Part shown: piece by piece, positions 1 to 64,000 of the stretch | How the letters are laid out: the number at the start of each line of letters is the position of its first letter | Position numbering within the stretch: position 1 is the first letter of the stretch | DNA from: Candidatus Latescibacterota bacterium | GTDB taxonomy: Bacteria; Latescibacterota; UBA2968 | Direction of reading: 5' to 3' | Length of the DNA stretch: 64,000 nt | NCBI GenBank assembly: GCA_022821275.1 | Contig: JAJEDY010000036.1 | Location: 1 to 64,000 of the forward strand | Notes under the pieces: model-generated | What the model was told of the DNA's origin: nothing | Seen by the model: only the letters and a program-made list of their open reading frames with translations | The model's database searches: none | Position numbers and translations under genes: made by a program

Positions 1-993
1 GGTCGCTATGTCATCGACATCGAAGGTCGATAGCAAGTCGCTACTGCCCAACATCTCGTCAAGCGATAGGGAACTGATGCGGCGTTTGAACAGGGTTTCA
101 ATCAGGAATGTCGGCGTGCCGGTCTCAAACCAATAGGCTTCAAAGCTGTGTCTATGGAACAGTAGGAGGATGTCGAAAGGATTATAGACCTTCTCTTCGC
201 CCCGCCAGTTATAGCCGTTGTACCAGTCGCGGATTTGATCGCGGTCCAGACCTGGCAGTTCCGGTGCGAACACCACATCCAGATCCTCTTCAGTGTAGCC
301 GCAGATGGCGGAATAGCCTGGATCCATGGTAATGTCGGTCAGGTTGTTGAGGCCAGAGAACAGATGCACCTTGGAGAACTTACTGACGCCTGTGAGAAAG
401 GTGAACTTGACGTGGGCGTCGTTGTCCTTGATGGTCGCGTACAAACCGCGCAAAAAATCGCGATTGGCGCGTGCGATCTCTGGCACTTCGAGTGCGTCTA
501 AAATCGGCTTGTCGTATTCATCTACCAGAACGGCTACAGGTTGTCCGGTAAGGTCGTGCAATGCCTCTATCAGATAGGCGAAACGACCCGGTATTGTCTC
601 GGCCTCGACAACCACCCCGGTTCGGCGTTCGATGGCGTTCAATTGATCCATGAGATTCTTTTGTAGATAGCCCGACTCTTTGAAGTTGCCACTGCCAAAG
701 CTCAGACGCAGGACAGGATAGCGAACCGACCAATCCCAGCGGTCGTGGATATAAAGTTTCTCGAACAACGGCTCGTTGCCTTCGAACAGTTCCTTCAATG
801 TGTCGAGAAAGAGGCTCTTGCCAAAGCGGCGCGGGCGCGACAGAAAGTAGTGCTTGCCCTCGTCCATCAACCGCTGGATGTAGACGGTTTTGTCCACGTA
901 ATAGTAGCTCTGCTCGCGAATCTCGCGGAAGGTCTGAATACCGATGGGCAACTTGCGTCTATCTGTCGATAAGTTGGGACTCGGATTTTGCAT
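1..993 (-). CDS. AAA-ATPase-like protein (PF09820 type), 3' end cut by window edge
   Basis: The frame is open from an ATG at 993 down to base 1 (331 codons, no stop), so the C-terminus lies outside the window. The N-terminal part reads PIGIQTFREIREQSYYYVDK, the usual opening of the AAA-ATPase_like family. A Walker A variant, SRPRRFGKSLFLDTL, follows at about residues 51-65. The Walker B-like PVAVLVDEYDKPIL is near residue 145 and a sensor-like FTFLTGVSKFSK near 190. Family members usually continue into a PD-(D/E)XK nuclease-like domain, which would be beyond the edge here. The biological role of the family is not established, although such genes are often found in many diverged copies in one genome. 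It lies upstream-to-downstream in the same direction as nothing else nearby: the next minus-strand gene ends 53 bases before its start. Confidence 0.85.
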   Translation of the reverse strand, partial: MQNPSPNLSTDRRKLPIGIQTFREIREQSYYYVDKTVYIQRLMDEGKHYFLSRPRRFGKSLFLDTLKELFEGNEPLFEKLYIHDRWDWSVRYPVLRLSFGSGNFKESGYLQKNLMDQLNAIERRTGVVVEAETIPGRFAYLIEALHDLTGQPVAVLVDEYDKPILDALEVPEIARANRDFLRGLYATIKDNDAHVKFTFLTGVSKFSKVHLFSGLNNLTDITMDPGYSAICGYTEEDLDVVFAPELPGLDRDQIRDWYNGYNWRGEEKVYNPFDILLLFHRHSFEAYWFETGTPTFLIETLFKRRISSLSLDEMLGSSDLLSTFDVDDIAT

Positions 994-1046
994 AATTTTA
1001 TCCGGTCATTTCATGTATCACTTAGACGGGTAGCATGATACTTTTC

Positions 1047-2153
1047 TCATTGAGCCAGCCAGGCGCTGAAGCGCTCGTTCATTTCGTCGATGTGATCGCT
1101 CCACCATTCCCAGGAATTTCGCAGGGCGCGCTTGGAATTTTCCGAGTTGTTGGGCATGTGGGGGTTCATATCCACGCCTTTCTCGGCGTGCGTCGATATC
1201 AGCACCTCCGCAGAGATGCGCGTGGGACTGTAGGCGATGTAGCGGCCGACGCCAGCTATGGCTTTCGCTGTTGCGGCGAAATTGAGGAACTTCTTTGCGG
1301 CTTCGAGGTTCCGCGTTCCCGCGACAATGACAAGTCCGCCCGTATCCAGTATTTGCCCGTCCCATACGATGACGAAGGGCTGGTTTTCCAATACCTGTGC
1401 ATTGAAGATGCGCCCGTTGTAGGCCGTGGACATAACGACCTCGCCATCGGCGAGCATCTGCGGTGGCTGCGCTCCGGCTTCCCACCATACGATGTGGTCT
1501 TTGATGGTGTCCAGCTTGCGGAAGGCGCGATCCACGCCTTCGGGTGTATTGAGCGTGGGATATACTTTGTTGAGCGGCACGCCGTCGGCAATGAGCGCGA
1601 ATTCCAGGTTCGCCAGAGGTGTGCGGCGCATGCCTCTGCGTCCGGGGAATTTTTCTATGTCAAAGAAGTCTGCCATTGTGGTGGGTTTTTCGCCCGGGAT
1701 ATTCTTCTCGTTGTACGCATATACGGTGGAGTAAAATATCGTTGCCGGACCGCAATCCGTCATCGTTCCGAGTGGAAAATCCTGTGCCGCGGGCGTTCCA
1801 TTGGCTCCCGCTGGCAGCGAGTTGACCGGGATGGGTTCGAGCAGGCCCTCGTCACAGCCTCGCACCATGTCGGGGATTTCCATATCGACGACGTCCCAAT
1901 GCACATTGCCAGACTCGACCTGGGCGCGGATTTGTGCCAGCCCGCCGTTGTAGTCTTCGAGGTTGATTTTAATGCCTGTTTCAGCGGTGAATGCCTCGTG
2001 GTAGCCTTTGACGCATGCGCGTGCATAAGATCCGCCCCAGGAAACCACGGTTAGCGGTTGATCGGTGGCTACTGCACGATCTGAGGTCAATGTCGCCAGT
2101 GCGGTCAGTACAGTTACATACAATGCCGTTTTACACTTGTTTTTCCACTTCAA
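1047..2153 (-). CDS. ABC transporter periplasmic solute-binding protein (PotD-like), copy 2
   Basis: A 368-residue extracellular solute-binding protein of the spermidine/putrescine-binding type. I start it at a TTG at 2153 because an AGGAGG sits seven bases upstream and a signal peptide follows directly (hydrophobic TALYVTVLTALATLTS, then a likely cleavage after RAVA). Upstream ATG readings only add residues overlapping the neighbour. The mature part opens with PLTVVSWGGSYARACVKGYH and contains the conserved TGIKINLEDYNGGLAQIRAQ block and the WDVVDMEIPD ligand-lobe segment. It is a tandem paralogue of the gene at 2192-3292: most residues match through the whole length, including the ends. It is last in the run ATPase, binding protein 1, binding protein 2. 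The substrate cannot be read; polyamine-like or other small cationic ligands are the family norm. Confidence 0.88.
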   Translation of the reverse strand: MKWKNKCKTALYVTVLTALATLTSDRAVATDQPLTVVSWGGSYARACVKGYHEAFTAETGIKINLEDYNGGLAQIRAQVESGNVHWDVVDMEIPDMVRGCDEGLLEPIPVNSLPAGANGTPAAQDFPLGTMTDCGPATIFYSTVYAYNEKNIPGEKPTTMADFFDIEKFPGRRGMRRTPLANLEFALIADGVPLNKVYPTLNTPEGVDRAFRKLDTIKDHIVWWEAGAQPPQMLADGEVVMSTAYNGRIFNAQVLENQPFVIVWDGQILDTGGLVIVAGTRNLEAAKKFLNFAATAKAIAGVGRYIAYSPTRISAEVLISTHAEKGVDMNPHMPNNSENSKRALRNSWEWWSDHIDEMNERFSAWLAQ

Positions 2154-2191
2154 GTTATGCCCTCCTTGTATAGTTGTGATTAGAATATCCC

Positions 2192-3292
2192 TTACTGCGC
2201 CAGCCAGGTGCTGAATCGCTCGTTCATTTCGTCGATGTGAACGCTCCACCATTCCCAGGCATTTCGCAGGGCGCGCTTGGAATTTTGTGGGCTGTTGGGC
2301 ATGTGGGGGTTCATATCGATATCCTTTTCGGCGTGTTTCGATATCAGTGCCTCCGCAGAGTGGCGCGTGGGGCTGTAGGCGATGCGGCTACCGACACCGG
2401 CCATGGCCTTCGCGGTTGAGGCGAAATTGAGGAACTTCTTTGCGGCTTCGAGGTTCTGCGTTCCCGCGACAATGGCAAGCCCAGATAAATCCAATATTTG
2501 CCCGTCCCATACGATGACAAAAGGCTGATTTTCCATTACCTGTGCATTGAAGATGCGCCCGTTGTAGGCCGTGGTCATGATCACCTCGCCATCGGCGAGC
2601 ATCTGCGGCGGCTGCGCTCCGGCTTCCCACCATACGATGTGGTCTTTGATGGTGTCCAGCTTGCGAAAGGCGCGGTCTATGCCTTCGGGCGTATCGAGGG
2701 TGGCATATACTTTGTTGAGCGGGACGCCGTCGGCGATTAGCGCGAATTCCAGGTTCTCCTGGGGTGAGCGGCGCATGCCTCGGCGTCCGGGGAATTTTTC
2801 TATGTCAAAGAAGTCTGCCATTGTGGTGGGTTTTTCACCCGGGATATTCTTCTCGTTGTACGCGTATATGGTAGAGTAAAACAGCGTTGCCACGCCACAG
2901 TCTGTCGATGTTCCGAACAGAAAATCCTCTTCCGCAGGCGTTCCATCGGCTCCCGCTGGCAGCGAGTCGATCTCAACGTGTTCGAGCAGGCCCTCATCGC
3001 AGCCTTGCGCCCAGGTCGGGAATCTCAAATCGACGACGTCCCAATGCACATTGCCCGCCCTAACCTGTGCGCGGATCTGTGCCAGCCCGCCGTTGTAGTC
3101 TTCGAGGTTGATTTTAATGCCTGTTTCAGCGGTGAATGCCTCGTGGTAGCCTTCGACGCATGCGCGTGCATAAGATCCGCCCCAGGAAACCACAGTTAGC
3201 GGTCGGTCTTCCGAAATATCGCAGCCCAGAGTCAACATCGCCAGCGCGGTTATTACCGCGGTGCATAATGTCTTTCTCTGTTTGGTATTCAT
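2192..3292 (-). CDS. ABC transporter solute-binding lipoprotein (PotD-like), copy 1
   Basis: A 366-residue solute-binding protein, paralogue of the next gene. The N-terminus has a lysine/arginine-rich start, a short hydrophobic stretch (TAVITALAMLTLGC) and a cysteine at about residue 24, so it is probably a lipoprotein. The lipobox LTLGC is not a perfect match. The mature part begins RPLTVVSWGGSYARACVEGY. The ATG overlaps the stop of the upstream ATPase gene by four bases (ATGA), which indicates translational coupling. Compared with copy 2, the two differ in export signal (lipobox here, AxA signal peptidase I site there) and around residues 95-125, while the central block from YAYNEKNIPGEKPTTMADFF onward is almost unchanged. 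This suggests recent duplication with divergence in the ligand lobe. Confidence 0.88.
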   Translation of the reverse strand: MNTKQRKTLCTAVITALAMLTLGCDISEDRPLTVVSWGGSYARACVEGYHEAFTAETGIKINLEDYNGGLAQIRAQVRAGNVHWDVVDLRFPTWAQGCDEGLLEHVEIDSLPAGADGTPAEEDFLFGTSTDCGVATLFYSTIYAYNEKNIPGEKPTTMADFFDIEKFPGRRGMRRSPQENLEFALIADGVPLNKVYATLDTPEGIDRAFRKLDTIKDHIVWWEAGAQPPQMLADGEVIMTTAYNGRIFNAQVMENQPFVIVWDGQILDLSGLAIVAGTQNLEAAKKFLNFASTAKAMAGVGSRIAYSPTRHSAEALISKHAEKDIDMNPHMPNSPQNSKRALRNAWEWWSVHIDEMNERFSTWLAQ

Positions 3293-4398
3293 GTCGTATC
3301 CTCCTCGTCGTCCGGGTCGAGTACCCGGCAGTCTGTTGGTGTCCAGCCGATGCGGATTTTATCGCCTTTCAGCACGGCTCCGTGTCCCACGGTATTGGGT
3401 ATTTTTGCGATGAATTCCAAGGACTCGCACACGTTCAGGCGAAAGCGCAGATGGTCGCCTAAAAAGGTGATGTCCTCGACTTTTGCTTCGAGTTCATTGG
3501 TGTACAGGCCCGGTTCGGGTTCAATGGCAACGCGCTCTGGGCGAATCGACAGCGTGGTGGCGTCGCCGATCTGGCAAGGTGCAATGCGCAACGCCTGGAT
3601 GATTTGGCCGCCGGTTTCCACTTCGCAGATGTCCCCATTTACTTTTGTTACGCGGCCTTGCAGGCGGTTGTTTTCGCCGATGAAACGCGCTACAAATGAA
3701 CGCTCTGGTTCTTCGTAGAGGGCCTCGGGTTCGGCAATTTGCTGGATGTCTCCTCCGCGCAGGACAGCGATGCGGTTCGACATGACCATGGCCTCTTGCT
3801 GGTCGTGCGTGACGTAAACGACGGTTACGCCGAGGCTCTGGTGGATACGGCGGATCTCGTATTGCATCTCTTCGCGCAAGCGCCGGTCAAGTGCGCCGAG
3901 GGGTTCGTCCATCAGCACCAGGTCGGGTTCAAATACCAGCGCACGGGCGATTGCCACGCGCTGCTGCTGACCGCCAGAGAGCTGGTTGGGGCGCCGGTCT
4001 TCCAGGCCGCTGAGGCGGACGAGGTCCAGGGCACGCGCCACGCGTTCGCGACACTGCTCGCGGTCAAATCCGCGCACTTCAAGGGGAAAAGCGAGGTTGC
4101 CGCCCACTGTCATGTGGGGAAAGAGCGCGTAGTTCTGAAATACCATGCCAATGCCTCGCCTGCGCGGGGGCAGCGCGTGTACAGAACGTCCGTCAATGCG
4201 GATGTCGCCCGATGTGGGTGTCTCAAAGCCCGCAAGCATCATCAGGCAGGTCGTTTTCCCCGACCCGGATGGGCCGAGCAGGGTTAGAAATTCGCCCTTG
4301 CGGACGCTGAAATTGACGTTTTGGACAATTAGTGTGCGACCGTCGTAACTTTTGCAGACATTCTCAAATTCGACGTAAGCGCTATCGTTTGGGGGCAT
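3289..4398 (-). CDS. ABC transporter ATP-binding protein, PotA/FbpC type
   Basis: A 369-residue importer ATPase. All nucleotide-binding motifs are present: Walker A GPSGSGKTT (42-50), Q-loop FQNYALFP (88-94), signature LSGGQQQR (140-147), Walker B VLMDEP (161-166) and the switch histidine in YVTHD (about 198). Residues from about 280 on form a TOBE-type regulatory domain (SIRPERVAIEP). I chose the ATG at 4398 over one 14 codons upstream because AAGGA lies eight bases before it and the family begins near here. It is first in a run with two binding proteins, overlapping the first by four bases. No transmembrane permease gene (PotB/PotC type) is present in the run, so the complete importer must use permeases encoded elsewhere. 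Confidence 0.9.
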   Translation of the reverse strand: MPPNDSAYVEFENVCKSYDGRTLIVQNVNFSVRKGEFLTLLGPSGSGKTTCLMMLAGFETPTSGDIRIDGRSVHALPPRRRGIGMVFQNYALFPHMTVGGNLAFPLEVRGFDREQCRERVARALDLVRLSGLEDRRPNQLSGGQQQRVAIARALVFEPDLVLMDEPLGALDRRLREEMQYEIRRIHQSLGVTVVYVTHDQQEAMVMSNRIAVLRGGDIQQIAEPEALYEEPERSFVARFIGENNRLQGRVTKVNGDICEVETGGQIIQALRIAPCQIGDATTLSIRPERVAIEPEPGLYTNELEAKVEDITFLGDHLRFRLNVCESLEFIAKIPNTVGHGAVLKGDKIRIGWTPTDCRVLDPDDEEDTT

Positions 4399-4460
4399 TC
4401 GCGTGTCCTTATCCGAAGTCCAGAAAACACAGATCAGCAAGCTGGCGGATCAAAGTTTGA

Positions 4461-4488
4461 AGTAAATTCAAAATTACTCAAATGTCAA
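4461..4488 (-). promoter_or_regulatory. Candidate sigma-70 promoter for the ABC importer run
   Basis: Read on the minus strand, a perfect -35 TTGACA (4483-4488) is followed after 16 bases by TTTACT (4461-4466), four of six matches to the -10 consensus. It lies about 60 bases before the ATPase start, in the divergent gap with pyrH. The -10 is weak, so this is tentative. Confidence 0.4.
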
Positions 4489-4576
4489 CGTCTTTCCTCT
4501 TTCGTCATATCCCGCTTCGCTATATATTTTAGAAGCTATCATAAACATTTATTATTTTTTAGAGGAGTCAGATTGT

Positions 4577-5341
4577 ATGCGGTACAAACGCGTTGTTCTC
4601 AAACTCAGTGGTGGTGCTGTTTCAGGTGCTTTGGAATCGGGATTTGACCCGGAGGCTCTCGAACATATTGCCGACGAAATTCTCGATATTCACAGTCGAG
4701 GTATAGAAATCGGCATTGTTATTGGCGGGGGCAATATCTTTCGGGGCGAACAGAGTGTGCGGTGGGGTATCGAACGCTCCGAAGCCGATAATATCGGCAT
4801 GCTCGGTACCATTATCAATAGTCTGATGCTGCGCGGTGTGCTCAATGCCAAAAGCGATGCCGAGGTGCGCGTGATGACCGCGATCCCGATTAATGCAGTT
4901 GCAGAACCCTTTATTCGGCTGGTTGCTGCTCGGCATCTCGATAAGGGGTATATTGTCATTTTTGCCGGTGGTATTGGCAATCCCTTTCTCACGACAGATT
5001 ATCCCGGGGTACAGCGCGCGCTTGAGGTCCGTGCAAATGCCATTTTGTTTGCCAAGCACAAAGCCAATGGTATTTATACAGACGATCCGAACAAGAATCC
5101 CGATGCCAAACTCTATCGTTGCATCAGTCACAATACAATTATTCAAAAGAATCTGGGTGCGTTGGATCAGTCCGCAGTGATTCTCGCGCGAGACTACCAT
5201 TTGCCGATTCACGTTTTTGATTTTGAACAAAAAGGCATGATGCGCCGCATTGTAGAGGGCCAGGATGTCGGCACACTGATTACTCAAACGCCAGAAGATG
5301 TGCTTGAGGAAGAAACAATCATCCAGGAGAACACCACATGA
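4577..5341 (+). CDS. pyrH: UMP kinase
   Basis: A 254-residue bacterial-type UMP kinase, which phosphorylates UMP to UDP in pyrimidine nucleotide synthesis. It shows the amino-acid-kinase fold signatures: YKRVVLKLSGG at the start, IVIGGGNIFRG (about 48-58), the substrate loop DNIGMLGTIINSLML, and the ATP-site segment FAKHKANGIYTDDPNKNPDA. The first loop reads KLSGG where most family members have KLSGE. A strong ribosome-binding site (GAGGAG) lies nine bases before the ATG. The C-terminal tail (DVLEEETIIQENTT) is a little longer than usual. In many bacteria pyrH sits between tsf and frr; here it is instead overlapped by purD by four bases, joining pyrimidine and purine synthesis genes in one transcript. 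Confidence 0.95.
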   Translation: MRYKRVVLKLSGGAVSGALESGFDPEALEHIADEILDIHSRGIEIGIVIGGGNIFRGEQSVRWGIERSEADNIGMLGTIINSLMLRGVLNAKSDAEVRVMTAIPINAVAEPFIRLVAARHLDKGYIVIFAGGIGNPFLTTDYPGVQRALEVRANAILFAKHKANGIYTDDPNKNPDAKLYRCISHNTIIQKNLGALDQSAVILARDYHLPIHVFDFEQKGMMRRIVEGQDVGTLITQTPEDVLEEETIIQENTT

Positions 5342-6612
5342 AGCTCCTCGTCGTTGGTAGAGGCGGGCGCGAACACGCCTTTGTCTGGAAGCTCGCCCAG
5401 AGTAATAAGATTACCGGGTTATACGCAGCGCCTGGAAGTCCGGGCATGGCGCAATATGCCGAATGTGTCGATATATCGGATAGCGATCTCAATGGTCTGG
5501 CGGATTTTGCACAACGAGAAGGTATTGATATCTCGGTTATCGGTCCCGAAGCCCCTCTTGCAGATGGTATTGTCGATATTTTCACAGAACGGGGTCTCGC
5601 GGCTTGTGGTCCCACACAGGCAGCGGCGCAAATTGAAGCAGACAAAGATTTTGCGCTTGAACTTATGCACAAATACGATATTCCCACCGGTGCTTACGAA
5701 ACTTTTTTCGATGCGGAAACGGCGAGGGAACGGCTCAGGGAATGGCAACATCCGCTCTATCTCAAGGTGAGCGGCCTCGCTGCGGGCAAAGGGGCGATCT
5801 ATTGCGAGACTTTGCAAGATTCGTATAAAACGGTGGATGAAGTGATGGTGCAACGCGCCTTCGGCGCCTCGGGTGACAAGCTGGTTGCTATGGAGTTGCT
5901 CGAGGGAGAAGAGGCGTCGATATTTGGATTTTCAGATGGGAAAGATATTGTTTGTGTTGTGCCTTCGCAGGACCACAAGACGATTGGCGAGGGCGATGTG
6001 GGTCTCAATACGGGTGGTATGGGCGCGTATGCGCCTGCTCCGATTATTACGCCGGAACTTTTTGACGATATTGTCGAGCGTATTATGAAACGCACGGTAC
6101 ACGCTCTGGCACGGGAAGGTTGTCCGTTCAAGGGCATTCTCTACGGTGGTATTATTGTTACGGCTGATGGTCCCAGGGTGATTGAGTTTAACTGCCGCAT
6201 GGGCGATCCGGAGACGCAGGTGGTTCTCCCGTTGATCAAAACCGATTTCGTGGATATAATTGAGGCGGTGTGCAATGGCTCGGTGGCGGATCTCGATATT
6301 GAACTGGATAATCGCGCGGCGACCTGCGTGGTTATGGCTTCGGGAGGGTATCCCGAAGCGTACGATACTGGCTTTCCCATTTCCGGGATTGATCTCGCCG
6401 AGGCACCGGGCGATGTGATGGTGTTTCACGCTGGTACGGGACGCAAGGACGGTCAACTCGTCACCAATGGGGGGCGCGTTATTGGCGTTACTGCAATTGG
6501 CGATACGATCAAATCTTCCATCGATTGCGTTTACGAAGCCGTGGGCAAAATTGATTTTGATAAGGCCTATTTCCGGCGGGATATTGGGCATCGCGTTTTG
6601 ACAAATGCTTAA
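5338..6612 (+). CDS. purD: Phosphoribosylamine-glycine ligase (GAR synthetase)
   Basis: A 424-residue ATP-grasp enzyme that joins glycine to 5-phosphoribosylamine, the second step of purine synthesis. The N-terminus MKLLVVGRGGREHAFVWKL is the family opening (usually VLVVGsGGREHAL). Other conserved parts are VIGPEAPLADGIVD (about 70-83), the ATP-grasp core KVSGLAAGKGAIYC, the catalytic stretch GVGDVGLNTGGMGAYAP-like block near 215-230, and FNCRMGDPETQVVLP. Its length is normal for PurD. The ATG overlaps the pyrH stop by four bases (ATGA), so the two are almost certainly co-translated. purE is encoded 3.5 kb downstream in the same direction. Confidence 0.95.
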   Translation: MKLLVVGRGGREHAFVWKLAQSNKITGLYAAPGSPGMAQYAECVDISDSDLNGLADFAQREGIDISVIGPEAPLADGIVDIFTERGLAACGPTQAAAQIEADKDFALELMHKYDIPTGAYETFFDAETARERLREWQHPLYLKVSGLAAGKGAIYCETLQDSYKTVDEVMVQRAFGASGDKLVAMELLEGEEASIFGFSDGKDIVCVVPSQDHKTIGEGDVGLNTGGMGAYAPAPIITPELFDDIVERIMKRTVHALAREGCPFKGILYGGIIVTADGPRVIEFNCRMGDPETQVVLPLIKTDFVDIIEAVCNGSVADLDIELDNRAATCVVMASGGYPEAYDTGFPISGIDLAEAPGDVMVFHAGTGRKDGQLVTNGGRVIGVTAIGDTIKSSIDCVYEAVGKIDFDKAYFRRDIGHRVLTNA

Positions 6613-6650
6613 TTGAAAGTGATACCGCTTCATAATTAAGAGAGCCTCTT

Positions 6651-8963
6651 ATGAAAAAGCCCCATTGGTTCACTGCCATACTCTTACTCGTCGCCATCTT
6701 GTTTGTACAGGATGGCCGCGCCCAGGACTATACTCACTGGCATTTGCCCGAAGGTGCCAAAGTACGCCTTGGAAAAGGGACTGTAGAGGATATTGCATAT
6801 TCGCCTGATGGCACCCGGCTCGCAGTGGCCGGTAGTTTGGGTATTTGGCTCTATAATGCACATACCGGTGCCGAAGTAGCCCTGCTTCCAGAGCATGAGT
6901 GGCCGGTTACTTCCGTGGTATTTTCGCCGGATGGCAGGACGCTTGCCAGTGGGAGTTGGGACATTCGGTTGTGGGATACAAACACAGGTCAATACAAGGC
7001 AATCCTTAAAACAGAGCATAGGCAGAGGATTAGTTCAGTAGTATTTTCGCCGGATGGTAGGACGCTTGTAAGCACTGGAGAGGCCGACGACGACAAGATT
7101 CAGTTGTGGAATGCTCATACAGGTCAACCCATAATAACTATTACAACTATTTCGAAATATAACAGGAACTATCCCGTGGTGTTTTCGCCGGATGGCAGGA
7201 CGCTTGCCAGTGAGGATAAGGACAATATGATTGGATTATGGGACGCTGGAACTGGTCAACATAAGGCAACACTTGCAGGGCATACGGCAGAAATCAGTTC
7301 CGTGGTGTTTTCACCGGATGGTAACACTTTGGCCAGTGGGAGTTATGATCGTACAGTTCAATTGTGGGACGCTGGAACTGGTCAACATAAGGCAACACTT
7401 ACAGGACATACTAATCAGGGTATTTCCGTGATGTTTTCACCGGATGGTAGGACGCTTGTGAGTAGGGGTGACCATACAGTTCGATTATGGGACGCTGATA
7501 CGGGTCAACGCAAGACAATACTTACAGGGCATAGGGATGAGATCATTTCCGTGGTGTTTTCGCCAGATAGCAGCACGCTTGCCAGCGGGAGTTATGACAA
7601 TACAGTTCGATTATGGGACGCTGATACAGGCCAACTCAAGACAACACTTACAGAACATACAGGATGGGTCACTTCCGTAGTGTTTTCACCGGATAATAGT
7701 ACCTTAGCCAGTGGGGGTTATGATCGTACAGTTCGATTGTGGGATGCTCACACTGGTCAACATAAGACAACACTTACAGGACATACAGGATGGGTCACTT
7801 CCGTAGTGTTTTCGCCAGATGGCAGCACGCTTGTCAGTGAAGGTTCAGACAGGACTATTCGGTTGTGGGACACTGGTACAGGTCAACTCAAGACTCTCCC
7901 CACAGGGCATATGGATCATGTCAGCGCTATGGCATTTTTCCCCGACAACAAAACGCTTGTCTCAGGGGCGTGGGATGGCACGGTTAAGCTATGGGAGGTG
8001 CCGCGAGGACACAATTTCGCCACCCTTGAGGTGACTATACCAAATCTTCCATCGCGTTCGGGTGGCGTCGGCTCTATGGCATTTTCTCCTGATGGTGCTA
8101 CAATGGCTGCAGGGGCCTACAATGATGTCGTACTTTGGGATGTTGCAGCGAGACGCAATCTCGCCACCCTTGAAGGGCATGCAAGGCGTGTTAAATCTGT
8201 GGCATTTTCGCCCGATGGGACATTGCTCGCTTCGGGGTCTTTCGATCAAACAGTTAGACTTTGGGATGTTGCGACGAGACGCAATCTCGCCACCCTTGAA
8301 GGGCATACGAGTTATGTTTGGTCTGTGACGTTTTCTTTTGACAGCAAAACTGTGGTTATTGGATCAGAGCAAGGTATCACACTGTGGGACATATCGACAC
8401 AAAATCTCACTACTCTTGAAGGATTTACAAGTCGTGTCACATCTGTGGCATTCTCACCAGACGGTACGCTACTTGCTGCAGGGGCCGGGAACTACGTCAA
8501 GTTGTGGAATGTTTCGACATGGCACAATATTGCTACCTTTGATAGAAATACAAATGGGATCTCCGCTGTGGCATTCTCACCAGACGGTACGCTACTCGCT
8601 TCGGGGTCAGCGGGTGAGATCAAGTTGTGGGATGTTTCCACAGGACACAATGTTGCTACCTTTAGAGAGCATAGGGGCTGGAGCGATTCTGTGGTATTTT
8701 CATCCAATGGGATGCTACTTGCTACAGGGGCAGATGAAGGTACAATTCTGATATGGGATATGTCGCCGTATATTACACCTCAACTTCCTACTTCCGATTT
8801 TGATGGCGATGGGATTGTTGGTTTTCCGGACTTTTTGCTTTTTGCTGTACAGTTTGGGACAAGCCAGGACGATGCGGGATATGACGCGAGGTTTGATCTG
8901 AATGGCGATGGCACGATTGGATTTGCTGATTTTCTAATCTTTGTCAACCAGTTTGGCAACTAA
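6651..8963 (+). CDS. Secreted WD40-repeat protein with EF-hand (dockerin-like) C-terminus
   Basis: A 770-residue exported protein. Residues 1-24 form a signal peptide (KK, hydrophobic AILLLVAILFV, cleavage probably after GRAQ). I count 16 WD40 repeats from about residue 40 to 705, each with the form VxSVVFSPDGxTLASGSxDxTVRLWDxxTG, enough for two seven- or eight-bladed propellers. Repeats 5 to 9 are very alike at the DNA level, a sign of recent internal duplication, whereas repeats 10-16 use a different linker (ATRRNLATLEGH). The last 55 residues hold two EF-hand-like calcium loops (DFDGDGIVGFPDFLLF and DLNGDGTIGFADFLIF), spaced like a type-I dockerin. The same module ends the nuclease at 35541-36236. 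No enzyme domain was found; a binding or scaffold role at the cell surface is likely. Confidence 0.9.
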   Translation: MKKPHWFTAILLLVAILFVQDGRAQDYTHWHLPEGAKVRLGKGTVEDIAYSPDGTRLAVAGSLGIWLYNAHTGAEVALLPEHEWPVTSVVFSPDGRTLASGSWDIRLWDTNTGQYKAILKTEHRQRISSVVFSPDGRTLVSTGEADDDKIQLWNAHTGQPIITITTISKYNRNYPVVFSPDGRTLASEDKDNMIGLWDAGTGQHKATLAGHTAEISSVVFSPDGNTLASGSYDRTVQLWDAGTGQHKATLTGHTNQGISVMFSPDGRTLVSRGDHTVRLWDADTGQRKTILTGHRDEIISVVFSPDSSTLASGSYDNTVRLWDADTGQLKTTLTEHTGWVTSVVFSPDNSTLASGGYDRTVRLWDAHTGQHKTTLTGHTGWVTSVVFSPDGSTLVSEGSDRTIRLWDTGTGQLKTLPTGHMDHVSAMAFFPDNKTLVSGAWDGTVKLWEVPRGHNFATLEVTIPNLPSRSGGVGSMAFSPDGATMAAGAYNDVVLWDVAARRNLATLEGHARRVKSVAFSPDGTLLASGSFDQTVRLWDVATRRNLATLEGHTSYVWSVTFSFDSKTVVIGSEQGITLWDISTQNLTTLEGFTSRVTSVAFSPDGTLLAAGAGNYVKLWNVSTWHNIATFDRNTNGISAVAFSPDGTLLASGSAGEIKLWDVSTGHNVATFREHRGWSDSVVFSSNGMLLATGADEGTILIWDMSPYITPQLPTSDFDGDGIVGFPDFLLFAVQFGTSQDDAGYDARFDLNGDGTIGFADFLIFVNQFGN

Positions 8964-8984
8964 GCGTTATAACGTGTATATTTC

Positions 8985-9006
8985 GAATACCAGATGAATA
9001 CCAGAT
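8985..9006. repeat. Perfect tandem duplication of an 11-base unit
   Basis: GAATACCAGAT occurs twice head to tail (8985-8995 and 8996-9006) just before the ribosome-binding site of the oxidoreductase gene. A 10-base palindrome, CGTTATAACG, lies 20 bases earlier at 8965-8974. No function is evident. Confidence 0.6.
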
Positions 9007-9023
9007 ATTTTTGGAGGCATACG

Positions 9024-10121
9024 ATGTCTTATAAAGCAGCGGTTATTGGTCTGGGGCGTATGGGCAGTACTTTTGACGATGAAATCACTCAGGGCGGGTC
9101 CATTTTCTTGCCCTATTGTCACGGTCCCACCTATTGCGCGCATCCGCAGACCGATCTCATTGCCGGGGCAGATCCCCACGATGAACAGCGCGCTCTGTTC
9201 GGCGAGCGGTGGGGTATTGATAGCGACCAGTTGTATGCCAATCACCAGGATCTGCTGGAAAATGCAAAACCCGATATCGTCAGTGTGACTACTACAGCGC
9301 GTTATCGTCCGCAAATTGTACTGGATGCTGTTGAAGCTGGTGTCAAAGCTTTATGGGTGGAAAAACCCATTGCTTTTAGTCTTGAAGAAGCCGATGCTAT
9401 GGTCGATGCCTGTGAAAAAAATGGCGTTCCCATTGCCGTGTATTGCTCGCGCCGTTACAATCCCTATTTCAGCGAAGCTCGCCGCATGATCGATGCTGGG
9501 GATCTCGGCGACATTCTCCAGATCACGGCTTATGCCCAGTGTGGTTTGTCGCACAATGGTAGTCACGCGATTGATACGATTCGCTATCTCGCAGGTGGCG
9601 ATGTTTCATGGGTTTTTGGAGAAATGGCGTCGGATGAGGAAGCCGCATCTGATGACGATTTGATGGGCAATGGATATCTCGCTTTTGACAATGGCGTCCG
9701 GGCGTATCTTCGCGGGACATCGACGGGTGTTGCTTCGTGGGAATTTGATATTATTGGGACACAGGGCAGGGTGCGTACGTTATCGGATGCGCTTGAGTTT
9801 GAGTTTTTCCAGAGGGTTTCAGGCGGCCTGGGGAACCGGGGTGTCCCCGCCAGGTCCCCTTTCCCTCAGCCAGCGCGTCCCGTAGGGCAGGGTATTATCA
9901 CTGTTGATGATTTGATTGATGCTATGGAGAACAACCGACCGCCGCGTTGCTCTGGAGCCGATGGTCGCGCTGCTCTCGAGGTTGCTATTGCACTTCGGGA
10001 ATCCCATCGCCGTGGCGGTGCCCGTATTGACCTGCCTGTTGAAGACAGGTCGCTCAAAGTTTTTTCCAGCGAGACTCAGGGAGACCACACGCCTGCGCGA
10101 GTGCGCCGGTTGAATCAGTAG
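9024..10121 (+). CDS. Gfo/Idh/MocA-family oxidoreductase
   Basis: A 365-residue NAD(P)-dependent sugar or polyol dehydrogenase-like protein. The N-terminal Rossmann segment reads YKAAVIGLGRMGSTFDDE. The family motif KALWVEKPIAFSLEEAD (about 105-121), with the EKP lysine, follows. The second domain contains CSRRYNPYFSEARRMI and the histidine-containing GLSHNGSHAIDTIRYLAGG, which matches the usual catalytic region. I start at the ATG at 9024 because GGAGG lies six bases upstream; the ATG ten codons earlier has no such site. purE follows after 26 bases, so they may share a transcript, although the functions seem unrelated. The substrate is not readable from sequence. Confidence 0.88.
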   Translation: MSYKAAVIGLGRMGSTFDDEITQGGSIFLPYCHGPTYCAHPQTDLIAGADPHDEQRALFGERWGIDSDQLYANHQDLLENAKPDIVSVTTTARYRPQIVLDAVEAGVKALWVEKPIAFSLEEADAMVDACEKNGVPIAVYCSRRYNPYFSEARRMIDAGDLGDILQITAYAQCGLSHNGSHAIDTIRYLAGGDVSWVFGEMASDEEAASDDDLMGNGYLAFDNGVRAYLRGTSTGVASWEFDIIGTQGRVRTLSDALEFEFFQRVSGGLGNRGVPARSPFPQPARPVGQGIITVDDLIDAMENNRPPRCSGADGRAALEVAIALRESHRRGGARIDLPVEDRSLKVFSSETQGDHTPARVRRLNQ

Positions 10122-10147
10122 AAAACCAAATACCAAAGGAGATTTTT

Positions 10148-10603
10148 ATGGCAGATCCAGTTGTTGGCATTATTATGGGCAGTTCATCGGATGAACCCAC
10201 GATGGAAAAAGGCTGCGCCATTCTCGACGAACTCCAGATTCCCTACGATATGATCGTATGCTCCGCCCATCGCAATCCCGAGCGTACCGCTGAATACGCC
10301 AGTACGGCAAAAGCGCGAGGTCTCAAGGTGATTATTGCGGGTGCTGGATTGGCCGCAGCACTGCCCGGTGTGATTGCCGCGCATACGACTTTGCCAGTTG
10401 TTGGCGTTCCATGCGCTTCGGGTGCGCTCAACGGCGTTGATGCGTTATACGCGATTGTTCAGATGCCACCGGGCGTTCCCGTTGCGACTGTGGGTATTGA
10501 CAATGCGCGCAATGCCGCTGTGCTGGCAGCGCAAATTCTCGCGCTTTCCGACGAGGGCATACAAGAGCGCCTGCAAGCGTATAAAGATGCCCTGGGTGGA
10601 TAA
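10148..10603 (+). CDS. purE: N5-carboxyaminoimidazole ribonucleotide mutase, class I PurE
   Basis: A 151-residue protein of normal PurE length. It moves the carboxyl group of N5-CAIR to give CAIR in purine synthesis. Active-site motifs are clear: GIIMGSSSDEPTM (7-19), the catalytic histidine in CSAHRNPERT (about 38-47), AGAGLAAALPGVIAAHT, and GVPCASGALNGVDAL. A ribosome-binding site (AAAGGAG) precedes the ATG. Class I enzymes normally need PurK to make N5-CAIR, but no purK gene follows. The Ser-Ala-His-Arg and Asn-Ala-Ala-Val-Leu-Ala-Ala-Gln residues are those of the mutase class. Confidence 0.95.
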   Translation: MADPVVGIIMGSSSDEPTMEKGCAILDELQIPYDMIVCSAHRNPERTAEYASTAKARGLKVIIAGAGLAAALPGVIAAHTTLPVVGVPCASGALNGVDALYAIVQMPPGVPVATVGIDNARNAAVLAAQILALSDEGIQERLQAYKDALGG

Positions 10604-10631
10604 TACTATTGCGATTTAACGGAGGTCTTTT

Positions 10632-11156
10632 TTGCAACGTCATATATTTGTTTTTATTGCTCTTCTTTTTTTGAGTTGCGATGCACCCAAAACAGATCGC
10701 GCATCGGGTAATGACCAGTATCTCATTCCCGCTACGGCAGAGGAGATTCTCAAGCATGTCAAAGATGCCGATGCCAGGGTCGTTCTCGTCAATGTCTGGG
10801 CAACGTGGTGTCCACCATGTGTTGAAGAGTTTCCCGATTTGATGGCTGTTTATAATCAGTACAAGGACCAGGGCTTAAAGCTCGTCTTTATTTCTGCTGA
10901 TTCTGAAGGCCAGGCTGATGGCGCAATTGCCTTTCTCAAAGCGCATGGTGTTGACTTTCCAAGCTATATCAAATTGAAGAGCGATGGGGCGTTTATCAAT
11001 ACATTAGATCCCGATTGGTGGGGCGCAATACCCGCTACCTGGCTATACGACAGCGAGGGCAATAAACGCCATTTTTGGCTGGGGAAAACCTCGCGCGAAC
11101 AATTTGAAAAGAAAATACGCGATGTGTTGATGGGGGGCGATCAGGGGGCACTTTAG
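10632..11156 (+). CDS. TlpA-like thioredoxin-fold lipoprotein
   Basis: A 174-residue exported thiol-disulfide protein. It starts at TTG (10632) with a strong GGAGGT upstream. A short hydrophobic segment ends in the lipobox LFLSC (C16), so it is membrane-anchored on the outer side of the inner membrane or in the outer membrane. The catalytic motif WCPPC (C60, C63) sits in NVWATWCPPCVEEFPDL, and the cis-proline region reads WGAIPATWLYDSEG. Proteins of this type reduce or isomerise disulfides, for example in cytochrome c maturation. This fits a genome that encodes an eight-haem cytochrome elsewhere in the window. It lies 28 bases after purE. Confidence 0.88.
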   Translation: MQRHIFVFIALLFLSCDAPKTDRASGNDQYLIPATAEEILKHVKDADARVVLVNVWATWCPPCVEEFPDLMAVYNQYKDQGLKLVFISADSEGQADGAIAFLKAHGVDFPSYIKLKSDGAFINTLDPDWWGAIPATWLYDSEGNKRHFWLGKTSREQFEKKIRDVLMGGDQGAL

Positions 11157-11213
11157 GGCGCGTCTATCAGAGAATCCAGATGCTCTTATACGACCAAATA
11201 TCAGGAGGATTCC

Positions 11214-11825
11214 ATGCGTAAATTATTAGCCATTGCACTTGTCTTAGCGATGAGTTTCAATGCCGAAGCAGGCAAAAGCAAAACCCTCGCATTGGGCGCG
11301 GAAGCGCCGGCAACCGACCTGGAGATGAAAGGTACTGATGGTAAGATGTACACTCTGGATAGTGTGCTGGGTGAGAAGGGTACTCTGGTGATTTTTTCGT
11401 GTAACTCTTGCCCCTGGGCTGTTAAATGGGAAAGCCGCGTAGCCAGTATTGGCAATGCGTATCGCGGCAGGGGTTTTGGCGTGATTGTGATTAATCCCAA
11501 TGATCCCCAACGCGCTACAGAAGATGATTTTGATGAGATGGTCGCCCGTGCCAAAGTGCTATCTTACGAGTTTCCCTATGTGGTCGATCCCGCATCCCAG
11601 GTCGCACGCGCATTTGGCGCCAGCCGTACGCCCGAGGTTTTCCTTTTTGATGATAAAGGCAAGCTCGCGTATCACGGCGCGATTGACGATAATGCTTCGG
11701 ATGCCAATGCCGTGGAAGCGGCTTATCTCAAAGACGCGCTGGATGCATTGTTAGCCGGAAAAGACATTTCAATATCCGAGACCAAAGCTCTCGGGTGTAG
11801 CATTAAATTCAACGAAGACTCGTAG
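11214..11825 (+). CDS. Exported redoxin/peroxiredoxin-like protein with CNSCPW motif
   Basis: A 203-residue thioredoxin-fold protein with a signal peptide (residues 1-19, LLAIALVLAMSFNAEA). The redox centre is FSCNSCPWAVKWESR (C63 and C66), similar to a family of AhpC/TSA-related proteins that carry an NxCP-type motif in place of the usual PxxxTxxC. A third cysteine is near the C-terminus (ALGCSIKF). The segment ASRTPEVFLFDDKGKLAYHG supplies the cis-Pro and the strand after it. It follows the TlpA-like gene by 57 bases in the same direction, and a hairpin after it may end the transcript. Its electron donor and target are unknown. Confidence 0.82.
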   Translation: MRKLLAIALVLAMSFNAEAGKSKTLALGAEAPATDLEMKGTDGKMYTLDSVLGEKGTLVIFSCNSCPWAVKWESRVASIGNAYRGRGFGVIVINPNDPQRATEDDFDEMVARAKVLSYEFPYVVDPASQVARAFGASRTPEVFLFDDKGKLAYHGAIDDNASDANAVEAAYLKDALDALLAGKDISISETKALGCSIKFNEDS

Positions 11826-11848
11826 GACTGGTTGTATCAAAATGCGGC

Positions 11849-11875
11849 AAAGCCTCTTCGCTTGGAAGGGGCTTT
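11849..11875 (+). terminator. Hairpin after the thioredoxin-fold genes, possible terminator
   Basis: AAAGCCTCTTC (11849-11859) pairs with GAAGGGGCTTT (11865-11875) across a five-base loop, with a single G-T mispair. The run after it is only weakly T-rich, so it may be an attenuator or a partly effective terminator. It lies between two same-strand genes. Confidence 0.5.
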
Positions 11876-11909
11876 GGTGTTCATGTGCCTGTTGAAAGGA
11901 GTTCTCATT

Positions 11910-13115
11910 ATGACCATGCCGATTACCCCATCTCTGAATGAGCAACAGATTGCGGATTATCATGAGGATGGTTATCTGATTATTCGCAATATGTTATCCG
12001 CGACTGAAGCGAATGACCTTCGACGCGTCGTGCAAGAAAAGGTCAAACGCGGTGCGTATCCACCAAAGCTTTCGTATCCAGAGCCAGCGAAGTACACGGT
12101 GAGTGGCAACAGACTATCAGAACAGGGACTTACTTCGATTTCCGAACATCCAACGGTTATCGGTGCGGTAGAGTCCGTGCTGGATCAACCCGCGCATTTG
12201 ACGGCTTTTGTCGCGTATTTGCGAACGCCGGGCGATAAGGGGGGCGGTGCCCACTGCGATTACAAGCGGTGGCGCCCCGTAGGTTCGTCGATGAACTGGG
12301 TGTTTGCCATTATTCCGCTAACTGATTTCGATCCAGTATTTGGTCCTTTTCTGGTGTCGCCGAAATCGCACAAATTGACGCAGGTAATCGACGAGGAGGC
12401 ACATATATTAGATGTCAATCGTCCCGATAGGAGCCAGTTGCCGGATTTTATCGATCCAGAACTTAAAGCGGGGGATTTGCTGATTGTCAACGAGCATGTC
12501 TGGCATGAAGCACCTGCGGGTACGAGTACAGAAGATCGTTGCGGTATTTTCAATAAGTATTGTGCGGTAAACGCACCGCCTGCCGCGGGATATTATCCGT
12601 ACAATCCCGCCGCTCTTGAGGCTTTGAGCGACGATGGAAAACGGCTTATTCCCGTGTGTTTTGACAAGCCGATTGAGACGACCCGTTTGCTTATCGAGTA
12701 CCCGGACGGTGGAGAGCCGAGGTTCTTGCTGCGACGCGATGATGAGACGGATCGCTGGGCGTTGCCGGGAGGCGAAGGATGGGAAGAGGAAAAGTTAGTC
12801 GGTTGGGATGTCGGCGCGCGTGTCGGCTCTTTGCAAGAGCTTACCAGATCTCAACTCGGGCTGGAGGTACCGTGGATGTCCTATATTGAAGATGTGGAAG
12901 AGGAAGATGGTATTTGCCGAGTTTATGGTTTTTCAGATGAAAACATAGACGCCGATGCGCTGGCAAATGGGCACTGTGACTGGTTCACCAGAGCACAGAT
13001 ACAACGTCTCGGCGAGGGCGATGCAATTGGTCGCGCTGTTGAGCTATGGCAGCGAGCAGATATTATTCGCGGCAAGGGCAAGGCGTGTAATCAGAGCAAA
13101 AAACAGTTTGAATAA
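11910..13115 (+). CDS. PhyH-type Fe(II)/2-oxoglutarate dioxygenase fused to a Nudix-like domain
   Basis: A 401-residue two-domain protein. Residues 10-225 resemble the phytanoyl-CoA dioxygenase family, with YHEDGYLIIRNMLSATEA near the start. The iron ligands look like H115 and D117 in GGAHCDYKRW, a distal histidine in NEHVWHEAPAG (H199), and an arginine about ten residues later for 2-oxoglutarate. Residues 255-385 look like a Nudix fold: LLIEYPDGGEPRFLLRR, then RWALPGGEGWEEE, then SLQELTRSQLGLEV where the Nudix helix should be. The REUxEExGU glutamates are not conserved there, so hydrolase activity is doubtful. I start at 11910 because AAAGGAG precedes that ATG; an upstream ATG at 11832 would overlap the hairpin. 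The substrate is unknown. Confidence 0.8.
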   Translation: MTMPITPSLNEQQIADYHEDGYLIIRNMLSATEANDLRRVVQEKVKRGAYPPKLSYPEPAKYTVSGNRLSEQGLTSISEHPTVIGAVESVLDQPAHLTAFVAYLRTPGDKGGGAHCDYKRWRPVGSSMNWVFAIIPLTDFDPVFGPFLVSPKSHKLTQVIDEEAHILDVNRPDRSQLPDFIDPELKAGDLLIVNEHVWHEAPAGTSTEDRCGIFNKYCAVNAPPAAGYYPYNPAALEALSDDGKRLIPVCFDKPIETTRLLIEYPDGGEPRFLLRRDDETDRWALPGGEGWEEEKLVGWDVGARVGSLQELTRSQLGLEVPWMSYIEDVEEEDGICRVYGFSDENIDADALANGHCDWFTRAQIQRLGEGDAIGRAVELWQRADIIRGKGKACNQSKKQFE

Positions 13116-13184
13116 GTTGGATATAGTAGGAAATGGATAGGAACGAAACGCTATGGGAGGGACACATTTGAGGAGGTTTTACCT

Positions 13185-13400
13185 ATGAAAAAGAAACAGA
13201 TTATTTCGCGCAACCCAAATGTGATGAGTGGTGCCTTAGTTTTTGCTGGCACCCGCGTCCCGGTTGAGATTTTGATCCAGCATCTGACGGCAGGAGATTC
13301 ACTCAATAAGTTTCTTGATGACTTTCCAACAGTCTCCCGAGAGCAAACTGTGGCGTACTTGAAAATGACGCTTGAGGTCGCTGATGCGCGTGCTGCTTGA
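13185..13400 (+). CDS. DUF433 family antitoxin-like protein
   Basis: A 71-residue DUF433 protein. The family pattern is plain: IISRNPNVMSGALVFAGTRVPVEIL, then a helix with LTAGDSLNKFLDDFPTVSREQTVAYL. These proteins have a winged-helix-like fold and are commonly the antitoxin next to a DUF5615 PIN-like toxin. AGGAGG lies six to eight bases before the ATG. The expected toxin gene begins inside its 3' end but stops after nine codons (see the entry at 13384), so this copy is probably an orphan antitoxin. Confidence 0.85.
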   Translation: MKKKQIISRNPNVMSGALVFAGTRVPVEILIQHLTAGDSLNKFLDDFPTVSREQTVAYLKMTLEVADARAA

Positions 13401-13413
13401 TGAAAAATTATAA
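13384..13413 (+). pseudogene. Nine-codon remnant of a DUF5615 (PIN-like) toxin gene
   Basis: Overlapping the end of the DUF433 gene by 17 bases, an ATG opens MRVLLDEKL and then meets TAA. This is the typical first line of DUF5615 toxins (MRxLLDExLP). The overlap arrangement is also that of an intact pair. The stop ends at 13413, and the stop codon of the convergent methyltransferase begins at 13414, so the rest of the toxin gene appears to have been lost at this junction. The short length makes chance resemblance possible, but position, frame and sequence all agree. Confidence 0.6.
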
Positions 13414-14727
13414 CTATTCTTTTTTAAATACGACGATGCGATTGGTATTTGTCCCTTTTTTAAGATTGTCAACGCCCCAAACATTGGCGGTTTTGGTGAA
13501 TTTTTGGTCGTTGATTAAGACGAGCAATGGCATAAGTCCCGCTTTGATGCCGCACGGGATAACCGCTTCTTCGAGTTTTACTTTGCCGTGTCTGACTTCG
13601 CCGACTTCAAAGGCGATATGTCCACCGGGTTTCAAAACGCGCGCTAATTCCAAAAAGACCTTTGTCATTTCGCGTTGCCACTGTTCGACTTTTCTCGCTA
13701 TGGTGATGGGAACAGCCGCGGGGTCTATGCCGCAAAACCAGCATCGCAACCAGTTGTCCTGTGCGTAGTTGACGACATCGAGAAACGGCGGAGAGGTTAC
13801 GACAAGGGAGATGGAGTTGGACGCGATTTCGGGAATGCTATCTGAGGGTTGTGTGAGGAACTGCCCTTGGGAAAAGATGCCTGTCAGGGTGTGCCGAGTT
13901 TGATCGTCGCAGTTTTTTAAAAGAGAACGCGTTTTTTTCAGGATGAGATTTTTAACATCTCGCAATGGCGGTGCTTGATTTTTCTTCTGGTTGATTTTTT
14001 TTTGCGAATCAACAGAGACAGCCTGGTTGGGTGGCAGGGTATAAACAGAGAAAAAACCGGATGAGTGTCCCGTCAATCTACTCAGTGCGACCAGGCGAAT
14101 CCATTGATCAACCCAATCGAGGCTGCTGGTTTTTTCTATCAGATATTTTTTGAGCGAACAAATCTGCTTCAGGGTTTCCGGGTGATAGAAGGTCAGTAAT
14201 TCTTCTGGATTTTCATCGACATCTTCGAGTTCTATATGGGATAGTCTGTCGGCGACTTGATCAACTGTGGGTGGATTCAGGCGGGGAAGCGTCATAATGG
14301 AACTCAACGGATTAATATCGCATCCTATGGGAATGCGCCCCAAAAGTGCAGATTCGATGAGTGTAGTACCCCGTCCAGCAAAGGGGTCATAAACCGCGTC
14401 GCCCGGTAAAGTTAGTCGTTCGATAAAGAATCTGGGTAACTGGGGCTTGAAGCACGCCCGGTATGATATTTCGTGGAGTGCATTGGCTGCTCTTTGTTTT
14501 GCGGTCCAAAATTCGTTTACGTAAGTTTCAATGCGGACCTGATCGCATCCCGAATAACTTTCTTTTAAGACCTGTTCAGTCGCGGCCTCCGTAGAGGTCA
14601 CAATCGTCTCCTTGCCAAATGCACTGAAGTCCGCCAGTTCCCGTTTGAGGCAGTCAGATGTAGAGGATTCTATCACTAATGTCAGTTGTTTCGCAGTCAT
14701 ATATGGATTCTTTATAGAAAAGTTCAT
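13414..14727 (-). CDS. DNA amino-methyltransferase (N6-adenine or N4-cytosine), solitary
   Basis: A 437-residue site-specific DNA methyltransferase. The S-adenosylmethionine motif DPFAGRGTTLIES lies at about 125-137. The catalytic TSPPFLDVVNYAQD lies near 320, and a later LELARVLKPGGHIAFEVGEV matches the motif VI-VIII region of the N6/N4 group. The motif order is SAM motif first, then the catalytic motif, with about 180 residues of target-recognition sequence between. No restriction endonuclease gene is adjacent, so it is a candidate orphan regulatory methylase or the remnant of a restriction system. The ATG at 14727 has no clear ribosome-binding site. A second ATG nine codons in (MTAKQLT) is an alternative start. 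Confidence 0.85.
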   Translation of the reverse strand: MNFSIKNPYMTAKQLTLVIESSTSDCLKRELADFSAFGKETIVTSTEAATEQVLKESYSGCDQVRIETYVNEFWTAKQRAANALHEISYRACFKPQLPRFFIERLTLPGDAVYDPFAGRGTTLIESALLGRIPIGCDINPLSSIMTLPRLNPPTVDQVADRLSHIELEDVDENPEELLTFYHPETLKQICSLKKYLIEKTSSLDWVDQWIRLVALSRLTGHSSGFFSVYTLPPNQAVSVDSQKKINQKKNQAPPLRDVKNLILKKTRSLLKNCDDQTRHTLTGIFSQGQFLTQPSDSIPEIASNSISLVVTSPPFLDVVNYAQDNWLRCWFCGIDPAAVPITIARKVEQWQREMTKVFLELARVLKPGGHIAFEVGEVRHGKVKLEEAVIPCGIKAGLMPLLVLINDQKFTKTANVWGVDNLKKGTNTNRIVVFKKE

Positions 14728-14803
14728 CGCAAATATTTATAGACACAAAATTGCCCGATGTCAAGGAGTAGGGAATATTCCATTCGGTGAATGGAAGCGG
14801 ATT

Positions 14804-16795
14804 ATGGCTGTTTTTATCAAAAAAGAAATATGCCGAGATCTCGATCAGGCGATAGGGCGGGAGTGGCTTGAGACCAATGGCCTGGGGGGATTTGCGTGTT
14901 CTACTATTATTGAGATGAACACGCGGCGGTACCACGGCTTGCTCATTCCCGCGCAGAATGAGTCGCACGGTCGATTTGTCGCGTTGTCCAAATTTGAAGA
15001 GACGCTTATTGCGCCCGATATGGGGACTTTTGAGCTGAGTAGTAATTGCTACGCTGGTGCTATTCATCCACACGGCTACCGCTATCTCGAACACTTTCGC
15101 CTAAATCCCTTTCCCATCTTTACCTATTGTGTCGGCGATTTGTGTTTTGAAAAGCAAGTTTTTATGGTCTATGGTCAGAATACCACTGTGATTACTTACG
15201 GTCCCTTTAATCGTCCTGTTATGCTTACGCTGCGTCCGCTCGCGGCTTTCCGAGATTACCATCACCTGATGCGCCAGAATGATATGCTCAATGGCGATGT
15301 CGATATTTGTGATGGTCTGATGAGTTTTCAGCCCTATTCGGAATACCCGCCTTTGTATATCGCGCACAATGGAGAATTTCAAGCGCGGGGTGATTGGTAT
15401 TACAATTTTGAATATGCAGTTGAAGCTTATCGCGGTCTGGATAATAGGGAAGATCTGTATTGTCCGGGAGAATTTACCTTTGATCTCGCAACAGGCGAGT
15501 CCGCGCATTTGCTCGTCAGCCTTGAACGCGGCACATGTGATCAGGTGGATGCACTTAGGCAGGCTGAGATAGATCGGAGAAATAAAATTATTCGATCAGT
15601 TCCCAAATGCACGGGTCTCAGTCTGAGTGCGGATGCGTTTCTCGTCAGGCGCAGCGACGCGCGTGCTACCATTATCGCGGGCTATCCCTGGTTTACGGAT
15701 TGGGGGCGGGATACGATGATCGCGCTGCCCGGTCTCGCGCTGGTGACCGGGCGATTTGAGGAAGCTCGCGATATTCTCGCTGCTTATGCGCGTTTCTGCG
15801 ATAAGGGGATGATTCCAAATCGATTTCCCGATCACGGCGACTTGCCCGAGTACAATAGTGTGGATGCTACCCTGTGGTACGTCTATGCTGTGGATCGCTT
15901 TTTGGCGTACACAGATGATTATGATTTTGTGCGTGAAACCCTCTGGCCAGTGCTACAGGAGATTATCCACTATTTTGTTCGGGGCACGCGCTATAATATC
16001 CATCTGGATTGCGATGGGTTGCTCTATGCCGGGGAACCCGGTGTGCAGCTTACATGGATGGATGCTAAGGTAGGAAATTGGGTCGTTACCCCGCGGCAAG
16101 GCAAACCCGTTGAAGTCAATGCGCTGTGGTACAATGCGCTGTGCGTGATGCGGAATTTGGCCGATAGATATGGCGAATCCAGACGCAGTGCCGAATACGC
16201 TGGTCTGGCTGAAAAGACAGCCGCGCGCTTTGCCGATGCGTTTTGGAACCCCGATGCCGGATGTTTGTACGATTGTTTGACCGATGCGGAGCCCGATGCG
16301 ACGATTCGTCCAAATCAGATTTTTGCACTCAGTTTGCCGCATCGCATGCTCGATGCCGCGCGTGAACGCAGTATTCTCAATGTGGTCGAACGCGAGTTGC
16401 TCACGCCTTATGGTTTGCGAAGTCTATCGCCATCCGACGCGGCATACAGGGGCACGTATGGCGGCGATCCGCATATTCGCGATGGCGCATATCATCAGGG
16501 GACGGTTTGGGCATGGCTTATGGGGCCGTTCATTACTTCATGGATTCGGATTCACGGCGACCAGGCAGATGTTCGTGCTTCTGCCAAACGCATGTTGCGC
16601 CCTTTGTTGCGCCATGTTGAAGAATCGGGATTGGGACATATTTCTGAAATTTTCGATGGCGATCCGCCCCATGCATCTCGCGGCTGTTTTGCCCAGGCGT
16701 GGAGTACGGCCGAAGTCTTGCGCGCTTTTGTGGAAGATGTGCTGGACCAGAGACCTGAAAAAAATCCGCAGATGGACGCAGATGGACGCGGATGA
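14804..16795 (+). CDS. Glycogen debranching enzyme (amylo-alpha-1,6-glucosidase family)
   Basis: A 663-residue protein with the bacterial debranching-enzyme N-domain (REWLETNGLGGFACSTIIEM, NTRRYHGLLIPA) and an (alpha/alpha)6 barrel C-domain. In the barrel, WFTDWGRDTMIALPGLAL (about 303-320), EYNSVDATLWYVYA and IRDGAYHQGTVWAWLMG carry the acidic catalytic region. It is expected to remove alpha-1,6 branches from glycogen or short dextrins in the cytoplasm. I chose the ATG at 14804, preceded by GGAAG, because upstream codons overlap the divergent methyltransferase and lack family similarity. The last residues (NPQMDADGRG) are encoded by a short tandem repeat that seems to have been inserted at the gene end. 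Confidence 0.9.
   Translation: MAVFIKKEICRDLDQAIGREWLETNGLGGFACSTIIEMNTRRYHGLLIPAQNESHGRFVALSKFEETLIAPDMGTFELSSNCYAGAIHPHGYRYLEHFRLNPFPIFTYCVGDLCFEKQVFMVYGQNTTVITYGPFNRPVMLTLRPLAAFRDYHHLMRQNDMLNGDVDICDGLMSFQPYSEYPPLYIAHNGEFQARGDWYYNFEYAVEAYRGLDNREDLYCPGEFTFDLATGESAHLLVSLERGTCDQVDALRQAEIDRRNKIIRSVPKCTGLSLSADAFLVRRSDARATIIAGYPWFTDWGRDTMIALPGLALVTGRFEEARDILAAYARFCDKGMIPNRFPDHGDLPEYNSVDATLWYVYAVDRFLAYTDDYDFVRETLWPVLQEIIHYFVRGTRYNIHLDCDGLLYAGEPGVQLTWMDAKVGNWVVTPRQGKPVEVNALWYNALCVMRNLADRYGESRRSAEYAGLAEKTAARFADAFWNPDAGCLYDCLTDAEPDATIRPNQIFALSLPHRMLDAARERSILNVVERELLTPYGLRSLSPSDAAYRGTYGGDPHIRDGAYHQGTVWAWLMGPFITSWIRIHGDQADVRASAKRMLRPLLRHVEESGLGHISEIFDGDPPHASRGCFAQAWSTAEVLRAFVEDVLDQRPEKNPQMDADGRG
16766..16794 (+). 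repeat. Short GATGGACGC tandem repeat spanning the gene end
   Basis: CCGCA is followed by GATGGACGCA, GATGGACGCG and GATGAG (16771-16796), a 10-base unit repeated head to tail. It covers the last eight codons and stop of the debranching enzyme gene. Repeats of this look are often dispersed in large genomes of uncultured bacteria. A genome-wide count would show whether this is a family. Confidence 0.6.
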
Positions 16796-16853
16796 GCTGT
16801 GCTGAATCAACGATCTGAAAAGAAGGCATATCGGTTAGATTTGAGCGAGGATT

Positions 16854-18470
16854 ATGAAAAATATGAATGAGATGATAGATCAAAACGGTCGTGAGCCAGT
16901 TGTGACAAAGTGGGGACGCATTGAGATCGATTTCGAGAGCGATAAAGATTACGGAAATCCCATTCGTGAAGCGGCGTTGCAGGTGGTGTTTACTTCGCCG
17001 TTTGGTTCGGTCTATAATGTGATGGGATTCTGGGATGGCGGGCGGCAATGGCGCGTGCGTTTTTGTCCATACGAAGAGGGCGAGTGGTCGTATGCGACGT
17101 TTTTTTCAGATGCGGAAAATACGGGATTGCACAATCGCGAGGGGCGTTTTGCGTGTGGGCCATCGCAGACGAGCAGTGAATTTGATGTACACGGTCCCAT
17201 CGCGCTGTCCGCAAACAGGCGGCATTTTGTTTATGCGAATGAGAAACCGTTTTTTTATGTGGCAGATACGGCGTGGAACGGGTGTTTGCGGTCAACGCGG
17301 GATGAATGGCGCTATTATCTCAGCGAGCGCGTGCGACAGGGGTTTAATACCGTGCAATGGGTGGCTACGCAGTGGCGTGCGGCTCCAGATGGGGATATCG
17401 AGGGCAATCTGGCGTTTTCTGGGATGGAAGAGATCGCAATAAATCCGGCCTTTTTTCAGCGGTTGGATGACTGGGTAGAGATGACTTTTCAGGCGGGTCT
17501 GGTCAATGCGCCCGTGATGTTGTGGGCACTGGGAGGGCGCAACCATCCGGAAAAGAGTCCGGGCGCATCGTTGCCAGAGGACCAGATGATCTTGTTGGCT
17601 GAATATATGGTCGCGCGCTGGGCGTGTTATCCCGTGGTGTGGATTTTGGGTGGGGATGGCAATTACGATGGTGAGAATGCCGAGCGGTGGCAGCGCGTTG
17701 GGCGCGCTATTTTCGGAAAAGGTCCCCACGCGCCTGTGGCGATGCACAGTTCGGGGCGGCGGTTTCCGACTGATGAATTTCGGTCTGAAAATTGGCTCGA
17801 TGTGGTGGGTTATCAAAGCGGGCATGGCGACAACGACGAGACTTTGCAGTGGATTGTGACGGGTCCGCCTTCGGAAGATTGGAAGAAGACGCCGCGCCAA
17901 TTTTATATTAATATGGAGCCTTCTTATGAAAATCACGTGGCTTATCATTCAAAGCGGCCACACGATGCAGCGTCGGTGAGGAGGGCGCTGTACTGGAGTC
18001 TGCTCAATGCGCCAACCGCTGGCGTGACTTATGGGGGGCACGGGGTATGGGGATGGGACGATGGTAGCGGTCCTCCCGTCGATCATCCCAATTCGGGAAC
18101 GCCCCTGCCCTGGCATGATGCGTTGCTGATGGATGGTGCAGAGCAAGTGCGGCATCTCGTTGATGCATTCGATTCGATCGGGTGGTGGACGCTGCGTCCG
18201 TCCCCAGAGTTGTTGGGCGCGCAGCCTGGCGAGCGAGATGTACACAAACACATTTTGATTTCTAAATCCGTGGCAAACGATCTCGTGGTTGCCTATACAC
18301 CACAGGGGGAGGCGGTGGCGATAAAGATGGCGGGCCTGTCACCACAGCTGCGGGGTATCTGGTACAATCCGCGCGATGGCGATGTGGAAGCAGCAGTAGT
18401 GCGCGAGGCCGACGGTAGGCGCGTTTACGAAGCACCGGGAGAAGGCGATTGGCTTCTGGTTTTGGCATGA
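16854..18470 (+). CDS. DUF5060/DUF4038 glycoside hydrolase-like protein
   Basis: A 538-residue protein. Residues 15-110 match a DUF5060-type beta-sandwich (VFTSPFGSVYNVMGFWDGG, WRVRFCPYEEGEWSYATFF). Residues 125-440 form a DUF4038-type TIM barrel: FFYVADTAWNGCLRSTRDEW, VRQGFNTVQWVATQW, VVWILGGDGNYD and PRQFYINMEPSYENH. The C-terminal 90 residues match the putative collagen-binding domain found in the same architecture (IWYNPRDGDVEAA). Related enzymes of this architecture include apiosidases of family GH140. There is no signal peptide, so it may act on imported oligosaccharides. It lies between the debranching enzyme and a PhyH gene, 9 bases before the latter. Confidence 0.85.
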   Translation: MKNMNEMIDQNGREPVVTKWGRIEIDFESDKDYGNPIREAALQVVFTSPFGSVYNVMGFWDGGRQWRVRFCPYEEGEWSYATFFSDAENTGLHNREGRFACGPSQTSSEFDVHGPIALSANRRHFVYANEKPFFYVADTAWNGCLRSTRDEWRYYLSERVRQGFNTVQWVATQWRAAPDGDIEGNLAFSGMEEIAINPAFFQRLDDWVEMTFQAGLVNAPVMLWALGGRNHPEKSPGASLPEDQMILLAEYMVARWACYPVVWILGGDGNYDGENAERWQRVGRAIFGKGPHAPVAMHSSGRRFPTDEFRSENWLDVVGYQSGHGDNDETLQWIVTGPPSEDWKKTPRQFYINMEPSYENHVAYHSKRPHDAASVRRALYWSLLNAPTAGVTYGGHGVWGWDDGSGPPVDHPNSGTPLPWHDALLMDGAEQVRHLVDAFDSIGWWTLRPSPELLGAQPGERDVHKHILISKSVANDLVVAYTPQGEAVAIKMAGLSPQLRGIWYNPRDGDVEAAVVREADGRRVYEAPGEGDWLLVLA

Positions 18471-18479
18471 GGAGATGAT

Positions 18480-19307
18480 ATGGAACAGAATTGCACCGTG
18501 TCTTATAAGGTTCTCAGTCCCAATACCAGCGGATCAGACCACCATTACGAGATAGATGTTTGTGCATCGGCAGAGGAGTTGCGGCAATTTGATCGAGAGG
18601 GATATCTGGTGCGCGAGGGATTGTTTGCAGGCGAGGATTTGAAAGCATTGCAAGATGCGCTGGATCGATTAGAAGAGAGAGAATTGGGCGCGTTTCAAGA
18701 CAGCGGAAAGCGGTCCTGGGGACGTATCCCGCGGCATTTGATGGACAAAGATCCGGTGTTTTTGGATTTGTTGAAGTTTTCTCCTGTACTATCAGTGGCG
18801 CGGGCAATGATGGGTCCGCTGGTCAGGCTTCGAGGGCTGAGCGCGCGGATCAGTTATCCAGGTGCGACGCCTCATCAGACCCCATGGCACCAGCATTTGC
18901 GCGTGGTTTCCAATCCTTTGCCGCCGTGGTTTTCCAGACCTCATGGGATAGATGCTCTGATTTATCTGGATGATTTGAATGGGGATACGGGTCCTGTGGG
19001 AATTGTGCCAGGGTCGCACAATTGGTTGGATAGAGCACCGCCTCCCGATGTTTATGAGCCGGTTGAGGGCGAGCTTGTGGTTCGCGTGAAGGCCGGGGGT
19101 GGCGTGTTGATTCACAGCAATCTGTGGCATCGCGGACTGCCGACGTTGAGGACAAAGCGCAGGATGTTGATTTTGAGTTATACGCCCACCTGGTTGCGCC
19201 GATCACCCCACGGGGGACCGCCTCCCGGTGACGGGTTGACACAGGCGATTTTAGAGGGTGATGACGAGGAAGCGCGTATTTTGTTGGGTAAAGGTGGATA
19301 TACATGA
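18480..19307 (+). CDS. PhyH-family dioxygenase-like protein with HxH in place of HxD
   Basis: A 275-residue protein of the phytanoyl-CoA dioxygenase family. The opening [18 protein letters not shown] and the block [16 protein letters not shown] are typical. The distal ligand lies in [13 protein letters not shown] (H217), and arginines follow at 225-228. The proximal iron motif reads [10 protein letters not shown] (H137, H139), whereas classic members have WHxD. The carboxylate ligand is therefore a histidine unless another residue supplies it. The start has GAGGAG upstream and the gene lies 9 bases after the glycosidase-like gene, so the two are probably co-transcribed. Substrate and reaction are unknown. 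Confidence 0.82.
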
Positions 19308-19326
19308 GTTTTCAAAGGAGTGGTAT

Positions 19327-21495
19327 ATGAGCAGGATAGCTGTTGGCGGATTGAATGTAGATGCCGCGCTCTACGCATTGGTCAAAGACGAAATCGCGCC
19401 CGATACGGGCGTGGATGCAGAGGCTTTTTGGCAGGGGTTGGAGGAAATTGTTCGAGATCTGAGACCGGAGAATCGGCGTTTATTGGAATGGCGCGATGTC
19501 TTACAGGCAAAGATCGATGCCTGGCACAAGGGGCGCGAATCTATTGATGGGGAAGCGTACAGGTCTTTTTTGCAGGAGATTGGGTATTTATTGCCCGAAG
19601 GGGACCATTTTCAGGTGTTGACTAATGGGGTTGATCCAGAGGTTGCGACAGTGGCTGGACCGCAGTTGGTCGTGCCGGTGGATAATGCGCGTTATTGCTT
19701 GAATGCGGCCAATGCGCGCTGGGGCAGTTTGTACGATGCGCTGTATGGGACAGATGTGATTCCGGAGGATGATGGTGCGGATAAGGGTACGGCGTATAAT
19801 CCCGTGCGCGGTGAGAAGGTGATTGATAGCGCGAATGAGTTTTTGGATGCGACTGTGCCGCTGTCCGGTGGGTCTTATGCAGCAGTGACGGCGTTTGCTC
19901 TGAGTGAAGTGGGCGGGCAAAAGGTGCTCGTCGCAGAGGTTGATGGTCGGGATACAGGGCTGTCAGATCCGAGTCAGTTTGTGGGCTATGCGGAGCGAGA
20001 TGGAGAATTGACCAGCGTGTTGTTGGCGCACAATGGGTTGCATATTGAGATTCAGATTGATCCGGGCCACCCCATTGGCAAAGACCATCCGGCAGGGGTA
20101 AAAGATGTGGTGTTGGAATCAGCAATTACCACGATTCAGGATTGCGAGGATTCCGTATCGGCTGTGGATGCCGCGGATAAGGTGCGCGTGTATCGCAACT
20201 GGTGCGGTTTAATGAAGGGCACGCTGGAGACGACTTTTGAAAAGAATGGACGACCCCTGAATCGCAAATTGAATCCCGATAGAACGTATATCCGTCCGGA
20301 TGGCGGTGCGTTGACATTGCCGGGGCGAAGCACGCTGCTGGTGCGAAATGTGGGTATTCACATGTACACCGATGCGGTGACGACTGCCGATGGAGAGGCG
20401 ATTCCCGAAGGGTTTTTGGATGCGATGGTAACGTCGCTGGCGGCTATTCACGATTTGAAGGGCAATGGCGTGTTTCAAAATAGCCGCTCGGGTAGCGTGT
20501 ATATTGTAAAGCCCAAGATGCATGGGCCTGAGGAGGTGGCGGCGACGGTAGAATTATTCGGGCGCGTGGAAGATGTTTTGGGACTTGCGCGCAATACGCT
20601 GAAGATCGGGATTATGGACGAAGAGCGGCGCACGACTGTCAATTTGAAGCGCGCCATGTGGGAAGCCCGAGAGCGCGTCATTTTTATCAATACGGGATTT
20701 TTGGATCGCACGGGTGATGAGATGCACACGAGTATGGAAGCCGGTGCTATGCTTCCGAAGAATGAAATTAAGGCGCAGCCGTGGTTGGCGGCTTATGAGG
20801 ATTGGAATGTGGATGTGGGTATTGAGACGGGGTTGATCGGCAAAGGGCAAATTGGCAAGGGTATGTGGGCGATGCCCGATGCGATGCGGGAGATGGTGGA
20901 GACGAAGATGAATCATCCCGAAGCGGGAGCGACTACTGCGTGGGTTCCTTCGCCGACGGCGGCCACATTGCACGCGATGCACTACCATCAGGTGAATGTT
21001 TCGACGCGGCAGGCAGAACTCGCAAGGCGAGAACGCGCGAGTCTGGATGCGATTTTGACGCCGCCTTTGCTGGATAGAGATCTGACGGATGAGGAGATTG
21101 TGCAGGAATTGGACAATAATGCGCAGGGTATTTTGGGCTATGTGGTGCGCTGGGTTGATCAGGGCGTTGGATGTTCTAAGGTGCCCGATATTCACGATGT
21201 GGGCCTGATGGAAGATCGCGCGACATTGCGTATTTCGAGCCAGCATATCGCCAACTGGCTGCATCACGGGATTGTGAGTGCAGAGCAAGTCCGCGAGACG
21301 TTTGAGAAGATGGCCGCGGTTGTAGATCGGCAGAATGCGGGCGATGCGGCGTATCGCAATATGGCGCCAAATTTTGATGAGAGTATTGCGTTTCAAGCGG
21401 CGCTCGATCTGGTTTTCAAGGGCCGTGAAGTGCCCAATGGATATACTGAATTGGTTTTACATACGCGGCGGCGAGAGGTGAAGGGTGAAGTGTGA
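19327..21495 (+). CDS. glcB: Malate synthase G
   Basis: A 722-residue enzyme, the normal length for the G isoform, which condenses glyoxylate and acetyl-CoA to malate. The catalytic core is unmistakable: [19 protein letters not shown], then [20 protein letters not shown], and [19 protein letters not shown]. The insertion domain of the G form lies at about 150-280. I start at 19327 because AAAGGAG precedes that ATG; the ATG at 19258 lies inside the previous gene. No isocitrate lyase is in the window. Glyoxylate could instead come from glycolate or purine breakdown. The last codons run into a minisatellite-like repeat. Confidence 0.95.
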
Positions 21496-21525
21496 AGGGT
21501 GAAGTAGGAAGTGTGAAGGGTGAAG
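21478..21525 (+). repeat. Three copies of a GTGAAGGGTGAAG unit at a gene end
   Basis: The 13-base unit GTGAAGGGTGAAG occurs exactly at 21478-21490, 21492-21504 and 21513-21525, with partial copies between. It encodes the last residues and stop of malate synthase and continues into the gap before coaX. It resembles a minisatellite or a dispersed purine-rich repeat. Confidence 0.7.
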
Positions 21526-21564
21526 GAGAGAAGCAGGGAATGACCGCTGAATAGGGATCAAACA

Positions 21565-22329
21565 ATGGGGCGAAAGTTGCTGGTTTTTGATGTGGGCAAT
21601 TCGCGCTTGAAGGCGGCGTTATACGATGATGATCGCCCGATTGCGCGTGCGTCTCTGAGCGCGGTGCGAAATATGGCCGGTGGGGATTACAAGGCACGGG
21701 TTGTGGATGTGCTTGAATCGCGTTTTGCCCCGAGAGGGACGCCCGATCGGTGTTTGGTTGCTTCTGTGGTGCGCGGCGCAGATGAGATGATCTACAAAGC
21801 GGTTCAGACGGTATGGGCTATAGTGCCCCTGATGGTCGATACAGAGATGGATCTGGGGATTGATGTCGCTGTGCCCCGTCCCGACCATGTTGGTATTGAT
21901 CGGTTATTGCAGGCGAGTGAGGCGTTTCGCGTTTGCGCGGGAAGTGTGGTTGTCGCCGCTTTTGGCTCTGCGCTGACTGTGGATATGGTGACAGCAGATG
22001 GTGTTTTTCGCGGGGGGACTATTGCGCCCGGTTTGGGTATGGGGTTGCGCGCTTTGTACGATGAGACGAGTTTGCTCCCGCATGTGGCGCTTCAACCACC
22101 TGATTCGGCTGTTGGAACGGATACGACATCTTGTATCCGGGCGGGTATTGTTTATGGGGCTGCTGGTGCTGTAGAGCGACTGTTTAGTGAATTGGTTCCG
22201 GATGGGCGGGCAACGCTTGTTTTGACTGGGGGAGATGCCGAGTTGATTGCGCCTTTCATAAACTACCCTCATCGCGTGGAGCCAGACCTGGTTATGCGTG
22301 CGCTGGTTTCGTTAGATCGCAGAATTTAA
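21565..22329 (+). CDS. coaX: Type III pantothenate kinase
   Basis: A 254-residue ASKHA-fold kinase for the first step of coenzyme A synthesis. Family motifs are present: LLVFDVGNSRLKAALYDDD (phosphate-1 motif DxGNS), PRPDHVGIDRLLQASEA (the GxDR motif), SVVVAAFGSALTVDMVT and FRGGTIAPGLGMGLRAL. The C-terminal VLTGGDAELI matches the last family motif. The pattern FGSALTVD replaces the usual GTAxTxD, a conservative change. Its 3' end overlaps the convergent heparinase-like gene by 18 bases. No birA gene is adjacent, which is a common neighbour. Confidence 0.9.
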   Translation: MGRKLLVFDVGNSRLKAALYDDDRPIARASLSAVRNMAGGDYKARVVDVLESRFAPRGTPDRCLVASVVRGADEMIYKAVQTVWAIVPLMVDTEMDLGIDVAVPRPDHVGIDRLLQASEAFRVCAGSVVVAAFGSALTVDMVTADGVFRGGTIAPGLGMGLRALYDETSLLPHVALQPPDSAVGTDTTSCIRAGIVYGAAGAVERLFSELVPDGRATLVLTGGDAELIAPFINYPHRVEPDLVMRALVSLDRRI

Positions 22330-25026
22330 GGTAGCGGCGTTGAGGAGAACGACGCGGTCGCACGCGGTGGCGGGATAATCCCGCACGGTGATGGATTTTT
22401 CCGAGGCGGATTCGATTTTGTAGCCGGTGTCTGCGCACAGGAGATAGGTTCCAGGGAGGGTGTCGGGTTCGGACAGGGTTTGCGATATATGATAGGTGCG
22501 ATTGTCAACTGAGGTAATGTCGAGTGGGGTCTGTGCCTGAGGGCATGTGAGGGTGTGACTGTCGCAGCGGAGTTCGGTGCCACAGAGCAGATAAGCCCGT
22601 TGGAGATTGCCCTGATTGTCGATGGATGCATAGGCAAATTGGCCTGTGATGGAGATGGGGCCGAGGTCATGGGTTGTGCCTTCTGGGGCTGAGAGGATGT
22701 AGTCGGTACAACTATCGCGTTTTACGGCTATTGCCATGGTGCTGGTATCGGGGTCGTTCAGGATCAGGTGCGCGGATTGGATGGGTGATGTGTCGGTGTA
22801 GGGTGCGATGACGGCGGCGTACTGGCTATTTGTGTTCGCGTCGTCTTTGCGTTCGGCCAAGATTTGCTGGACGGGTGGGGCGTTGAGTTGGTCGCCCAGG
22901 TCCGAGCGCCATCCGGGCGCGTCTGCGAGCAGGAGGCGATGGATGGGGTTGAGCAGGGTGAGGTCCATTCTCAGATCCTGGTTTTGCCATGTGGCGGTGA
23001 AGGGGGCTTGAGGATGGTCGGCGCGGATGTTGTCGAGCCATTCGATTTGTTCGTCAATGGGTTGGGGATCGGCGCCGCGGATGTCCGTTAGATGGCCGTT
23101 GCAGTGGAAGCCATACTGGTGGAGATTGCCGCCGTTTATTCGGAAGATGTCGATGGCATAGGTCTGTTCGCCGGGGATCTGGATGAGCGCACAGGTGCGC
23201 TGGTAGCGGTCGCACTGTTCGTACGGGGCGGCGGATGCCTGGACGATTTCGACGCCTGCACCCGTGCCGAAGAGTTCCAGAGTGGCGGGTTTTGGGTTGC
23301 CGTTCTGATTTTGGCCGTCAACGGTGACGATGTTGTGAGAGAGGGTGCTTTTGGTCCAGGCATTTCTGGGGTCGTCCCAGATATAACCCCTGTCTGCGGC
23401 CATTTCCCGCCCCTGGGCGATGTAGATGATGCCCAGGCTGTCGTAGTGGCGATGGCCGCCATAGCCATAACCGTTGAAGTAGAAGGCGGTGTGGCCTTTC
23501 GGGTTTCCGCCGCGGAGGACGGCGACATGCCAGCCGGGGAACCATTCGGTGTGGTGGGGCAGGTCGGTGTTTTGTTCGGCCACTATATCGGGATCCCGAT
23601 GCCAGAGGGCGTATTCGCTGCCTTTTTGCGAGAGCGGGGCGTTCTGCGATTTTTCCAGCAGGCCAGCGTAGCGGTTGCCGTAGTGGGCGGATAGAACTTC
23701 GGCGTAGATGGGGTCGATGCCTCGGCCTTCTCGGGAATCTCCGATGACGGGGTCTTGCAGGTTTGGGTCGAGCATGCGGACCATGCTTTCCAGAGCCAGG
23801 CGGTAGCGGTCAAAGTGTTGAAAGGGGTCCAGGTTTTTGAGGGGTGGACCGGTTTCGGGTTCGTAGCCGTCGGGATCGGAGTATCCAACGAGCAGTTCGG
23901 GTATGTCGCGCAACAGGTTGAGGTGCATGGCGGAATAGGAGGGAGATTCGGTGCAGAAGCCGTCGAAGTGGAAGGCATCTTCGAGGAGGGTTTCAAGGCC
24001 TTCGATGGCGCGGCGCACACTTTGCGGTTTGTTGAAGAGTATGCCGACGGCGGCGCTTAGTGCGCGGCCGGGACCGCATTTGTTGTTGATTTCGCGCCAG
24101 TTTTCGGTGTCTGCACAGCCGGATAGGATGAGGTCGTTGACGATGCGTTGATCCATTTCGGGTGTGAGGACGGGTGAGCCATCTGGATATTGGGCAGTTC
24201 GAATGAGGTCGTAGGATAGGGTGACCTGGAGAATGGCTCCGCCATCGGAGCCGCTGCAGCCAAAGCGTCCGGCGCCCCAGAAGCCGTTGTTGAGGATGGC
24301 ATGGTCGGCCTCGCGATGGCGGCCTTCAAAGGCGGTGATGATGGTTTCGACGGGAAAACGCCCGGCGCGGGGATATTTGCCCAGGGAGATGGCGGCTTCG
24401 GCCGGTGGGCAATCCGCTATGGTGCCGTCGTAGGAGTGGAAGAGCCAGTTGGGGTATCGCCGCGCCATGCAGTCCATGATTCCGGCGCACCACTGGGCGT
24501 ATAATACGTCATCTGTGAGGGCGTATAATTTGGCAAGTGGTAGCATTTGTTCAAAGATCCAGCGGCTTTTTTTTGTGCGGATGATGCCGGTCCAACTCGT
24601 GTGTACGGGCCAGTTGACCCATTTGAAGGCGTGTTTGCCCGATTTGTCTTCGGGGTGGGCGCGTTCTTCGTCGGTGAGGTAGTAGGTGAAGGTCTGGTTC
24701 ATTCTGGGCGCGGTGATGCTGCCGGTTTCGGGATAGTTGGCGTTGGGATACTCGGTTTTACAGTATTTGCAGGTGAGTTTATCCGGATTGGTGGGATCCC
24801 ATTCATACAGGCCGGTTTCACCCATGGAGGAGAGGTGGTTGACGCAGGCGGGACAGTTCTGGCCGTATTCGGGCCAGGGGGTGAGTTCGGGCATCATGAC
24901 GTCGATAAAGTCGCGGTTCTGGTCCATGAGGTGGGCGACCTGCTGTTTCCAGCCTTCGAGGATGGCCTGCGCCCAGGGGTAGCGGCTGAGGTTTTTACGG
25001 GCGTTTTCGACGTTGAGTAGCGGCAT
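22312..25026 (-). CDS. Heparinase II/III-like polysaccharide lyase with zinc-ribbon-like insert
   Basis: A 904-residue protein. Residues 100-450 fit the (alpha/alpha) toroid of alginate/heparin lyases (WIFEQMLPLAKLYALTDD, YALWHRDP and similar). Residues 510-680 are the heparinase II/III beta-sandwich, with GYGYGGHRHYDSLGIIYIAQ and AADRGYIWDDPRNAWTKST, followed by LSHNIVTVDGQNQ, where the histidines and tyrosine of the family sit. Residues 58-61 (CPAC) and 86-89 (CKYC) could bind zinc. There is no obvious signal peptide. AGGAG lies six bases before the ATG. It probably degrades an acidic polysaccharide, perhaps algal or sponge matrix. The cellular location is uncertain. Confidence 0.85.
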   Translation of the reverse strand: MPLLNVENARKNLSRYPWAQAILEGWKQQVAHLMDQNRDFIDVMMPELTPWPEYGQNCPACVNHLSSMGETGLYEWDPTNPDKLTCKYCKTEYPNANYPETGSITAPRMNQTFTYYLTDEERAHPEDKSGKHAFKWVNWPVHTSWTGIIRTKKSRWIFEQMLPLAKLYALTDDVLYAQWCAGIMDCMARRYPNWLFHSYDGTIADCPPAEAAISLGKYPRAGRFPVETIITAFEGRHREADHAILNNGFWGAGRFGCSGSDGGAILQVTLSYDLIRTAQYPDGSPVLTPEMDQRIVNDLILSGCADTENWREINNKCGPGRALSAAVGILFNKPQSVRRAIEGLETLLEDAFHFDGFCTESPSYSAMHLNLLRDIPELLVGYSDPDGYEPETGPPLKNLDPFQHFDRYRLALESMVRMLDPNLQDPVIGDSREGRGIDPIYAEVLSAHYGNRYAGLLEKSQNAPLSQKGSEYALWHRDPDIVAEQNTDLPHHTEWFPGWHVAVLRGGNPKGHTAFYFNGYGYGGHRHYDSLGIIYIAQGREMAADRGYIWDDPRNAWTKSTLSHNIVTVDGQNQNGNPKPATLELFGTGAGVEIVQASAAPYEQCDRYQRTCALIQIPGEQTYAIDIFRINGGNLHQYGFHCNGHLTDIRGADPQPIDEQIEWLDNIRADHPQAPFTATWQNQDLRMDLTLLNPIHRLLLADAPGWRSDLGDQLNAPPVQQILAERKDDANTNSQYAAVIAPYTDTSPIQSAHLILNDPDTSTMAIAVKRDSCTDYILSAPEGTTHDLGPISITGQFAYASIDNQGNLQRAYLLCGTELRCDSHTLTCPQAQTPLDITSVDNRTYHISQTLSEPDTLPGTYLLCADTGYKIESASEKSITVRDYPATACDRVVLLNAATLNSAI

Positions 25027-25222
25027 GGGTGCTCCTGTGGAACGCGTTGATTTTAAGTTTTTACTTTTTGCAATATATTGAGAAACAAACTTCGTGTCTA
25101 ACCAAAGAATGGACGCACGATATTGTCTCTCATTTCTTGCGTCTTGTATCTCTCTTTTGTAATATCTTCACTGACCAGACGCGTAATACCAGAATACAGG
25201 CTATTTATTTTGGAGGAATACG

Positions 25223-26260
25223 ATGGGAAAGCAGCAAATAGCAGCAACAACGCTTAACAAAGACGATTTGATCGTCATCTGTGGGGCGGGTGGTTTTATT
25301 GCCGGTGCGCTGACGCGATATTTTCACGATCAGGGGTTTGTGCGGCTTCGCGCTGTTGATAAGAAGCCTTTGCCCGAATGGTACCAGCGCGTGCCGGGGG
25401 TGGAGAATCTGTGTTTGGATTTGAGTGATGAAGACAATTGCAAACGCGCCGTTGAAGGGGCTGCTGAAGTGTACAATCTCGCGGCGGATATGGGGGGGAT
25501 GGGATTTATCGAGCGTTTCAGGGTCGAGTGTTTGCGGAGTATTTTGATCAATACCCATCTGATTGAGGCGGCCTATTGGGCAGGTGTTGAGCGGTATTTC
25601 TTTTCTTCTTCTGCTTGCGCGTATAACACTGAGTTGCAAGAAGATCCCAATGTGCGCGCGCTCAAAGAATCAGATGCATATCCGGCAATGGCAGAGCGTG
25701 GGTACGGTTGGGAGAAGTTGGTTTCGGAGATGTTTTGCGAGGAATATTGGTCCGAACGCGGGATGAAGACGGCGATTGCTCGGTTCCACAATGTGTATGG
25801 TCCTTATGGGACGTGGGATGGCGGACGAGAGAAGGCACCGGCCGCGCTTTGCCGCAAAGCGATTGAGGCCAGGGATACGGGCAATCTCGAAATCGATATT
25901 TGGGGCGATGGCAACCAGACGCGCAGTTTTATGTACGTTGACGATTGTATCAGGGGCGTCGATATGATTATGCACAGTGAAGATTTGATTGCGACGCCTA
26001 TTAATCTCGGTTCGAGTGAGCTGGTTTCTATCAATGAACTGGTGAGTGTTATTGAGGAGATCGGCGATGTTAAACTCAATCGCACGTATGATTTGACTGC
26101 GCCTCAGGGCGTTGCTGGTCGCAATAGTGACAATGCGATGATTAAAGAAATTCTCGATTGGGAGCCAGATACCCCTTTGCGCGATGGTATGGCTAAGACT
26201 TATGCGTGGATTGCACAGCAATACGCTGATCGCAAAGCGGGTAAAAGGACGGTGAGTTAA
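25223..26260 (+). CDS. GDP-mannose 3,5-epimerase-like NAD-dependent epimerase
   Basis: A 345-residue extended short-chain dehydrogenase. The NAD motif GAGGFI (21-26) is followed by VYNLAADMGGMGFIERF, a sequence specific to GDP-mannose 3,5-epimerases. The catalytic residues known from that enzyme have counterparts: C132 in FSSSACAYN, Y161 and K165 in YGWEK, and K204 in GTWDGGREKAPAALC. The C-terminal part contains IWGDGNQTRSFMYVDDCIRG. Known enzymes make GDP-L-galactose or GDP-L-gulose from GDP-mannose. A strong GGAGG ribosome-binding site precedes the ATG. It heads a three-gene run with a GHMP kinase and a nucleotidyltransferase, suggesting a sugar-nucleotide pathway. The exact substrate is inferred. 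Confidence 0.9.
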   Translation: MGKQQIAATTLNKDDLIVICGAGGFIAGALTRYFHDQGFVRLRAVDKKPLPEWYQRVPGVENLCLDLSDEDNCKRAVEGAAEVYNLAADMGGMGFIERFRVECLRSILINTHLIEAAYWAGVERYFFSSSACAYNTELQEDPNVRALKESDAYPAMAERGYGWEKLVSEMFCEEYWSERGMKTAIARFHNVYGPYGTWDGGREKAPAALCRKAIEARDTGNLEIDIWGDGNQTRSFMYVDDCIRGVDMIMHSEDLIATPINLGSSELVSINELVSVIEEIGDVKLNRTYDLTAPQGVAGRNSDNAMIKEILDWEPDTPLRDGMAKTYAWIAQQYADRKAGKRTVS

Positions 26261-26276
26261 GCAGGGTATTTATTAT

Positions 26277-27068
26277 ATGAGCAAAGATATTACGAGCGTT
26301 ATTGGCAATATTCCCTTTCGCATGGCTTTTGCCGGTGGGTGGATTGATCAGCCATTTTTGTCTCAGTACAATCCGTCGCCTCCCGGGTCTATGGTTGTGG
26401 TTTCTCTCGAACCGACCAGCCGTTTTATGAATCGCTGCGGTATGGCGACGAGTACGCGAGATGTTGCGATGAGGCTCTGGGGTTCCACGTTTCCCGATCG
26501 AGTGCCATCCGATCTGGTGAAGGAATTGTACACGGTTGAAAATGAAGGCAAGGCCGAGCCGTCGGGGTCGCAGGATATGATTGGGTTGCTTTATCCGGGT
26601 GTGAGCAGGCTCGACTACGATTGCGATTACGAGGGGGGGTATTTTCCGGTTCATATTGAGTCCAATAATGATCCCGATGTCGCGCGTTGGCTTGAAGATG
26701 TGATCTACATGGTTCCCGTTGCCCCGCGACCCGATGGCTATGAGCCGTTGGGTGAGAAGAATTTAGATCCGATATGGATTGATAGATTGAGTCAGTCGGG
26801 TAAGGATTGTTATGATGCGATTATTGCCAGAGATGCCCGGGGATTGGGCGCGTCGCTGAATGAATGTATGGTGTGCTGGGAGACGCTTTTGCCACATACG
26901 GTGCGTCATCCTACTATCCGGATTGGTCTTATGGGTATTCTGGAATATTATCAGTCTCGGTATGTCGGGGCGATGTATTCTGGCTGTGGCGGTGGGTATA
27001 TTTACGTTGTGTCTGAAGAACCCGTGCCGGGCGCACTTCGCGTGGATGTTCGATATGACAGAGGGTAG
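26277..27068 (+). CDS. Shortened GHMP-superfamily sugar kinase-like protein
   Basis: A 263-residue protein that shows the three GHMP kinase signatures but is shorter than most members (about 330 residues). Motif 1 is FRMAFAGGWIDQPFLSQ (14-30). Motif 2 appears as CGMATSTRDVA (54-64), only about 25 residues later. Motif 3 is GAMYSGCGGGYIYVVSEE (231-248). GSQD (97-100) fits the catalytic region seen in heptose and fucose kinases. The short gap between motifs 1 and 2 means part of the N-terminal domain is missing, so nucleotide binding should be tested. It lies 16 bases after the epimerase gene and 3 bases before the nucleotidyltransferase gene. A sugar-1-kinase role is an inference from this context. 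Confidence 0.72.
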   Translation: MSKDITSVIGNIPFRMAFAGGWIDQPFLSQYNPSPPGSMVVVSLEPTSRFMNRCGMATSTRDVAMRLWGSTFPDRVPSDLVKELYTVENEGKAEPSGSQDMIGLLYPGVSRLDYDCDYEGGYFPVHIESNNDPDVARWLEDVIYMVPVAPRPDGYEPLGEKNLDPIWIDRLSQSGKDCYDAIIARDARGLGASLNECMVCWETLLPHTVRHPTIRIGLMGILEYYQSRYVGAMYSGCGGGYIYVVSEEPVPGALRVDVRYDRG

Positions 27069-27071
27069 TGT

Positions 27072-27869
27072 ATGAAGACGGTCATTGTTTCAGGCAGTTT
27101 TGACGATATGAGGGCGCGCGATATCCGTTTTTTGCAAGAGGCTTCCCAATACGGATATCTTCACGCGCTGGTATGGGGGGATGATGTCGTCAAGGGACAA
27201 ACCAAATTTCCGCAAGAAGAACGTTTGTATATGATGGATGCGATTCGCTATGTGGATTGCGCCACGCTTGTGACGGAGTTGGGAGATAAAGACGGTCTTC
27301 CCGATGCGGTCCAGGCAGATGTTTGGGTGGTGGATGAACGAGATGATACGCCGCAGAGACGACGTTTTTGTGGGGCACACAATATCGCATATCGCGTTTT
27401 GACTGCGGGTGATGTTAAAGGTTTTCCGATAGCGGAGACAGCGGATGGGGATGCGAATAATAAAAAAGTGATTGTTACGGGGTGTTTTGACTGGTTTCAC
27501 TCAGGGCATATCCGGTTTTTTGAAGAGGTTTCGGAGTTGGGCGATTTGTACGTGGTTGTGGGTCACGATGCAAATGTCCGTTTGCTCAAAGGCGAACATC
27601 ATCCGATGTTCGGTGAAGACGAACGCCGGTATGTCGTGCAATCTGTCCGTTTTGTCAAACAGGGGCTGATTTCATCTGGCGACGGATGGATGGATGCCGC
27701 GCCTGAGATTGATGTTATTAAACCGGATATTTATGCGGTGAATGAAGATGGCGATAAGCTGGAGAAGAGAGTTTTTTGCGAGGAACATGGTCTGGAATAC
27801 GTCGTGTTAAAACGCGCGCCGAAGGAAGGATTGCCCCGCAGAGAGAGTACGGTTTTGCGGGGGTTTTGA
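27072..27869 (+). CDS. Tandem cytidylyltransferase-like protein with one degenerate domain
   Basis: A 265-residue protein made of two nucleotidyltransferase domains. The second (residues 132-265) is canonical: VTGCFDWFHSGHIRFFEEV with HSGH (143-146), VVVGHDANVRLLKG, and the closing RRESTVLRG near 256-264. The first (1-120) has VSGSFDDMRARDIRFLQEA, where the HxGH motif is replaced by DDMRARD, and VWGDDVVKGQTKFPQEERL. It is likely catalytically dead and may have a structural or substrate-binding role. Such enzymes transfer CMP or another nucleotide to a sugar phosphate or alcohol phosphate. It completes the epimerase-kinase-transferase run. A hairpin with a T-run lies seven bases after the stop. 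Confidence 0.8.
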   Translation: MKTVIVSGSFDDMRARDIRFLQEASQYGYLHALVWGDDVVKGQTKFPQEERLYMMDAIRYVDCATLVTELGDKDGLPDAVQADVWVVDERDDTPQRRRFCGAHNIAYRVLTAGDVKGFPIAETADGDANNKKVIVTGCFDWFHSGHIRFFEEVSELGDLYVVVGHDANVRLLKGEHHPMFGEDERRYVVQSVRFVKQGLISSGDGWMDAAPEIDVIKPDIYAVNEDGDKLEKRVFCEEHGLEYVVLKRAPKEGLPRRESTVLRGF

Positions 27870-27875
27870 TTCTTT

Positions 27876-27912
27876 ACAATGAAACCTCATTGTGGAGCGT
27901 TTTGTCTTTTTA
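27876..27912 (+). terminator. Intrinsic terminator after the sugar-nucleotide run
   Basis: ACAATGA (27876-27882) and TCATTGT (27887-27893) form a perfect seven-pair stem with an AACC loop. T-rich sequence (TTTTGTCTTTTT) follows a few bases later, at about 27900-27911. The position directly after the last gene of the run supports a terminator. Confidence 0.55.
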
Positions 27913-27959
27913 TGTAGTGAAATTAAGACCTCTATAGCTCTAAATAACAGGATTGTGCG

Positions 27960-29492
27960 ATGTCAAATATTTTTATAGATAAACCCGATCTCGAATCGCA
28001 TCTTAAGACGCTCGGCTTCGATAGGGCGCTCGCTTATAGACTCTGGTGTTACCGCAATGGACTGGATACGGGTCTGGATAAAACCGCTGTTCAGCGTCAG
28101 GCGGAAATTGATCTTTTGCAACGCGAGGTTGAGCAGCGCGATCCCGATGTTAGCCCGAGGCACAATGCCCATCGCGCCAAATTTATCGCCCGTATCTTTA
28201 AAGGTGAGCTTCAGGACGACACTGTTTCAGATTTGCTCTTTCGCATTCGCGCGATTTACAATAATCTCGACGGTGATCCCGATGCGCAACGAGCATTGGG
28301 TCGTCTGGTTCTGCACGTTGAAAAATACGGCGATTTGATGCGGCCCGCACGCGCCTGCAAGCGTTTTGGTCATACGGTTGTCAATACCTATATTGCCGCT
28401 CTTGAGCAACTCGCTCGCAATCACACAGATTGGATTCGGCCCGTTGAGGATTGGCGGCCCAATAGCTATAAACCAGCGCACCAATTCTATAGCCTTGCGC
28501 GTCATCTTCTGGCACAATACGATGTGCCCGCATTTTTTGATACGGCATTTTTGCAGGGCAATACACCAAAGGCGCGCCAGGAACAAGCGTGGTTCATACA
28601 TGTTGGCATGGGGCAAAATATCCGCACAGCCGGTGTACCTATGCAGATCACAAAGCGCATGGCGCATCTGCTCCTGCAAGAAAAACGCAGTTATCACACC
28701 GTTGTTCAGTGCCTTCGCAAGGTTCAGTACATAGCTTATGGCGGCAACCCGAAAAGTGCCTGGGAAATTGCCCAGGGGCCTCTGGGAGAAGGATTCGAAA
28801 ATGAAGATTTTTGGGAGACCGTTGTACATTTTCTCGCCAATCAGGCTTTTCTCGAACGCAGTTACATCAATCCCATTATCGACTATATCCGCAATCAAAA
28901 ATTCACGCCCCAGCGCATTCCACAACCCGACGGTACTGAGATCGAAGGGCCGCCGCTACATCCCAATTTTTGCATGAAGGGTCGCAGTATCAATAAGCTT
29001 CTCCGCCAGGTCGATGTGTGGCATCAAGAGCTTACGGGTTTGGAGGATGTCGAGTTGGAAATTTGGGCGTCCTCTGGATTCAGGGAGTTTGAACATGCGA
29101 CGCTGGACCCCAGGCTCAAACGCAATATTCAGTGGACGGTTCACGAACTCATTACTTCGCAACAACTCTACGCCGAGGGGCGCATTATGCATCACTGCGC
29201 AGGGTCTTATGCCAAACGCTGTGCGGCGGGTGAGAGATCTCTCTGGTCTTTGCGCGCGCTGGACCTCGACGCTGCCGAAGAAAATCAGGTGCAGGAACAC
29301 GTGCTTACTATTGAGGTCGATAATAAGAAAAAATCCGTCGTTCAAAACGCTGGCAAATTCAATCTCAAACCCTTTGGCAAAAAGCATCTCGCCAAGCAAC
29401 GCCAAACGGGGAATGTCTATCTCCATCTCCTCCGCGAGGCGCCGACGATTATGCGCCTGTGGATGAATCGCGAAGGGTTGTCCCATGGATGA
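27960..29492 (+). CDS. PcfJ-like protein
   Basis: A 510-residue protein. The C-terminal region carries the PcfJ-like signature MHHCAGSYAKRCAAGERSLW (about 410-429), followed by a strand-rich segment that ends VLTIEVDNKKKSVVQNAGKF. The first 400 residues are helical and not recognised, with IYNNLDGDPDAQRALGRLVL and VPMQITKRMAHLLLQEK as typical stretches. PcfJ-like proteins were first noted on conjugative plasmids, but chromosomal copies are common and their function is unknown. The start has only a weak site (CAGGA). Its last eight bases overlap the next gene, so the two are likely translated together. Confidence 0.82.
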   Translation: MSNIFIDKPDLESHLKTLGFDRALAYRLWCYRNGLDTGLDKTAVQRQAEIDLLQREVEQRDPDVSPRHNAHRAKFIARIFKGELQDDTVSDLLFRIRAIYNNLDGDPDAQRALGRLVLHVEKYGDLMRPARACKRFGHTVVNTYIAALEQLARNHTDWIRPVEDWRPNSYKPAHQFYSLARHLLAQYDVPAFFDTAFLQGNTPKARQEQAWFIHVGMGQNIRTAGVPMQITKRMAHLLLQEKRSYHTVVQCLRKVQYIAYGGNPKSAWEIAQGPLGEGFENEDFWETVVHFLANQAFLERSYINPIIDYIRNQKFTPQRIPQPDGTEIEGPPLHPNFCMKGRSINKLLRQVDVWHQELTGLEDVELEIWASSGFREFEHATLDPRLKRNIQWTVHELITSQQLYAEGRIMHHCAGSYAKRCAAGERSLWSLRALDLDAAEENQVQEHVLTIEVDNKKKSVVQNAGKFNLKPFGKKHLAKQRQTGNVYLHLLREAPTIMRLWMNREGLSHG

Positions 29493-30531
29493 TACTGCGA
29501 TAGCCGGTCATGCGTTTCCTTTTGTCGAAGTGTCCGGTACGGCGTACGACATGGGGTATCAGCACGGCAAACAGGCCGCGGATCTCGTTCACAAATATCT
29601 CGTGTGGATTGAAAAGCTCACGGGCAAATCCCGCGATGAACTCTGCCAGAATGCGCGTGCTTTTCATTCCTTAATTGAAAAATTGAGTCCGCCGCTTATG
29701 GAAGAGATTCGCGGGCTTGCCGATGGTGCGGGTATTTCTTTTGACGAAGCGCTTTTGTGTCAGGCGCGGGGCGAGGCCGCCAGTGTTCCTCCCGAGGGTT
29801 GTACGGCTTTCGCGCTTACTGGTTCTGCGACTGCCGATGGGTGTCCTCTGGCCGGTCAAAATCAGGATCTCGCGCCCGAATACGCCGATGTCGCCATTCT
29901 CTTGCATGTCTGTCCTTCTGATGGGCGTCCCCGGGCATTGCTTTTCACTTTTGCGGGACAATTGGGTTATTCGGGTATGAATCAGTACGGTCTGGCTCAT
30001 TTTGCCAATGCGCTCTACGATTGTCCCTGGCAGATGGGCTTGCCCCACTATCCGCTCAAACGCATTATGCTGGAGCAGAAGGGGCTGGATACCTGTCTTC
30101 GAATTCTCAGACAACATCCCACCTGTTCGGCTGGCAATATGGTTTTTTGTTTTGGCGATGGGCAGATTGCCGATCTGGAAATCCGTCCCGAAGGCGTGAT
30201 GCAATTTACCGATACACATCCCGATGCGATTGTTCACGCCAACCACTATCTCACGCCCGAATTTGCACCCTGCGAAACCAATAGTCTTGCGGATTCTTGC
30301 CCTCGGCGCGATAGAATGCGCGATCTGGTCAAAGAACACTGGGGCGATATCACGGTGGATACGATGAAGGCCATTCTCTCAGATCACGATGGCGATCCCG
30401 CAGCGATATGTCGCCACGGTGCTGTAGATATGTATTCTATTTCGGGTTATATCGCCGAACCTGCAAAGGGGTTGCTCCACGTTAGACGGGGGCTGGGCTG
30501 CACGGGAACGTGGACGGCATACGAGGTGTAG
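29485..30531 (+). CDS. C45-family peptidase / acyl-CoA:6-APA acyltransferase-like protein
   Basis: A 348-residue N-terminal-nucleophile hydrolase of the acyltransferase/phenylalanine-type C45 family. FVEVSGTAYDMGYQHGKQAA (about 13-32) is the family opening. EGCTAFALTG holds the expected nucleophile C106, which in relatives is exposed by autocatalytic cleavage. The C-terminal part includes PLAGQNQDLAPEYADVA, GYSGMNQYGLAHFANAL and HANHYLTPEF, as expected. No signal peptide is seen. Substrates in the family are amides and penicillin-like molecules, and here it is unknown. It overlaps the PcfJ-like gene by eight bases, an unexpected pairing. Confidence 0.85.
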   Translation: MDDTAIAGHAFPFVEVSGTAYDMGYQHGKQAADLVHKYLVWIEKLTGKSRDELCQNARAFHSLIEKLSPPLMEEIRGLADGAGISFDEALLCQARGEAASVPPEGCTAFALTGSATADGCPLAGQNQDLAPEYADVAILLHVCPSDGRPRALLFTFAGQLGYSGMNQYGLAHFANALYDCPWQMGLPHYPLKRIMLEQKGLDTCLRILRQHPTCSAGNMVFCFGDGQIADLEIRPEGVMQFTDTHPDAIVHANHYLTPEFAPCETNSLADSCPRRDRMRDLVKEHWGDITVDTMKAILSDHDGDPAAICRHGAVDMYSISGYIAEPAKGLLHVRRGLGCTGTWTAYEV

Positions 30532-30548
30532 TGTTTTTACAGGCGGGT

Positions 30549-31487
30549 TCAGGGGGTCCAGGTTTTGGCGCGTTCGGCGTAGTCCTGAGCCTGAGCGGGG
30601 ATATCTACGCCGACTTCTTCGGACCAGGCTGCGAGGAGCTGTTGATAGATGGGACCGGGTTTGCCGGTGCCGACGGGTTGGAAGTTGAAGCGGGTGATGG
30701 GGATCATACAGATGGTGGTTGACGTGTACCAGGCTTCGTCGGCTTCGCGCACATCGTAGGGTTCGATGTCGGTCTCATAGACGGGAATATTCAGTTTTGT
30801 CGCGATGTCCATGCAGCTCTGGCGGGAGACGCCGCGCAGGATGTCGTGTGGTTTGGGTGTGTGGATTTCGCCATTGCGGGCGATGAAGAAATTGGTGCCA
30901 GTGCCTTCGGTTATAAAGCCGCGTTCGTCGGTGAGGAGGGCGTTGGCACCTTTTTCCATGCGTTGCGCCTGGAGATTGGCAATCTGGTAGTAGATGCGGC
31001 TGCGATTTTTGGCTTTGGGGTCGATGTACCGGGCGGGTACGGATTGCTGGGGCGTGATGACAAAGTGAGCGCCCTGTTCGTAATAGTGGGCACTGCCTCC
31101 GATGTGGCGCACGAGCGGGATGACGTTGATGGTGACGATGGGACTGGCACCTTCTGTGACGAGGGTGTCGTAAAAGCCCAGGGCACCCCGGGTGACGTTG
31201 TGCATGATCTGAAAGTCCAGATTTTCCAGGGCGGACAGATTTTTTTTTATGGTTTTGTGCGTGGCGTCTTCCATCTGGTCAATGCTGAGGCCGCAGTCGA
31301 TTTCGGCGTATTTCATGGAGGCGTACAGGCGTTTCAAGTGGTTGCGGAGGCAGTAGGGTTTTTGCTTGAAAGAGCGGGTCATTTCAAATACCATATCTCC
31401 AAACATCAGGGCGGAGTCGAAGATGGAGATACGGGCTTCGCGTTCGGGAACGAAGTTCCCGTTGAAATAGACGAGACGCTGGGGCAT
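30549..31487 (-). CDS. Class IV aminotransferase (BCAT / D-amino-acid type)
   Basis: A 312-residue PLP-dependent fold-type IV enzyme. The N-terminus RLVYFNGNFVPEREARISIF and SALMFGDMVFEMTR fit the family. The PLP lysine is likely K160 in KNRSRIYYQIANLQAQ, because the spacing to the following alanine matches that of D-amino-acid transaminase. DERGFITEGTGTNFFI and GVSRQSCMDIATKL are the cofactor phosphate and C-terminal motifs. It could be a branched-chain transaminase, a D-amino-acid transaminase or an aminodeoxychorismate lyase; the residues seen do not decide. It is divergent from the enolase-superfamily gene and ends 17 bases from the C45 gene on the other strand. Confidence 0.88.
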   Translation of the reverse strand: MPQRLVYFNGNFVPEREARISIFDSALMFGDMVFEMTRSFKQKPYCLRNHLKRLYASMKYAEIDCGLSIDQMEDATHKTIKKNLSALENLDFQIMHNVTRGALGFYDTLVTEGASPIVTINVIPLVRHIGGSAHYYEQGAHFVITPQQSVPARYIDPKAKNRSRIYYQIANLQAQRMEKGANALLTDERGFITEGTGTNFFIARNGEIHTPKPHDILRGVSRQSCMDIATKLNIPVYETDIEPYDVREADEAWYTSTTICMIPITRFNFQPVGTGKPGPIYQQLLAAWSEEVGVDIPAQAQDYAERAKTWTP

Positions 31488-31530
31488 GGGGAGGCCTTTC
31501 GTGAGAGTCGGAGTTTGGGAAATAGGTTGT

Positions 31531-31560
31531 TATATATACGACAATTTTTTTGAAATTCAA
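31531..31560 (-). promoter_or_regulatory. Candidate sigma-70 promoter for the class IV aminotransferase
   Basis: Read on the minus strand, TTGAAT (31555-31560) is followed after 16-18 bases by an AT-rich TATATA box (31531-31538). It lies about 45 bases before the start codon. Both boxes match four of six consensus bases, so confidence is moderate. Confidence 0.4.
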
Positions 31561-31582
31561 GTTGTCCAGAAGGAGAATGGCG

Positions 31583-32842
31583 ATGAAGATCACGGATATC
31601 GAGGTGATTCCGCTTCGGGTCCCGTATGAGGCGCGTATCCGGAAGGCGTATTATCATTTTGCGATGAAGGAAGAAGTGACGGTTTACAAGTTTCATACGG
31701 ATACAGGGCTGATAGGGCTGGGGGAGAATGTGGGGTCGCCGTTTGGGCAGGAGATGCTGGAGGCCTATATCGGGACGGATCCATTTGACCATGTGATGGG
31801 GCAAGGGCGATTTAATCTGGATATGGCGTGCTATGATTTGATGGGCAAGCATCTGGGGTTACCGGCGTGGAAGCTGATGGGGCAGCAGGTGCGTCAGTGG
31901 GTGTCTATGGGATGGTGGATGCCGTGTATGTCGGTGGAGGATACAGCGGCGGAGGTGCAGGTGGCGGCAGAGCGGGGGTTCCGGGGGTTGAAGTGCAAGG
32001 CACGGGCGTTTTACGATGTGGTGGCATGCGCGCAGGCGATCCAGGATGTTGCGCCGGTGGATTTCCGGGTGGAGTTCGATTTTAACGGGGCGCTGATTTG
32101 TGTGGAGAAAGCATTGCCGGTGCTGCGGGAGTTGGAGAAGATTCCGGTGGTGAAGGGGGTGGAGGAACCCATTTTTGCGTATGATGTTGAAGGGTGGCGC
32201 AGGTTGCATGAGGCGATTCGGATACCGTTCTATCTGCACGGGGTGCGGGTGCTGAGTGAGGCGGCGTCGCGGCAGCCGTCAGGTCCGTGGATAGGACTTC
32301 GAGCGGGCGATTTTGATGGGGCGCTTTGCAGCCATGAGTGTGTGCGGGATGCACTGGCGGCGGCCTGGACTTTTGCGGCGGCGAATACGCCGATTTTGTT
32401 GCAGTATGTGGGAACGGGTATTACGACGGCGTTTGCGCTTCAGTTGGGCGCGGTGATGCCGACAGCGACGCTGCCGGGGGTGACGGCGAGCCATTCTTAT
32501 GAGGACGATTTGATTGTGGATGCACATTTGGTACAGCGCGGATTTATGAAGGTTCCAGAGGGGCCTGGTCTGGGCGTGGTGCTGGATGAGGATGCCGTGG
32601 AGAAGTATCGGGAGATACCTGCTGTGGAATGGCCTCGGCACGTTTCGGTGGTGACGCTGCCGGGTGGTATTAAACATTATTATCGCAATTTGCAACAGGC
32701 AGAGCGGCTGATGAAACAGGGGGTGGATGAGTCGTTTGCGCCGGGCGTGCGTCTGGATGAGTGGGAGGATGATGGGAGCGAGGCATTTGACAGGCTGTGG
32801 ACCCAATTGCAGGCACAGGATGCACCGGTTTGGGATGGGTGA
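31583..32842 (+). CDS. Enolase-superfamily enzyme (mandelate racemase / muconate lactonizing type)
   Basis: A 419-residue enzyme. MKITDIEVIPLRVPYEARIR starts the family N-domain. The barrel carries GLKCKAR (K137, K139), the likely catalytic KxK, then VEFDFNGA with metal ligand D166, and VEEPIFAYD with ligand E194 or E195. A third metal ligand is not clear. The region after that, from WIGLRAGDFDGALCSHEC to GTGITTAFALQLGAVMPTAT, is unusual. A member of the mandelate racemase subgroup is the closest match, acting on a sugar acid or similar. I use the ATG at 31583 because AAGGAG lies seven bases before it; an ATG six bases earlier is too close. Confidence 0.85.
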   Translation: MKITDIEVIPLRVPYEARIRKAYYHFAMKEEVTVYKFHTDTGLIGLGENVGSPFGQEMLEAYIGTDPFDHVMGQGRFNLDMACYDLMGKHLGLPAWKLMGQQVRQWVSMGWWMPCMSVEDTAAEVQVAAERGFRGLKCKARAFYDVVACAQAIQDVAPVDFRVEFDFNGALICVEKALPVLRELEKIPVVKGVEEPIFAYDVEGWRRLHEAIRIPFYLHGVRVLSEAASRQPSGPWIGLRAGDFDGALCSHECVRDALAAAWTFAAANTPILLQYVGTGITTAFALQLGAVMPTATLPGVTASHSYEDDLIVDAHLVQRGFMKVPEGPGLGVVLDEDAVEKYREIPAVEWPRHVSVVTLPGGIKHYYRNLQQAERLMKQGVDESFAPGVRLDEWEDDGSEAFDRLWTQLQAQDAPVWDG

Positions 32843-32843
32843 G

Positions 32844-34391
32844 ATGAGATGGATTCTAACGGTATTTTTGCTGTGGCCTCTGTGTGGGCAGGCTGAGGAG
32901 AGAATAGTGATGCAGATTGCGACGACGATTGATTTTGGCAAAGATGTGGGGCAGAACTGGGGCACGCTGTTTGAGGCGCGAGACGCAGAGGGGCGCGTGG
33001 TGTTGGGCGCGGGGTTTACAGGCGTGTATAATACGGCGTTTCGCATGGATCGATATACGTTGCAGTTTTTTGTGCGGGATGATGAAGCGGAGATGGAATT
33101 TGAGACGTTGCCGCCTTCGACGGAGGATGGGGGGAGTTATTTGTTCGATCTGGATGGCAGGGTGTACGCGTGTAGTTACCATCAGGACCGGACTGCGAGA
33201 GCGTGGGACGATGTAGCAGGTGCCTGGCAGGCGGATGAGAGTTTTGGCATAGGTGAGACGGTGAGCGGGGAGGGCAAGATGCGGGTTGGCGGGAAGGTGC
33301 TTCAGTTTAAGGGGGGTGAGGCGTGGTATGATGGCGAGCGGGTTCTCGCAAAACCGGTGTCGGGATATTACCATCATTTTTATTACGCGCTGGGGTATTT
33401 GACGTTTTTCTATAAGAATGAAGAGGTGGGACAGCCGTACACGAAATTGTACGCAGTGCCCTATGTGCCGGGAGATGGGGCGGTTGATCTGGGGAAAGCG
33501 GTGGTGCTCGATCTGAAGTACGATCGGGAGACGCCTTTTGCCATTGGGCAGTTGGGAGATGAGATTGTAAATTCGTCCAATATGGGCGGGATATATGCGT
33601 TCGACGGGGCGAGGTGGAAGGTGTTGCGCGCGTCATTGGAGGGGGTGAGTTTTCAGCTTTATTCGATGTTGAACTGGTATGATAAGCTGTTGATGGCGCA
33701 GTATCCAACGGGCAATTTGTTTATTTACGATGGGGAGGAGGTTCGTCATCTAAAAGATTGGCCGCCCGTGATGCCGGGTGTGTCGGATAGGGTGCGAGAG
33801 GCACAGACAACGGGGTTTTACGGCGGGGATCTCTATGTGGGCGTTTGGCCGTGGTCCGAGTTGTGGCGGTACGATGCGCACAGGGATCACTGGCAGTTTG
33901 TGAAGCGGATGTTCCGGCGTCCGCCAATTACAGATGAGATGAATCACCCGTGGGAAGATCGGGTTGTGGCGTATAATGAAGAACACGATGGCGATATGGT
34001 GCTTAATAATTGGGGTCAGCGGGTTACGGGGCTATCTCCGATGGGGGACGCGCTCTTTCTTTCCGTGAGTGCTAAGGGGTGTCCCGAGCGAGATATGCGG
34101 CTTGCGTTTTTGCACGATGACGAGGTGTGGGATGAGTACCGCGTGGTGCATCGGTTGAAAAAGCCGGGGCATGTTTCTGTGCCGGTTGTGTGGCGTGATG
34201 AGCCGACTACGCTGTTGTTCACGGTTGGCGAGGCGGAGATCAGTGTCGTGCAGGATGGGAAATTCTTGGGTTCGGCGCCCGTTCGACGGGAACAGGTGGA
34301 GCAGGTGGTGGAGGGGGCCGAATTTCAGTGGGGATATGGGATGTATGGACCGCTGCGAGCGGGGTTGCAGTCAAAGGCGGTGGATCGGTAG
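32844..34391 (+). CDS. Secreted protein of unknown function, probably beta-propeller
   Basis: A 515-residue exported protein with no recognised family. Residues 1-18 form a signal peptide (RWILTVFLLWPLCGQAEE). Short repeated beta motifs, such as DGGSYLFDLDGRVYACSYH, GGIYAFDGARWKVL, GNLFIYDGEEVRHLKDWPP and GGDLYVGVWPWSELWRYD, resemble blades of a propeller, spaced 40-60 residues apart. The C-terminal 90 residues look like a separate beta-sandwich (VVWRDEPTTLLFTVGEAEIS). Tyrosines and tryptophans are frequent, as in sugar-binding surfaces. The start overlaps or abuts the enolase-superfamily stop (gap of one base), so it is co-translated and may bind the same ligand outside the cell. An ATG at 32835 is also possible. 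Confidence 0.7.
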   Translation: MRWILTVFLLWPLCGQAEERIVMQIATTIDFGKDVGQNWGTLFEARDAEGRVVLGAGFTGVYNTAFRMDRYTLQFFVRDDEAEMEFETLPPSTEDGGSYLFDLDGRVYACSYHQDRTARAWDDVAGAWQADESFGIGETVSGEGKMRVGGKVLQFKGGEAWYDGERVLAKPVSGYYHHFYYALGYLTFFYKNEEVGQPYTKLYAVPYVPGDGAVDLGKAVVLDLKYDRETPFAIGQLGDEIVNSSNMGGIYAFDGARWKVLRASLEGVSFQLYSMLNWYDKLLMAQYPTGNLFIYDGEEVRHLKDWPPVMPGVSDRVREAQTTGFYGGDLYVGVWPWSELWRYDAHRDHWQFVKRMFRRPPITDEMNHPWEDRVVAYNEEHDGDMVLNNWGQRVTGLSPMGDALFLSVSAKGCPERDMRLAFLHDDEVWDEYRVVHRLKKPGHVSVPVVWRDEPTTLLFTVGEAEISVVQDGKFLGSAPVRREQVEQVVEGAEFQWGYGMYGPLRAGLQSKAVDR

Positions 34392-34448
34392 TTCGAGCAG
34401 GGATGGCGGTTTTTGTGGATAACCACATTCTAAATTTGGAGGAGTTGC

Positions 34449-35498
34449 ATGGCTGTTACACGTGAGAATTTACAGGCCGCTATTGATCAGTTCCCGCGTA
34501 CGGAACTGGCGGATTTGCCGACGCCGTTGAACGATTGTCCGCGGTTTTCAGAGGCACTGGGTGGGAAGGTGCGGGTGATGGTGAAGCGGGATGATTTGAC
34601 GGGGCTGGCTTTTGGAGGGAATAAGACGCGGAAGTTTGATCTGGCGCTGGGAGATGCGGTGGCACAGGGGGCTACGGCGTTGATAACAGGCGCGGCGTCA
34701 CAGTCGAATCACGCGCGGCAGGCGGCGGCAGCGGCTGCCAGGCTGGGGATGAAGTGCGTGCTGGTGAATCGGCACGATCACCGCAGTCAGATGGGTATTC
34801 AGGGAAATCAGTTGCTGGACAATATTCTGGGGGCGGATGTACGGCTGGTGGTGGATGGCGTGAATCAGAATGAGGTGAAGGATCGGGTTGTGGCGGAACT
34901 GACGGCGCAGGGAGAGAAGCCCTATTTGATCGGGCAGCGTGCGGTGGTGTTGGGGACGGTGGCTTATGTGGGCTGTGTGCTGGAGATTGTGGCGCAGCTT
35001 GAAGCGATGGATGCACGGGCAGATTTTATCTTTACTGCATCCGGGCACGGGACACATGCGGGGCTGGCTTTGGGGGTGAAAGCGCTGGGGTTGCCAATTC
35101 AGACGCAGGGGTTTTCGCCGAGCAAGGGGGATGAGGCGCAGCGGAAGGCGAGGCTGGCAGAGGTGGCCAACGAGGCGGCAGAGCTTCTGGGGCTGGATGT
35201 TCGATTGCGGGCAGAGGAGTTGGAAAATACGGATGTGTATGTGGGTGAGAATTATGGCATTGTGACGGAGGCGGGACTAAATGCATTGCATTTGCTGGCG
35301 CGGACAGAGGGTATATTACTCGATCCAGTATATACGAGTAAGGCGATGTCGGGGGTGATTGACCGCATTCAGACGGGAGAGATTCCAGAGGGTTCTACGG
35401 TGGTGTACGTGCATACAGGTGGGAATCCAGCGCTGTTCGCGTATGCGCCAGAGTTGATTTCACATGGAGATTATCGGCAAAATCTCGTGACGGGTTGA
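34449..35498 (+). CDS. D-cysteine desulfhydrase / ACC deaminase-family enzyme
   Basis: A 349-residue PLP enzyme. The cofactor lysine is K59 in LAFGGNKTRKFDLAL, followed by TGAASQSNHARQAAAAAARL, whose serine/asparagine bind the substrate carboxylate. FTASGHGTHAGLALGVKALG is the phosphate-binding loop, although GSGGT is more common than GHGTH. The C-terminal ILLDPVYTSKAMSGVIDRI and VVYVHTGGNPALFAY are typical. It may act on D-cysteine, D-serine-like amino acids or ACC; the residues do not choose. A strong GGAGGAG site precedes the ATG. It lies 57 bases after the secreted protein gene. Confidence 0.88.
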   Translation: MAVTRENLQAAIDQFPRTELADLPTPLNDCPRFSEALGGKVRVMVKRDDLTGLAFGGNKTRKFDLALGDAVAQGATALITGAASQSNHARQAAAAAARLGMKCVLVNRHDHRSQMGIQGNQLLDNILGADVRLVVDGVNQNEVKDRVVAELTAQGEKPYLIGQRAVVLGTVAYVGCVLEIVAQLEAMDARADFIFTASGHGTHAGLALGVKALGLPIQTQGFSPSKGDEAQRKARLAEVANEAAELLGLDVRLRAEELENTDVYVGENYGIVTEAGLNALHLLARTEGILLDPVYTSKAMSGVIDRIQTGEIPEGSTVVYVHTGGNPALFAYAPELISHGDYRQNLVTG

Positions 35499-35540
35499 GG
35501 GAGGCTCTGGGACTGGAGGCGAATTGGGTTTGTCTGTTTC

Positions 35541-36236
35541 TTATTGATAGACACCATCGATAAGCGTCTTTCCAAATTCTGCGACAAACAAAAGAAAATC
35601 GCTAATACTTATTGTTCCGTCAAAATCTAAATCGCCATGTCTCGCCCTGAAAAGAGAGTCTTGTGTCGCGGTAGAAATAGGAGCTATGCGGTTCGGGTCA
35701 CTCCACACGCCCTTGTTTTGGGCCTTGGCTTCCTCTTGTGCTGATACAAACTCATTTCGCTTTTCGTATTCGTGTTCAACGTCTGCTACGCCATATCCCT
35801 CCCTCACCAATTCAAGGTTAAACAAAACGCTGCCCAAATACACATAAACGAGCAACCTGTCAAAAGCGTCTTTTTGCTGGTGATCAAAAGATAATTTTAC
35901 TTTTTTCCCATGCAGTCTTTGTCGTGTGTATTCTTTCGCTTCGGGGCCGTAAAAACCAACGGGTTCGAATGGGTGATTTGTCTCTGGCGTATCTACTCCT
36001 AACAAGCGCACGGTCACTGTGTATTCTAAATGCGTAACGTCTATTGTATCGCCGTCTTTCACGTCGGTTACTGTAAAATACACGTCGTCAAGGTCAACGC
36101 ATCCAGAAGGCGCATGGCAATGGTAGGTGTTATCCGATGTGTCAAAGTGACCGCCCTGTGAATCTTGCCCGCCTCTGTGGGCAATTGCTAATGAAACAAA
36201 ACAAAACAAATTACCAAATATCAAAATCTTTTTCAT
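35541..36236 (-). CDS. Secreted SNase-like nuclease with HxxxxxYHCH motif and EF-hand tail
   Basis: A 231-residue exported protein with three parts. After a signal peptide (residues 1-19, ending SLAIA), HRGGQDSQGGHFDTSDNTYH (20-39) with CH following is a histidine-rich metal-site motif known beside thermonuclease domains. Residues 50-180 are a staphylococcal-nuclease-like OB fold. R77 and E85 in VRLLGVDTPET and R127 in DAFDRLLVYV fit the catalytic triad. The tail DLDFDGTISISDFLLFVAEF (202-221) is one EF-hand-like loop plus the DFLLF helix, as seen twice in the WD40 protein. It would degrade DNA or RNA outside the cell, with calcium. The codon use is A/T-richer than its neighbours, hinting at recent acquisition. 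Confidence 0.85.
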   Translation of the reverse strand: MKKILIFGNLFCFVSLAIAHRGGQDSQGGHFDTSDNTYHCHAPSGCVDLDDVYFTVTDVKDGDTIDVTHLEYTVTVRLLGVDTPETNHPFEPVGFYGPEAKEYTRQRLHGKKVKLSFDHQQKDAFDRLLVYVYLGSVLFNLELVREGYGVADVEHEYEKRNEFVSAQEEAKAQNKGVWSDPNRIAPISTATQDSLFRARHGDLDFDGTISISDFLLFVAEFGKTLIDGVYQ

Positions 36237-36339
36237 GTTTCTACTCGTTTCTCAAAAATAGCAATTCTAAGCGTTTTGATACGTCAAATGCGTGAAGAAA
36301 GCATTCACAGGTCCACAAGTCAAACACGAGGAGACCAAC

Positions 36340-38178
36340 ATGCCCCTCCAATTTTCTCAACTCACCGAGCACCTGTTCGTCCACCGCGATTGTATCAACG
36401 TTGGTATTTTGTGTGACGGCGAGCGTGCCCTCTTAATTGATTGCGGCAACGGCGATGTCAAAGAAACGCTCAATACGCTCGGGATAACGACTCTCGATAC
36501 CGTCCTTTTCACGCATCATCACCGCGATGGCGCCTCCGGTTTTCGGCATCTGAGAACACGCCTTTCGCCGGAGACGCGCGTCGGTGTCCCCGCGGGAGAA
36601 CGCCCGTGGTTCGACTCGGTCGAGACGTTCTGGAATGAGCCGAAAAATCGGTGGCATCTTTACGACTATCGTCCGCACAATCTGATGCTCACCGAATCGC
36701 TCGCCGTGACCGACACCTACGCCGAAAATGATTTGATTCAGTGGGGGAACGCCCAAATTACAGTCCTCAATACGCCCGGACATACGGACGGGAGTGTCTC
36801 TTATATCGTTTCGGTTGACGGCAAACGCTTTGCGTTCTGTGGTGACACCATCTACGACAAAGGGCAGATTTGGGATGTGCATAGCCTCCAAAAGGGGGAA
36901 CAGACGCGGGATTATCACGGCTTCCTCGGTGCGAGAGAGGTGCTGGCGTCAAGTCTCCAGAAGTTGCGTCAGGTGGAGGCAAATGCGCTCATCCCTTCAC
37001 ACGGAAAAGTGATGACCCGGCCAGCAGATGCGATTGACACACTGCTCGAACGCCTGGATACGTGCTACGATAAGTACGTCGCCATCTCTGCTCTGCGGCA
37101 TTATTTTCCCAATCTGTTCACCGAGTTTGAAGGACGAGAAGGACACATGTCCATCCGCGAGGGAAAGGATGTGCCAGCATTCCTGCGCCATTACGGGACA
37201 ACATGGCTCATCATCTCAGAGACGAAGGAAGCATTTGTAATGGATTGTGGCAGTATCCGTATCCTGCAACAGATTCAGCAACTTCAAGCTGATGGTGAGA
37301 TCTCAGATGTGACACAATTTTGGCTCACACATTACCACGACGACCATGTAGATGCTGTCCCCCAATTTCAAGCGGTTTATCCGTGTAAGACGCTGACAGA
37401 CCGCGTCGTTGCCCAGGTCATTGAAAAACCGCAGCGATTCCGCATCCCGTGTATTTCCCCTTCTGTTGCACGCATTCACCAGCGGACGCGTGACGGCGAA
37501 TCGTGGCAATGGAACGAGTTCCAGATGACCGCCTACCACTTTCCCGGTCAGACGTATTATCACGGCGGATTACTAGTCGAAGGGAACGGGGTGCGCTTGT
37601 TCTTCGCAGGGGATTCGTTTACAATGGCGGGAATTGATGACTACTGCACTGGGAATCGCAATCTGCTCGGCAGCGCCGTTGGCTATGACCGATGTCTCGC
37701 TCTCATTGAAGCGTTGAAACCGACGCATATCTTTAACTGTCACGTTAGCTGTGCCTTCGATTTTACCCTTGAAGAGATTCGATTGATGCGGGAAAATCTC
37801 GCCGAAAGGGAAACACTCTACACCGATTTGTGCGCCTGGGACCACGCGAATTACGGACTCGATGAACACTGGATTCGGGCTGATCCCTACGAGCAGGAAG
37901 TCGGGTCAAAGCACGCCGTCAATTTGCACGTCTATTTCACCAACCATTCCGAAGAGGCGCGGCAGGCGGGGTGTTGCCCCGTCCTGCCGGAATCGTGGGA
38001 TATCCGCCTGCCGCAACAAGAAATAACAATTCCCGCCAAACAAGAGAGGCATATCAATTTTACCATACCTATCCCGGAGGGGAATCACGCCCGGTCCCAA
38101 CGTCTGATCATTCCGATAGAAGTGACCTATGATGGGCGTTCACTCGGGCAATTTCGCGAAGCGGTTCTGGTTTTTTAG
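36340..38178 (+). CDS. Double metallo-beta-lactamase-fold hydrolase
   Basis: A 612-residue protein with two MBL domains. The first (1-270) has FTHHHRDGASGF, where the usual HxHxDH reads HHHRDG so the last histidine is missing, then GHTDGSVSYIVS, FCGDTIYDKG and LIPSHGKVM. The second (285-510) has the complete WLTHYHDDHVDA motif, FFAGDSFTM and IFNCHVSCAF. A C-terminal region of about 100 residues forms a beta-sandwich-like tail (HAVNLHVYFTNHSEEARQAG). A start at 36340 is preferred because GAGGAG lies five bases before the ATG. No signal peptide is seen. Substrate is unknown; glyoxalase II, lactonase and flavodiiron relatives share the fold. Having two active-site variants in one chain is uncommon. 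Confidence 0.78.
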   Translation: MPLQFSQLTEHLFVHRDCINVGILCDGERALLIDCGNGDVKETLNTLGITTLDTVLFTHHHRDGASGFRHLRTRLSPETRVGVPAGERPWFDSVETFWNEPKNRWHLYDYRPHNLMLTESLAVTDTYAENDLIQWGNAQITVLNTPGHTDGSVSYIVSVDGKRFAFCGDTIYDKGQIWDVHSLQKGEQTRDYHGFLGAREVLASSLQKLRQVEANALIPSHGKVMTRPADAIDTLLERLDTCYDKYVAISALRHYFPNLFTEFEGREGHMSIREGKDVPAFLRHYGTTWLIISETKEAFVMDCGSIRILQQIQQLQADGEISDVTQFWLTHYHDDHVDAVPQFQAVYPCKTLTDRVVAQVIEKPQRFRIPCISPSVARIHQRTRDGESWQWNEFQMTAYHFPGQTYYHGGLLVEGNGVRLFFAGDSFTMAGIDDYCTGNRNLLGSAVGYDRCLALIEALKPTHIFNCHVSCAFDFTLEEIRLMRENLAERETLYTDLCAWDHANYGLDEHWIRADPYEQEVGSKHAVNLHVYFTNHSEEARQAGCCPVLPESWDIRLPQQEITIPAKQERHINFTIPIPEGNHARSQRLIIPIEVTYDGRSLGQFREAVLVF

Positions 38179-38205
38179 TCTTCCAATATCAGACCATCAC
38201 GCCGT

Positions 38206-38227
38206 GCAAAAATATCGATGTTTTTGC
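38206..38227. terminator. Near-perfect 22-base palindrome between convergent genes
   Basis: GCAAAAA (38206-38212) and TTTTTGC (38221-38227) flank the core ATCGAT, giving ten of eleven paired positions. It sits between the MBL gene and trmB, which run toward each other. A bidirectional terminator is the simplest reading. A DNA-binding site is also possible. Confidence 0.5.
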
Positions 38228-38243
38228 TGCGCTACCATTCTCC

Positions 38244-39275
38244 TCACAGACCCACTGTGCTCGATGCGAGCCACAAATGGGGATGTGTTTCCAATATCAA
38301 ATCTGCCACTTTTTGCACCGCTTTTTTTACGCCCCAGGTGGGGCGCGGCTGACCCATTGGTGCCAGTTTGATCAATAGCTGATTGTTTTTGCGAAATAAG
38401 AGGGATATGCCGAAATACTGGGCGAGTTCTCCTTCGCGTACCATGACTGAGATGAGGCCGTGATTGTCGGGCAATTGGCAGTAGATGTCCGTCATTTTGA
38501 TCACGACCTGCATATCCCGATGGATTTCGCGCCACACTTGATCTGTGGCCTGTCCAATAAGTCTCAGTATTTCTTCGCGTTGGTATGCGCCTTCTAATAC
38601 GATATTTGGCATATTCCCGACCTTTTGAATGCGCGTTTCGACTGATAGTTCCGATTCCCGACGCCAGACAAAATAGTGGATGGGTACGCCCGCATCTATG
38701 GCTTTTTGTTCGTATTTGGTTGGGGTGCGTCCGGCTAATTGGTGAACAGATGGGGTTGCGTAAATAGATTGGAGGTGCGATTGTCGCGTCAATATATCGG
38801 TGATCCACGTTGCGTAATCTGCGTGATCTGTCGCTATGGTTACTTCGCCGCCCGGTTTTAATCGCTCGGCCAGTATTTTTACAAATCTATCTTGAATCAG
38901 ACGCCGATTGTGGTGTCGCTCTTTGGGCCAGGGATCTGAGAAATTAATCCATATCTCCGATAGGGATTGCGGAGCAAACACGTGTTGTAATAAAAATGCG
39001 GCGTCGCCCTCTATTGCGCGCACGTGATTTAATTTTAGAGCATTTAATCGCTTGAATAATCGGCGCATGGATCCCCAGGCGCGTTCGATTCCGACAAAAC
39101 ACGCATCGGAACGCGCTGTTGCCATATCGGAGAGAAAATGCCCATTGCCAAATCCGATTTCGAGGACGAGATCGCCTGGCCGATCAAAAATCTGTTGCCA
39201 GTCTATCGGCCAATCCAGTTGCAGCCATGGAACGGTATATTTTTGTATTTCCTCGCTTAGCGGTAGAGACATCAT
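38244..39275 (-). CDS. trmB: tRNA (guanine-N7)-methyltransferase with C-terminal extension
   Basis: A 343-residue TrmB. The SAM motif VLEIGFGNGHFLSDMA (about 37-52) and the tRNA/substrate motif INFSDPWPKERHHNRRLIQD (110-129) are those of the enzyme that makes m7G46. ALKPGGEVTIATDHADYATW (146 on) is also present in shorter form. The family core ends near residue 215. The extra 120 residues are beta-rich (GAYQREEILRLIGQATDQVW) and resemble the longer form known from thermophiles. It is the last gene in a run of four on this strand, 9 bases after the PEP-hydrolase-like gene. The ribosome-binding site is weak; the ATG next to it is an alternative start. Confidence 0.9.
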   Translation of the reverse strand: MMSLPLSEEIQKYTVPWLQLDWPIDWQQIFDRPGDLVLEIGFGNGHFLSDMATARSDACFVGIERAWGSMRRLFKRLNALKLNHVRAIEGDAAFLLQHVFAPQSLSEIWINFSDPWPKERHHNRRLIQDRFVKILAERLKPGGEVTIATDHADYATWITDILTRQSHLQSIYATPSVHQLAGRTPTKYEQKAIDAGVPIHYFVWRRESELSVETRIQKVGNMPNIVLEGAYQREEILRLIGQATDQVWREIHRDMQVVIKMTDIYCQLPDNHGLISVMVREGELAQYFGISLLFRKNNQLLIKLAPMGQPRPTWGVKKAVQKVADLILETHPHLWLASSTVGL

Positions 39276-39284
39276 GCGTTTAAC

Positions 39285-40115
39285 TCATCTGCGGATTTCG
39301 GTAAAGCGTTTGATCTGCTCTGTAATCGCCACTTCCGTCGGCAGGCGTTCCATTGAACTGGCGCCGTAGAATCCATCGACTTCTGGAACCCGTTCGAGTA
39401 TATAAGAGGCGTCTTCTGGTTCGGCAATAGGCCCGCCGTGGCAAAGTGTGATTACATCGCCCCGGATCGTTTTGCAGGCATTGCAAATTGCCTTTACTTC
39501 TTCCACGCAGTCATCGAGCGTTTTTGCCGTGTGCGCGCCAATTGTGCCCTTGGTTGTCAATCCCATGTGCGCCACCACAATATCGGCGCCTGCTTCTGTC
39601 ATGAGTTGTCCTTCTTCGACGTTGAATGCATAGGGCGTTGTGAGCATGTCCATTTCATGGGCTGCGGCGATCATTTCCACTTCGAGGTGATAGCCCATTC
39701 CGGTTTCTTCCAGATTGGCGCGAAATAACCCGTCAATGAGTCCCACGGTTGGAAAATTTTGGATTCCCGCAAAGCCCAGATCTCTCAGTTCTCGCAAGAA
39801 GTGATCCCGCAACATGAATGGATCTGTTCCATTCACTCCGGCGAGTACGGGGGTGTGTTCTACTGCTGTGATGACTTCATAAGCCATTTCTTTTACGATC
39901 TCGTTGGCATTGCCATAGGCCAGGACGCCCGAGAGCGATCCCCGCCCCGCCATGCGATAGCGTCCCGAATTGTAAATTACTATGAGATCAATGCCACCCG
40001 CTTCTTCACATTTTGCCGAGATTCCCGTGCCAGCACCGCCGCCGATAAGCGGCAGTCCATCTGCAATTTTTTTTCGCAAGCGTTCTAAAATTGATGTTCG
40101 GCTCTCTGCTGCCAT
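39285..40115 (-). CDS. TIM-barrel phosphoenolpyruvate hydrolase-like protein (Tm-1 C-terminal half)
   Basis: A 276-residue protein of the TIM-barrel family once annotated as PEP hydrolase or signal-transduction protein (PF09370). [20 protein letters not shown] begins the barrel, and [39 protein letters not shown] and [19 protein letters not shown] are conserved. AAGGAG precedes the ATG. Tomato Tm-1, which blocks tobamovirus replication, has this domain fused to the UPF0261 domain; here the two are encoded by adjacent genes. Enzyme activity is not established for the bacterial pair. It lies 16 bases after the UPF0261 gene. Confidence 0.88.
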
Positions 40116-40131
40116 TGTTGTCTCCTTGTGT

Positions 40132-41340
40132 TTATCTTATCGCCTGAAAACTCGCTACCAGTGCTGCTGCGAATTCCGGGTCGTTGATATTATTCGCCAG
40201 CCGTTTGATTTGTCGATTTTCCGTTTGTACGATTCGCGCTTCCAGGGTTTCAAATAATGCCTTGTCTGCATCTGGGTCGTGAAAGGGCTGCCCTTCATCG
40301 TCGATTAACGATACGCCGTTTTCCGGAATTAAAATTTGGATTGGCACCGTTGATCGGTTCAATTTGTTCGCTATCCATTCGGCAAATTGGCGGTTTTCGT
40401 CCGCTGTTGTCCGCATCAATGTGACCTGTGCGTTGTGTACGTGGAGCGTGCGGTTTTTAAATTGTTCGGGTACGGTTTCCACGGCGCCAAAATTTACCAT
40501 GTCGAGCGCGCCCAGGCTCACGACATAAGGTATTTCGCGCGCGAGAATGCTGTCCATTCGCTCAGGGCCAGCGGGAAATACACCGCCTACTACTTCATCG
40601 GCCACTTCGGTTGTGGTAATGTCCAGAACGCCGTCGATCATCCCGCTTTCGACCAGTTTTTCCATTGCCTGTCCACCCGTGCCTGTGGCGTGGAATACCA
40701 GGCAGTCATATCCGTCTTTTTCCAGTGCCTCGCGGACCATGGTTACACACGGCGTTGTTACGCCAAACATGGTCATTCCAAGCGTGGGTTTGTCTTCGGC
40801 CTCTGCAACAGTGTTTACGACCATTCCCGCTATTGCATGCGCTGCATTGCCCAGTACTTGCCGCGATACGCGGTTGATTCCGGCTACATCTACTACTGAA
40901 TACATCATCGCTATATCACAACACCCCACATAAGGTTCGGTATTGCCACTGGCGACGGTGGATACCATGACTTTGGGTACGCCAATGGGCAATGCCTGCA
41001 TTGCCGGCGTAATGAGTGCCGTGCCTCCGCTGCCCCCAATGCCGACAATACCTGCCACATCGCCTCTGGCGTATTCTTGCAATAAGTAGGCGCACAATGC
41101 CTCTCCCATCGCTGTTACGGCTTCACCCCGGTCCGTATGCCCGAGTACGGCGCCCGTTCCGCCCGCGTGACAGGCGGCTATGGTTTCTCGCGATACATCC
41201 GGCACGCCGCCCTGCGCGTCGCTCTGTGTGCCTACATCTACGACTATCACCTCTGCGCCCGCTGTTCGGATGCATTCGGCGACATACCCGATTTCTTCAC
41301 CTTTGGTGTCCATTGTTGCAATTGCATATATACTGCTCAT
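40132..41340 (-). CDS. UPF0261 / Tm-1-like ATP-binding domain protein
   Basis: A 402-residue protein of the UPF0261 family (PF06792). [20 protein letters not shown] is the family opening. [20 protein letters not shown] and [20 protein letters not shown] are conserved, and the region [20 protein letters not shown] is the likely nucleotide-binding glycine-rich loop. AAGGAG lies upstream of the ATG. It is directly upstream of the TIM-barrel gene that completes a Tm-1-type pair, so both probably act as one complex. Known bacterial examples have no settled role. The gene begins 23 bases after the HEAT lipoprotein stop. Confidence 0.9.
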
Positions 41341-41363
41341 TATATTCTCCTTGGTATTGTTTT

Positions 41364-43154
41364 TTAGTTGCTATTCCATCGAATATTACCCGGTTCGGGA
41401 GAAGATAGCAATATCATTCCCTGTCTGCGCGCCCAGATGTGTGCGGCTCTGGCCAGCACGGGATGGTCGGCATTTAGATATGTTAGTGCCATTTCCTCGG
41501 TGCCATACTGATGCAGAGCCTGGACGAGCAGGGGTTCTGCTTCAGACATTCCGTTTCGGATGAAGAAGGCGTGCGCGGCTGCTACGACCATGGTGCGTTT
41601 CTGTTCCAGGGCTTGCAGGAGTTTCTGGCGCGCCCTCGGCGCGGCAATTTCTCCCAGAGCTTCGGCAGAGCGCCATTGTACTTCTGGCTCGGGATGGTCG
41701 ATATGTTTCAGAAAATAGGTTTCTATCTGCAGTGTCGCCTCTCGTTCCCGCCAGTTGGTGTCCAGGCGGTCCAGCACCCTTACCATTCGCCGCGCCCATA
41801 TCCGTCCTTTTCCGATAATCGAGATGAGAGTATCTGCCACAGACGCATCGCCGATTGATCCCAGGGCATCAGCCCCTGCCCAGCGCACTTCGGCTGATTG
41901 ATCGTTCAGTATTTTCAGCAAGGGAGCGATGGCACCGCGGTCTCCAATTTCTCCCAGAGCTTCGGTTGCAATGCGCCGGACCTGTACCGATGTATCGTCT
42001 AACTGCTCAGTTAGCAAAGCTGTAGCACGGGGGTCCTTCAGTACACCCAGAGTTTGTATTGTTCCCAGGCGAAATACGCCTTGTTCTGTATTGGACAGGA
42101 TGGTCATGAGTGGTTCGACGGCGCGTGTATCTCGTAGTTCACCCAGAGCCAGTGCAGCCGCTGAAACGATGCCGGGATCACGATGTTCGAGGGCTTCTAC
42201 CAGTGGTTCAACGGCTCGCGCATCTCGCAGTTCACCCAGTGCTCTTATAGCGATATACTGCACTTGTTTGTTTGGGTCTTTTAGTGCCTCGAGGAGAGAT
42301 GGTGCTATCCGGGCATCTCCGATCTGCCCCAGGGCCTCGACAGCTTGTATCCGTGCCATCAGGTCTCCAGCCGCCAGTTGTGCGACAAAAAAGTCCATGG
42401 CAGCACCCGCACGCGTTTTCCACTCGGCATCCATTTCCGATAGCACCTGAACCGTCTGGTAGCGCGATTGGTTAGGCATTTTCAATCCGTCAATCAGGCG
42501 ATTGATCGCCTCTTTAGCCGGTGCAGAAGTTCGCCACGATGGATCGATGGTGTTGAGTGCTCCCACCATTACCCGACGCAGTTCTCTGTCCGCCTGTGGC
42601 AGGGCGTCAATCAGGGGGGCGAGAGTCTGTGGGTTTTTTAAATGGGCGAGGGTCAGCGCAGTCACCCACCGCACATCGCGTGCCCTATCTGTCAGCGCGG
42701 TGGTCAGTGCCTGAATGGACCGGTCGCCACCTGCGGTACCCAGACTTTGAATTGCTCCCAGGCTCAGCGGCCTTTCTCGCTCCTGCGCGATCCGTAGCAA
42801 GATTTCCACGGCCTTTTCGCCTCCGATATTGCCCAGGGCTTCGACCGCGCTCAGGCCCACCATGACATTTGGATCGCGAACAATCGCAATCAGCGAATCC
42901 ACTGCCTGCCGATCTCCCAATTTGCCCAGGGCTTCGCTTGCGGCTAATCTCACCTGGGCTTCTCGGTCTTTGAGGGTTTGGATGAGAGGCTGCACCGCAC
43001 TTCGGTCCCCTATTTCCCCTAACTGCATCGCTGCGCGGGCGCGCTCCGCAGCATTGGGATGCTCCAAAATTTGTACCCATTCGTCGGCTTTGGAAGCGCA
43101 TCCTGTGGTTAGCAAGCCCAGAATAATCAACCACAATCCGCCTTTTGTGATCAC
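41364..43154 (-). CDS. HEAT-repeat lipoprotein
   Basis: A 596-residue protein. It starts at GTG (43154), six bases after AGGAGG. The N-terminal hydrophobic segment ends in LLTTGC, a good lipobox, so it is probably lipid-anchored. The rest is about 16 HEAT/PBS-lyase-like repeats, each near 31 residues, for example AAMQLGEIGDRSAVQPLIQT and AASEALGKLGDRQAVDSLIA. Such superhelical proteins bind other proteins. The repeats are strikingly regular in the middle and less so at the ends. It is first in a run with the Tm-1-type pair and trmB. No enzyme motif was found. Confidence 0.88.
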   Translation of the reverse strand: MITKGGLWLIILGLLTTGCASKADEWVQILEHPNAAERARAAMQLGEIGDRSAVQPLIQTLKDREAQVRLAASEALGKLGDRQAVDSLIAIVRDPNVMVGLSAVEALGNIGGEKAVEILLRIAQERERPLSLGAIQSLGTAGGDRSIQALTTALTDRARDVRWVTALTLAHLKNPQTLAPLIDALPQADRELRRVMVGALNTIDPSWRTSAPAKEAINRLIDGLKMPNQSRYQTVQVLSEMDAEWKTRAGAAMDFFVAQLAAGDLMARIQAVEALGQIGDARIAPSLLEALKDPNKQVQYIAIRALGELRDARAVEPLVEALEHRDPGIVSAAALALGELRDTRAVEPLMTILSNTEQGVFRLGTIQTLGVLKDPRATALLTEQLDDTSVQVRRIATEALGEIGDRGAIAPLLKILNDQSAEVRWAGADALGSIGDASVADTLISIIGKGRIWARRMVRVLDRLDTNWREREATLQIETYFLKHIDHPEPEVQWRSAEALGEIAAPRARQKLLQALEQKRTMVVAAAHAFFIRNGMSEAEPLLVQALHQYGTEEMALTYLNADHPVLARAAHIWARRQGMILLSSPEPGNIRWNSN

Positions 43155-43179
43155 GTCCCGCCTCCTGTATTGTCTCGTA

Positions 43180-43208
43180 TTGACAGCAATTGTTTTATCC
43201 GCTATTAT
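43180..43208 (+). promoter_or_regulatory. Strong sigma-70-type promoter for the propeller lipoprotein gene
   Basis: A perfect -35 TTGACA (43180-43185) is separated by exactly 17 bases from TATTAT (43203-43208), five of six matches to the -10 box. It points at the gene starting at 43247, with an expected start of transcription near 43215. Confidence 0.75.
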
Positions 43209-43246
43209 TGAGCATTCACTAACTATTTTCGATGGGGAATGCAGTC

Positions 43247-44242
43247 ATGAATCGTTTGTCGATTTGTCTGCTATTTGTCTGTTTCGCGGTCGCCTGTGGT
43301 TCGTCCGATAAGGGTCTCCAGCCCGAAGATATCCCTATTTTATCTGAGGGCGATATTTTGCTCACGGATGCTGCCCAGCGCGCGCTGTTCCGCATCCATC
43401 CCGGTACGGGAGACCGCACCGTTGTCACCGACCGCATCGGCGGTGTTCCCCGGCAGATTGCCCGGGATGCCAATGGCGACCTCCTGATAGCCCTCTCTGA
43501 AAGCAGTCTGCCCATTGTCCTGCGGTTCGATATTCGAATGGGCGATCTTTTTATCGTGTCTTCAGGCGGTAGCCCCGTTGATCCGAATGTCCCGATCATC
43601 GGTTCAGGTCCCGCGTTTTTGGGTCCGGTCGGCTTGATGCGGGAAACATCTGGACAACTCATCGTTGGCGATCAGCCTTCTGCTACTATTTTTCGGGTTG
43701 ATCCCAATAGTGGAGATCGCGCGGTCGTCTCTGGTCCCGGTCGAGGTGATGGTCCGCCCTTTACTGGTCGCATCAAGCAGTTTGCCCTGGATGCCGATGG
43801 GAATCTCCTATTAGTGGTCGGCTCAGTTTCGCAGGGGGGCGAGGGACGTATCTTCCGCATTGATCCCGATAGTGGAGATCGCACGATCGTTTCTGGTCCA
43901 GAAATGGGTGAAGGACCTCGATTGATGGATCCGGAAGGGATTGTTCTGAGTACCCTTAACACCATTTTTATTACCGATATCGGCCAGGCCGCTGTTATTC
44001 AAATCGATCCCATCAGTGGAGACCGCACCATCATTTCAAGCCCTTTTATGGGCGAAGGCGAATTGCCCGATATTCCCTCTGGTCTCGCTTTTAATACGCT
44101 CGATCAACTCCTGGTGGCCGATCGCACCGTTATCTACCGCGTGGATATCGATACTGGAAATCGCACGGTTATTTCGGCTCCGATTATTGGTCAGGGCGAA
44201 CCTTTTCTGGTGGCGGATGATATTTTTGTGATTAAGAATTGA
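43247..44242 (+). CDS. Beta-propeller (NHL/SMP-30-like) lipoprotein
   Basis: A 331-residue exported protein. The N-terminus MNRLSICLLFVCFAVACGSS ends in a lipobox-like VAC, so it is probably lipid-anchored. The mature part has six blades that recur every 45-55 residues with the phrase RIDPDSGDRTIVSGPxMGxG. The repeated GDRT and GEGP phrases are close enough to suggest recent duplication. I prefer the ATG at 43247, because GGGGAA lies seven bases before it, over the ATG at 43232. A near-ideal promoter lies upstream. The ligand is unknown. The stop is one base from the stop of the convergent gene. Confidence 0.82.
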   Translation: MNRLSICLLFVCFAVACGSSDKGLQPEDIPILSEGDILLTDAAQRALFRIHPGTGDRTVVTDRIGGVPRQIARDANGDLLIALSESSLPIVLRFDIRMGDLFIVSSGGSPVDPNVPIIGSGPAFLGPVGLMRETSGQLIVGDQPSATIFRVDPNSGDRAVVSGPGRGDGPPFTGRIKQFALDADGNLLLVVGSVSQGGEGRIFRIDPDSGDRTIVSGPEMGEGPRLMDPEGIVLSTLNTIFITDIGQAAVIQIDPISGDRTIISSPFMGEGELPDIPSGLAFNTLDQLLVADRTVIYRVDIDTGNRTVISAPIIGQGEPFLVADDIFVIKN

Positions 44243-44243
44243 T

Positions 44244-45794
44244 TTATCTGGTCTCTATATTCCGAATCATCTGCAGGCCCTGCCGTGCGTCCGGATGGGT
44301 TGGGTCGATTTGTATCGCGCGTTCGAAATACACCTGTGCCGAGTCTGTGCGGCCCTGATTGAACAATAGCTTGCCCAATCTCACATGGCCATCGTAGAAT
44401 CGGGGTGCCAGCTCGATTGAGCGGCGAAATGCCGCTTCTGCACCTGCCGTATCTCGGAATCTTTCCAGAGCCATTCCCAGATCGTAATGCGCTGTGAAAA
44501 GCGTGGGTTCCAGGTCGAGGGCTTTTCGAAACTGGGCAATGGCCAGGCCGAGAAATCCCCGCCGGTCCAGTGCATATCCGATTTGCAAATAGGCTTCTAC
44601 ATCCCCGGGAGCCAGCGCATCGGCTGCTGCTTGCTCTCGCGCGGCCAGGTCCATCCGACCGTTTCCCGCATGGCGCGCCGCCCGCTCCAGGTGCATCATA
44701 TAGACTTCGCACTGCCTGCTCAATGCCACTCCCGAGCGATAAACGCCCAATCCAATGCCCACAAATAATGCGATCACGCCGATGCGGAAAAGCCATTTCC
44801 CGCCCCACCAGGCGCGGCCCTGCAGGAATAAGACCGCCGCTACCGGTGTTGTGACAAAACCCGTGCCGAATCCCTCAGCTATCCAGGCGATAACCGCAGA
44901 GGCCAGAATATAGGGCATGGATATTTTTGGCAATGCCATCAGGCACAGTAGGGCGAAGGGGATCAGCGAGACCAGCAGGTCTGGTCGCCCGCCAATGCCC
45001 ACCTGCGCCACGACCATTACCGCTGTGAACAGACCTACGCATACCCACATTAATTCGTGCCGCGACCTGTGCTTGTTTGCGGTTGTTTCCACGGTTGTTG
45101 AGCCTGCGCCGGTCAGTGCCAGAACGCCCAGCGTCAGGATGCTTATCCAGTGCCAGAGTACAAAAGGCTGTGTGGGTACCGCGCGTGAAATTGGCTCGGA
45201 AAACAGGTGTAAAAACATGTGAAAAAGAAATACGCCCCACAGCGCGTGCGCCCAAAACCTGCGCCGATAGGGCGTACAGAATGCCAGAAAATAGGGGATA
45301 AAGAACTCGAATCCCACTGCAAACCACTCCGCTATCCCCACAGTTGGCACACCTGCAAAGAAACGATTGTACGTCGGTATGCTCCACACCCACCAACCTG
45401 CGGCTGCCGCTCCGCCTTCTACCCCATATCCCACGGCTGCCATTCCCACGCAAGTCATCCCCACCGTGGCCATCAAATCGCCTTTAAGTGCGGGTATCCG
45501 AGCCAGCACCCGCTCGGCCAGCCACCAACTCACATAGAGGGCAAAAATCCATCCGATTACCGCCTGTAAAGACGCTGAAAAAATTTGCACTATCGGCTGC
45601 GTAAAAACATAAGGCATCACGCCGCCCTGCGATTCCACTGTGATCCAGTGAATCACATTTCCCCGCACGACACCAAACAGAAACGCGGAGATGAAAAAGC
45701 TCAGCGCAATGCGGCGGCCCCGATGGGACCAGGCGTGCCACATCAGTACGGCTATTGCCACAGCAGAGGGCACAAAAAGCAGAAGCGTTTTCAT
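44244..45794 (-). CDS. Multi-helix membrane protein with C-terminal TPR repeats
   Basis: A 516-residue protein. Residues 1-345 contain about nine membrane helices, with a conserved-looking GYGVEGGAAAAGWWVWSIP and VGIAEWFAVGFEFFIPYF. This pattern (Glu-x-x-Gly, then Gly-Trp-x-Trp, then Gly-x-Pro and Glu-Trp) faintly resembles the DUF422 carotenoid hydratases (CruF type). I call that a guess. Residues 375-510 are three to four TPR units, such as VEAYLQIGYALDRRGFLGLA and AHYDLGMALERFRDTAGAEA, probably outside the membrane. It is the last gene of a run with UbiA-type and desaturase genes, starting 12 bases after the desaturase stop, which suits a role in lipid or isoprenoid modification. Confidence 0.7.
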   Translation of the reverse strand: MKTLLLFVPSAVAIAVLMWHAWSHRGRRIALSFFISAFLFGVVRGNVIHWITVESQGGVMPYVFTQPIVQIFSASLQAVIGWIFALYVSWWLAERVLARIPALKGDLMATVGMTCVGMAAVGYGVEGGAAAAGWWVWSIPTYNRFFAGVPTVGIAEWFAVGFEFFIPYFLAFCTPYRRRFWAHALWGVFLFHMFLHLFSEPISRAVPTQPFVLWHWISILTLGVLALTGAGSTTVETTANKHRSRHELMWVCVGLFTAVMVVAQVGIGGRPDLLVSLIPFALLCLMALPKISMPYILASAVIAWIAEGFGTGFVTTPVAAVLFLQGRAWWGGKWLFRIGVIALFVGIGLGVYRSGVALSRQCEVYMMHLERAARHAGNGRMDLAAREQAAADALAPGDVEAYLQIGYALDRRGFLGLAIAQFRKALDLEPTLFTAHYDLGMALERFRDTAGAEAAFRRSIELAPRFYDGHVRLGKLLFNQGRTDSAQVYFERAIQIDPTHPDARQGLQMIRNIETR

Positions 45795-45806
45795 GGCGCC
45801 TCTTAT

Positions 45807-46760
45807 TTACAGGAGATCCGACTGCGTATGGGGTGCGTGATTTTTGATAAACCAGAGATAGAGCACCCGACTATAAGAAAAAAATACCATCTGTTTCCGT
45901 TGGAAAAAGGGTTCCAGTTCTTTTTGCAATTTCCGCAGGTTGTAAAATGGTACTCCGGGAAAATAGTGGTGTTCCAGATGATATGTAGAAAACAGGTAGA
46001 GAAAATTCCACATCCAGTTGGCTCGCATTAGCGTCGTCCAGTTGGCAATTTCATCTGGATTTATCACGTAGTGCTGTCCCAAACGGTTGACCGTGAAAGC
46101 AATGGGAAAAATAAAAAATACCGGAAAAAAATGCGCTTTGAAAGCAAACCACGGATCCAGCGTCCAGAACCACGCCAGAACCCCCAGGTGCAGGACGATT
46201 CCCACTGTGCGTTCTCGTTTGATCTGGCGGGACAGATGCTCTGGATAGCCTTTGAAGGTTTCGGCTACTGCCCGAAAATAAATGGGGAATAGCATTGGCG
46301 TGCAGTAAAGCAGCTTGAACCACGGCGTATTGATGCGGGGGGACAGGTGCGCGCGTTTGGGGTCGGCGTGCGTCGATCCCAGGTGGTCGTGATGGTCCAG
46401 GTGCCATCGCTTGAACTGTGAAAATGCCAGTCCGGAAATCCATCCGTACACAAGCCCCAGGAGGTCGTTGAGCCGGTGTTTTTTGCGAAAAATGCACCGA
46501 TGTACGGATTCGTGTAGCAAAACGGAGAAGCTGAAAATTACGAATCCCAATAGTACGCTTGCGGGAAACCAGGCCCAGAACGAATCGACGTGGTAAATCC
46601 AGACGGGTAGCCCCACCAGCAGTGCTGTCTGTCGTATGGCGATCCAAAAGTGTCGCCAGGGTCGCCGCTGGTGCAGGTCTGTCAGTCGTTCTTCTGGTAT
46701 TGCCGCCCGCAGTTCCCGGTTTAAGTCTCGCGCATGGTCGTGATACGTCGGTTCCGCCAT
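45807..46760 (-). CDS. Membrane fatty-acid desaturase-family protein
   Basis: A 317-residue di-iron membrane desaturase or hydroxylase. The three histidine boxes are present: HESVH (83-87), HLDHH (120-124, in KRWHLDHHDH) and HLEHH (261-265, in STYHLEHHYFPGVP). About four to six membrane helices surround them. Starts further upstream add a cysteine-rich tail without family similarity; the ATG at 46760 has GGAGGT eight bases before it. Beta-carotene ketolases/hydroxylases and acyl-lipid desaturases share this plan. The neighbouring UbiA prenyltransferase gene and the membrane-TPR gene suggest an isoprenoid or lipid substrate, but nothing in the sequence proves it. Confidence 0.88.
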   Translation of the reverse strand: MAEPTYHDHARDLNRELRAAIPEERLTDLHQRRPWRHFWIAIRQTALLVGLPVWIYHVDSFWAWFPASVLLGFVIFSFSVLLHESVHRCIFRKKHRLNDLLGLVYGWISGLAFSQFKRWHLDHHDHLGSTHADPKRAHLSPRINTPWFKLLYCTPMLFPIYFRAVAETFKGYPEHLSRQIKRERTVGIVLHLGVLAWFWTLDPWFAFKAHFFPVFFIFPIAFTVNRLGQHYVINPDEIANWTTLMRANWMWNFLYLFSTYHLEHHYFPGVPFYNLRKLQKELEPFFQRKQMVFFSYSRVLYLWFIKNHAPHTQSDLL

Positions 46761-46774
46761 TGCAAACCTCCGCG

Positions 46775-47656
46775 TTATCCGATTGCAAACACACACACAA
46801 ACCCCACATGTCCCGCCATTAATAGCAAATACATGTGTTTCCACGAAATGTGATTGGATTCAAATGTCAACGCTTCGGGACGTTTTAACATCAACCAGCC
46901 GACATACCCTCCCCAAAGTGCCAGAGAGCCAAGCCACTGCGCGCTCAACGGCACCCATTCCCACATTGCGCCAAGGGGGATCAGCGCAAAAGGCAATACC
47001 AGAAAAGGCAGTATCATCCACGCTGCTCGCCGAGGTCCCAATAGCACGGGTAGGGTCTTCATGCCGAAGGCGCGGTCTCCTTTCACATCTGCGAAATCTT
47101 TGGTGTTGCTGGCGCCAAACACATAGAGGCCGAATACCAGGCCCACAAACCAGGGTGCCGGATGCCATATAGATTCCACAGCCGCCCATCCCCCCACGGG
47201 CAGCAAACACCCCCGTCCAAATCCCAGTGCCAGGCTTGAAGAGAGAGCGTGCCGTTTTAGTCGCAGGGGCGGTGCTGAATAGGCCAGTGTGAGCAGTGCG
47301 CCCACCGCGAAGATGCCCAACAGCCGGGGATGCACGAGATAGGCGAGACCGAGGGCGATAATATAGCACGCGGTTCCCAGCAGTGCTGCTCCCCGCATGG
47401 ATACGCTTCCCAGGGGCAAAGGACGGGTGGGTTTGTTGATCCGATCAATTTCCAGATCGCAACACTGGTTGATGATGTTCGATCCCGCATTCAGGATTGT
47501 AACAGCCAGCGTGCCCACCAGGCCTGCTGTTGGGATTTCTCCACCGGTAGCCATTGCCGATCCCGCGAGAAAGCCCACGGCAGGTGCCAGTAGTGTGAAT
47601 GGTCGCGCGAGCACTACAAAGGCGCGGAATCCATTTTGTTCCATAGAATTGCTCAT
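46775..47656 (-). CDS. UbiA-family membrane prenyltransferase
   Basis: A 293-residue protein with about eight or nine membrane helices. The two aspartate-rich motifs of the UbiA family are clear: NIINQCCDLEIDRINKPTRP (60-79) and NTKDFADVKGDRAFGMKTLP (184-203). YSAPPLRLKRH (126-136) is also conserved. It transfers a prenyl chain to an aromatic or other acceptor. Motif details fit the chlorophyll/geranylgeranyl and lycopene elongase subgroups as well as quinone-type enzymes, so the acceptor is open. The ATG overlaps the stop of the GWxTD-domain gene by four bases. The next gene, the desaturase, begins 14 bases later. Confidence 0.85.
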   Translation of the reverse strand: MSNSMEQNGFRAFVVLARPFTLLAPAVGFLAGSAMATGGEIPTAGLVGTLAVTILNAGSNIINQCCDLEIDRINKPTRPLPLGSVSMRGAALLGTACYIIALGLAYLVHPRLLGIFAVGALLTLAYSAPPLRLKRHALSSSLALGFGRGCLLPVGGWAAVESIWHPAPWFVGLVFGLYVFGASNTKDFADVKGDRAFGMKTLPVLLGPRRAAWMILPFLVLPFALIPLGAMWEWVPLSAQWLGSLALWGGYVGWLMLKRPEALTFESNHISWKHMYLLLMAGHVGFVCVFAIG

Positions 47657-50070
47657 TCGCTTTGGGCCTTTGCTTCTACCACGTAAAAACGGGCTGTTTT
47701 GAACACTTCAATGTCGCGGTTTAGATCTTTTACAGCGACGACTACTTCGTGTTGACCGGGTGCGATATCTCCCAAATCCAGTTCTACAAAATTCTCGCTT
47801 TTCGTTTGCGTGCCCGTCTGCTCGTACCGAATCGTCACTTCCTCTCTGCTACCGCCCGATAGCATTCGGCCCAGTCCGGACAGCGCGCGAATCAGCAGCG
47901 GCGTGTGATTGGCGTCTCGCACCGTATAGGCGACTTCGTAGCGCGTCTGTCCAAATGAATCGCGCAACAAATTGTAGATTTCAAAATAAATAAAAAACGA
48001 TGTCCCCTGGTAAAATATCCGACCCGGCGAGGGATCTATCCGAAAGCCAGATCTCACAAACTGACCCGTAATTCCCGAATCTACTTGAGCCACTGCACGG
48101 GCTACTTGAATGCCGCTGACCATCAGTGTATCCCGGTTGTATGAAACCACCGGTACAGCCATTTGATAAACGCCCATCAAATCCACTTCTGGGCGCCAGA
48201 CCTGAACGGCGAGCATGTAATCGCCTGGCGGCACGTTTATTGGAAATTCTTCCACCAGTACGGATCTGCTGCTCCTCGGTGCCATGACTTCGACATCGCC
48301 CTGTACGCGATAGACCTGTCCAGAGCGCTCGTTGATCAGGGCTACCCGCCGCTGTACCTGCGCCGTATCGCTGGCATCCTGCACATAGAGGTTGCGGGTG
48401 GGCACTCCCATCAGCACGCGAATCTCCGTGTCTTTGTCTGTTCCCTTGAAATCCACTGTATCAAAATGAAAGTCCAGCGGTTCGTAATAACTGATGTTAT
48501 AGACTTCGGGTATATCCCGGGTGATGCGGGGCATAAAGGTGGCCGGTGAGTATTCCGAGAACAGTCGCGATATCCGCAGTGTCTGGTCGTGCCCAAACAG
48601 TTCCAGGCGATCCCGGTCTTCTGTGGTCAGAACAGGTGGCGGCGCGTAATCGTAACGCCCGGAGGTAAATTCGTCGGTAAATACCACTTCGATACCTCCG
48701 CCAATACGGGTGTAAAACCACACTTCCCACTTTACGGTCATCCCGGCAATGCCTGTTGTCACGGGTTTGTACCCGTAAAATCCCAGCGTGTCCTCAGCCG
48801 CCATGCCCGCGCGGGCTTGCATGGAGCCTTCAAAGGGCATGCGGGGCAGGTCGTCCAGTTCGGGGTTGTCTTCGTCGATGATGTTGATAAATCGTTCTGT
48901 TCGCACTGGATATACAGGTCCCAGAAATGTGTGGTGTACACCATCGGGACCGTAGAGCCTGCGGGCGAGTTCCGTCTGGATGATTCCAACTGATTGGGGT
49001 ACATTGTGGTTTAATGAGCGAGAAGTCGAGCGGTGGTCTGGCTCCCCGTAGCGGATATAGACTTCTCCGCGTCGGTCATAGGGGAACTGCTTTTGGCCAT
49101 AGTTTTCCCGCGCATAGAGTATCCGCCGATAATGCTCGCACCAGCGCATCAGTCCGCCACTGGCTTTCAGGGGGTCTTTGTTTAACCAGAATCGCCGCAG
49201 GAAATCGCGCCGCCGCTCTGGTGGGGTTTGTCGATAGGCCTCCGCTTCTCTGGGCGTTGCCACAATCGATATATCCCAGTAGAGTCCTCCCTCCTCTTCG
49301 GATAATGTGGAAATGTATTCTTCAAAAGCGATGAGTGCGTCTTCGAAGTTGCCCCGCTCCATGAGTATTTGTCCCAGAATCGCATAGCCTCGCGGGTCTT
49401 CCAGCCTGCCCAGCAGGCGTTCGGCTTCTGCCTTTTTGCCCGATTCGGCCAGGCTGCGGATAAACAGGTAGGCCGCTTCCTGGTCTTTGGGCTGGCGCTT
49501 GAGGTACTGGTCGTAATAATAAACCGCTACCTGATCCAATTTGTCGTCATTGTAGAGCTGGCCAAGAAGCAGATATCCCGGCGCGTATTCCGGATCGATC
49601 TGGATCGCCCGCCCCGCTGCTTTTACGGCATCGCCTGTTTCCGATATTCGATAGAGACGGGCCAGGTGGTAATACATTTTTGCCCGGGTCGAATCCAGTG
49701 TTACGGCTCTTTGCAAATGGGAGCGGGCACCCCGCCAGTCGTTTTTCAGATCCAGGTAGGCCAGCCCTAAGCCCAGGTGCGCTTCCACCCACGCCGAATC
49801 GGCCCGCACTGCCTTGCGAAATGCGGCGATAGCGTCGTCGGCCTGTTTAGACTGGAGGTGAAGTTGTCCGATCATGGTCAACACCCGCGCGGGCCGGGGT
49901 TGTTGCTCGGCGATCTTTTCCAGGTCTTTGACGGCCTGTTTTATGCTGTCTTTGTGCGAGACTTGCAGTGCCCGGGCGTAGATCGATTCGGCGTCCTGGG
50001 CATGTACCGTTCCGGTTCCGCACAGTCCGATAAAAAGGCCTATTGCAAGATAGAAGTGATAATTTTTCAT
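47653..50070 (-). CDS. TPR protein with GWxTD domain
   Basis: An 805-residue exported protein. Residues 1-24 are a signal peptide (HFYLAIGLFIGLCGTGTVHA). Residues 30-240 hold five or six TPR units (AIAAFRKAVRADSAWVEAHL, QVAVYYYDQYLKRQPKDQEA). Residues 265-350 resemble the GWxTD domain, with RDFLRRFWLNKDPLKAS and FPYDRRGEVYIRYGEPDHRS; the name-giving GWxTD is FPYDRRGE here. The rest is beta-rich and unrecognised. GWxTD proteins are known mostly from FCB-group bacteria. It starts the run with UbiA, desaturase and membrane-TPR genes. The start at 50070 follows from the signal peptide, though no strong ribosome-binding site is seen. Confidence 0.82.
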   Translation of the reverse strand: MKNYHFYLAIGLFIGLCGTGTVHAQDAESIYARALQVSHKDSIKQAVKDLEKIAEQQPRPARVLTMIGQLHLQSKQADDAIAAFRKAVRADSAWVEAHLGLGLAYLDLKNDWRGARSHLQRAVTLDSTRAKMYYHLARLYRISETGDAVKAAGRAIQIDPEYAPGYLLLGQLYNDDKLDQVAVYYYDQYLKRQPKDQEAAYLFIRSLAESGKKAEAERLLGRLEDPRGYAILGQILMERGNFEDALIAFEEYISTLSEEEGGLYWDISIVATPREAEAYRQTPPERRRDFLRRFWLNKDPLKASGGLMRWCEHYRRILYARENYGQKQFPYDRRGEVYIRYGEPDHRSTSRSLNHNVPQSVGIIQTELARRLYGPDGVHHTFLGPVYPVRTERFINIIDEDNPELDDLPRMPFEGSMQARAGMAAEDTLGFYGYKPVTTGIAGMTVKWEVWFYTRIGGGIEVVFTDEFTSGRYDYAPPPVLTTEDRDRLELFGHDQTLRISRLFSEYSPATFMPRITRDIPEVYNISYYEPLDFHFDTVDFKGTDKDTEIRVLMGVPTRNLYVQDASDTAQVQRRVALINERSGQVYRVQGDVEVMAPRSSRSVLVEEFPINVPPGDYMLAVQVWRPEVDLMGVYQMAVPVVSYNRDTLMVSGIQVARAVAQVDSGITGQFVRSGFRIDPSPGRIFYQGTSFFIYFEIYNLLRDSFGQTRYEVAYTVRDANHTPLLIRALSGLGRMLSGGSREEVTIRYEQTGTQTKSENFVELDLGDIAPGQHEVVVAVKDLNRDIEVFKTARFYVVEAKAQSE

Positions 50071-50241
50071 TGTGCTGTGTTCACAAGAGATGTGATTTTC
50101 CGCAAGGTATTTTATAAAGTATAACAAAAAACCAAAATGGAATCGCTGTTTTTTCGTGCTGGTCTCTCTTAAGGTAAGGCAGTAATTGCATTTTTTGCAT
50201 ACACGCCTTAGATTGTGAATTGAACTGTCCAGGAGCTTTTT

Positions 50242-52260
50242 ATGCGCGTTATTGTTTGGTTCTTTATCCTGCTGGTGCCCCTGTCGGCTCACAGCCGCCC
50301 GGTGGTCGCGGTTTTGCCTTTTGAAGAGGCGAATACCGATTGGCTCCCGGAGGGTATGGCCTGGAGTTTGTCGGATAAGCTCCGCCGCGTGTCGGCACTG
50401 CAAATGGTCGATTCCGATCGGCTAAATGCCGCTCTGTCTAAATATCAGACGCCTGTGCAAGTTGGCCAGTCGGCGGGGGCAACACTGGTCCTGTACGGTG
50501 CCTGTCGGTTGGAGAAAGACCAGCTCAAAATCTCCGCCCGCGTTTTGCGGGTTGACACCGATGATATTCTGGAACTGGGAGAGGTGGATGGTTCTCTCGA
50601 GTCCCTTTTTGCTCTGCAGGATAGCGTGATTCGCCGCTTCATAGACGGTGTTGATCTCAGTGCTACCGATATCGAATGGAAGGCGATTCTTCGCAGACCC
50701 ACCCGATCCGTTCAGGCGTATATCCACTGGGTGCGCGCCCGGACAATCCTGACTGGCAATGCCGAGGCTCCGGATGTTGTGCGCGATCACCTCGACCGCG
50801 CCCTTGCCGAGGATGCCGGTTATGCCGATGCCCACAGCCACCTGGGGTTGCTTTTTGTCGCGCAACGCCGGTTCAAAGAAGCACTCGGTGCCTTGCAGAC
50901 CGCTGTGCGCCTCAAGCCCGATGATCCACTGACCCGCTACAATCTGGGTGTGGCTTATGCCAGTTTGGGGCAGCCCGATCGCGCTGCTGTCGCGTTCCAG
51001 GATGCGATTCGTCTCAAGCCCGATGATCCCATTACCCATTACAATCTGGGTATTCTACACCATCTTCAGGGCGATCACGAGGCTGCTATATCGCCCTTGC
51101 AGACGGCGGTTCGCCTTAAACCCGATTTTGCAGTTGCTTATCTAACCCTGGGCATTGCCCTTGCCAATACGCAATCTCTCACTCGCGCAGAAGACGCACT
51201 GAGAGAGGCGATTCGCCTCTCGCCCGAAAATGCCGATGCGCACTACAATCTGGGCGTTGTCTATATCGAGATGGGACACTACGATCGGGCGGTCGAAGTT
51301 TTAGAGCGAGCCGTCTCGCACAATCCAGAGCACGCCGATGCCCATTTTAATCTGGGTCGCGCTTATGAGGCACTGGGTCGCTATGATGAAGCCGTAGCCG
51401 CCTTCAAACAGGCCGCCCAATTCAATCCCGATTATGCCGATTTGCACTTTAATCTGGGCGTTGCCCATACCGAGGCCGGGCGTTTTGAGGAGGCTATTCG
51501 CGCCCTGCACACTGCCCGCCGGATCTATCCGCAAGATCCGCTCATCTATCACAATATGGGTATTGCCTATCGAAATGCCAGGCGTTTTGAAGAGGCGAAA
51601 AATGCTTTTCGCGAAGCGCTCCGTCTCAATCCCCATCTGGCTGATATTCATTTATCCATAGGTAGTCTGCAACTGGATATGGGACACTATGAACAGGGCC
51701 TTTCATCCATTCGAGAGGCTGTGCGTCTGACGCCCAAAAATGCCGATGCCCACCGCTATTTGGGCGAGGCTCTGGCCTATTTGAAACAGTATCCGGATGC
51801 GATTCAGGCTTTCCGAAAAGCCATTGACCTCAAACGCGAGGATGGAGACGCACATCTCGGTCTGGGCATGGTCTATTTGCATACCGGGCAAAAGACCGCA
51901 GCTGTATCTGCTCTCCAAACGGGTCTTCGGCTCAGTCCCGGACACCCCGATTCCCTCGCTATTGCCCGCGAAATCGCGCGGTTGCAGAAACAGCCTGATC
52001 AGGTCAGTACTTATCTGAACCGCGCCCGCGCTTTTGAGGATGCCGGGCTTTTGGACGAAGCGATTGATACCTATCGCAAAGCCGCCAGTCTCAGTCCTGA
52101 GAATGCCGATATTCAGCACGCTCTCGGCCTGGCCTGCCTGCGAGCCAATCGCCCGGAAGACGCGCTACCCGCCCTTCAGAAGGTTCTCAGTCTTCGTCCG
52201 GATCATCCCGACGCGAGTCTCATCCGGGATTTTATCCGCCGCATGGAAGAGGGGCGATGA
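50242..52260 (+). CDS. Exported TPR-repeat protein with TolB/FlgO-like N-domain
   Basis: A 672-residue protein. It has a signal peptide at 1-18 (VIVWFFILLVPLSAHS). Residues 19-135 (VVAVLPFEEANTDWLPEGMA) resemble the FlgO/TolB-like nucleotide-free domain seen before TPRs in many exported proteins. About 14 TPR units follow from residue 180 to 660, most with the form ADAHYNLGVVYIEMGHYDRA. The units are alike enough at the DNA level that recombination between them is likely. It overlaps the ASPIC/UnbV gene by four bases, so the two are co-translated. A complex with that partner at the outer surface is plausible but not shown. Confidence 0.85.
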   Translation: MRVIVWFFILLVPLSAHSRPVVAVLPFEEANTDWLPEGMAWSLSDKLRRVSALQMVDSDRLNAALSKYQTPVQVGQSAGATLVLYGACRLEKDQLKISARVLRVDTDDILELGEVDGSLESLFALQDSVIRRFIDGVDLSATDIEWKAILRRPTRSVQAYIHWVRARTILTGNAEAPDVVRDHLDRALAEDAGYADAHSHLGLLFVAQRRFKEALGALQTAVRLKPDDPLTRYNLGVAYASLGQPDRAAVAFQDAIRLKPDDPITHYNLGILHHLQGDHEAAISPLQTAVRLKPDFAVAYLTLGIALANTQSLTRAEDALREAIRLSPENADAHYNLGVVYIEMGHYDRAVEVLERAVSHNPEHADAHFNLGRAYEALGRYDEAVAAFKQAAQFNPDYADLHFNLGVAHTEAGRFEEAIRALHTARRIYPQDPLIYHNMGIAYRNARRFEEAKNAFREALRLNPHLADIHLSIGSLQLDMGHYEQGLSSIREAVRLTPKNADAHRYLGEALAYLKQYPDAIQAFRKAIDLKREDGDAHLGLGMVYLHTGQKTAAVSALQTGLRLSPGHPDSLAIAREIARLQKQPDQVSTYLNRARAFEDAGLLDEAIDTYRKAASLSPENADIQHALGLACLRANRPEDALPALQKVLSLRPDHPDASLIRDFIRRMEEGR

Positions 52261-53870
52261 CCATGATTCGCGTCGCGTTGTTCCTGTTCCTGATTTGCGC
52301 GCCCCATTCTATTGCCGCTGATACTATCCGTTTTACTGAAATAGCGGAGAAGGCGGGTATCCATTTTGTCCACAGTACCGGGGCAAAAGGTGGATGGCAC
52401 TATATCGAGACGATGGGTTCTGGCTGTGCGCTTTTCGACGCTGATGGCGATGGCGATCTGGATCTCTATCTGGTCAATGGCGCCAATCTGCCCGGACAAC
52501 CGGTTCAGGGTAGCAATGCGCTGTATCGCAATGATACGGATAAAACGATTCACTTGACTGATATTACTGAAGTTTCGGGTGCGCTCGGGCGAGGCTATGG
52601 CATGGGCTGCACCGTGGGCGACGCGGACAATGACGGCGATCTGGACCTGTACGTTACTGGCTATCCCGAAAATATTCTGTATGTGAACAATGGCGATGCT
52701 ACCTTCAAAGACGCTTCCCGGCAGGCGAATGTGACCGCAGGCGGATGGAGCGCGGGGGCGACTTTTTTCGATTTTGAGGCCGATGGCGATCTGGATCTCT
52801 ATGTGGTGCGCTATCTCACGTACGATCCCGCCCGCGAGCCGGTGTGTGAACGCAGTGGTGTGCGTACTTATTGCGCGCCGTACCGGTTTCGGGGTGCTCC
52901 CGATCTGCTCTATCAAAACAGCGGAAATGGCACATTTGAAGATATTTCTCAGCGGGCAGGAATCGCCGATCCCCGGGGCAAGGGTCTGGGCGTGCTCACG
53001 CTGGATTACGACCGGGATGGCGATACCGATCTCTATATCGCCAATGATACGACGCCCAATTTTCTCTATCGAAATGATGGCGATCGCTTTACTGAAGTCG
53101 GGCACAAAGCGGGTGTGAGCCTAAGTGCTTCGGGCCGTCCACAGGCCGGTATGGGCGTGGATGCTGGCGATGTGGATGGCGACGGGCGCACCGATCTTAT
53201 TGTTACCAATTTTTCCTATGAGTCAAATGCCTTTTATCACCATACAGAACAGGGTGTTTTTGCCGAGGCCAGTGCTCGTCTGGGGCTGACGGGACCGAGT
53301 ACGCTTCCTCTGGGCTTTGGCACACATTTCTTCGACGCGGATAGCGATGGCGATCTGGACCTTTTTGTCGCCAATGGTCATATTTTTTCCAATGTATCGG
53401 ATTTCTCTTCTGCCGAGTCCTACCCCCAGTCGGATCAGTTTTTCCGCAATACCGCAGGCGTTTTTGAAGACGTTTCCGAATCGGCGGGTTTTACATCGCC
53501 CGCTGTCAGCCGGGGTTCGGCGCTGGGCGATATAGATACCGACGGTGATCTGGACCTTATTGTGCTCGTCGCCGATGCCCGTCCGCATCTTTACAGGAAT
53601 GACACGCCAGCCCGTCAATGGATCATTGTCCAGATAGAGGGCGCGGATCGCAGTGCGATTGGTGCTCGCGTCACCCTTACTGCAGGTGGCCGTACCCAAT
53701 CGCGAGAGGTGCGAAGTCAATCCGGGTATCTATCTTCGGGAGATCCGCGTCTCCACTTCGGTCTGGGCGATGCCGAAGAGATTGATCGTCTGGATATCTG
53801 GTGGCCCTCTGGACGCACCCAAACTCTGAGCAATCTGTCTCCGAATCAGGTTCTGGTTATTGAGGAATAG
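52257..53870 (+). CDS. CRTAC1-like FG-GAP/VCBS and ASPIC/UnbV protein
   Basis: A 537-residue exported protein with signal peptide (1-20, ALFLFLICAPHSIAA). Repeats of the integrin-like FG-GAP type carry calcium loops of the form DADGDGDLDLYLVNG; I count six to eight. The last 120 residues match the ASPIC/UnbV domain (IGARVTLTAGGRTQSREVRS, DRLDIWWPSGRTQTLSNL). Proteins of this type are surface exposed and bind calcium, and their ligands are mostly unknown. The ATG overlaps the TPR gene stop by four bases (ATGA); another ATG six bases later is possible. It ends two bases from the stop of the convergent DUF6785-like gene. Confidence 0.88.
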   Translation: MTMIRVALFLFLICAPHSIAADTIRFTEIAEKAGIHFVHSTGAKGGWHYIETMGSGCALFDADGDGDLDLYLVNGANLPGQPVQGSNALYRNDTDKTIHLTDITEVSGALGRGYGMGCTVGDADNDGDLDLYVTGYPENILYVNNGDATFKDASRQANVTAGGWSAGATFFDFEADGDLDLYVVRYLTYDPAREPVCERSGVRTYCAPYRFRGAPDLLYQNSGNGTFEDISQRAGIADPRGKGLGVLTLDYDRDGDTDLYIANDTTPNFLYRNDGDRFTEVGHKAGVSLSASGRPQAGMGVDAGDVDGDGRTDLIVTNFSYESNAFYHHTEQGVFAEASARLGLTGPSTLPLGFGTHFFDADSDGDLDLFVANGHIFSNVSDFSSAESYPQSDQFFRNTAGVFEDVSESAGFTSPAVSRGSALGDIDTDGDLDLIVLVADARPHLYRNDTPARQWIIVQIEGADRSAIGARVTLTAGGRTQSREVRSQSGYLSSGDPRLHFGLGDAEEIDRLDIWWPSGRTQTLSNLSPNQVLVIEE

Positions 53871-53872
53871 GC

Positions 53873-55840
53873 TTACCATCCGTGTACAAAGTGTCCACTT
53901 CCGGGAAACCAGATCGCATCCACGACACTCGACGCGCCCACGCCCAACAGGTATCCCACTACTATTCCATAGGAAAATGGCATTGATCGCCGGTAGAGCA
54001 CTACGCCTCCAAATTTGAGGGTCAGTGCCTTGATGAGCCATACGACAAAAATAGCGAATCCGTACGTATGACTCGGGAAGGCGAGTCCCACCGGGTGAAT
54101 CGGCCAGGAAGCGAACTGGGTATTCAGAAATGTCAGCAGCCCTGCTTCTCCGATTCCGAACAGCCAGACCAGCAGTTTCTGAAAGTCAAAATATGTGGGT
54201 TCCGTCCCTTCAATTATGCCTACCTGTCCCAGCATTACGGTCCAATCGTACATATAGGCCGCGTTTAGACCGCCTTCCGTATAACACAAATAAAGCTGGG
54301 CACCACAGGCTATGGCATAGGCTCCAAGCAGAGAGATGGGCAGAGCACATACGACCAGAAAACGGCGTTTCAGGGCTTGTTGCAATAGCCGAAAAAAATG
54401 TGGAATAGCCGGTATCGACAGCATCCGTCCCGAATGCGCGGCCAAGCCGCCGCGGTTTAACACCATTATCCCCGTCAGGTCGGGGGGGGAAAAATTGGCT
54501 GTTCCCAGAAGCGTCTTTAGTATCGGTCCACCTTTCTGTCCCTGGGGAGAAAGAAATACGAATCCCGTGGCTGCCGCGTATTTGGTCACGCCAAAGTAGA
54601 TCACGAAAAACAGTGAAAGCTGGAGCAGAGCCACCACGGGTCGCATGTCCAGAGATACCATCCAGCCTGTGAGAAATGCAAATGCCGCGCTGAATCCCAG
54701 CCAGGCTGTGCGGTAGGTCACGGGCGTTCCATCGTCTTTGCTCCGGTCGTCTGATAATGCCTTTTGCAGGGTTTCTTTCAGGTGTCCGCGGGCTACCCAG
54801 ACCGACCAGATTACGAGAAATACCAGTGCGCCGTGTGCCTCCAGCATCCGAATTTCTCCCGAGGTTGCCGCCTGTCCCTGCATGCCCACTGTAAATCCGG
54901 TTCGATCCATCAGTGCTTGTTTGAAAATATTGAGGACAAAAAAGGTCCAGACGCTCAGCAGTATATTTAGCGGACACAGGTAAGCCAGTCCCATCAAAAG
55001 GGGCTGAACCCTCAGATATAAGGTCGGAAAATCGCGTCCGATATGCACGGCTTTGGTCAAATAGTGGTCGTAGATCCCAATGCGCGGAATTGTGAGAATA
55101 AAATACCCGGCAATATTCCAGAAAATTACACCGGCTGTACACGCAAAACCCATCCAGAAAACGGGTGTTCGGAATACGATGGGCAATCGGTGTGAGGGTT
55201 CTTCCCGGAGCAGTTCCAGGGGCATTGTCGCCAGGGGAAATGTCAGCCGTTCCCGTTCCACCCATTGTTTGTAAAACAACACACTTGCAAAAAAGCCAGC
55301 CATTACCAGTGCCACGGTTCCGGCAAACCACCAGAACAGCGGGGTTAGCCAGTTGCGCCATGGAATAGATTCCTCTGATCCCAGTCCTACGTACAGCTTT
55401 TCTACCACCATATCTCCTGGCTCAAAAAACAGCCAGCGGGGCATATAGGCTCCCACGACCTCCCAAAATCGGTTTTCCGGTGAAGAAAAAGCGGATGGTG
55501 CTGAAATATCCGTAATCAAGTACCCGGCCCAGCCCACTGCCGGTGCGGTACCCACCATCCAGACCATTCCAAAAATCACCATCACTTCTGTGCGCGACAG
55601 GGCAAAGCGAGGTAAAATGAGCTTTAAAACTGTGTTGATTCCCACCCACAATACCAGTGGTAGCAACGCGGTAACGGGCACGAAGCTTTTCATCAGATTT
55701 CGCCCGAAGTAGGTCGCGTACAAACACATGCCTGCAATTGTGATCAGCCCCAGTACAAAAGCCCGGATGGTGAGCGATTCAGATGCTGTTGATGCTTTTC
55801 TTTCAGGTTCCGGTGCCGAAGCCATGTTCGCAAACCCCAT
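53873..55840 (-). CDS. DUF6785-like polytopic membrane protein
   Basis: A 655-residue membrane protein with 12 to 14 hydrophobic segments. GLITIAGMCLYATYFGRNLM is the first, and there are further helices at about 55, 80, 195, 250 and 300. Conserved-looking blocks are FYKQWVERERLTFPLATMPL (about 190), YVLFLSPQGQKGGPILKTL near 440, and FASWPIHPVGLAFPSHTYGF near 580. The pattern matches the DUF6785/DUF6784 proteins, which look like relatives of oligopeptide (OPT) transporters. No function is proven. It is the last gene of a tight four-gene run; its ATG lies three bases after the stop of the UnbV lipoprotein gene. Confidence 0.78.
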   Translation of the reverse strand: MGFANMASAPEPERKASTASESLTIRAFVLGLITIAGMCLYATYFGRNLMKSFVPVTALLPLVLWVGINTVLKLILPRFALSRTEVMVIFGMVWMVGTAPAVGWAGYLITDISAPSAFSSPENRFWEVVGAYMPRWLFFEPGDMVVEKLYVGLGSEESIPWRNWLTPLFWWFAGTVALVMAGFFASVLFYKQWVERERLTFPLATMPLELLREEPSHRLPIVFRTPVFWMGFACTAGVIFWNIAGYFILTIPRIGIYDHYLTKAVHIGRDFPTLYLRVQPLLMGLAYLCPLNILLSVWTFFVLNIFKQALMDRTGFTVGMQGQAATSGEIRMLEAHGALVFLVIWSVWVARGHLKETLQKALSDDRSKDDGTPVTYRTAWLGFSAAFAFLTGWMVSLDMRPVVALLQLSLFFVIYFGVTKYAAATGFVFLSPQGQKGGPILKTLLGTANFSPPDLTGIMVLNRGGLAAHSGRMLSIPAIPHFFRLLQQALKRRFLVVCALPISLLGAYAIACGAQLYLCYTEGGLNAAYMYDWTVMLGQVGIIEGTEPTYFDFQKLLVWLFGIGEAGLLTFLNTQFASWPIHPVGLAFPSHTYGFAIFVVWLIKALTLKFGGVVLYRRSMPFSYGIVVGYLLGVGASSVVDAIWFPGSGHFVHGW

Positions 55841-55843
55841 CTC

Positions 55844-58216
55844 TCAGGGCATGGGTTCTGTAATATTCACAATTTGTCCCGCAGACAGGTTCTCTACGAC
55901 CTGCACTGTTCCGCTGGGCCAGATCACTTCCAGTCGCGTTGCGCGATCGGCATCTCTCAGGCCAAAGTGGATCGCATAGGGGTCGGTTGACCCGAATCCA
56001 ACGCTTCCGAGCACCTCCCGGAACAGGATGCGGTTTCCGACTGTCAGGCGCAATTTTGCGCCCACGCCAAAACGATTGCTTTGCCGTCCCTGAAATGTGA
56101 CCTGTAGCCAGCGGTTCTGATTTTTCGACTCGTTGCGGTATAGCGCGTTTTCGAATAAGTCTCCGTGGTACCATCCGCCTTGTGGTGCGTACACATCGAG
56201 GTCGCCATCCGCGTCGTAATCGGCAAATGTGATGCCGTGTCCTTTGCCCAGGTGTCCCATTCCCACGTATTCGGTCAGGTCGGTAAATGTCCCGTTCCCG
56301 TTATTGCGATAAAATCGGTTTGGCTCCAGGCGTCCCAGGTCCGGATCGCCTGTCCCGAAGTACACGTCCAGGTACCCGTCGTTATCTATGTCTCCCACAT
56401 TGCCGCCCATTACGCCGTGGGCATAGATGAATCCCGCTTCGTAGGAGACATCTGTGAAGCGCCAGCCTTCGGCCTGGCCCTCGTTGCGGTATAGCTTGGG
56501 CGTTGGATAGGCCGGGTCGGTGGGCGCGGTATAGCCGACCTGTTGTCCCTCTAAGCTCTCTTTGAATCCGGCAAGGCAGGTGGTCAGGATGTCCAGGTCG
56601 CCGTCGTTGTCGTAGTCGAAGAAAAACGATACGTAGCCTTGAAGTGTGCCGCTTCCGGCGACGTTGGAAACCCGTGCGACATCTACAAAGGTGCCGTCGC
56701 CGCGATTTCGATACAGGGCATTGGGCGTCTCGAAGCCGGTTACAAAGATGTCCAGGTCGCCGTCTAAATCGTAATCGCCGAAGGCTGCACCTATCGTGCC
56801 CAGGTCAAAATGAAGGCCCGCTTTGTCTGTGGTTTCGACAAAGTTTCCATTGTTGCGATAGTGCGCGTTTGAGGATCCGTCTCCGGCAATGCCATTTGCT
56901 ATAAATAAATCCAGATCGCCATCGTTATCCGTATCGCCCCACAGGGAGACAAATCCCGATCCCCCGTCGTTTGTGCCCGAAGTTGTGGATACATCGGTAA
57001 ATTGGCCCCCGTCATTTCGGTAGAGTGCGTTTGGTCCGGGTCCGGACCACCCGCTGCGGGCGATATAGAGGTCCAGGTCGCCATCGTTGTCGTAATCGAC
57101 GAGATTTCCCGAAAACCCCGAATCGACGTCTTTCAGGCCGATCTGGTTGCTGATATCCACAAATCGCGTTTCGTCGTTGCGGTAAAACGCGAGGTACGTG
57201 TCGCATCCCTGCGCCAGCAGGTCCAGGTCGCCATCGCCGTCGATATCTCCCCAGGCACTCGGTCCGGCTCCGTCCAATTTGGCTACGCCCAGGTCGCGCG
57301 CCACATCTGTAAAGCGCACGGGCAGGGGTGTGTCTATAGATTCGGGGCGCTGGTCAAAGCGATAATAAGACCACAACGACCAGGGATAACCGCCGAGTTT
57401 GTCATAGGCTTGTTTCAAATTCCACTGGGTGCGCAAAAACCATTCGTCTGTTTCCGGCAGGGCGCGCAGCAGATTTAAGAATGTTTCGGCTGATTTTCGA
57501 TACTGTCCCGCGCGGTAATAGGCCACGCCGATCCGATCCGGTATGCGCAGGTCCAGCCGATCCTTTTGCATCTGCATCGCCACTTTCAAGCGTTCAATTG
57601 CCGCTTCGTAATCCCCCATTCTCAGAAGGGCGAGGCCGGCCAGATAGCGTGCTTCTGCATCGTTTACGGCGTTATCGGATAATTTGTCGGCGTGGTGAAA
57701 TGCGCGTTCCAGCAAGATGCGAGAATCGTTCAGGGGCATGATTTGTCCGCTGCTTCCCATTTTCTGATTTTCAAACCAGATGGTTTCCCCGCCCAGCAGC
57801 CAGGTGACGTATTCTTTTCGCACGTCCAGCATCAGGGGTTGTCCCGCGAGCGCTGCTTCAAATTGCGCTGCTGCGCGGGCGGGTTCCCGCTGTGAACGGT
57901 AAAGCCGCGCAAGCCATGTTCGCGCTTCGACCTCATCCGGATTGCGGGCTACTGCCTGCTCAAACGCGGCTATTGCTTCGGGGCGGTTTTGAATTGCGAG
58001 TACTTTGCCCAGGTGGAGATGGGCCGCGCTTTGCGTCGAGTCGATGTGAATACACCGGCGAAATTCCGCTTCAGCCGCTTCGTACTGCGCTCGCCGCATG
58101 CTTTCTATTCCCTGCTGGAGATGCGTGGCATAATCCATCCGCATGCCCGGCGAAATCTCCCTTTGTTCACCGCATCCTATTGACAGGACAATCAGTAGCA
58201 GAAGGAGTACCATCAT
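55844..58216 (-). CDS. TPR-FG-GAP-ASPIC/UnbV lipoprotein
   Basis: A 790-residue protein. The N-terminus (MMVLLLLLIVLSIGC) is a short hydrophobic segment with a cysteine at 15, so a lipoprotein is likely, although the lipobox is not ideal. Residues 30-290 hold five to six TPR units. Residues 310-680 carry about seven FG-GAP/VCBS calcium loops (GDIDGDGDLDLLAQG, DYDNDGDLDLYIARS). The final 100 residues are an ASPIC/UnbV domain (VGAKLRLTVGNRILFREVLG, LEVIWPSGTVQVVENL). It begins one base after the ABC ATPase stop and ends three bases before the DUF6785 start. An ATG at 58234, inside the ATPase gene, is an alternative. Confidence 0.85.
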   Translation of the reverse strand: MMVLLLLLIVLSIGCGEQREISPGMRMDYATHLQQGIESMRRAQYEAAEAEFRRCIHIDSTQSAAHLHLGKVLAIQNRPEAIAAFEQAVARNPDEVEARTWLARLYRSQREPARAAAQFEAALAGQPLMLDVRKEYVTWLLGGETIWFENQKMGSSGQIMPLNDSRILLERAFHHADKLSDNAVNDAEARYLAGLALLRMGDYEAAIERLKVAMQMQKDRLDLRIPDRIGVAYYRAGQYRKSAETFLNLLRALPETDEWFLRTQWNLKQAYDKLGGYPWSLWSYYRFDQRPESIDTPLPVRFTDVARDLGVAKLDGAGPSAWGDIDGDGDLDLLAQGCDTYLAFYRNDETRFVDISNQIGLKDVDSGFSGNLVDYDNDGDLDLYIARSGWSGPGPNALYRNDGGQFTDVSTTSGTNDGGSGFVSLWGDTDNDGDLDLFIANGIAGDGSSNAHYRNNGNFVETTDKAGLHFDLGTIGAAFGDYDLDGDLDIFVTGFETPNALYRNRGDGTFVDVARVSNVAGSGTLQGYVSFFFDYDNDGDLDILTTCLAGFKESLEGQQVGYTAPTDPAYPTPKLYRNEGQAEGWRFTDVSYEAGFIYAHGVMGGNVGDIDNDGYLDVYFGTGDPDLGRLEPNRFYRNNGNGTFTDLTEYVGMGHLGKGHGITFADYDADGDLDVYAPQGGWYHGDLFENALYRNESKNQNRWLQVTFQGRQSNRFGVGAKLRLTVGNRILFREVLGSVGFGSTDPYAIHFGLRDADRATRLEVIWPSGTVQVVENLSAGQIVNITEPMP

Positions 58217-58217
58217 G

Positions 58218-58868
58218 TCAGACCACCCGTCCATCTGCGAGTTTTATCTGGCGGTCTGCTCGATTTGCCAGATCCAGGTTGTGCGTGGATAGCACGATTG
58301 TCAATTTCATATCCCGCAATAATGCCACGATCTCATTCCCCTGTTTTGAATCCAGGTTGCCAGTTGGTTCGTCTGCGAGCAAGATCTCGGGGTTGTTTAC
58401 GAGTGCGCGTGCAATGGCTACCCGTTGCTGTTCACCCCCCGATAGTTCGCGGGGCAGGTGATCTGAGCGGTCTTGCAAACCCACGCGCGCCAGCAAATCT
58501 CTTACCCGGTTGCGTTGATGCAGTGCGCGGGAAAAGAGGAGGGGGAGTGCCACGTTTTCTTCGACGGTCAATGTGGGTACCAGGCAATAGTCTTGAAATA
58601 CGAATCCCACATGTTGCCGACGCATAATTTCCAGGTCTTTGCCGCGCAAAGCGTGCACATTTCGACCCAGTAATTTCAAAAGGCCCGATGTGGGGCGGTC
58701 CAGACACCCTATAAGGTTCAACAGGGTTGTTTTTCCCGCGCCCGACGCGCCTGTGATGGCTACAAATTCGCCGGGTTCTATAACCAGATCTACACCGAAT
58801 AACGCTGCGATTTCTTCGGCTGAACGGCGGTATATTCGCGTGAGTCCCCGTGCGAGAATAGCCGACAT
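58218..58868 (-). CDS. ABC transporter ATPase, LolD/MacB family
   Basis: A 216-residue ATPase. Walker A is TGASGAGKTTLL (39-50), the signature is LSGGEQQR (142-149), Walker B is ILLADEPTGNLD (162-173), and the switch histidine is in LSTHN. This set is typical of the LolD/MacB group, which works with FtsX-like permeases in lipoprotein sorting or peptide and macrolide export. The ATG lies one base after the permease stop. The N-terminal extension from an earlier ATG overlaps the permease and has no similarity, so I excluded it. Downstream it abuts a UnbV lipoprotein, a candidate substrate of the exporter. Confidence 0.92.
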   Translation of the reverse strand: MSAILARGLTRIYRRSAEEIAALFGVDLVIEPGEFVAITGASGAGKTTLLNLIGCLDRPTSGLLKLLGRNVHALRGKDLEIMRRQHVGFVFQDYCLVPTLTVEENVALPLLFSRALHQRNRVRDLLARVGLQDRSDHLPRELSGGEQQRVAIARALVNNPEILLADEPTGNLDSKQGNEIVALLRDMKLTIVLSTHNLDLANRADRQIKLADGRVV

Positions 58869-58869
58869 T

Positions 58870-60081
58870 TCAGCGCATCCACTCAATGGGATGCAGGCGG
58901 GAAGCCCGCCACCCCGGTATGATTCCAGCCAGTATGCCCATGCCTGCTGCCATTGCAATCCCGCCGATTAGTAGTAGGCCATCAATTTGCACCAGTACGC
59001 CTGCGGGGACAAATGGGAGAATCGCGCGTACGGCTTCAGATGCCATACGGCTGCCCAGGACCGCGATTCCGCCACCGGCGATTCCGCCTGCGGTGCAGAT
59101 TGTAAACGCCTCTGCACAGATCAATGCAAATACATCGCCCCGAGATGCTCCAATTGCTCGCATTACGCCGATTTCTCGAGTCCGTTCAAAGACTGCGATT
59201 AGCATGGTATTCATTACGCCGAGTACCGCAATTGCCACGGCTACGATGGCGACTGTTCCGATGAAAAACCGCGCTGTGCCCAGGAGGTCGAGAAGGGTCC
59301 GCTGAACCTGCGCCATGGTGATGACCTGTACCGAGGGTATTTCGAATACGCGTGCCGAAAATTCGTCTATTCTGGACAGGTCTTTTAATTTTACGCCGAT
59401 GCCTGTGAGTTTCTCCTGTTTGTCGAAGAGGCGTTGCGCTACCCCAAGCGGTACGAAGATGGTGCCGTCGTCCTGTGTTCCGCTGCGGTCAAAAATCCCG
59501 CGTACGCGGAATGTTTGTCCCAGTCCTTTGAGCGGAAAATCGTCTCCGATGTTTTTCCGATAGTATGCCGCTACGCTGTATCCCAGAATTACCTCGTCGG
59601 CCGCACCTTCGCCGAACCACTCGCCTCGCTGGAAGGTCAGCCAGGGTTTCATTTCCAGAAAGCTGTTTTCTATTCCCGTTACCAGGGAAAATCCCTCCCG
59701 GTGTACGGAAAGCGATCCGAGGAATAACCGCGTCGTGATCGCCACATCGGCGTCTCGAAGAATTTCCCGGTGGATGGCTTCATCCATGTACATCGGGATT
59801 ACCCCGCCTTGCATCAGCAGGGTTGCCGCTTCGTAGGGACATCCTTTTGAGGTGACCAGGATGTGATACCCCAGGCGGTCAATGCTTTGGATGAGGGATG
59901 TGCGGTATCCGATTCCCAGGCCCAGGAGGCTGACCAGGACGCATACGGATAGGGCCACGCCGCTTATGGTTAGAGCGCTTCGCGTGCGGTGTCGCCGCAG
60001 TTCTTTGAGGACGACGCTTATAAATTGAAAAATGACCAAATTTTTACCTTTTTGCGATAGTTTTTGCGTGACGTCTGCCAT
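58870..60081 (-). CDS. MacB/FtsX-type ABC permease
   Basis: A 403-residue permease. One membrane helix lies near residues 37-57 (ALTISGVALSVCVLVSLLGL), a large extracytoplasmic MacB_PCD-like domain follows (60-255), and three helices complete the FtsX domain (FFIGTVAIVAVAIAVLGVMN near 275-294, EAFTICTAGGIAGGGIAVLG near 325 and another near 370). MNTMLIAVFERTREIGVMRA is the FtsX family signature. It is first in a four-gene run with an ATPase, a UnbV lipoprotein and a DUF6785 protein. The -10 box lies six bases before the ATG, so the mRNA may be leaderless, and no ribosome-binding site is visible. Confidence 0.9.
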   Translation of the reverse strand: MADVTQKLSQKGKNLVIFQFISVVLKELRRHRTRSALTISGVALSVCVLVSLLGLGIGYRTSLIQSIDRLGYHILVTSKGCPYEAATLLMQGGVIPMYMDEAIHREILRDADVAITTRLFLGSLSVHREGFSLVTGIENSFLEMKPWLTFQRGEWFGEGAADEVILGYSVAAYYRKNIGDDFPLKGLGQTFRVRGIFDRSGTQDDGTIFVPLGVAQRLFDKQEKLTGIGVKLKDLSRIDEFSARVFEIPSVQVITMAQVQRTLLDLLGTARFFIGTVAIVAVAIAVLGVMNTMLIAVFERTREIGVMRAIGASRGDVFALICAEAFTICTAGGIAGGGIAVLGSRMASEAVRAILPFVPAGVLVQIDGLLLIGGIAMAAGMGILAGIIPGWRASRLHPIEWMR

Positions 60082-60086
60082 AAGAG

Positions 60087-60115
60087 ATGATATTTTGTTT
60101 GGTGGATAAAATCAA
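60087..60115 (-). promoter_or_regulatory. Candidate sigma-70 promoter giving a leaderless transcript
   Basis: On the minus strand, TTGATT (60110-60115) and TATCAT (60087-60092, five of six matches) are 17 bases apart. Transcription would begin at or next to the permease ATG (60081), leaving no room for a ribosome-binding site, and none is seen. Confidence 0.45.
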
Positions 60116-60153
60116 GGGATTCTCCCATCCGTTTTCTCTGAGGGGAAATGCCG

Positions 60154-61986
60154 ATGAAAAAAATGATATGGGTTCTTCTGGTCGGCGTCTGCCTGGCGTG
60201 CAAGCCCTCTCAACCCGATGTATCTACGGCGTTCGTCGGCGTACATCGCTGTGCGAGTTGCCATATGGAAGCGTTTCAAGAGTGGCAACGCACGACCCAT
60301 GCGACTTCCATGCAAGAAGCGACTCCGCAGACTGTTAAGGGCGATTTCACAAAAAATAATGCCTATACTTTCGGTGGTATTACCTCCACGATGAGCCTTC
60401 GAGATGGTCGCTATTTTATCACGACACCGGGGGCCGATGGGTCGCAAGGTACCTATGAAGTTCTCTACACGATTGGCGACCGGGATACGCAGTGGTACAT
60501 CACTGAGCTTCCCGGAGGGCATTTGCAGATTCTTCCGGTTTATTTCGATGTTCGCAGAAATACCTGGTACAATCCCGTCGAAGGTATTATCGCCTCGCCG
60601 TCCGATCAGCCCTTAGATCCCCGCGATACGTCGTTCTGGATGCATTTTGGGCGCAATTGGAGCGCGCAGTGTTTTGATTGTCACGCCAGCCAGATTGAGG
60701 TCAATTACGATCCCGATGCGGGTACTTATGATTCCCGCTGGGTAGATCTGAGCATCAATTGCGAAACCTGCCACGGTCCCGGGCAGGGCCATGTCGCGTT
60801 TTGGGAGCGGGCGCTGACAGATGCCGATGCCGCCAGCGCGCAGGATACTTCGCTGGTGAATTTGAGAATGCTCTCTTCAGAACAATCCGTAGAACTCTGC
60901 GCGCAGTGCCACGCGACCAAGCGCATTTTGAAACTGGGCTATCGGCCCGGCGACAATTTTTACGATTTTTACGAACCTGTTGTTCTGGATTTTGAAGGTA
61001 TGTGGCCCGATGGGCGCTACCGGCATCTCGCGTATAATTATACGGCGCTCACGCTCAGTCCCTGTTATACGGAGGGGGGAGTGACGTGTTTGACCTGCCA
61101 TCCGTCCCACGGTCCGGAGGGAGAGAAGAAGACAAGGGCAGATTTCGACGGTATATGTATGCAGTGTCACCGGGATATAGAGCCTTGGGAACACAGCCGC
61201 CACGAGCAGCATATCGCCTGCGTAGATTGTCACATGCCTCCTGTACCCGAAGTGCGCCGGGTGCGCGTGTTTGACCACCGCATTGCGTCTCCTGTGCCAG
61301 CGAATACCGTGCGCTTTGGCATTCCAAATGCCTGCGGCGAATGCCACGGGGACCGCACGCCCGAATGGGCTGTGGAAAAGACGGAGGCCTGGTGGGGGAA
61401 ACAGGATGATTATCTTTTGCAAACGGCTGCCATCGCACTGGGGCGACAGGGAAATCCGATGGCTGTGTCTCCTCTGAAAGACGAGTTGTTCGATCTGTCC
61501 AATAATCCCACGCGGCGGGCTTCTGCGGCTTTGCTTCTGGGTCGCACCCGTTCCGCGCAGGCTGTTCCCGTGCTCCTCAATGCTTTGAAAGATCCGCATC
61601 CGCTGATCCGCGCAAAGGCGATAGAAGGCCTGGGTCTGATCGGTCAGGCGCGGGTTGTGCCTGCACTTGTTCCATTGTTAAACGATCCGATCCGCCTCGT
61701 GCGTTTGGCTCTCGTGCCCGCTGTCGAAAATTTGGGCATACATTATCTGAGGGGCCAGGACTACGAGCGCTATGAAGCCATTTTTGCCGAATACGAACAG
61801 GCGACCAAAGAGGTCTGGGCGACGGATCCTTATGTGCATGCGTTTCTCGGATGGGCTTATGTGAGGCGGGGAAATACCGAATTGGCCCGGCGCGCTTTCC
61901 AGCGGGCACTGCGGATTTGGCCCGGCATTGAGGATGCAGCCAGAGGACTGGCGCAGATACATAACACAGAAAAAAATGACCGATGA
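60154..61986 (+). CDS. Octahaem cytochrome c lipoprotein with HEAT and TPR tail
   Basis: A 610-residue exported protein. A lipobox-like VCLAC puts the lipid-anchored cysteine at 16. Eight CxxCH haem sites begin at C33, C173, C203, C249, C312, C335, C356 and C394. The wide gap between the first two holds a beta-rich domain with aromatic residues (about 70-165), which is not an obvious catalytic domain. After residue 410, four HEAT-like repeats (PMAVSPLKDELFDLSN, AVPVLLNALKDPHPLI) are followed by one or two TPR units (AFLGWAYVRRGNTELARRAF). It resembles c554/multihaem tetrathionate- or nitrite-type proteins with a fused scaffold. I use the ATG at 60154, seven bases after AGGGGAA. Confidence 0.85.
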   Translation: MKKMIWVLLVGVCLACKPSQPDVSTAFVGVHRCASCHMEAFQEWQRTTHATSMQEATPQTVKGDFTKNNAYTFGGITSTMSLRDGRYFITTPGADGSQGTYEVLYTIGDRDTQWYITELPGGHLQILPVYFDVRRNTWYNPVEGIIASPSDQPLDPRDTSFWMHFGRNWSAQCFDCHASQIEVNYDPDAGTYDSRWVDLSINCETCHGPGQGHVAFWERALTDADAASAQDTSLVNLRMLSSEQSVELCAQCHATKRILKLGYRPGDNFYDFYEPVVLDFEGMWPDGRYRHLAYNYTALTLSPCYTEGGVTCLTCHPSHGPEGEKKTRADFDGICMQCHRDIEPWEHSRHEQHIACVDCHMPPVPEVRRVRVFDHRIASPVPANTVRFGIPNACGECHGDRTPEWAVEKTEAWWGKQDDYLLQTAAIALGRQGNPMAVSPLKDELFDLSNNPTRRASAALLLGRTRSAQAVPVLLNALKDPHPLIRAKAIEGLGLIGQARVVPALVPLLNDPIRLVRLALVPAVENLGIHYLRGQDYERYEAIFAEYEQATKEVWATDPYVHAFLGWAYVRRGNTELARRAFQRALRIWPGIEDAARGLAQIHNTEKNDR

Positions 61987-62014
61987 GTAGAGAAACCCAC
62001 CGGTCGTTTTTTTT
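61976..62014 (+). terminator. Intrinsic terminator after the octahaem cytochrome gene
   Basis: ATGACCG (61976-61982) pairs with CGGTCGT (62001-62007), one G-T pair included, across an 18-base loop. Eight Ts follow from 62007. The stem begins in the last codons of the gene. The convergent PorV-like gene ends 16 bases beyond, so it could stop that transcript too. Confidence 0.55.
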
Positions 62015-62029
62015 AATCTGGAGCGTCCG

Positions 62030-63043
62030 TTAGAACGATCCGGTTATGGATACGCGCAGGGGCGGATCAAATAATGGGCCGAAATTTATATATGCAAAAT
62101 CGACGCCGATCTTCCGTCCCACGCCCAAATCCTTTTGGACGCCGCCGCCCAGTGTATAGCTACCCAGGTCGTAGCGCCCCCGGTAACCGGCTCGCAGTGC
62201 CAGCGTGTTGGCCACCCATAATTCGCCGCCTACGTGCCAGCGCTCGCGGTCGTCAATGTGGTGCACGAGTTCGGCTGCCACGGTTAGATACGTGGGATCG
62301 CCCTTGCGTCCGTACGGCTCCATCGCCAAAGCGATGGTGTAGATCAAGGGCTGGGCAATCGAAGTGCCCTGCGGCAGAGACCCGGGAATTACCAGTTCCT
62401 GGTCTTTGCCGAAGTTGCGAAGCGTCATGGCCAGACGCGAACTGCCAAATCCGGTGTAAAAAATACTGGAAAAGTCGAATGAGGCACTGTTGATTTTGTC
62501 CTGGTCCAGCGTCTCTTGAATCCACTTTATAGACGCACCCAGCGACAATTTGTCCGTCATTTTGTACGCATAACCGAAGTTTATGAAAATATCGCCAGCC
62601 GATATATCCCGCGTGAAGCGCCCCTGCGGATCCAGAGGTGTGGTCTCTCGAGAGGTGCCCGCGTCAAACTGAACGACCGACAGTCCAAAGGTCTGCTGGC
62701 CGTATCGCCAGGCGACCGCACCGTTGAAAAATTTCGAATCTACCATCCAGCGCGTATATCCCAGGGCATATTCGAACTGCTCGATATGGGTCAATGCCGC
62801 CGTGTTCCAGAACATTGCATTGATGTCGTCGGCTGCGGCTGTAAACGCATCGCCCATTGCTGCTGCCCGCGCGCTTTGCCCCACTTTCAATGCGTGGAAC
62901 GAAGCTCGTCCGGTTCCGTGAAACTCTTTTGTCCGATGCTGACCTGCGCGCACGCCGGACGGCAACTGATAATTTTGCGCCCAGGCGTCTGACCCCAAAA
63001 GCCCGACGGCCAGGAGCATCGTATAAATAGTTAATCGTTTCAC
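62030..63043 (-). CDS. PorV/PorQ-family outer-membrane protein
   Basis: A 337-residue protein with signal peptide (1-23, LLAVGLLGSDAWAQ). The family hallmark lies at about 50-80: LKVGQSARAAAMGDAFTAAA and DDINAMFWNTAALTHIE. The rest alternates hydrophobic strands suited to a beta-barrel (FNGAVAWRYGQQTFGLSVVQ, LALRAGYRGRYDLGSYTLGG). PorV-type proteins act in type IX secretion or as general outer-membrane proteins in FCB bacteria. The C-terminal aromatic residue (GSF) is typical for barrel insertion. It lies 52 bases after a large secreted protein, which may be its cargo, but no other secretion genes are visible. Confidence 0.88.
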   Translation of the reverse strand: MKRLTIYTMLLAVGLLGSDAWAQNYQLPSGVRAGQHRTKEFHGTGRASFHALKVGQSARAAAMGDAFTAAADDINAMFWNTAALTHIEQFEYALGYTRWMVDSKFFNGAVAWRYGQQTFGLSVVQFDAGTSRETTPLDPQGRFTRDISAGDIFINFGYAYKMTDKLSLGASIKWIQETLDQDKINSASFDFSSIFYTGFGSSRLAMTLRNFGKDQELVIPGSLPQGTSIAQPLIYTIALAMEPYGRKGDPTYLTVAAELVHHIDDRERWHVGGELWVANTLALRAGYRGRYDLGSYTLGGGVQKDLGVGRKIGVDFAYINFGPLFDPPLRVSITGSF

Positions 63044-63095
63044 ATCTACTCTCCTTTGTTTGTAGAGGGGCGGAACCCCGCCCCTCCCGTCGGTC

Positions 63096-64000
63096 TTACT
63101 GGATAATCAGAAAACTGCCCGTTTGTGCCTTGCCTTCTTGTCCGGGTACCAGCGATTCTACGGCGAAGAAATAAATCCCCGGAGAAGCATACGACGTGCC
63201 AGAACGCGCCCGCTGAGACCAGCTCACTTCTGCCGTGTGCTGCGCGCCGCGCGTCCCATCGTGTACTATTTCCATGACCAGGTCTCCCGCAGCCGTGAAA
63301 ATTGAGATTCGGGCCAGACGCGGCAGGTTGGTAAACCGCATGCGCTTGTTGTTGTCGCCCTGCGCCCCAAAGGAATGCATTCCGTCGTCCTTCCACGGAT
63401 TGGGCACTACGAGCACTTTTTCCTCTAAGGCGTCGAACCCATCTGAAGCTGCCACGACAGGTGTAAACTGACCACCGGTCGTGCTGTGTCGTGCAGCCGT
63501 CACAATATGGCTCGACTCGGTCCCCGCGCGGATGTGGTTTTGAACCACGGGGGGCAGATCTGCAAGTGTTGTCGGGACGGGCATTTGCGCGCCTGGAATC
63601 GCATTTCTCTGCGCGTTGAGGTTCTCCCAGTTCGCGTGCCCGTTGGCATAGGTTACGATATTATACCGATACCCGAATCCCGTAACAGAGTTCTCATCGG
63701 CAAAAGTATAAATCCCTGTCGAGGCATCGTAATAATTCGGGTCTTTTGCCTGAATTGTGGCGATCAAATTCCACGGTCCCAGAGGCGCGCCGGCATGCTG
63801 CACGGGATCTGTCTGGATAAGCGCCGTGTTCCCGTAAATTTTGTAACCGGCCACATCCTGCGCCTCGCCTCCCGAATAATCCGGATGCACCGCATCGTCG
63901 GCACCATCGCTCCAGGACAGTTCCACGTTGCCATTTGCATTGCTGCGAAGCAAAACAGCGCGGTCGGTTTCAGCGCGTGCAAGCGATTCTACATCTGGCG
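63096..64000 (-). CDS. Secreted protein with FlgD-like C-terminal domain, 5' end cut by window
   Basis: The C-terminal 301 residues of a larger protein. The frame stays open to base 64000 (PDVESLARAETDRAVLLRSN), so the start is outside. Residues near the middle form fibronectin-type strands (VAGYKIYGNTALIQTDP, YRYNIVTYANGHANW). The last 100 residues match the FlgD-Ig type: VVPNPWKDDGMHSFG, FTNLPRLARISIFTAAGDLV and SPGIYFFAVESLVPG. Such domains are usual on proteins exported by FCB bacteria, often as sorting signals. It lies upstream of the PorV-like gene in the same direction, separated by 52 bases. The catalytic or binding part cannot be seen. Confidence 0.85.
   Translation of the reverse strand, partial: PDVESLARAETDRAVLLRSNANGNVELSWSDGADDAVHPDYSGGEAQDVAGYKIYGNTALIQTDPVQHAGAPLGPWNLIATIQAKDPNYYDASTGIYTFADENSVTGFGYRYNIVTYANGHANWENLNAQRNAIPGAQMPVPTTLADLPPVVQNHIRAGTESSHIVTAARHSTTGGQFTPVVAASDGFDALEEKVLVVPNPWKDDGMHSFGAQGDNNKRMRFTNLPRLARISIFTAAGDLVMEIVHDGTRGAQHTAEVSWSQRARSGTSYASPGIYFFAVESLVPGQEGKAQTGSFLIIQ

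Follow-up and report, generated by a model that had tools for sequence, protein, structure and literature searches.

The window, that is, the whole stretch of 64,000 nucleotides from a Candidatus Latescibacterota bacterium analysed here (host genome of 5.66 Mb in 101 contigs), encodes a protein in which eight CxxCH haem-binding motifs are followed by a tail of HEAT and TPR repeats. Judged by sequence, its haem part belongs to the OcwA/MccA branch of the NrfA/c554 superfamily and is not a new kind of haem domain. It is the architectural variant that is new, within a haem superfamily already known, and it is common in the databases under generic names. With moderate confidence, we regard the protein as a periplasmic, probably lipid-anchored octahaem oxidoreductase or electron hub of the OcwA/MccA type, with haem 2 as the probable reaction site and the HEAT/TPR tail as a docking module. 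At least three phyla would combine an OcwA/MccA-type haem wire with a solenoid for protein docking. Rhizobia, which are amenable to genetics, are among the carriers, so that the function of a common and apparently unstudied cytochrome family can be tested; the strict choice between Cys and Met at residue 306 and the linkage to sulfatases provide two concrete hooks on that function.

The octahaem gene and its haem motifs

The features of the gene are given below in window coordinates, with residues counted from ATG 60148.

60148..61986, + strand: gene of the octahaem-HEAT-TPR protein, 612 aa from ATG 60148 or 610 aa from ATG 60154
60154..60201, + strand: signal peptide with the probable lipidation residue Cys-18 (CLAC), from the sequence and from relatives' lipoboxes at the same place
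60250..60264, + strand: haem 1 motif CASCH, with a cytochrome c554-like start (PF13435, E 4.8e-7)
60331..60660, + strand: strand-rich segment aa 62-171 between haems 1 and 2, presumed equivalent of the OcwA/MccA beta domain by its position in the 6i5b alignment (available text of PMC6703420)
60670..60684, + strand: haem 2 motif CFDCH, the probable substrate-site haem by homology (OcwA alignment; available text of PMC6703420)
60760..60774, + strand: haem 3 motif CETCH
60898..60912, + strand: haem 4 motif CAQCH
61063..61065, + strand: Cys-306, the only non-haem cysteine of the mature protein, aligned near OcwA HH281/282
61087..61101, + strand: haem 5 motif CLTCH, aligned with OcwA haem 6
61156..61170, + strand: haem 6 motif CMQCH, aligned with OcwA haem 7
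61219..61233, + strand: haem 7 motif CVDCH, aligned with OcwA haem 8
61333..61347, + strand: haem 8 motif CGECH, aligned with OcwA haem 9
61411..61752, + strand: about four HEAT hairpins, aa 422-535 (Pfam, AlphaFold, conserved arginines)
61819..61980, + strand: one TPR and a capping helix, aa 558-611 (Pfam, AlphaFold)

ATG 60154 is the preferred start because GAGGGG lies 8 nt upstream of it, a better spacing than that of the in-frame ATG 60148, which is only 2 nt away from the same GAGGGG. The protein had initially been called a lipoprotein, and a lipid anchor is indeed likely from its N-terminus, although CLAC (aa 15-18), with a Cys at -3, is not a textbook lipobox; those of the relatives are cleaner (FASC, LTAC, LAAC).

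All eight CxxCH motifs (aa 35, 175, 205, 251, 314, 337, 358 and 396) lie in one open reading frame, whereas two was the maximum in 20,000 sequences made by shuffling its residues. The gap between the end of motif 1 (aa 39) and the start of motif 2 (aa 175) is exactly 135 residues, and the start-to-start spacings from motif 2 onwards are 30, 46, 63, 23, 21 and 38. The count of eight and the succession of one haem, a 135-residue gap and seven haems, both read in the initial annotation, are thereby confirmed. Its description of the gap as rich in aromatic residues was not borne out: Phe, Trp and Tyr make up 19 of the 135 residues vs. 39 of 459 elsewhere (Fisher p = 0.07), which is not a clear enrichment. 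As for variants, the haem 8 motif reads CX4CH instead of CxxCH at six loci (L022, L023, L024, L026, L054 and L057), and the long forms L026 and L027 (genomes G017 and G016) have an extra N-terminal CxxCH 27 residues before haem 1, i.e. nine haem motifs.

The Pfam models above cut-off on the octahaem protein are HEAT_2, HEAT_PBS, HEAT, C554, C552, C7, c3 and Paired_CXXCH_1, with TPR below. None of the curated NCBIfam models covers the protein, all their matches except that of a short doubled-CXXCH domain model being far below cut-off. Structure prediction of the gap, proposed initially for residues 40-165, was run on aa 56-172 with an alignment of five relatives only; strands were predicted, at pLDDT <50 (mean 49), and Foldseek found no fold match for this model (best E 0.16). 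The whole protein, modelled with four near-identical relatives, reached a mean pLDDT of 41, its haem part being badly modelled. These alignments were shallow because the contig scan for relatives gave only near-identical loci, and the structural claims made below rest on none of the AlphaFold or Foldseek results for the haem part or the beta segment.

Relationship of the haem domain to OcwA and MccA

Profile A3, built from the haem part alone of 14 sequences, was run against the PDB sequences and matched 25 distinct ones at E <= 0.1. The best matches were 6i5b (7.8e-29), 6qvm (2e-17) and 6r2q_A (1.9e-15), the last of which we take to be a decahaem MtrA chain, listed under another name; cytochrome c554 (1bvb, 2.1e-10), NrfA (6v0a, 2.7e-9) and MccA (4rkm, first haem only, 7e-6) came further down. 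The alignment with 6i5b, which is OcwA of Thermincola potens (PMC6703420), is colinear: window haems 1-4 correspond to OcwA haems 1-4 and window haems 5-8 to OcwA haems 6-9, OcwA haem 5 being unpartnered. A middle piece of A3 also aligns the haem-5/6 region to OcwA haem 5, in an overlapping and weaker match (25.8 vs. 59.9 bits).

According to the available text of PMC6703420, OcwA haems 1-4 superpose on c554, haems 5-9 on NrfA and haems 1-4 plus 6-9 on MccA; SirA/MccA and OcwA/OmhA are also grouped structurally in the accessible part of PMC10376724. Since OcwA haem 5 is missing here, the haem set is that described for MccA. The haem spacing had been thought unlike that of known nitrite reductases; this holds for NrfA but is incomplete, the spacing being that of the OcwA/MccA branch. 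A beta-sheet domain is common to OcwA (aa 75-156) and MccA and is given in the same available text as absent from other NrfA proteins (PMC6703420), and we infer that the 135-residue gap is its equivalent.

The match between the window protein and OcwA takes in eight haems in order and the stretch after the last haem, and both have an insert at the same place between haems 1 and 2. OcwA, in contrast, has nine haems, HH281/282 at haem 2 and a C-terminal helix bundle, whereas the window protein and its family lack OcwA haem 5, carry Cys or Met at 306 and continue into a HEAT-TPR solenoid. In MccA, copper is bound by two cysteines at haem 2; the window protein differs in having a single lone cysteine (306), as well as in its HEAT-TPR tail. 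It shares with this octahaem sulfite reductase (MccA/SirA, 4rkm) the eight haems equivalent to OcwA 1-4 and 6-9, and presumably the beta domain that MccA possesses (available text of PMC6703420), but it matches MccA in sequence at the first haem only and has no CX15CH, the haem motif of MccA (PMC7096707), all eight motifs being CxxCH. The pentahaem NrfA is matched in the region of window haems 7-8 (PF02335, Cytochrom_C552, 6.4e-9; 6v0a); the window protein, however, lacks the CxxCK catalytic haem, the only CxxCK match being CLACK in the signal peptide, and adds a c554-like half and the HEAT tail. The tetrahaem c554 (1bvb) resembles it in the first haem signature and the stretch of window haems 2-4, but has only four haems, no 135-residue insert and no HEAT repeats. 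An MtrC/OmcA-type surface protein was also considered and rejected, as the window protein shows no such Pfam domains at E<=1; an MtrC II/IV domain match was obtained in 6 of 17 family members.

Conservation was read from 46 aligned rows (25 + 21), which are not independent, as they include near-identical orthologues and at least one contig twice. The proximal His is invariant in all 46 for haems 1-7 and present in 43 for haem 8, with three gaps. At residue 306, all 27 Latescibacterota rows have Cys and all 19 other rows Met; Ser-304, two positions before, is invariant (46/46). By hand mapping, OcwA H281 aligns with residue 306 at moderate posterior, the numbering of the 6i5b alignment being offset by 29 from that of PMC6703420 for both HH pairs. 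In the available text of that paper, OcwA haems 2 and 5 are open, with HH281/282 and HH380/381 on their distal sides, haem 9 is His-Met, and the authors refer to haem 2 as the active site of c554, MccA and OcwA (PMC6703420). It is because of these comparisons that haem 2 appears as the likely reaction site here. It may be open or influenced by Cys-306; in the 19 other rows, the Met could serve as an axial ligand, and haem 2 would then be simply a low-spin carrier. Only six non-motif histidines are well conserved (51, 215, 321, 349, 352 and 377) for eight haems, so that at least two haems have no conserved His as distal ligand. H349 is aligned with OcwA H380, which belongs to the pocket of the lost OcwA haem 5; the heptahaem short forms described below lack H349 and H352 as aligned.

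Distribution of the family and its repeat tail

The initial annotation had suggested a search for other cytochromes with HEAT tails, and such a family does exist. Full-length homologues, 24-53% identical and with the haem spacing and HEAT tail kept, were found in Latescibacterota, Alpha- and Gammaproteobacteria and Bacteroidota. Under the database names 'multiheme c-type cytochrome' and 'tetratricopeptide repeat protein', the same architecture is present over the full length in Rhizobium, Sinorhizobium, Methylosinus, Pseudoalteromonas, Vibrio and Aureibacter, these proteins being unlike that of the window in their Met at 306, sulfatase neighbours and longer tails. No description of a multihaem-HEAT-TPR family was found among the papers listed in searches of the open-licence PMC literature.

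Concerning the phylum itself, 25 of 64 genomes match at E <= 1e-20; by reading, 16 of these have the long form (in two pieces in G018) and nine only a short heptahaem form, whose matches fall within aa 22-367, without HEAT or TPR. These short forms (L029-L037) lack haem 8 and both repeat types and keep the S-x-Cys. Five near-identical public loci were recovered, four labelled Latescibacterota and one Gemmatimonadota, and the host has two paralogues, on contigs C80 (about 50-53% identical) and C56 (39%). In one otherwise ~89-90% identical orthologue (L013:9962-11796; G030:C201:61834-63629), decay or an assembly error has split the gene into two frames, with the break midway through the haem domain.

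A tblastn search of plasmids returned 149 records; in 136 of these, the matches cover at least 80% of the query. They are mostly from Rhizobium and Sinorhizobium, and also from Methylosinus, Methylocystis, Vibrio, Pseudoalteromonas, Granulicella and others, with further homologues in Aureibacter (Bacteroidota) and Alteromonas; at the loci opened, identity to the window protein is 25-31%. The scan of viral contigs gave 24 pattern matches and no relative, and none was found in phages.

The four HEAT-like repeats initially noted are supported by Pfam (HEAT_2, E 3.9e-17, with HEAT_PBS and HEAT also matching) and by about four AlphaFold hairpins, the first of which is weak (block pLDDT 37-62, vs. 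58-90 for the others). The tail is well modelled from about aa 450, as three or four HEAT hairpins, one TPR hairpin and a capping helix. The plural of the "TPR units" was overstated: a single repeat (aa 562-590) is present besides the capping helix, and its TPR_2 match is below cut-off (E 3.6e-5, 24.0 bits vs. 27). The HEAT arginines 457, 488 and 519 are kept in 41, 42 and 41 of the 42 long rows, respectively, and the tail is therefore an inherited part of the family. In long forms, the part after the last haem is 216-605 residues long. The contrary picture, in which a trivial extension follows a standard fold of the c554 or NrfA type, is half right: by sequence, the haem part is a c554 and NrfA composite, but a tail so conserved across phyla is not trivial. 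The solenoid probably docks partner proteins. Elsewhere in the window (41367-43154), a probable HEAT-repeat lipoprotein has repeats that match this tail (two matches).

Gene neighbourhoods and possible functions

The neighbours of interest in the window are the following.

52257..53870, + strand: FG-GAP/UnbV protein, possible partner; 62% identical gene in the L053 paralogue cluster, 43% in L058 and L060
53873..55840, - strand: DUF6785/DUF6784 membrane protein, possible partner; the paralogue in L053 has a 30% identical gene beside it
55844..58234, - strand: TPR + FG-GAP + UnbV/ASPIC (CRTAC1-type) protein, possible partner; family members in L053, L058 and L060 have similar genes nearby
58218..60081, - strand: MacB/FtsX-type ABC ATPase and permease, divergent neighbours; permease assigned by domains, ATPase named from sequence

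Close relatives keep this neighbourhood as far as their loci reach, and only in them do the ABC genes adjoin the octahaem gene. The C80 paralogue cluster looks like a second copy of the window cluster, with FG-GAP/UnbV (62% identical), DUF6785 (30%) and the counterpart of the gene at 62030 (43%), as well as a TPR gene. FG-GAP/UnbV genes also lie near a family member in L058, beside a heptahaem short form (L060) and, as CRTAC1, in Pseudoalteromonas carrageenovora. The C56 paralogue cluster comprises an FGE-fold lipoprotein and a second octahaem gene, along with two genes named from sequence, for a probable beta barrel of 257 aa and a probable TonB receptor. FGE usually carries cysteines after RGG; the FGE-like gene in L052 has no Cys there, and an active FGE partner was rejected for this locus. 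The second octahaem protein (L052:12081-13286) resembles hydrazine dehydrogenase/HAO (NF052343, E 5e-29, 101 bits vs. a cut-off of 900) and has a probable N-terminal membrane anchor; eight-haem neighbours also occur in L054, L055 and L057.

Twenty plasmid loci were opened, 16 with usable gene tables and four without (L044, L051, L063/L066 and L071). A sulfatase lies within three genes of the cytochrome in 13 of the 16 annotated loci, from Alpha- and Gammaproteobacteria and Bacteroidota (L042, L043, L045, L047, L049, L050, L062, L064, L065, L068, L069, L070 and L072), which include related strains and hence fewer independent lineages; none was found within three genes in L046, L048 and L067. 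In Vibrio THAF190c, the distance is about 2 kb. With one sulfatase as control query, mostly one or two places were hit per Rhizobium plasmid, a lower bound as divergent sulfatases are missed. Among eight neighbouring sulfatase-superfamily genes, the CxPxR motif has the Cys form in four, the Ser form in one and is lacking in three, one of which is annotated as an alkaline phosphatase family protein. The host genome (G000) has a very large set, at least 150 sulfatase (PF00884) matches in 5.7 Mb, and among the matches listed none is on C64, the window's contig, or on C80.

In the preferred reading, a c554-like half of four haems, probably with the beta domain inserted between haems 1 and 2, would be joined to an NrfA-like half of four haems without the NrfA catalytic haem (OcwA haem 5). 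Along the resulting wire, electrons would reach or leave haem 2, and the reaction probably takes place on the distal side of this haem, close to Cys-306. The HEAT and TPR solenoid would replace the helix bundle of OcwA, dock partners and keep the redox unit within a complex, to which the FG-GAP/UnbV and DUF6785 proteins of the same cluster may belong. The surface electron carrier tethered to other proteins, as first proposed, is no longer the default, haem 2 being the reaction site of the relatives; as a pure carrier or outer-surface conduit from membrane donors to solenoid-docked partners, with no chemistry at haem 2, it is a possible, more tentative explanation. A His-Met low-spin haem would be in keeping with the Met of all 19 rows from outside Latescibacterota, and the C56 cluster offers a second octahaem gene together with the beta-barrel and TonB-receptor-like genes. 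OcwA itself is a cell-surface terminal reductase, yet haem 2 is the active site in the characterised relatives (available text of PMC6703420 for both), Cys is not a common carrier ligand, and the window gene shows no surface-export or porin-cytochrome signs. In Aureibacter pAT1 (L047), cytochrome b and Rieske genes lie directly upstream of the octahaem-HEAT-TPR gene, which suits an electron acceptor of a bc-type complex and hence a carrier. A conventional nitrite or hydroxylamine reductase (NrfA, ONR or HAO type) to which an accessory tail has been added is very unlikely: the Cytochrom_C552 match and the slow reduction of nitrite by OcwA (available text of PMC6703420) speak for it, but there is neither CxxCK nor a counterpart of the NrfA catalytic haem, and the match to NF008339, the nitrite-reductase model of NCBIfam, reaches 22 bits vs. 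a cut-off of 595. As that catalytic haem is missing, nitrite reduction is unlikely as the main job.

The sulfatase neighbours, together with the few sulfatase places on most of the Rhizobium records listed and the resemblance of the haem set to that of a sulfite reductase (available text of PMC6703420), would fit a redox protein coupled to sulfatases, through sulfur oxyanion chemistry or the redox activation of a partner sulfatase. We consider this unlikely, since the sulfatases listed for the genome, abundant as they are, include none on the window's contig or on C80, three annotated loci lack one, and the FGE-fold lipoprotein beside the C56 paralogue is without the usual Cys. Its most specific version is slightly more doubtful still: a periplasmic enzyme whose haem 2 would be governed by a lone distal Cys in Latescibacterota or Met in others, performing sulfur chemistry or sulfatase activation while the tail holds the sulfatase or another partner. 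If true, this would be a multihaem enzyme of a kind for which the papers searched give no description. In Sinorhizobium meliloti, SMa1683, which is lowered in a tolC mutant, is an arylsulfatase (accessible part of PMC2912261) and SMa1682 an acid phosphatase (accessible part of PMC12542648); from gene order, both would be neighbours of the pSymA octahaem copy.
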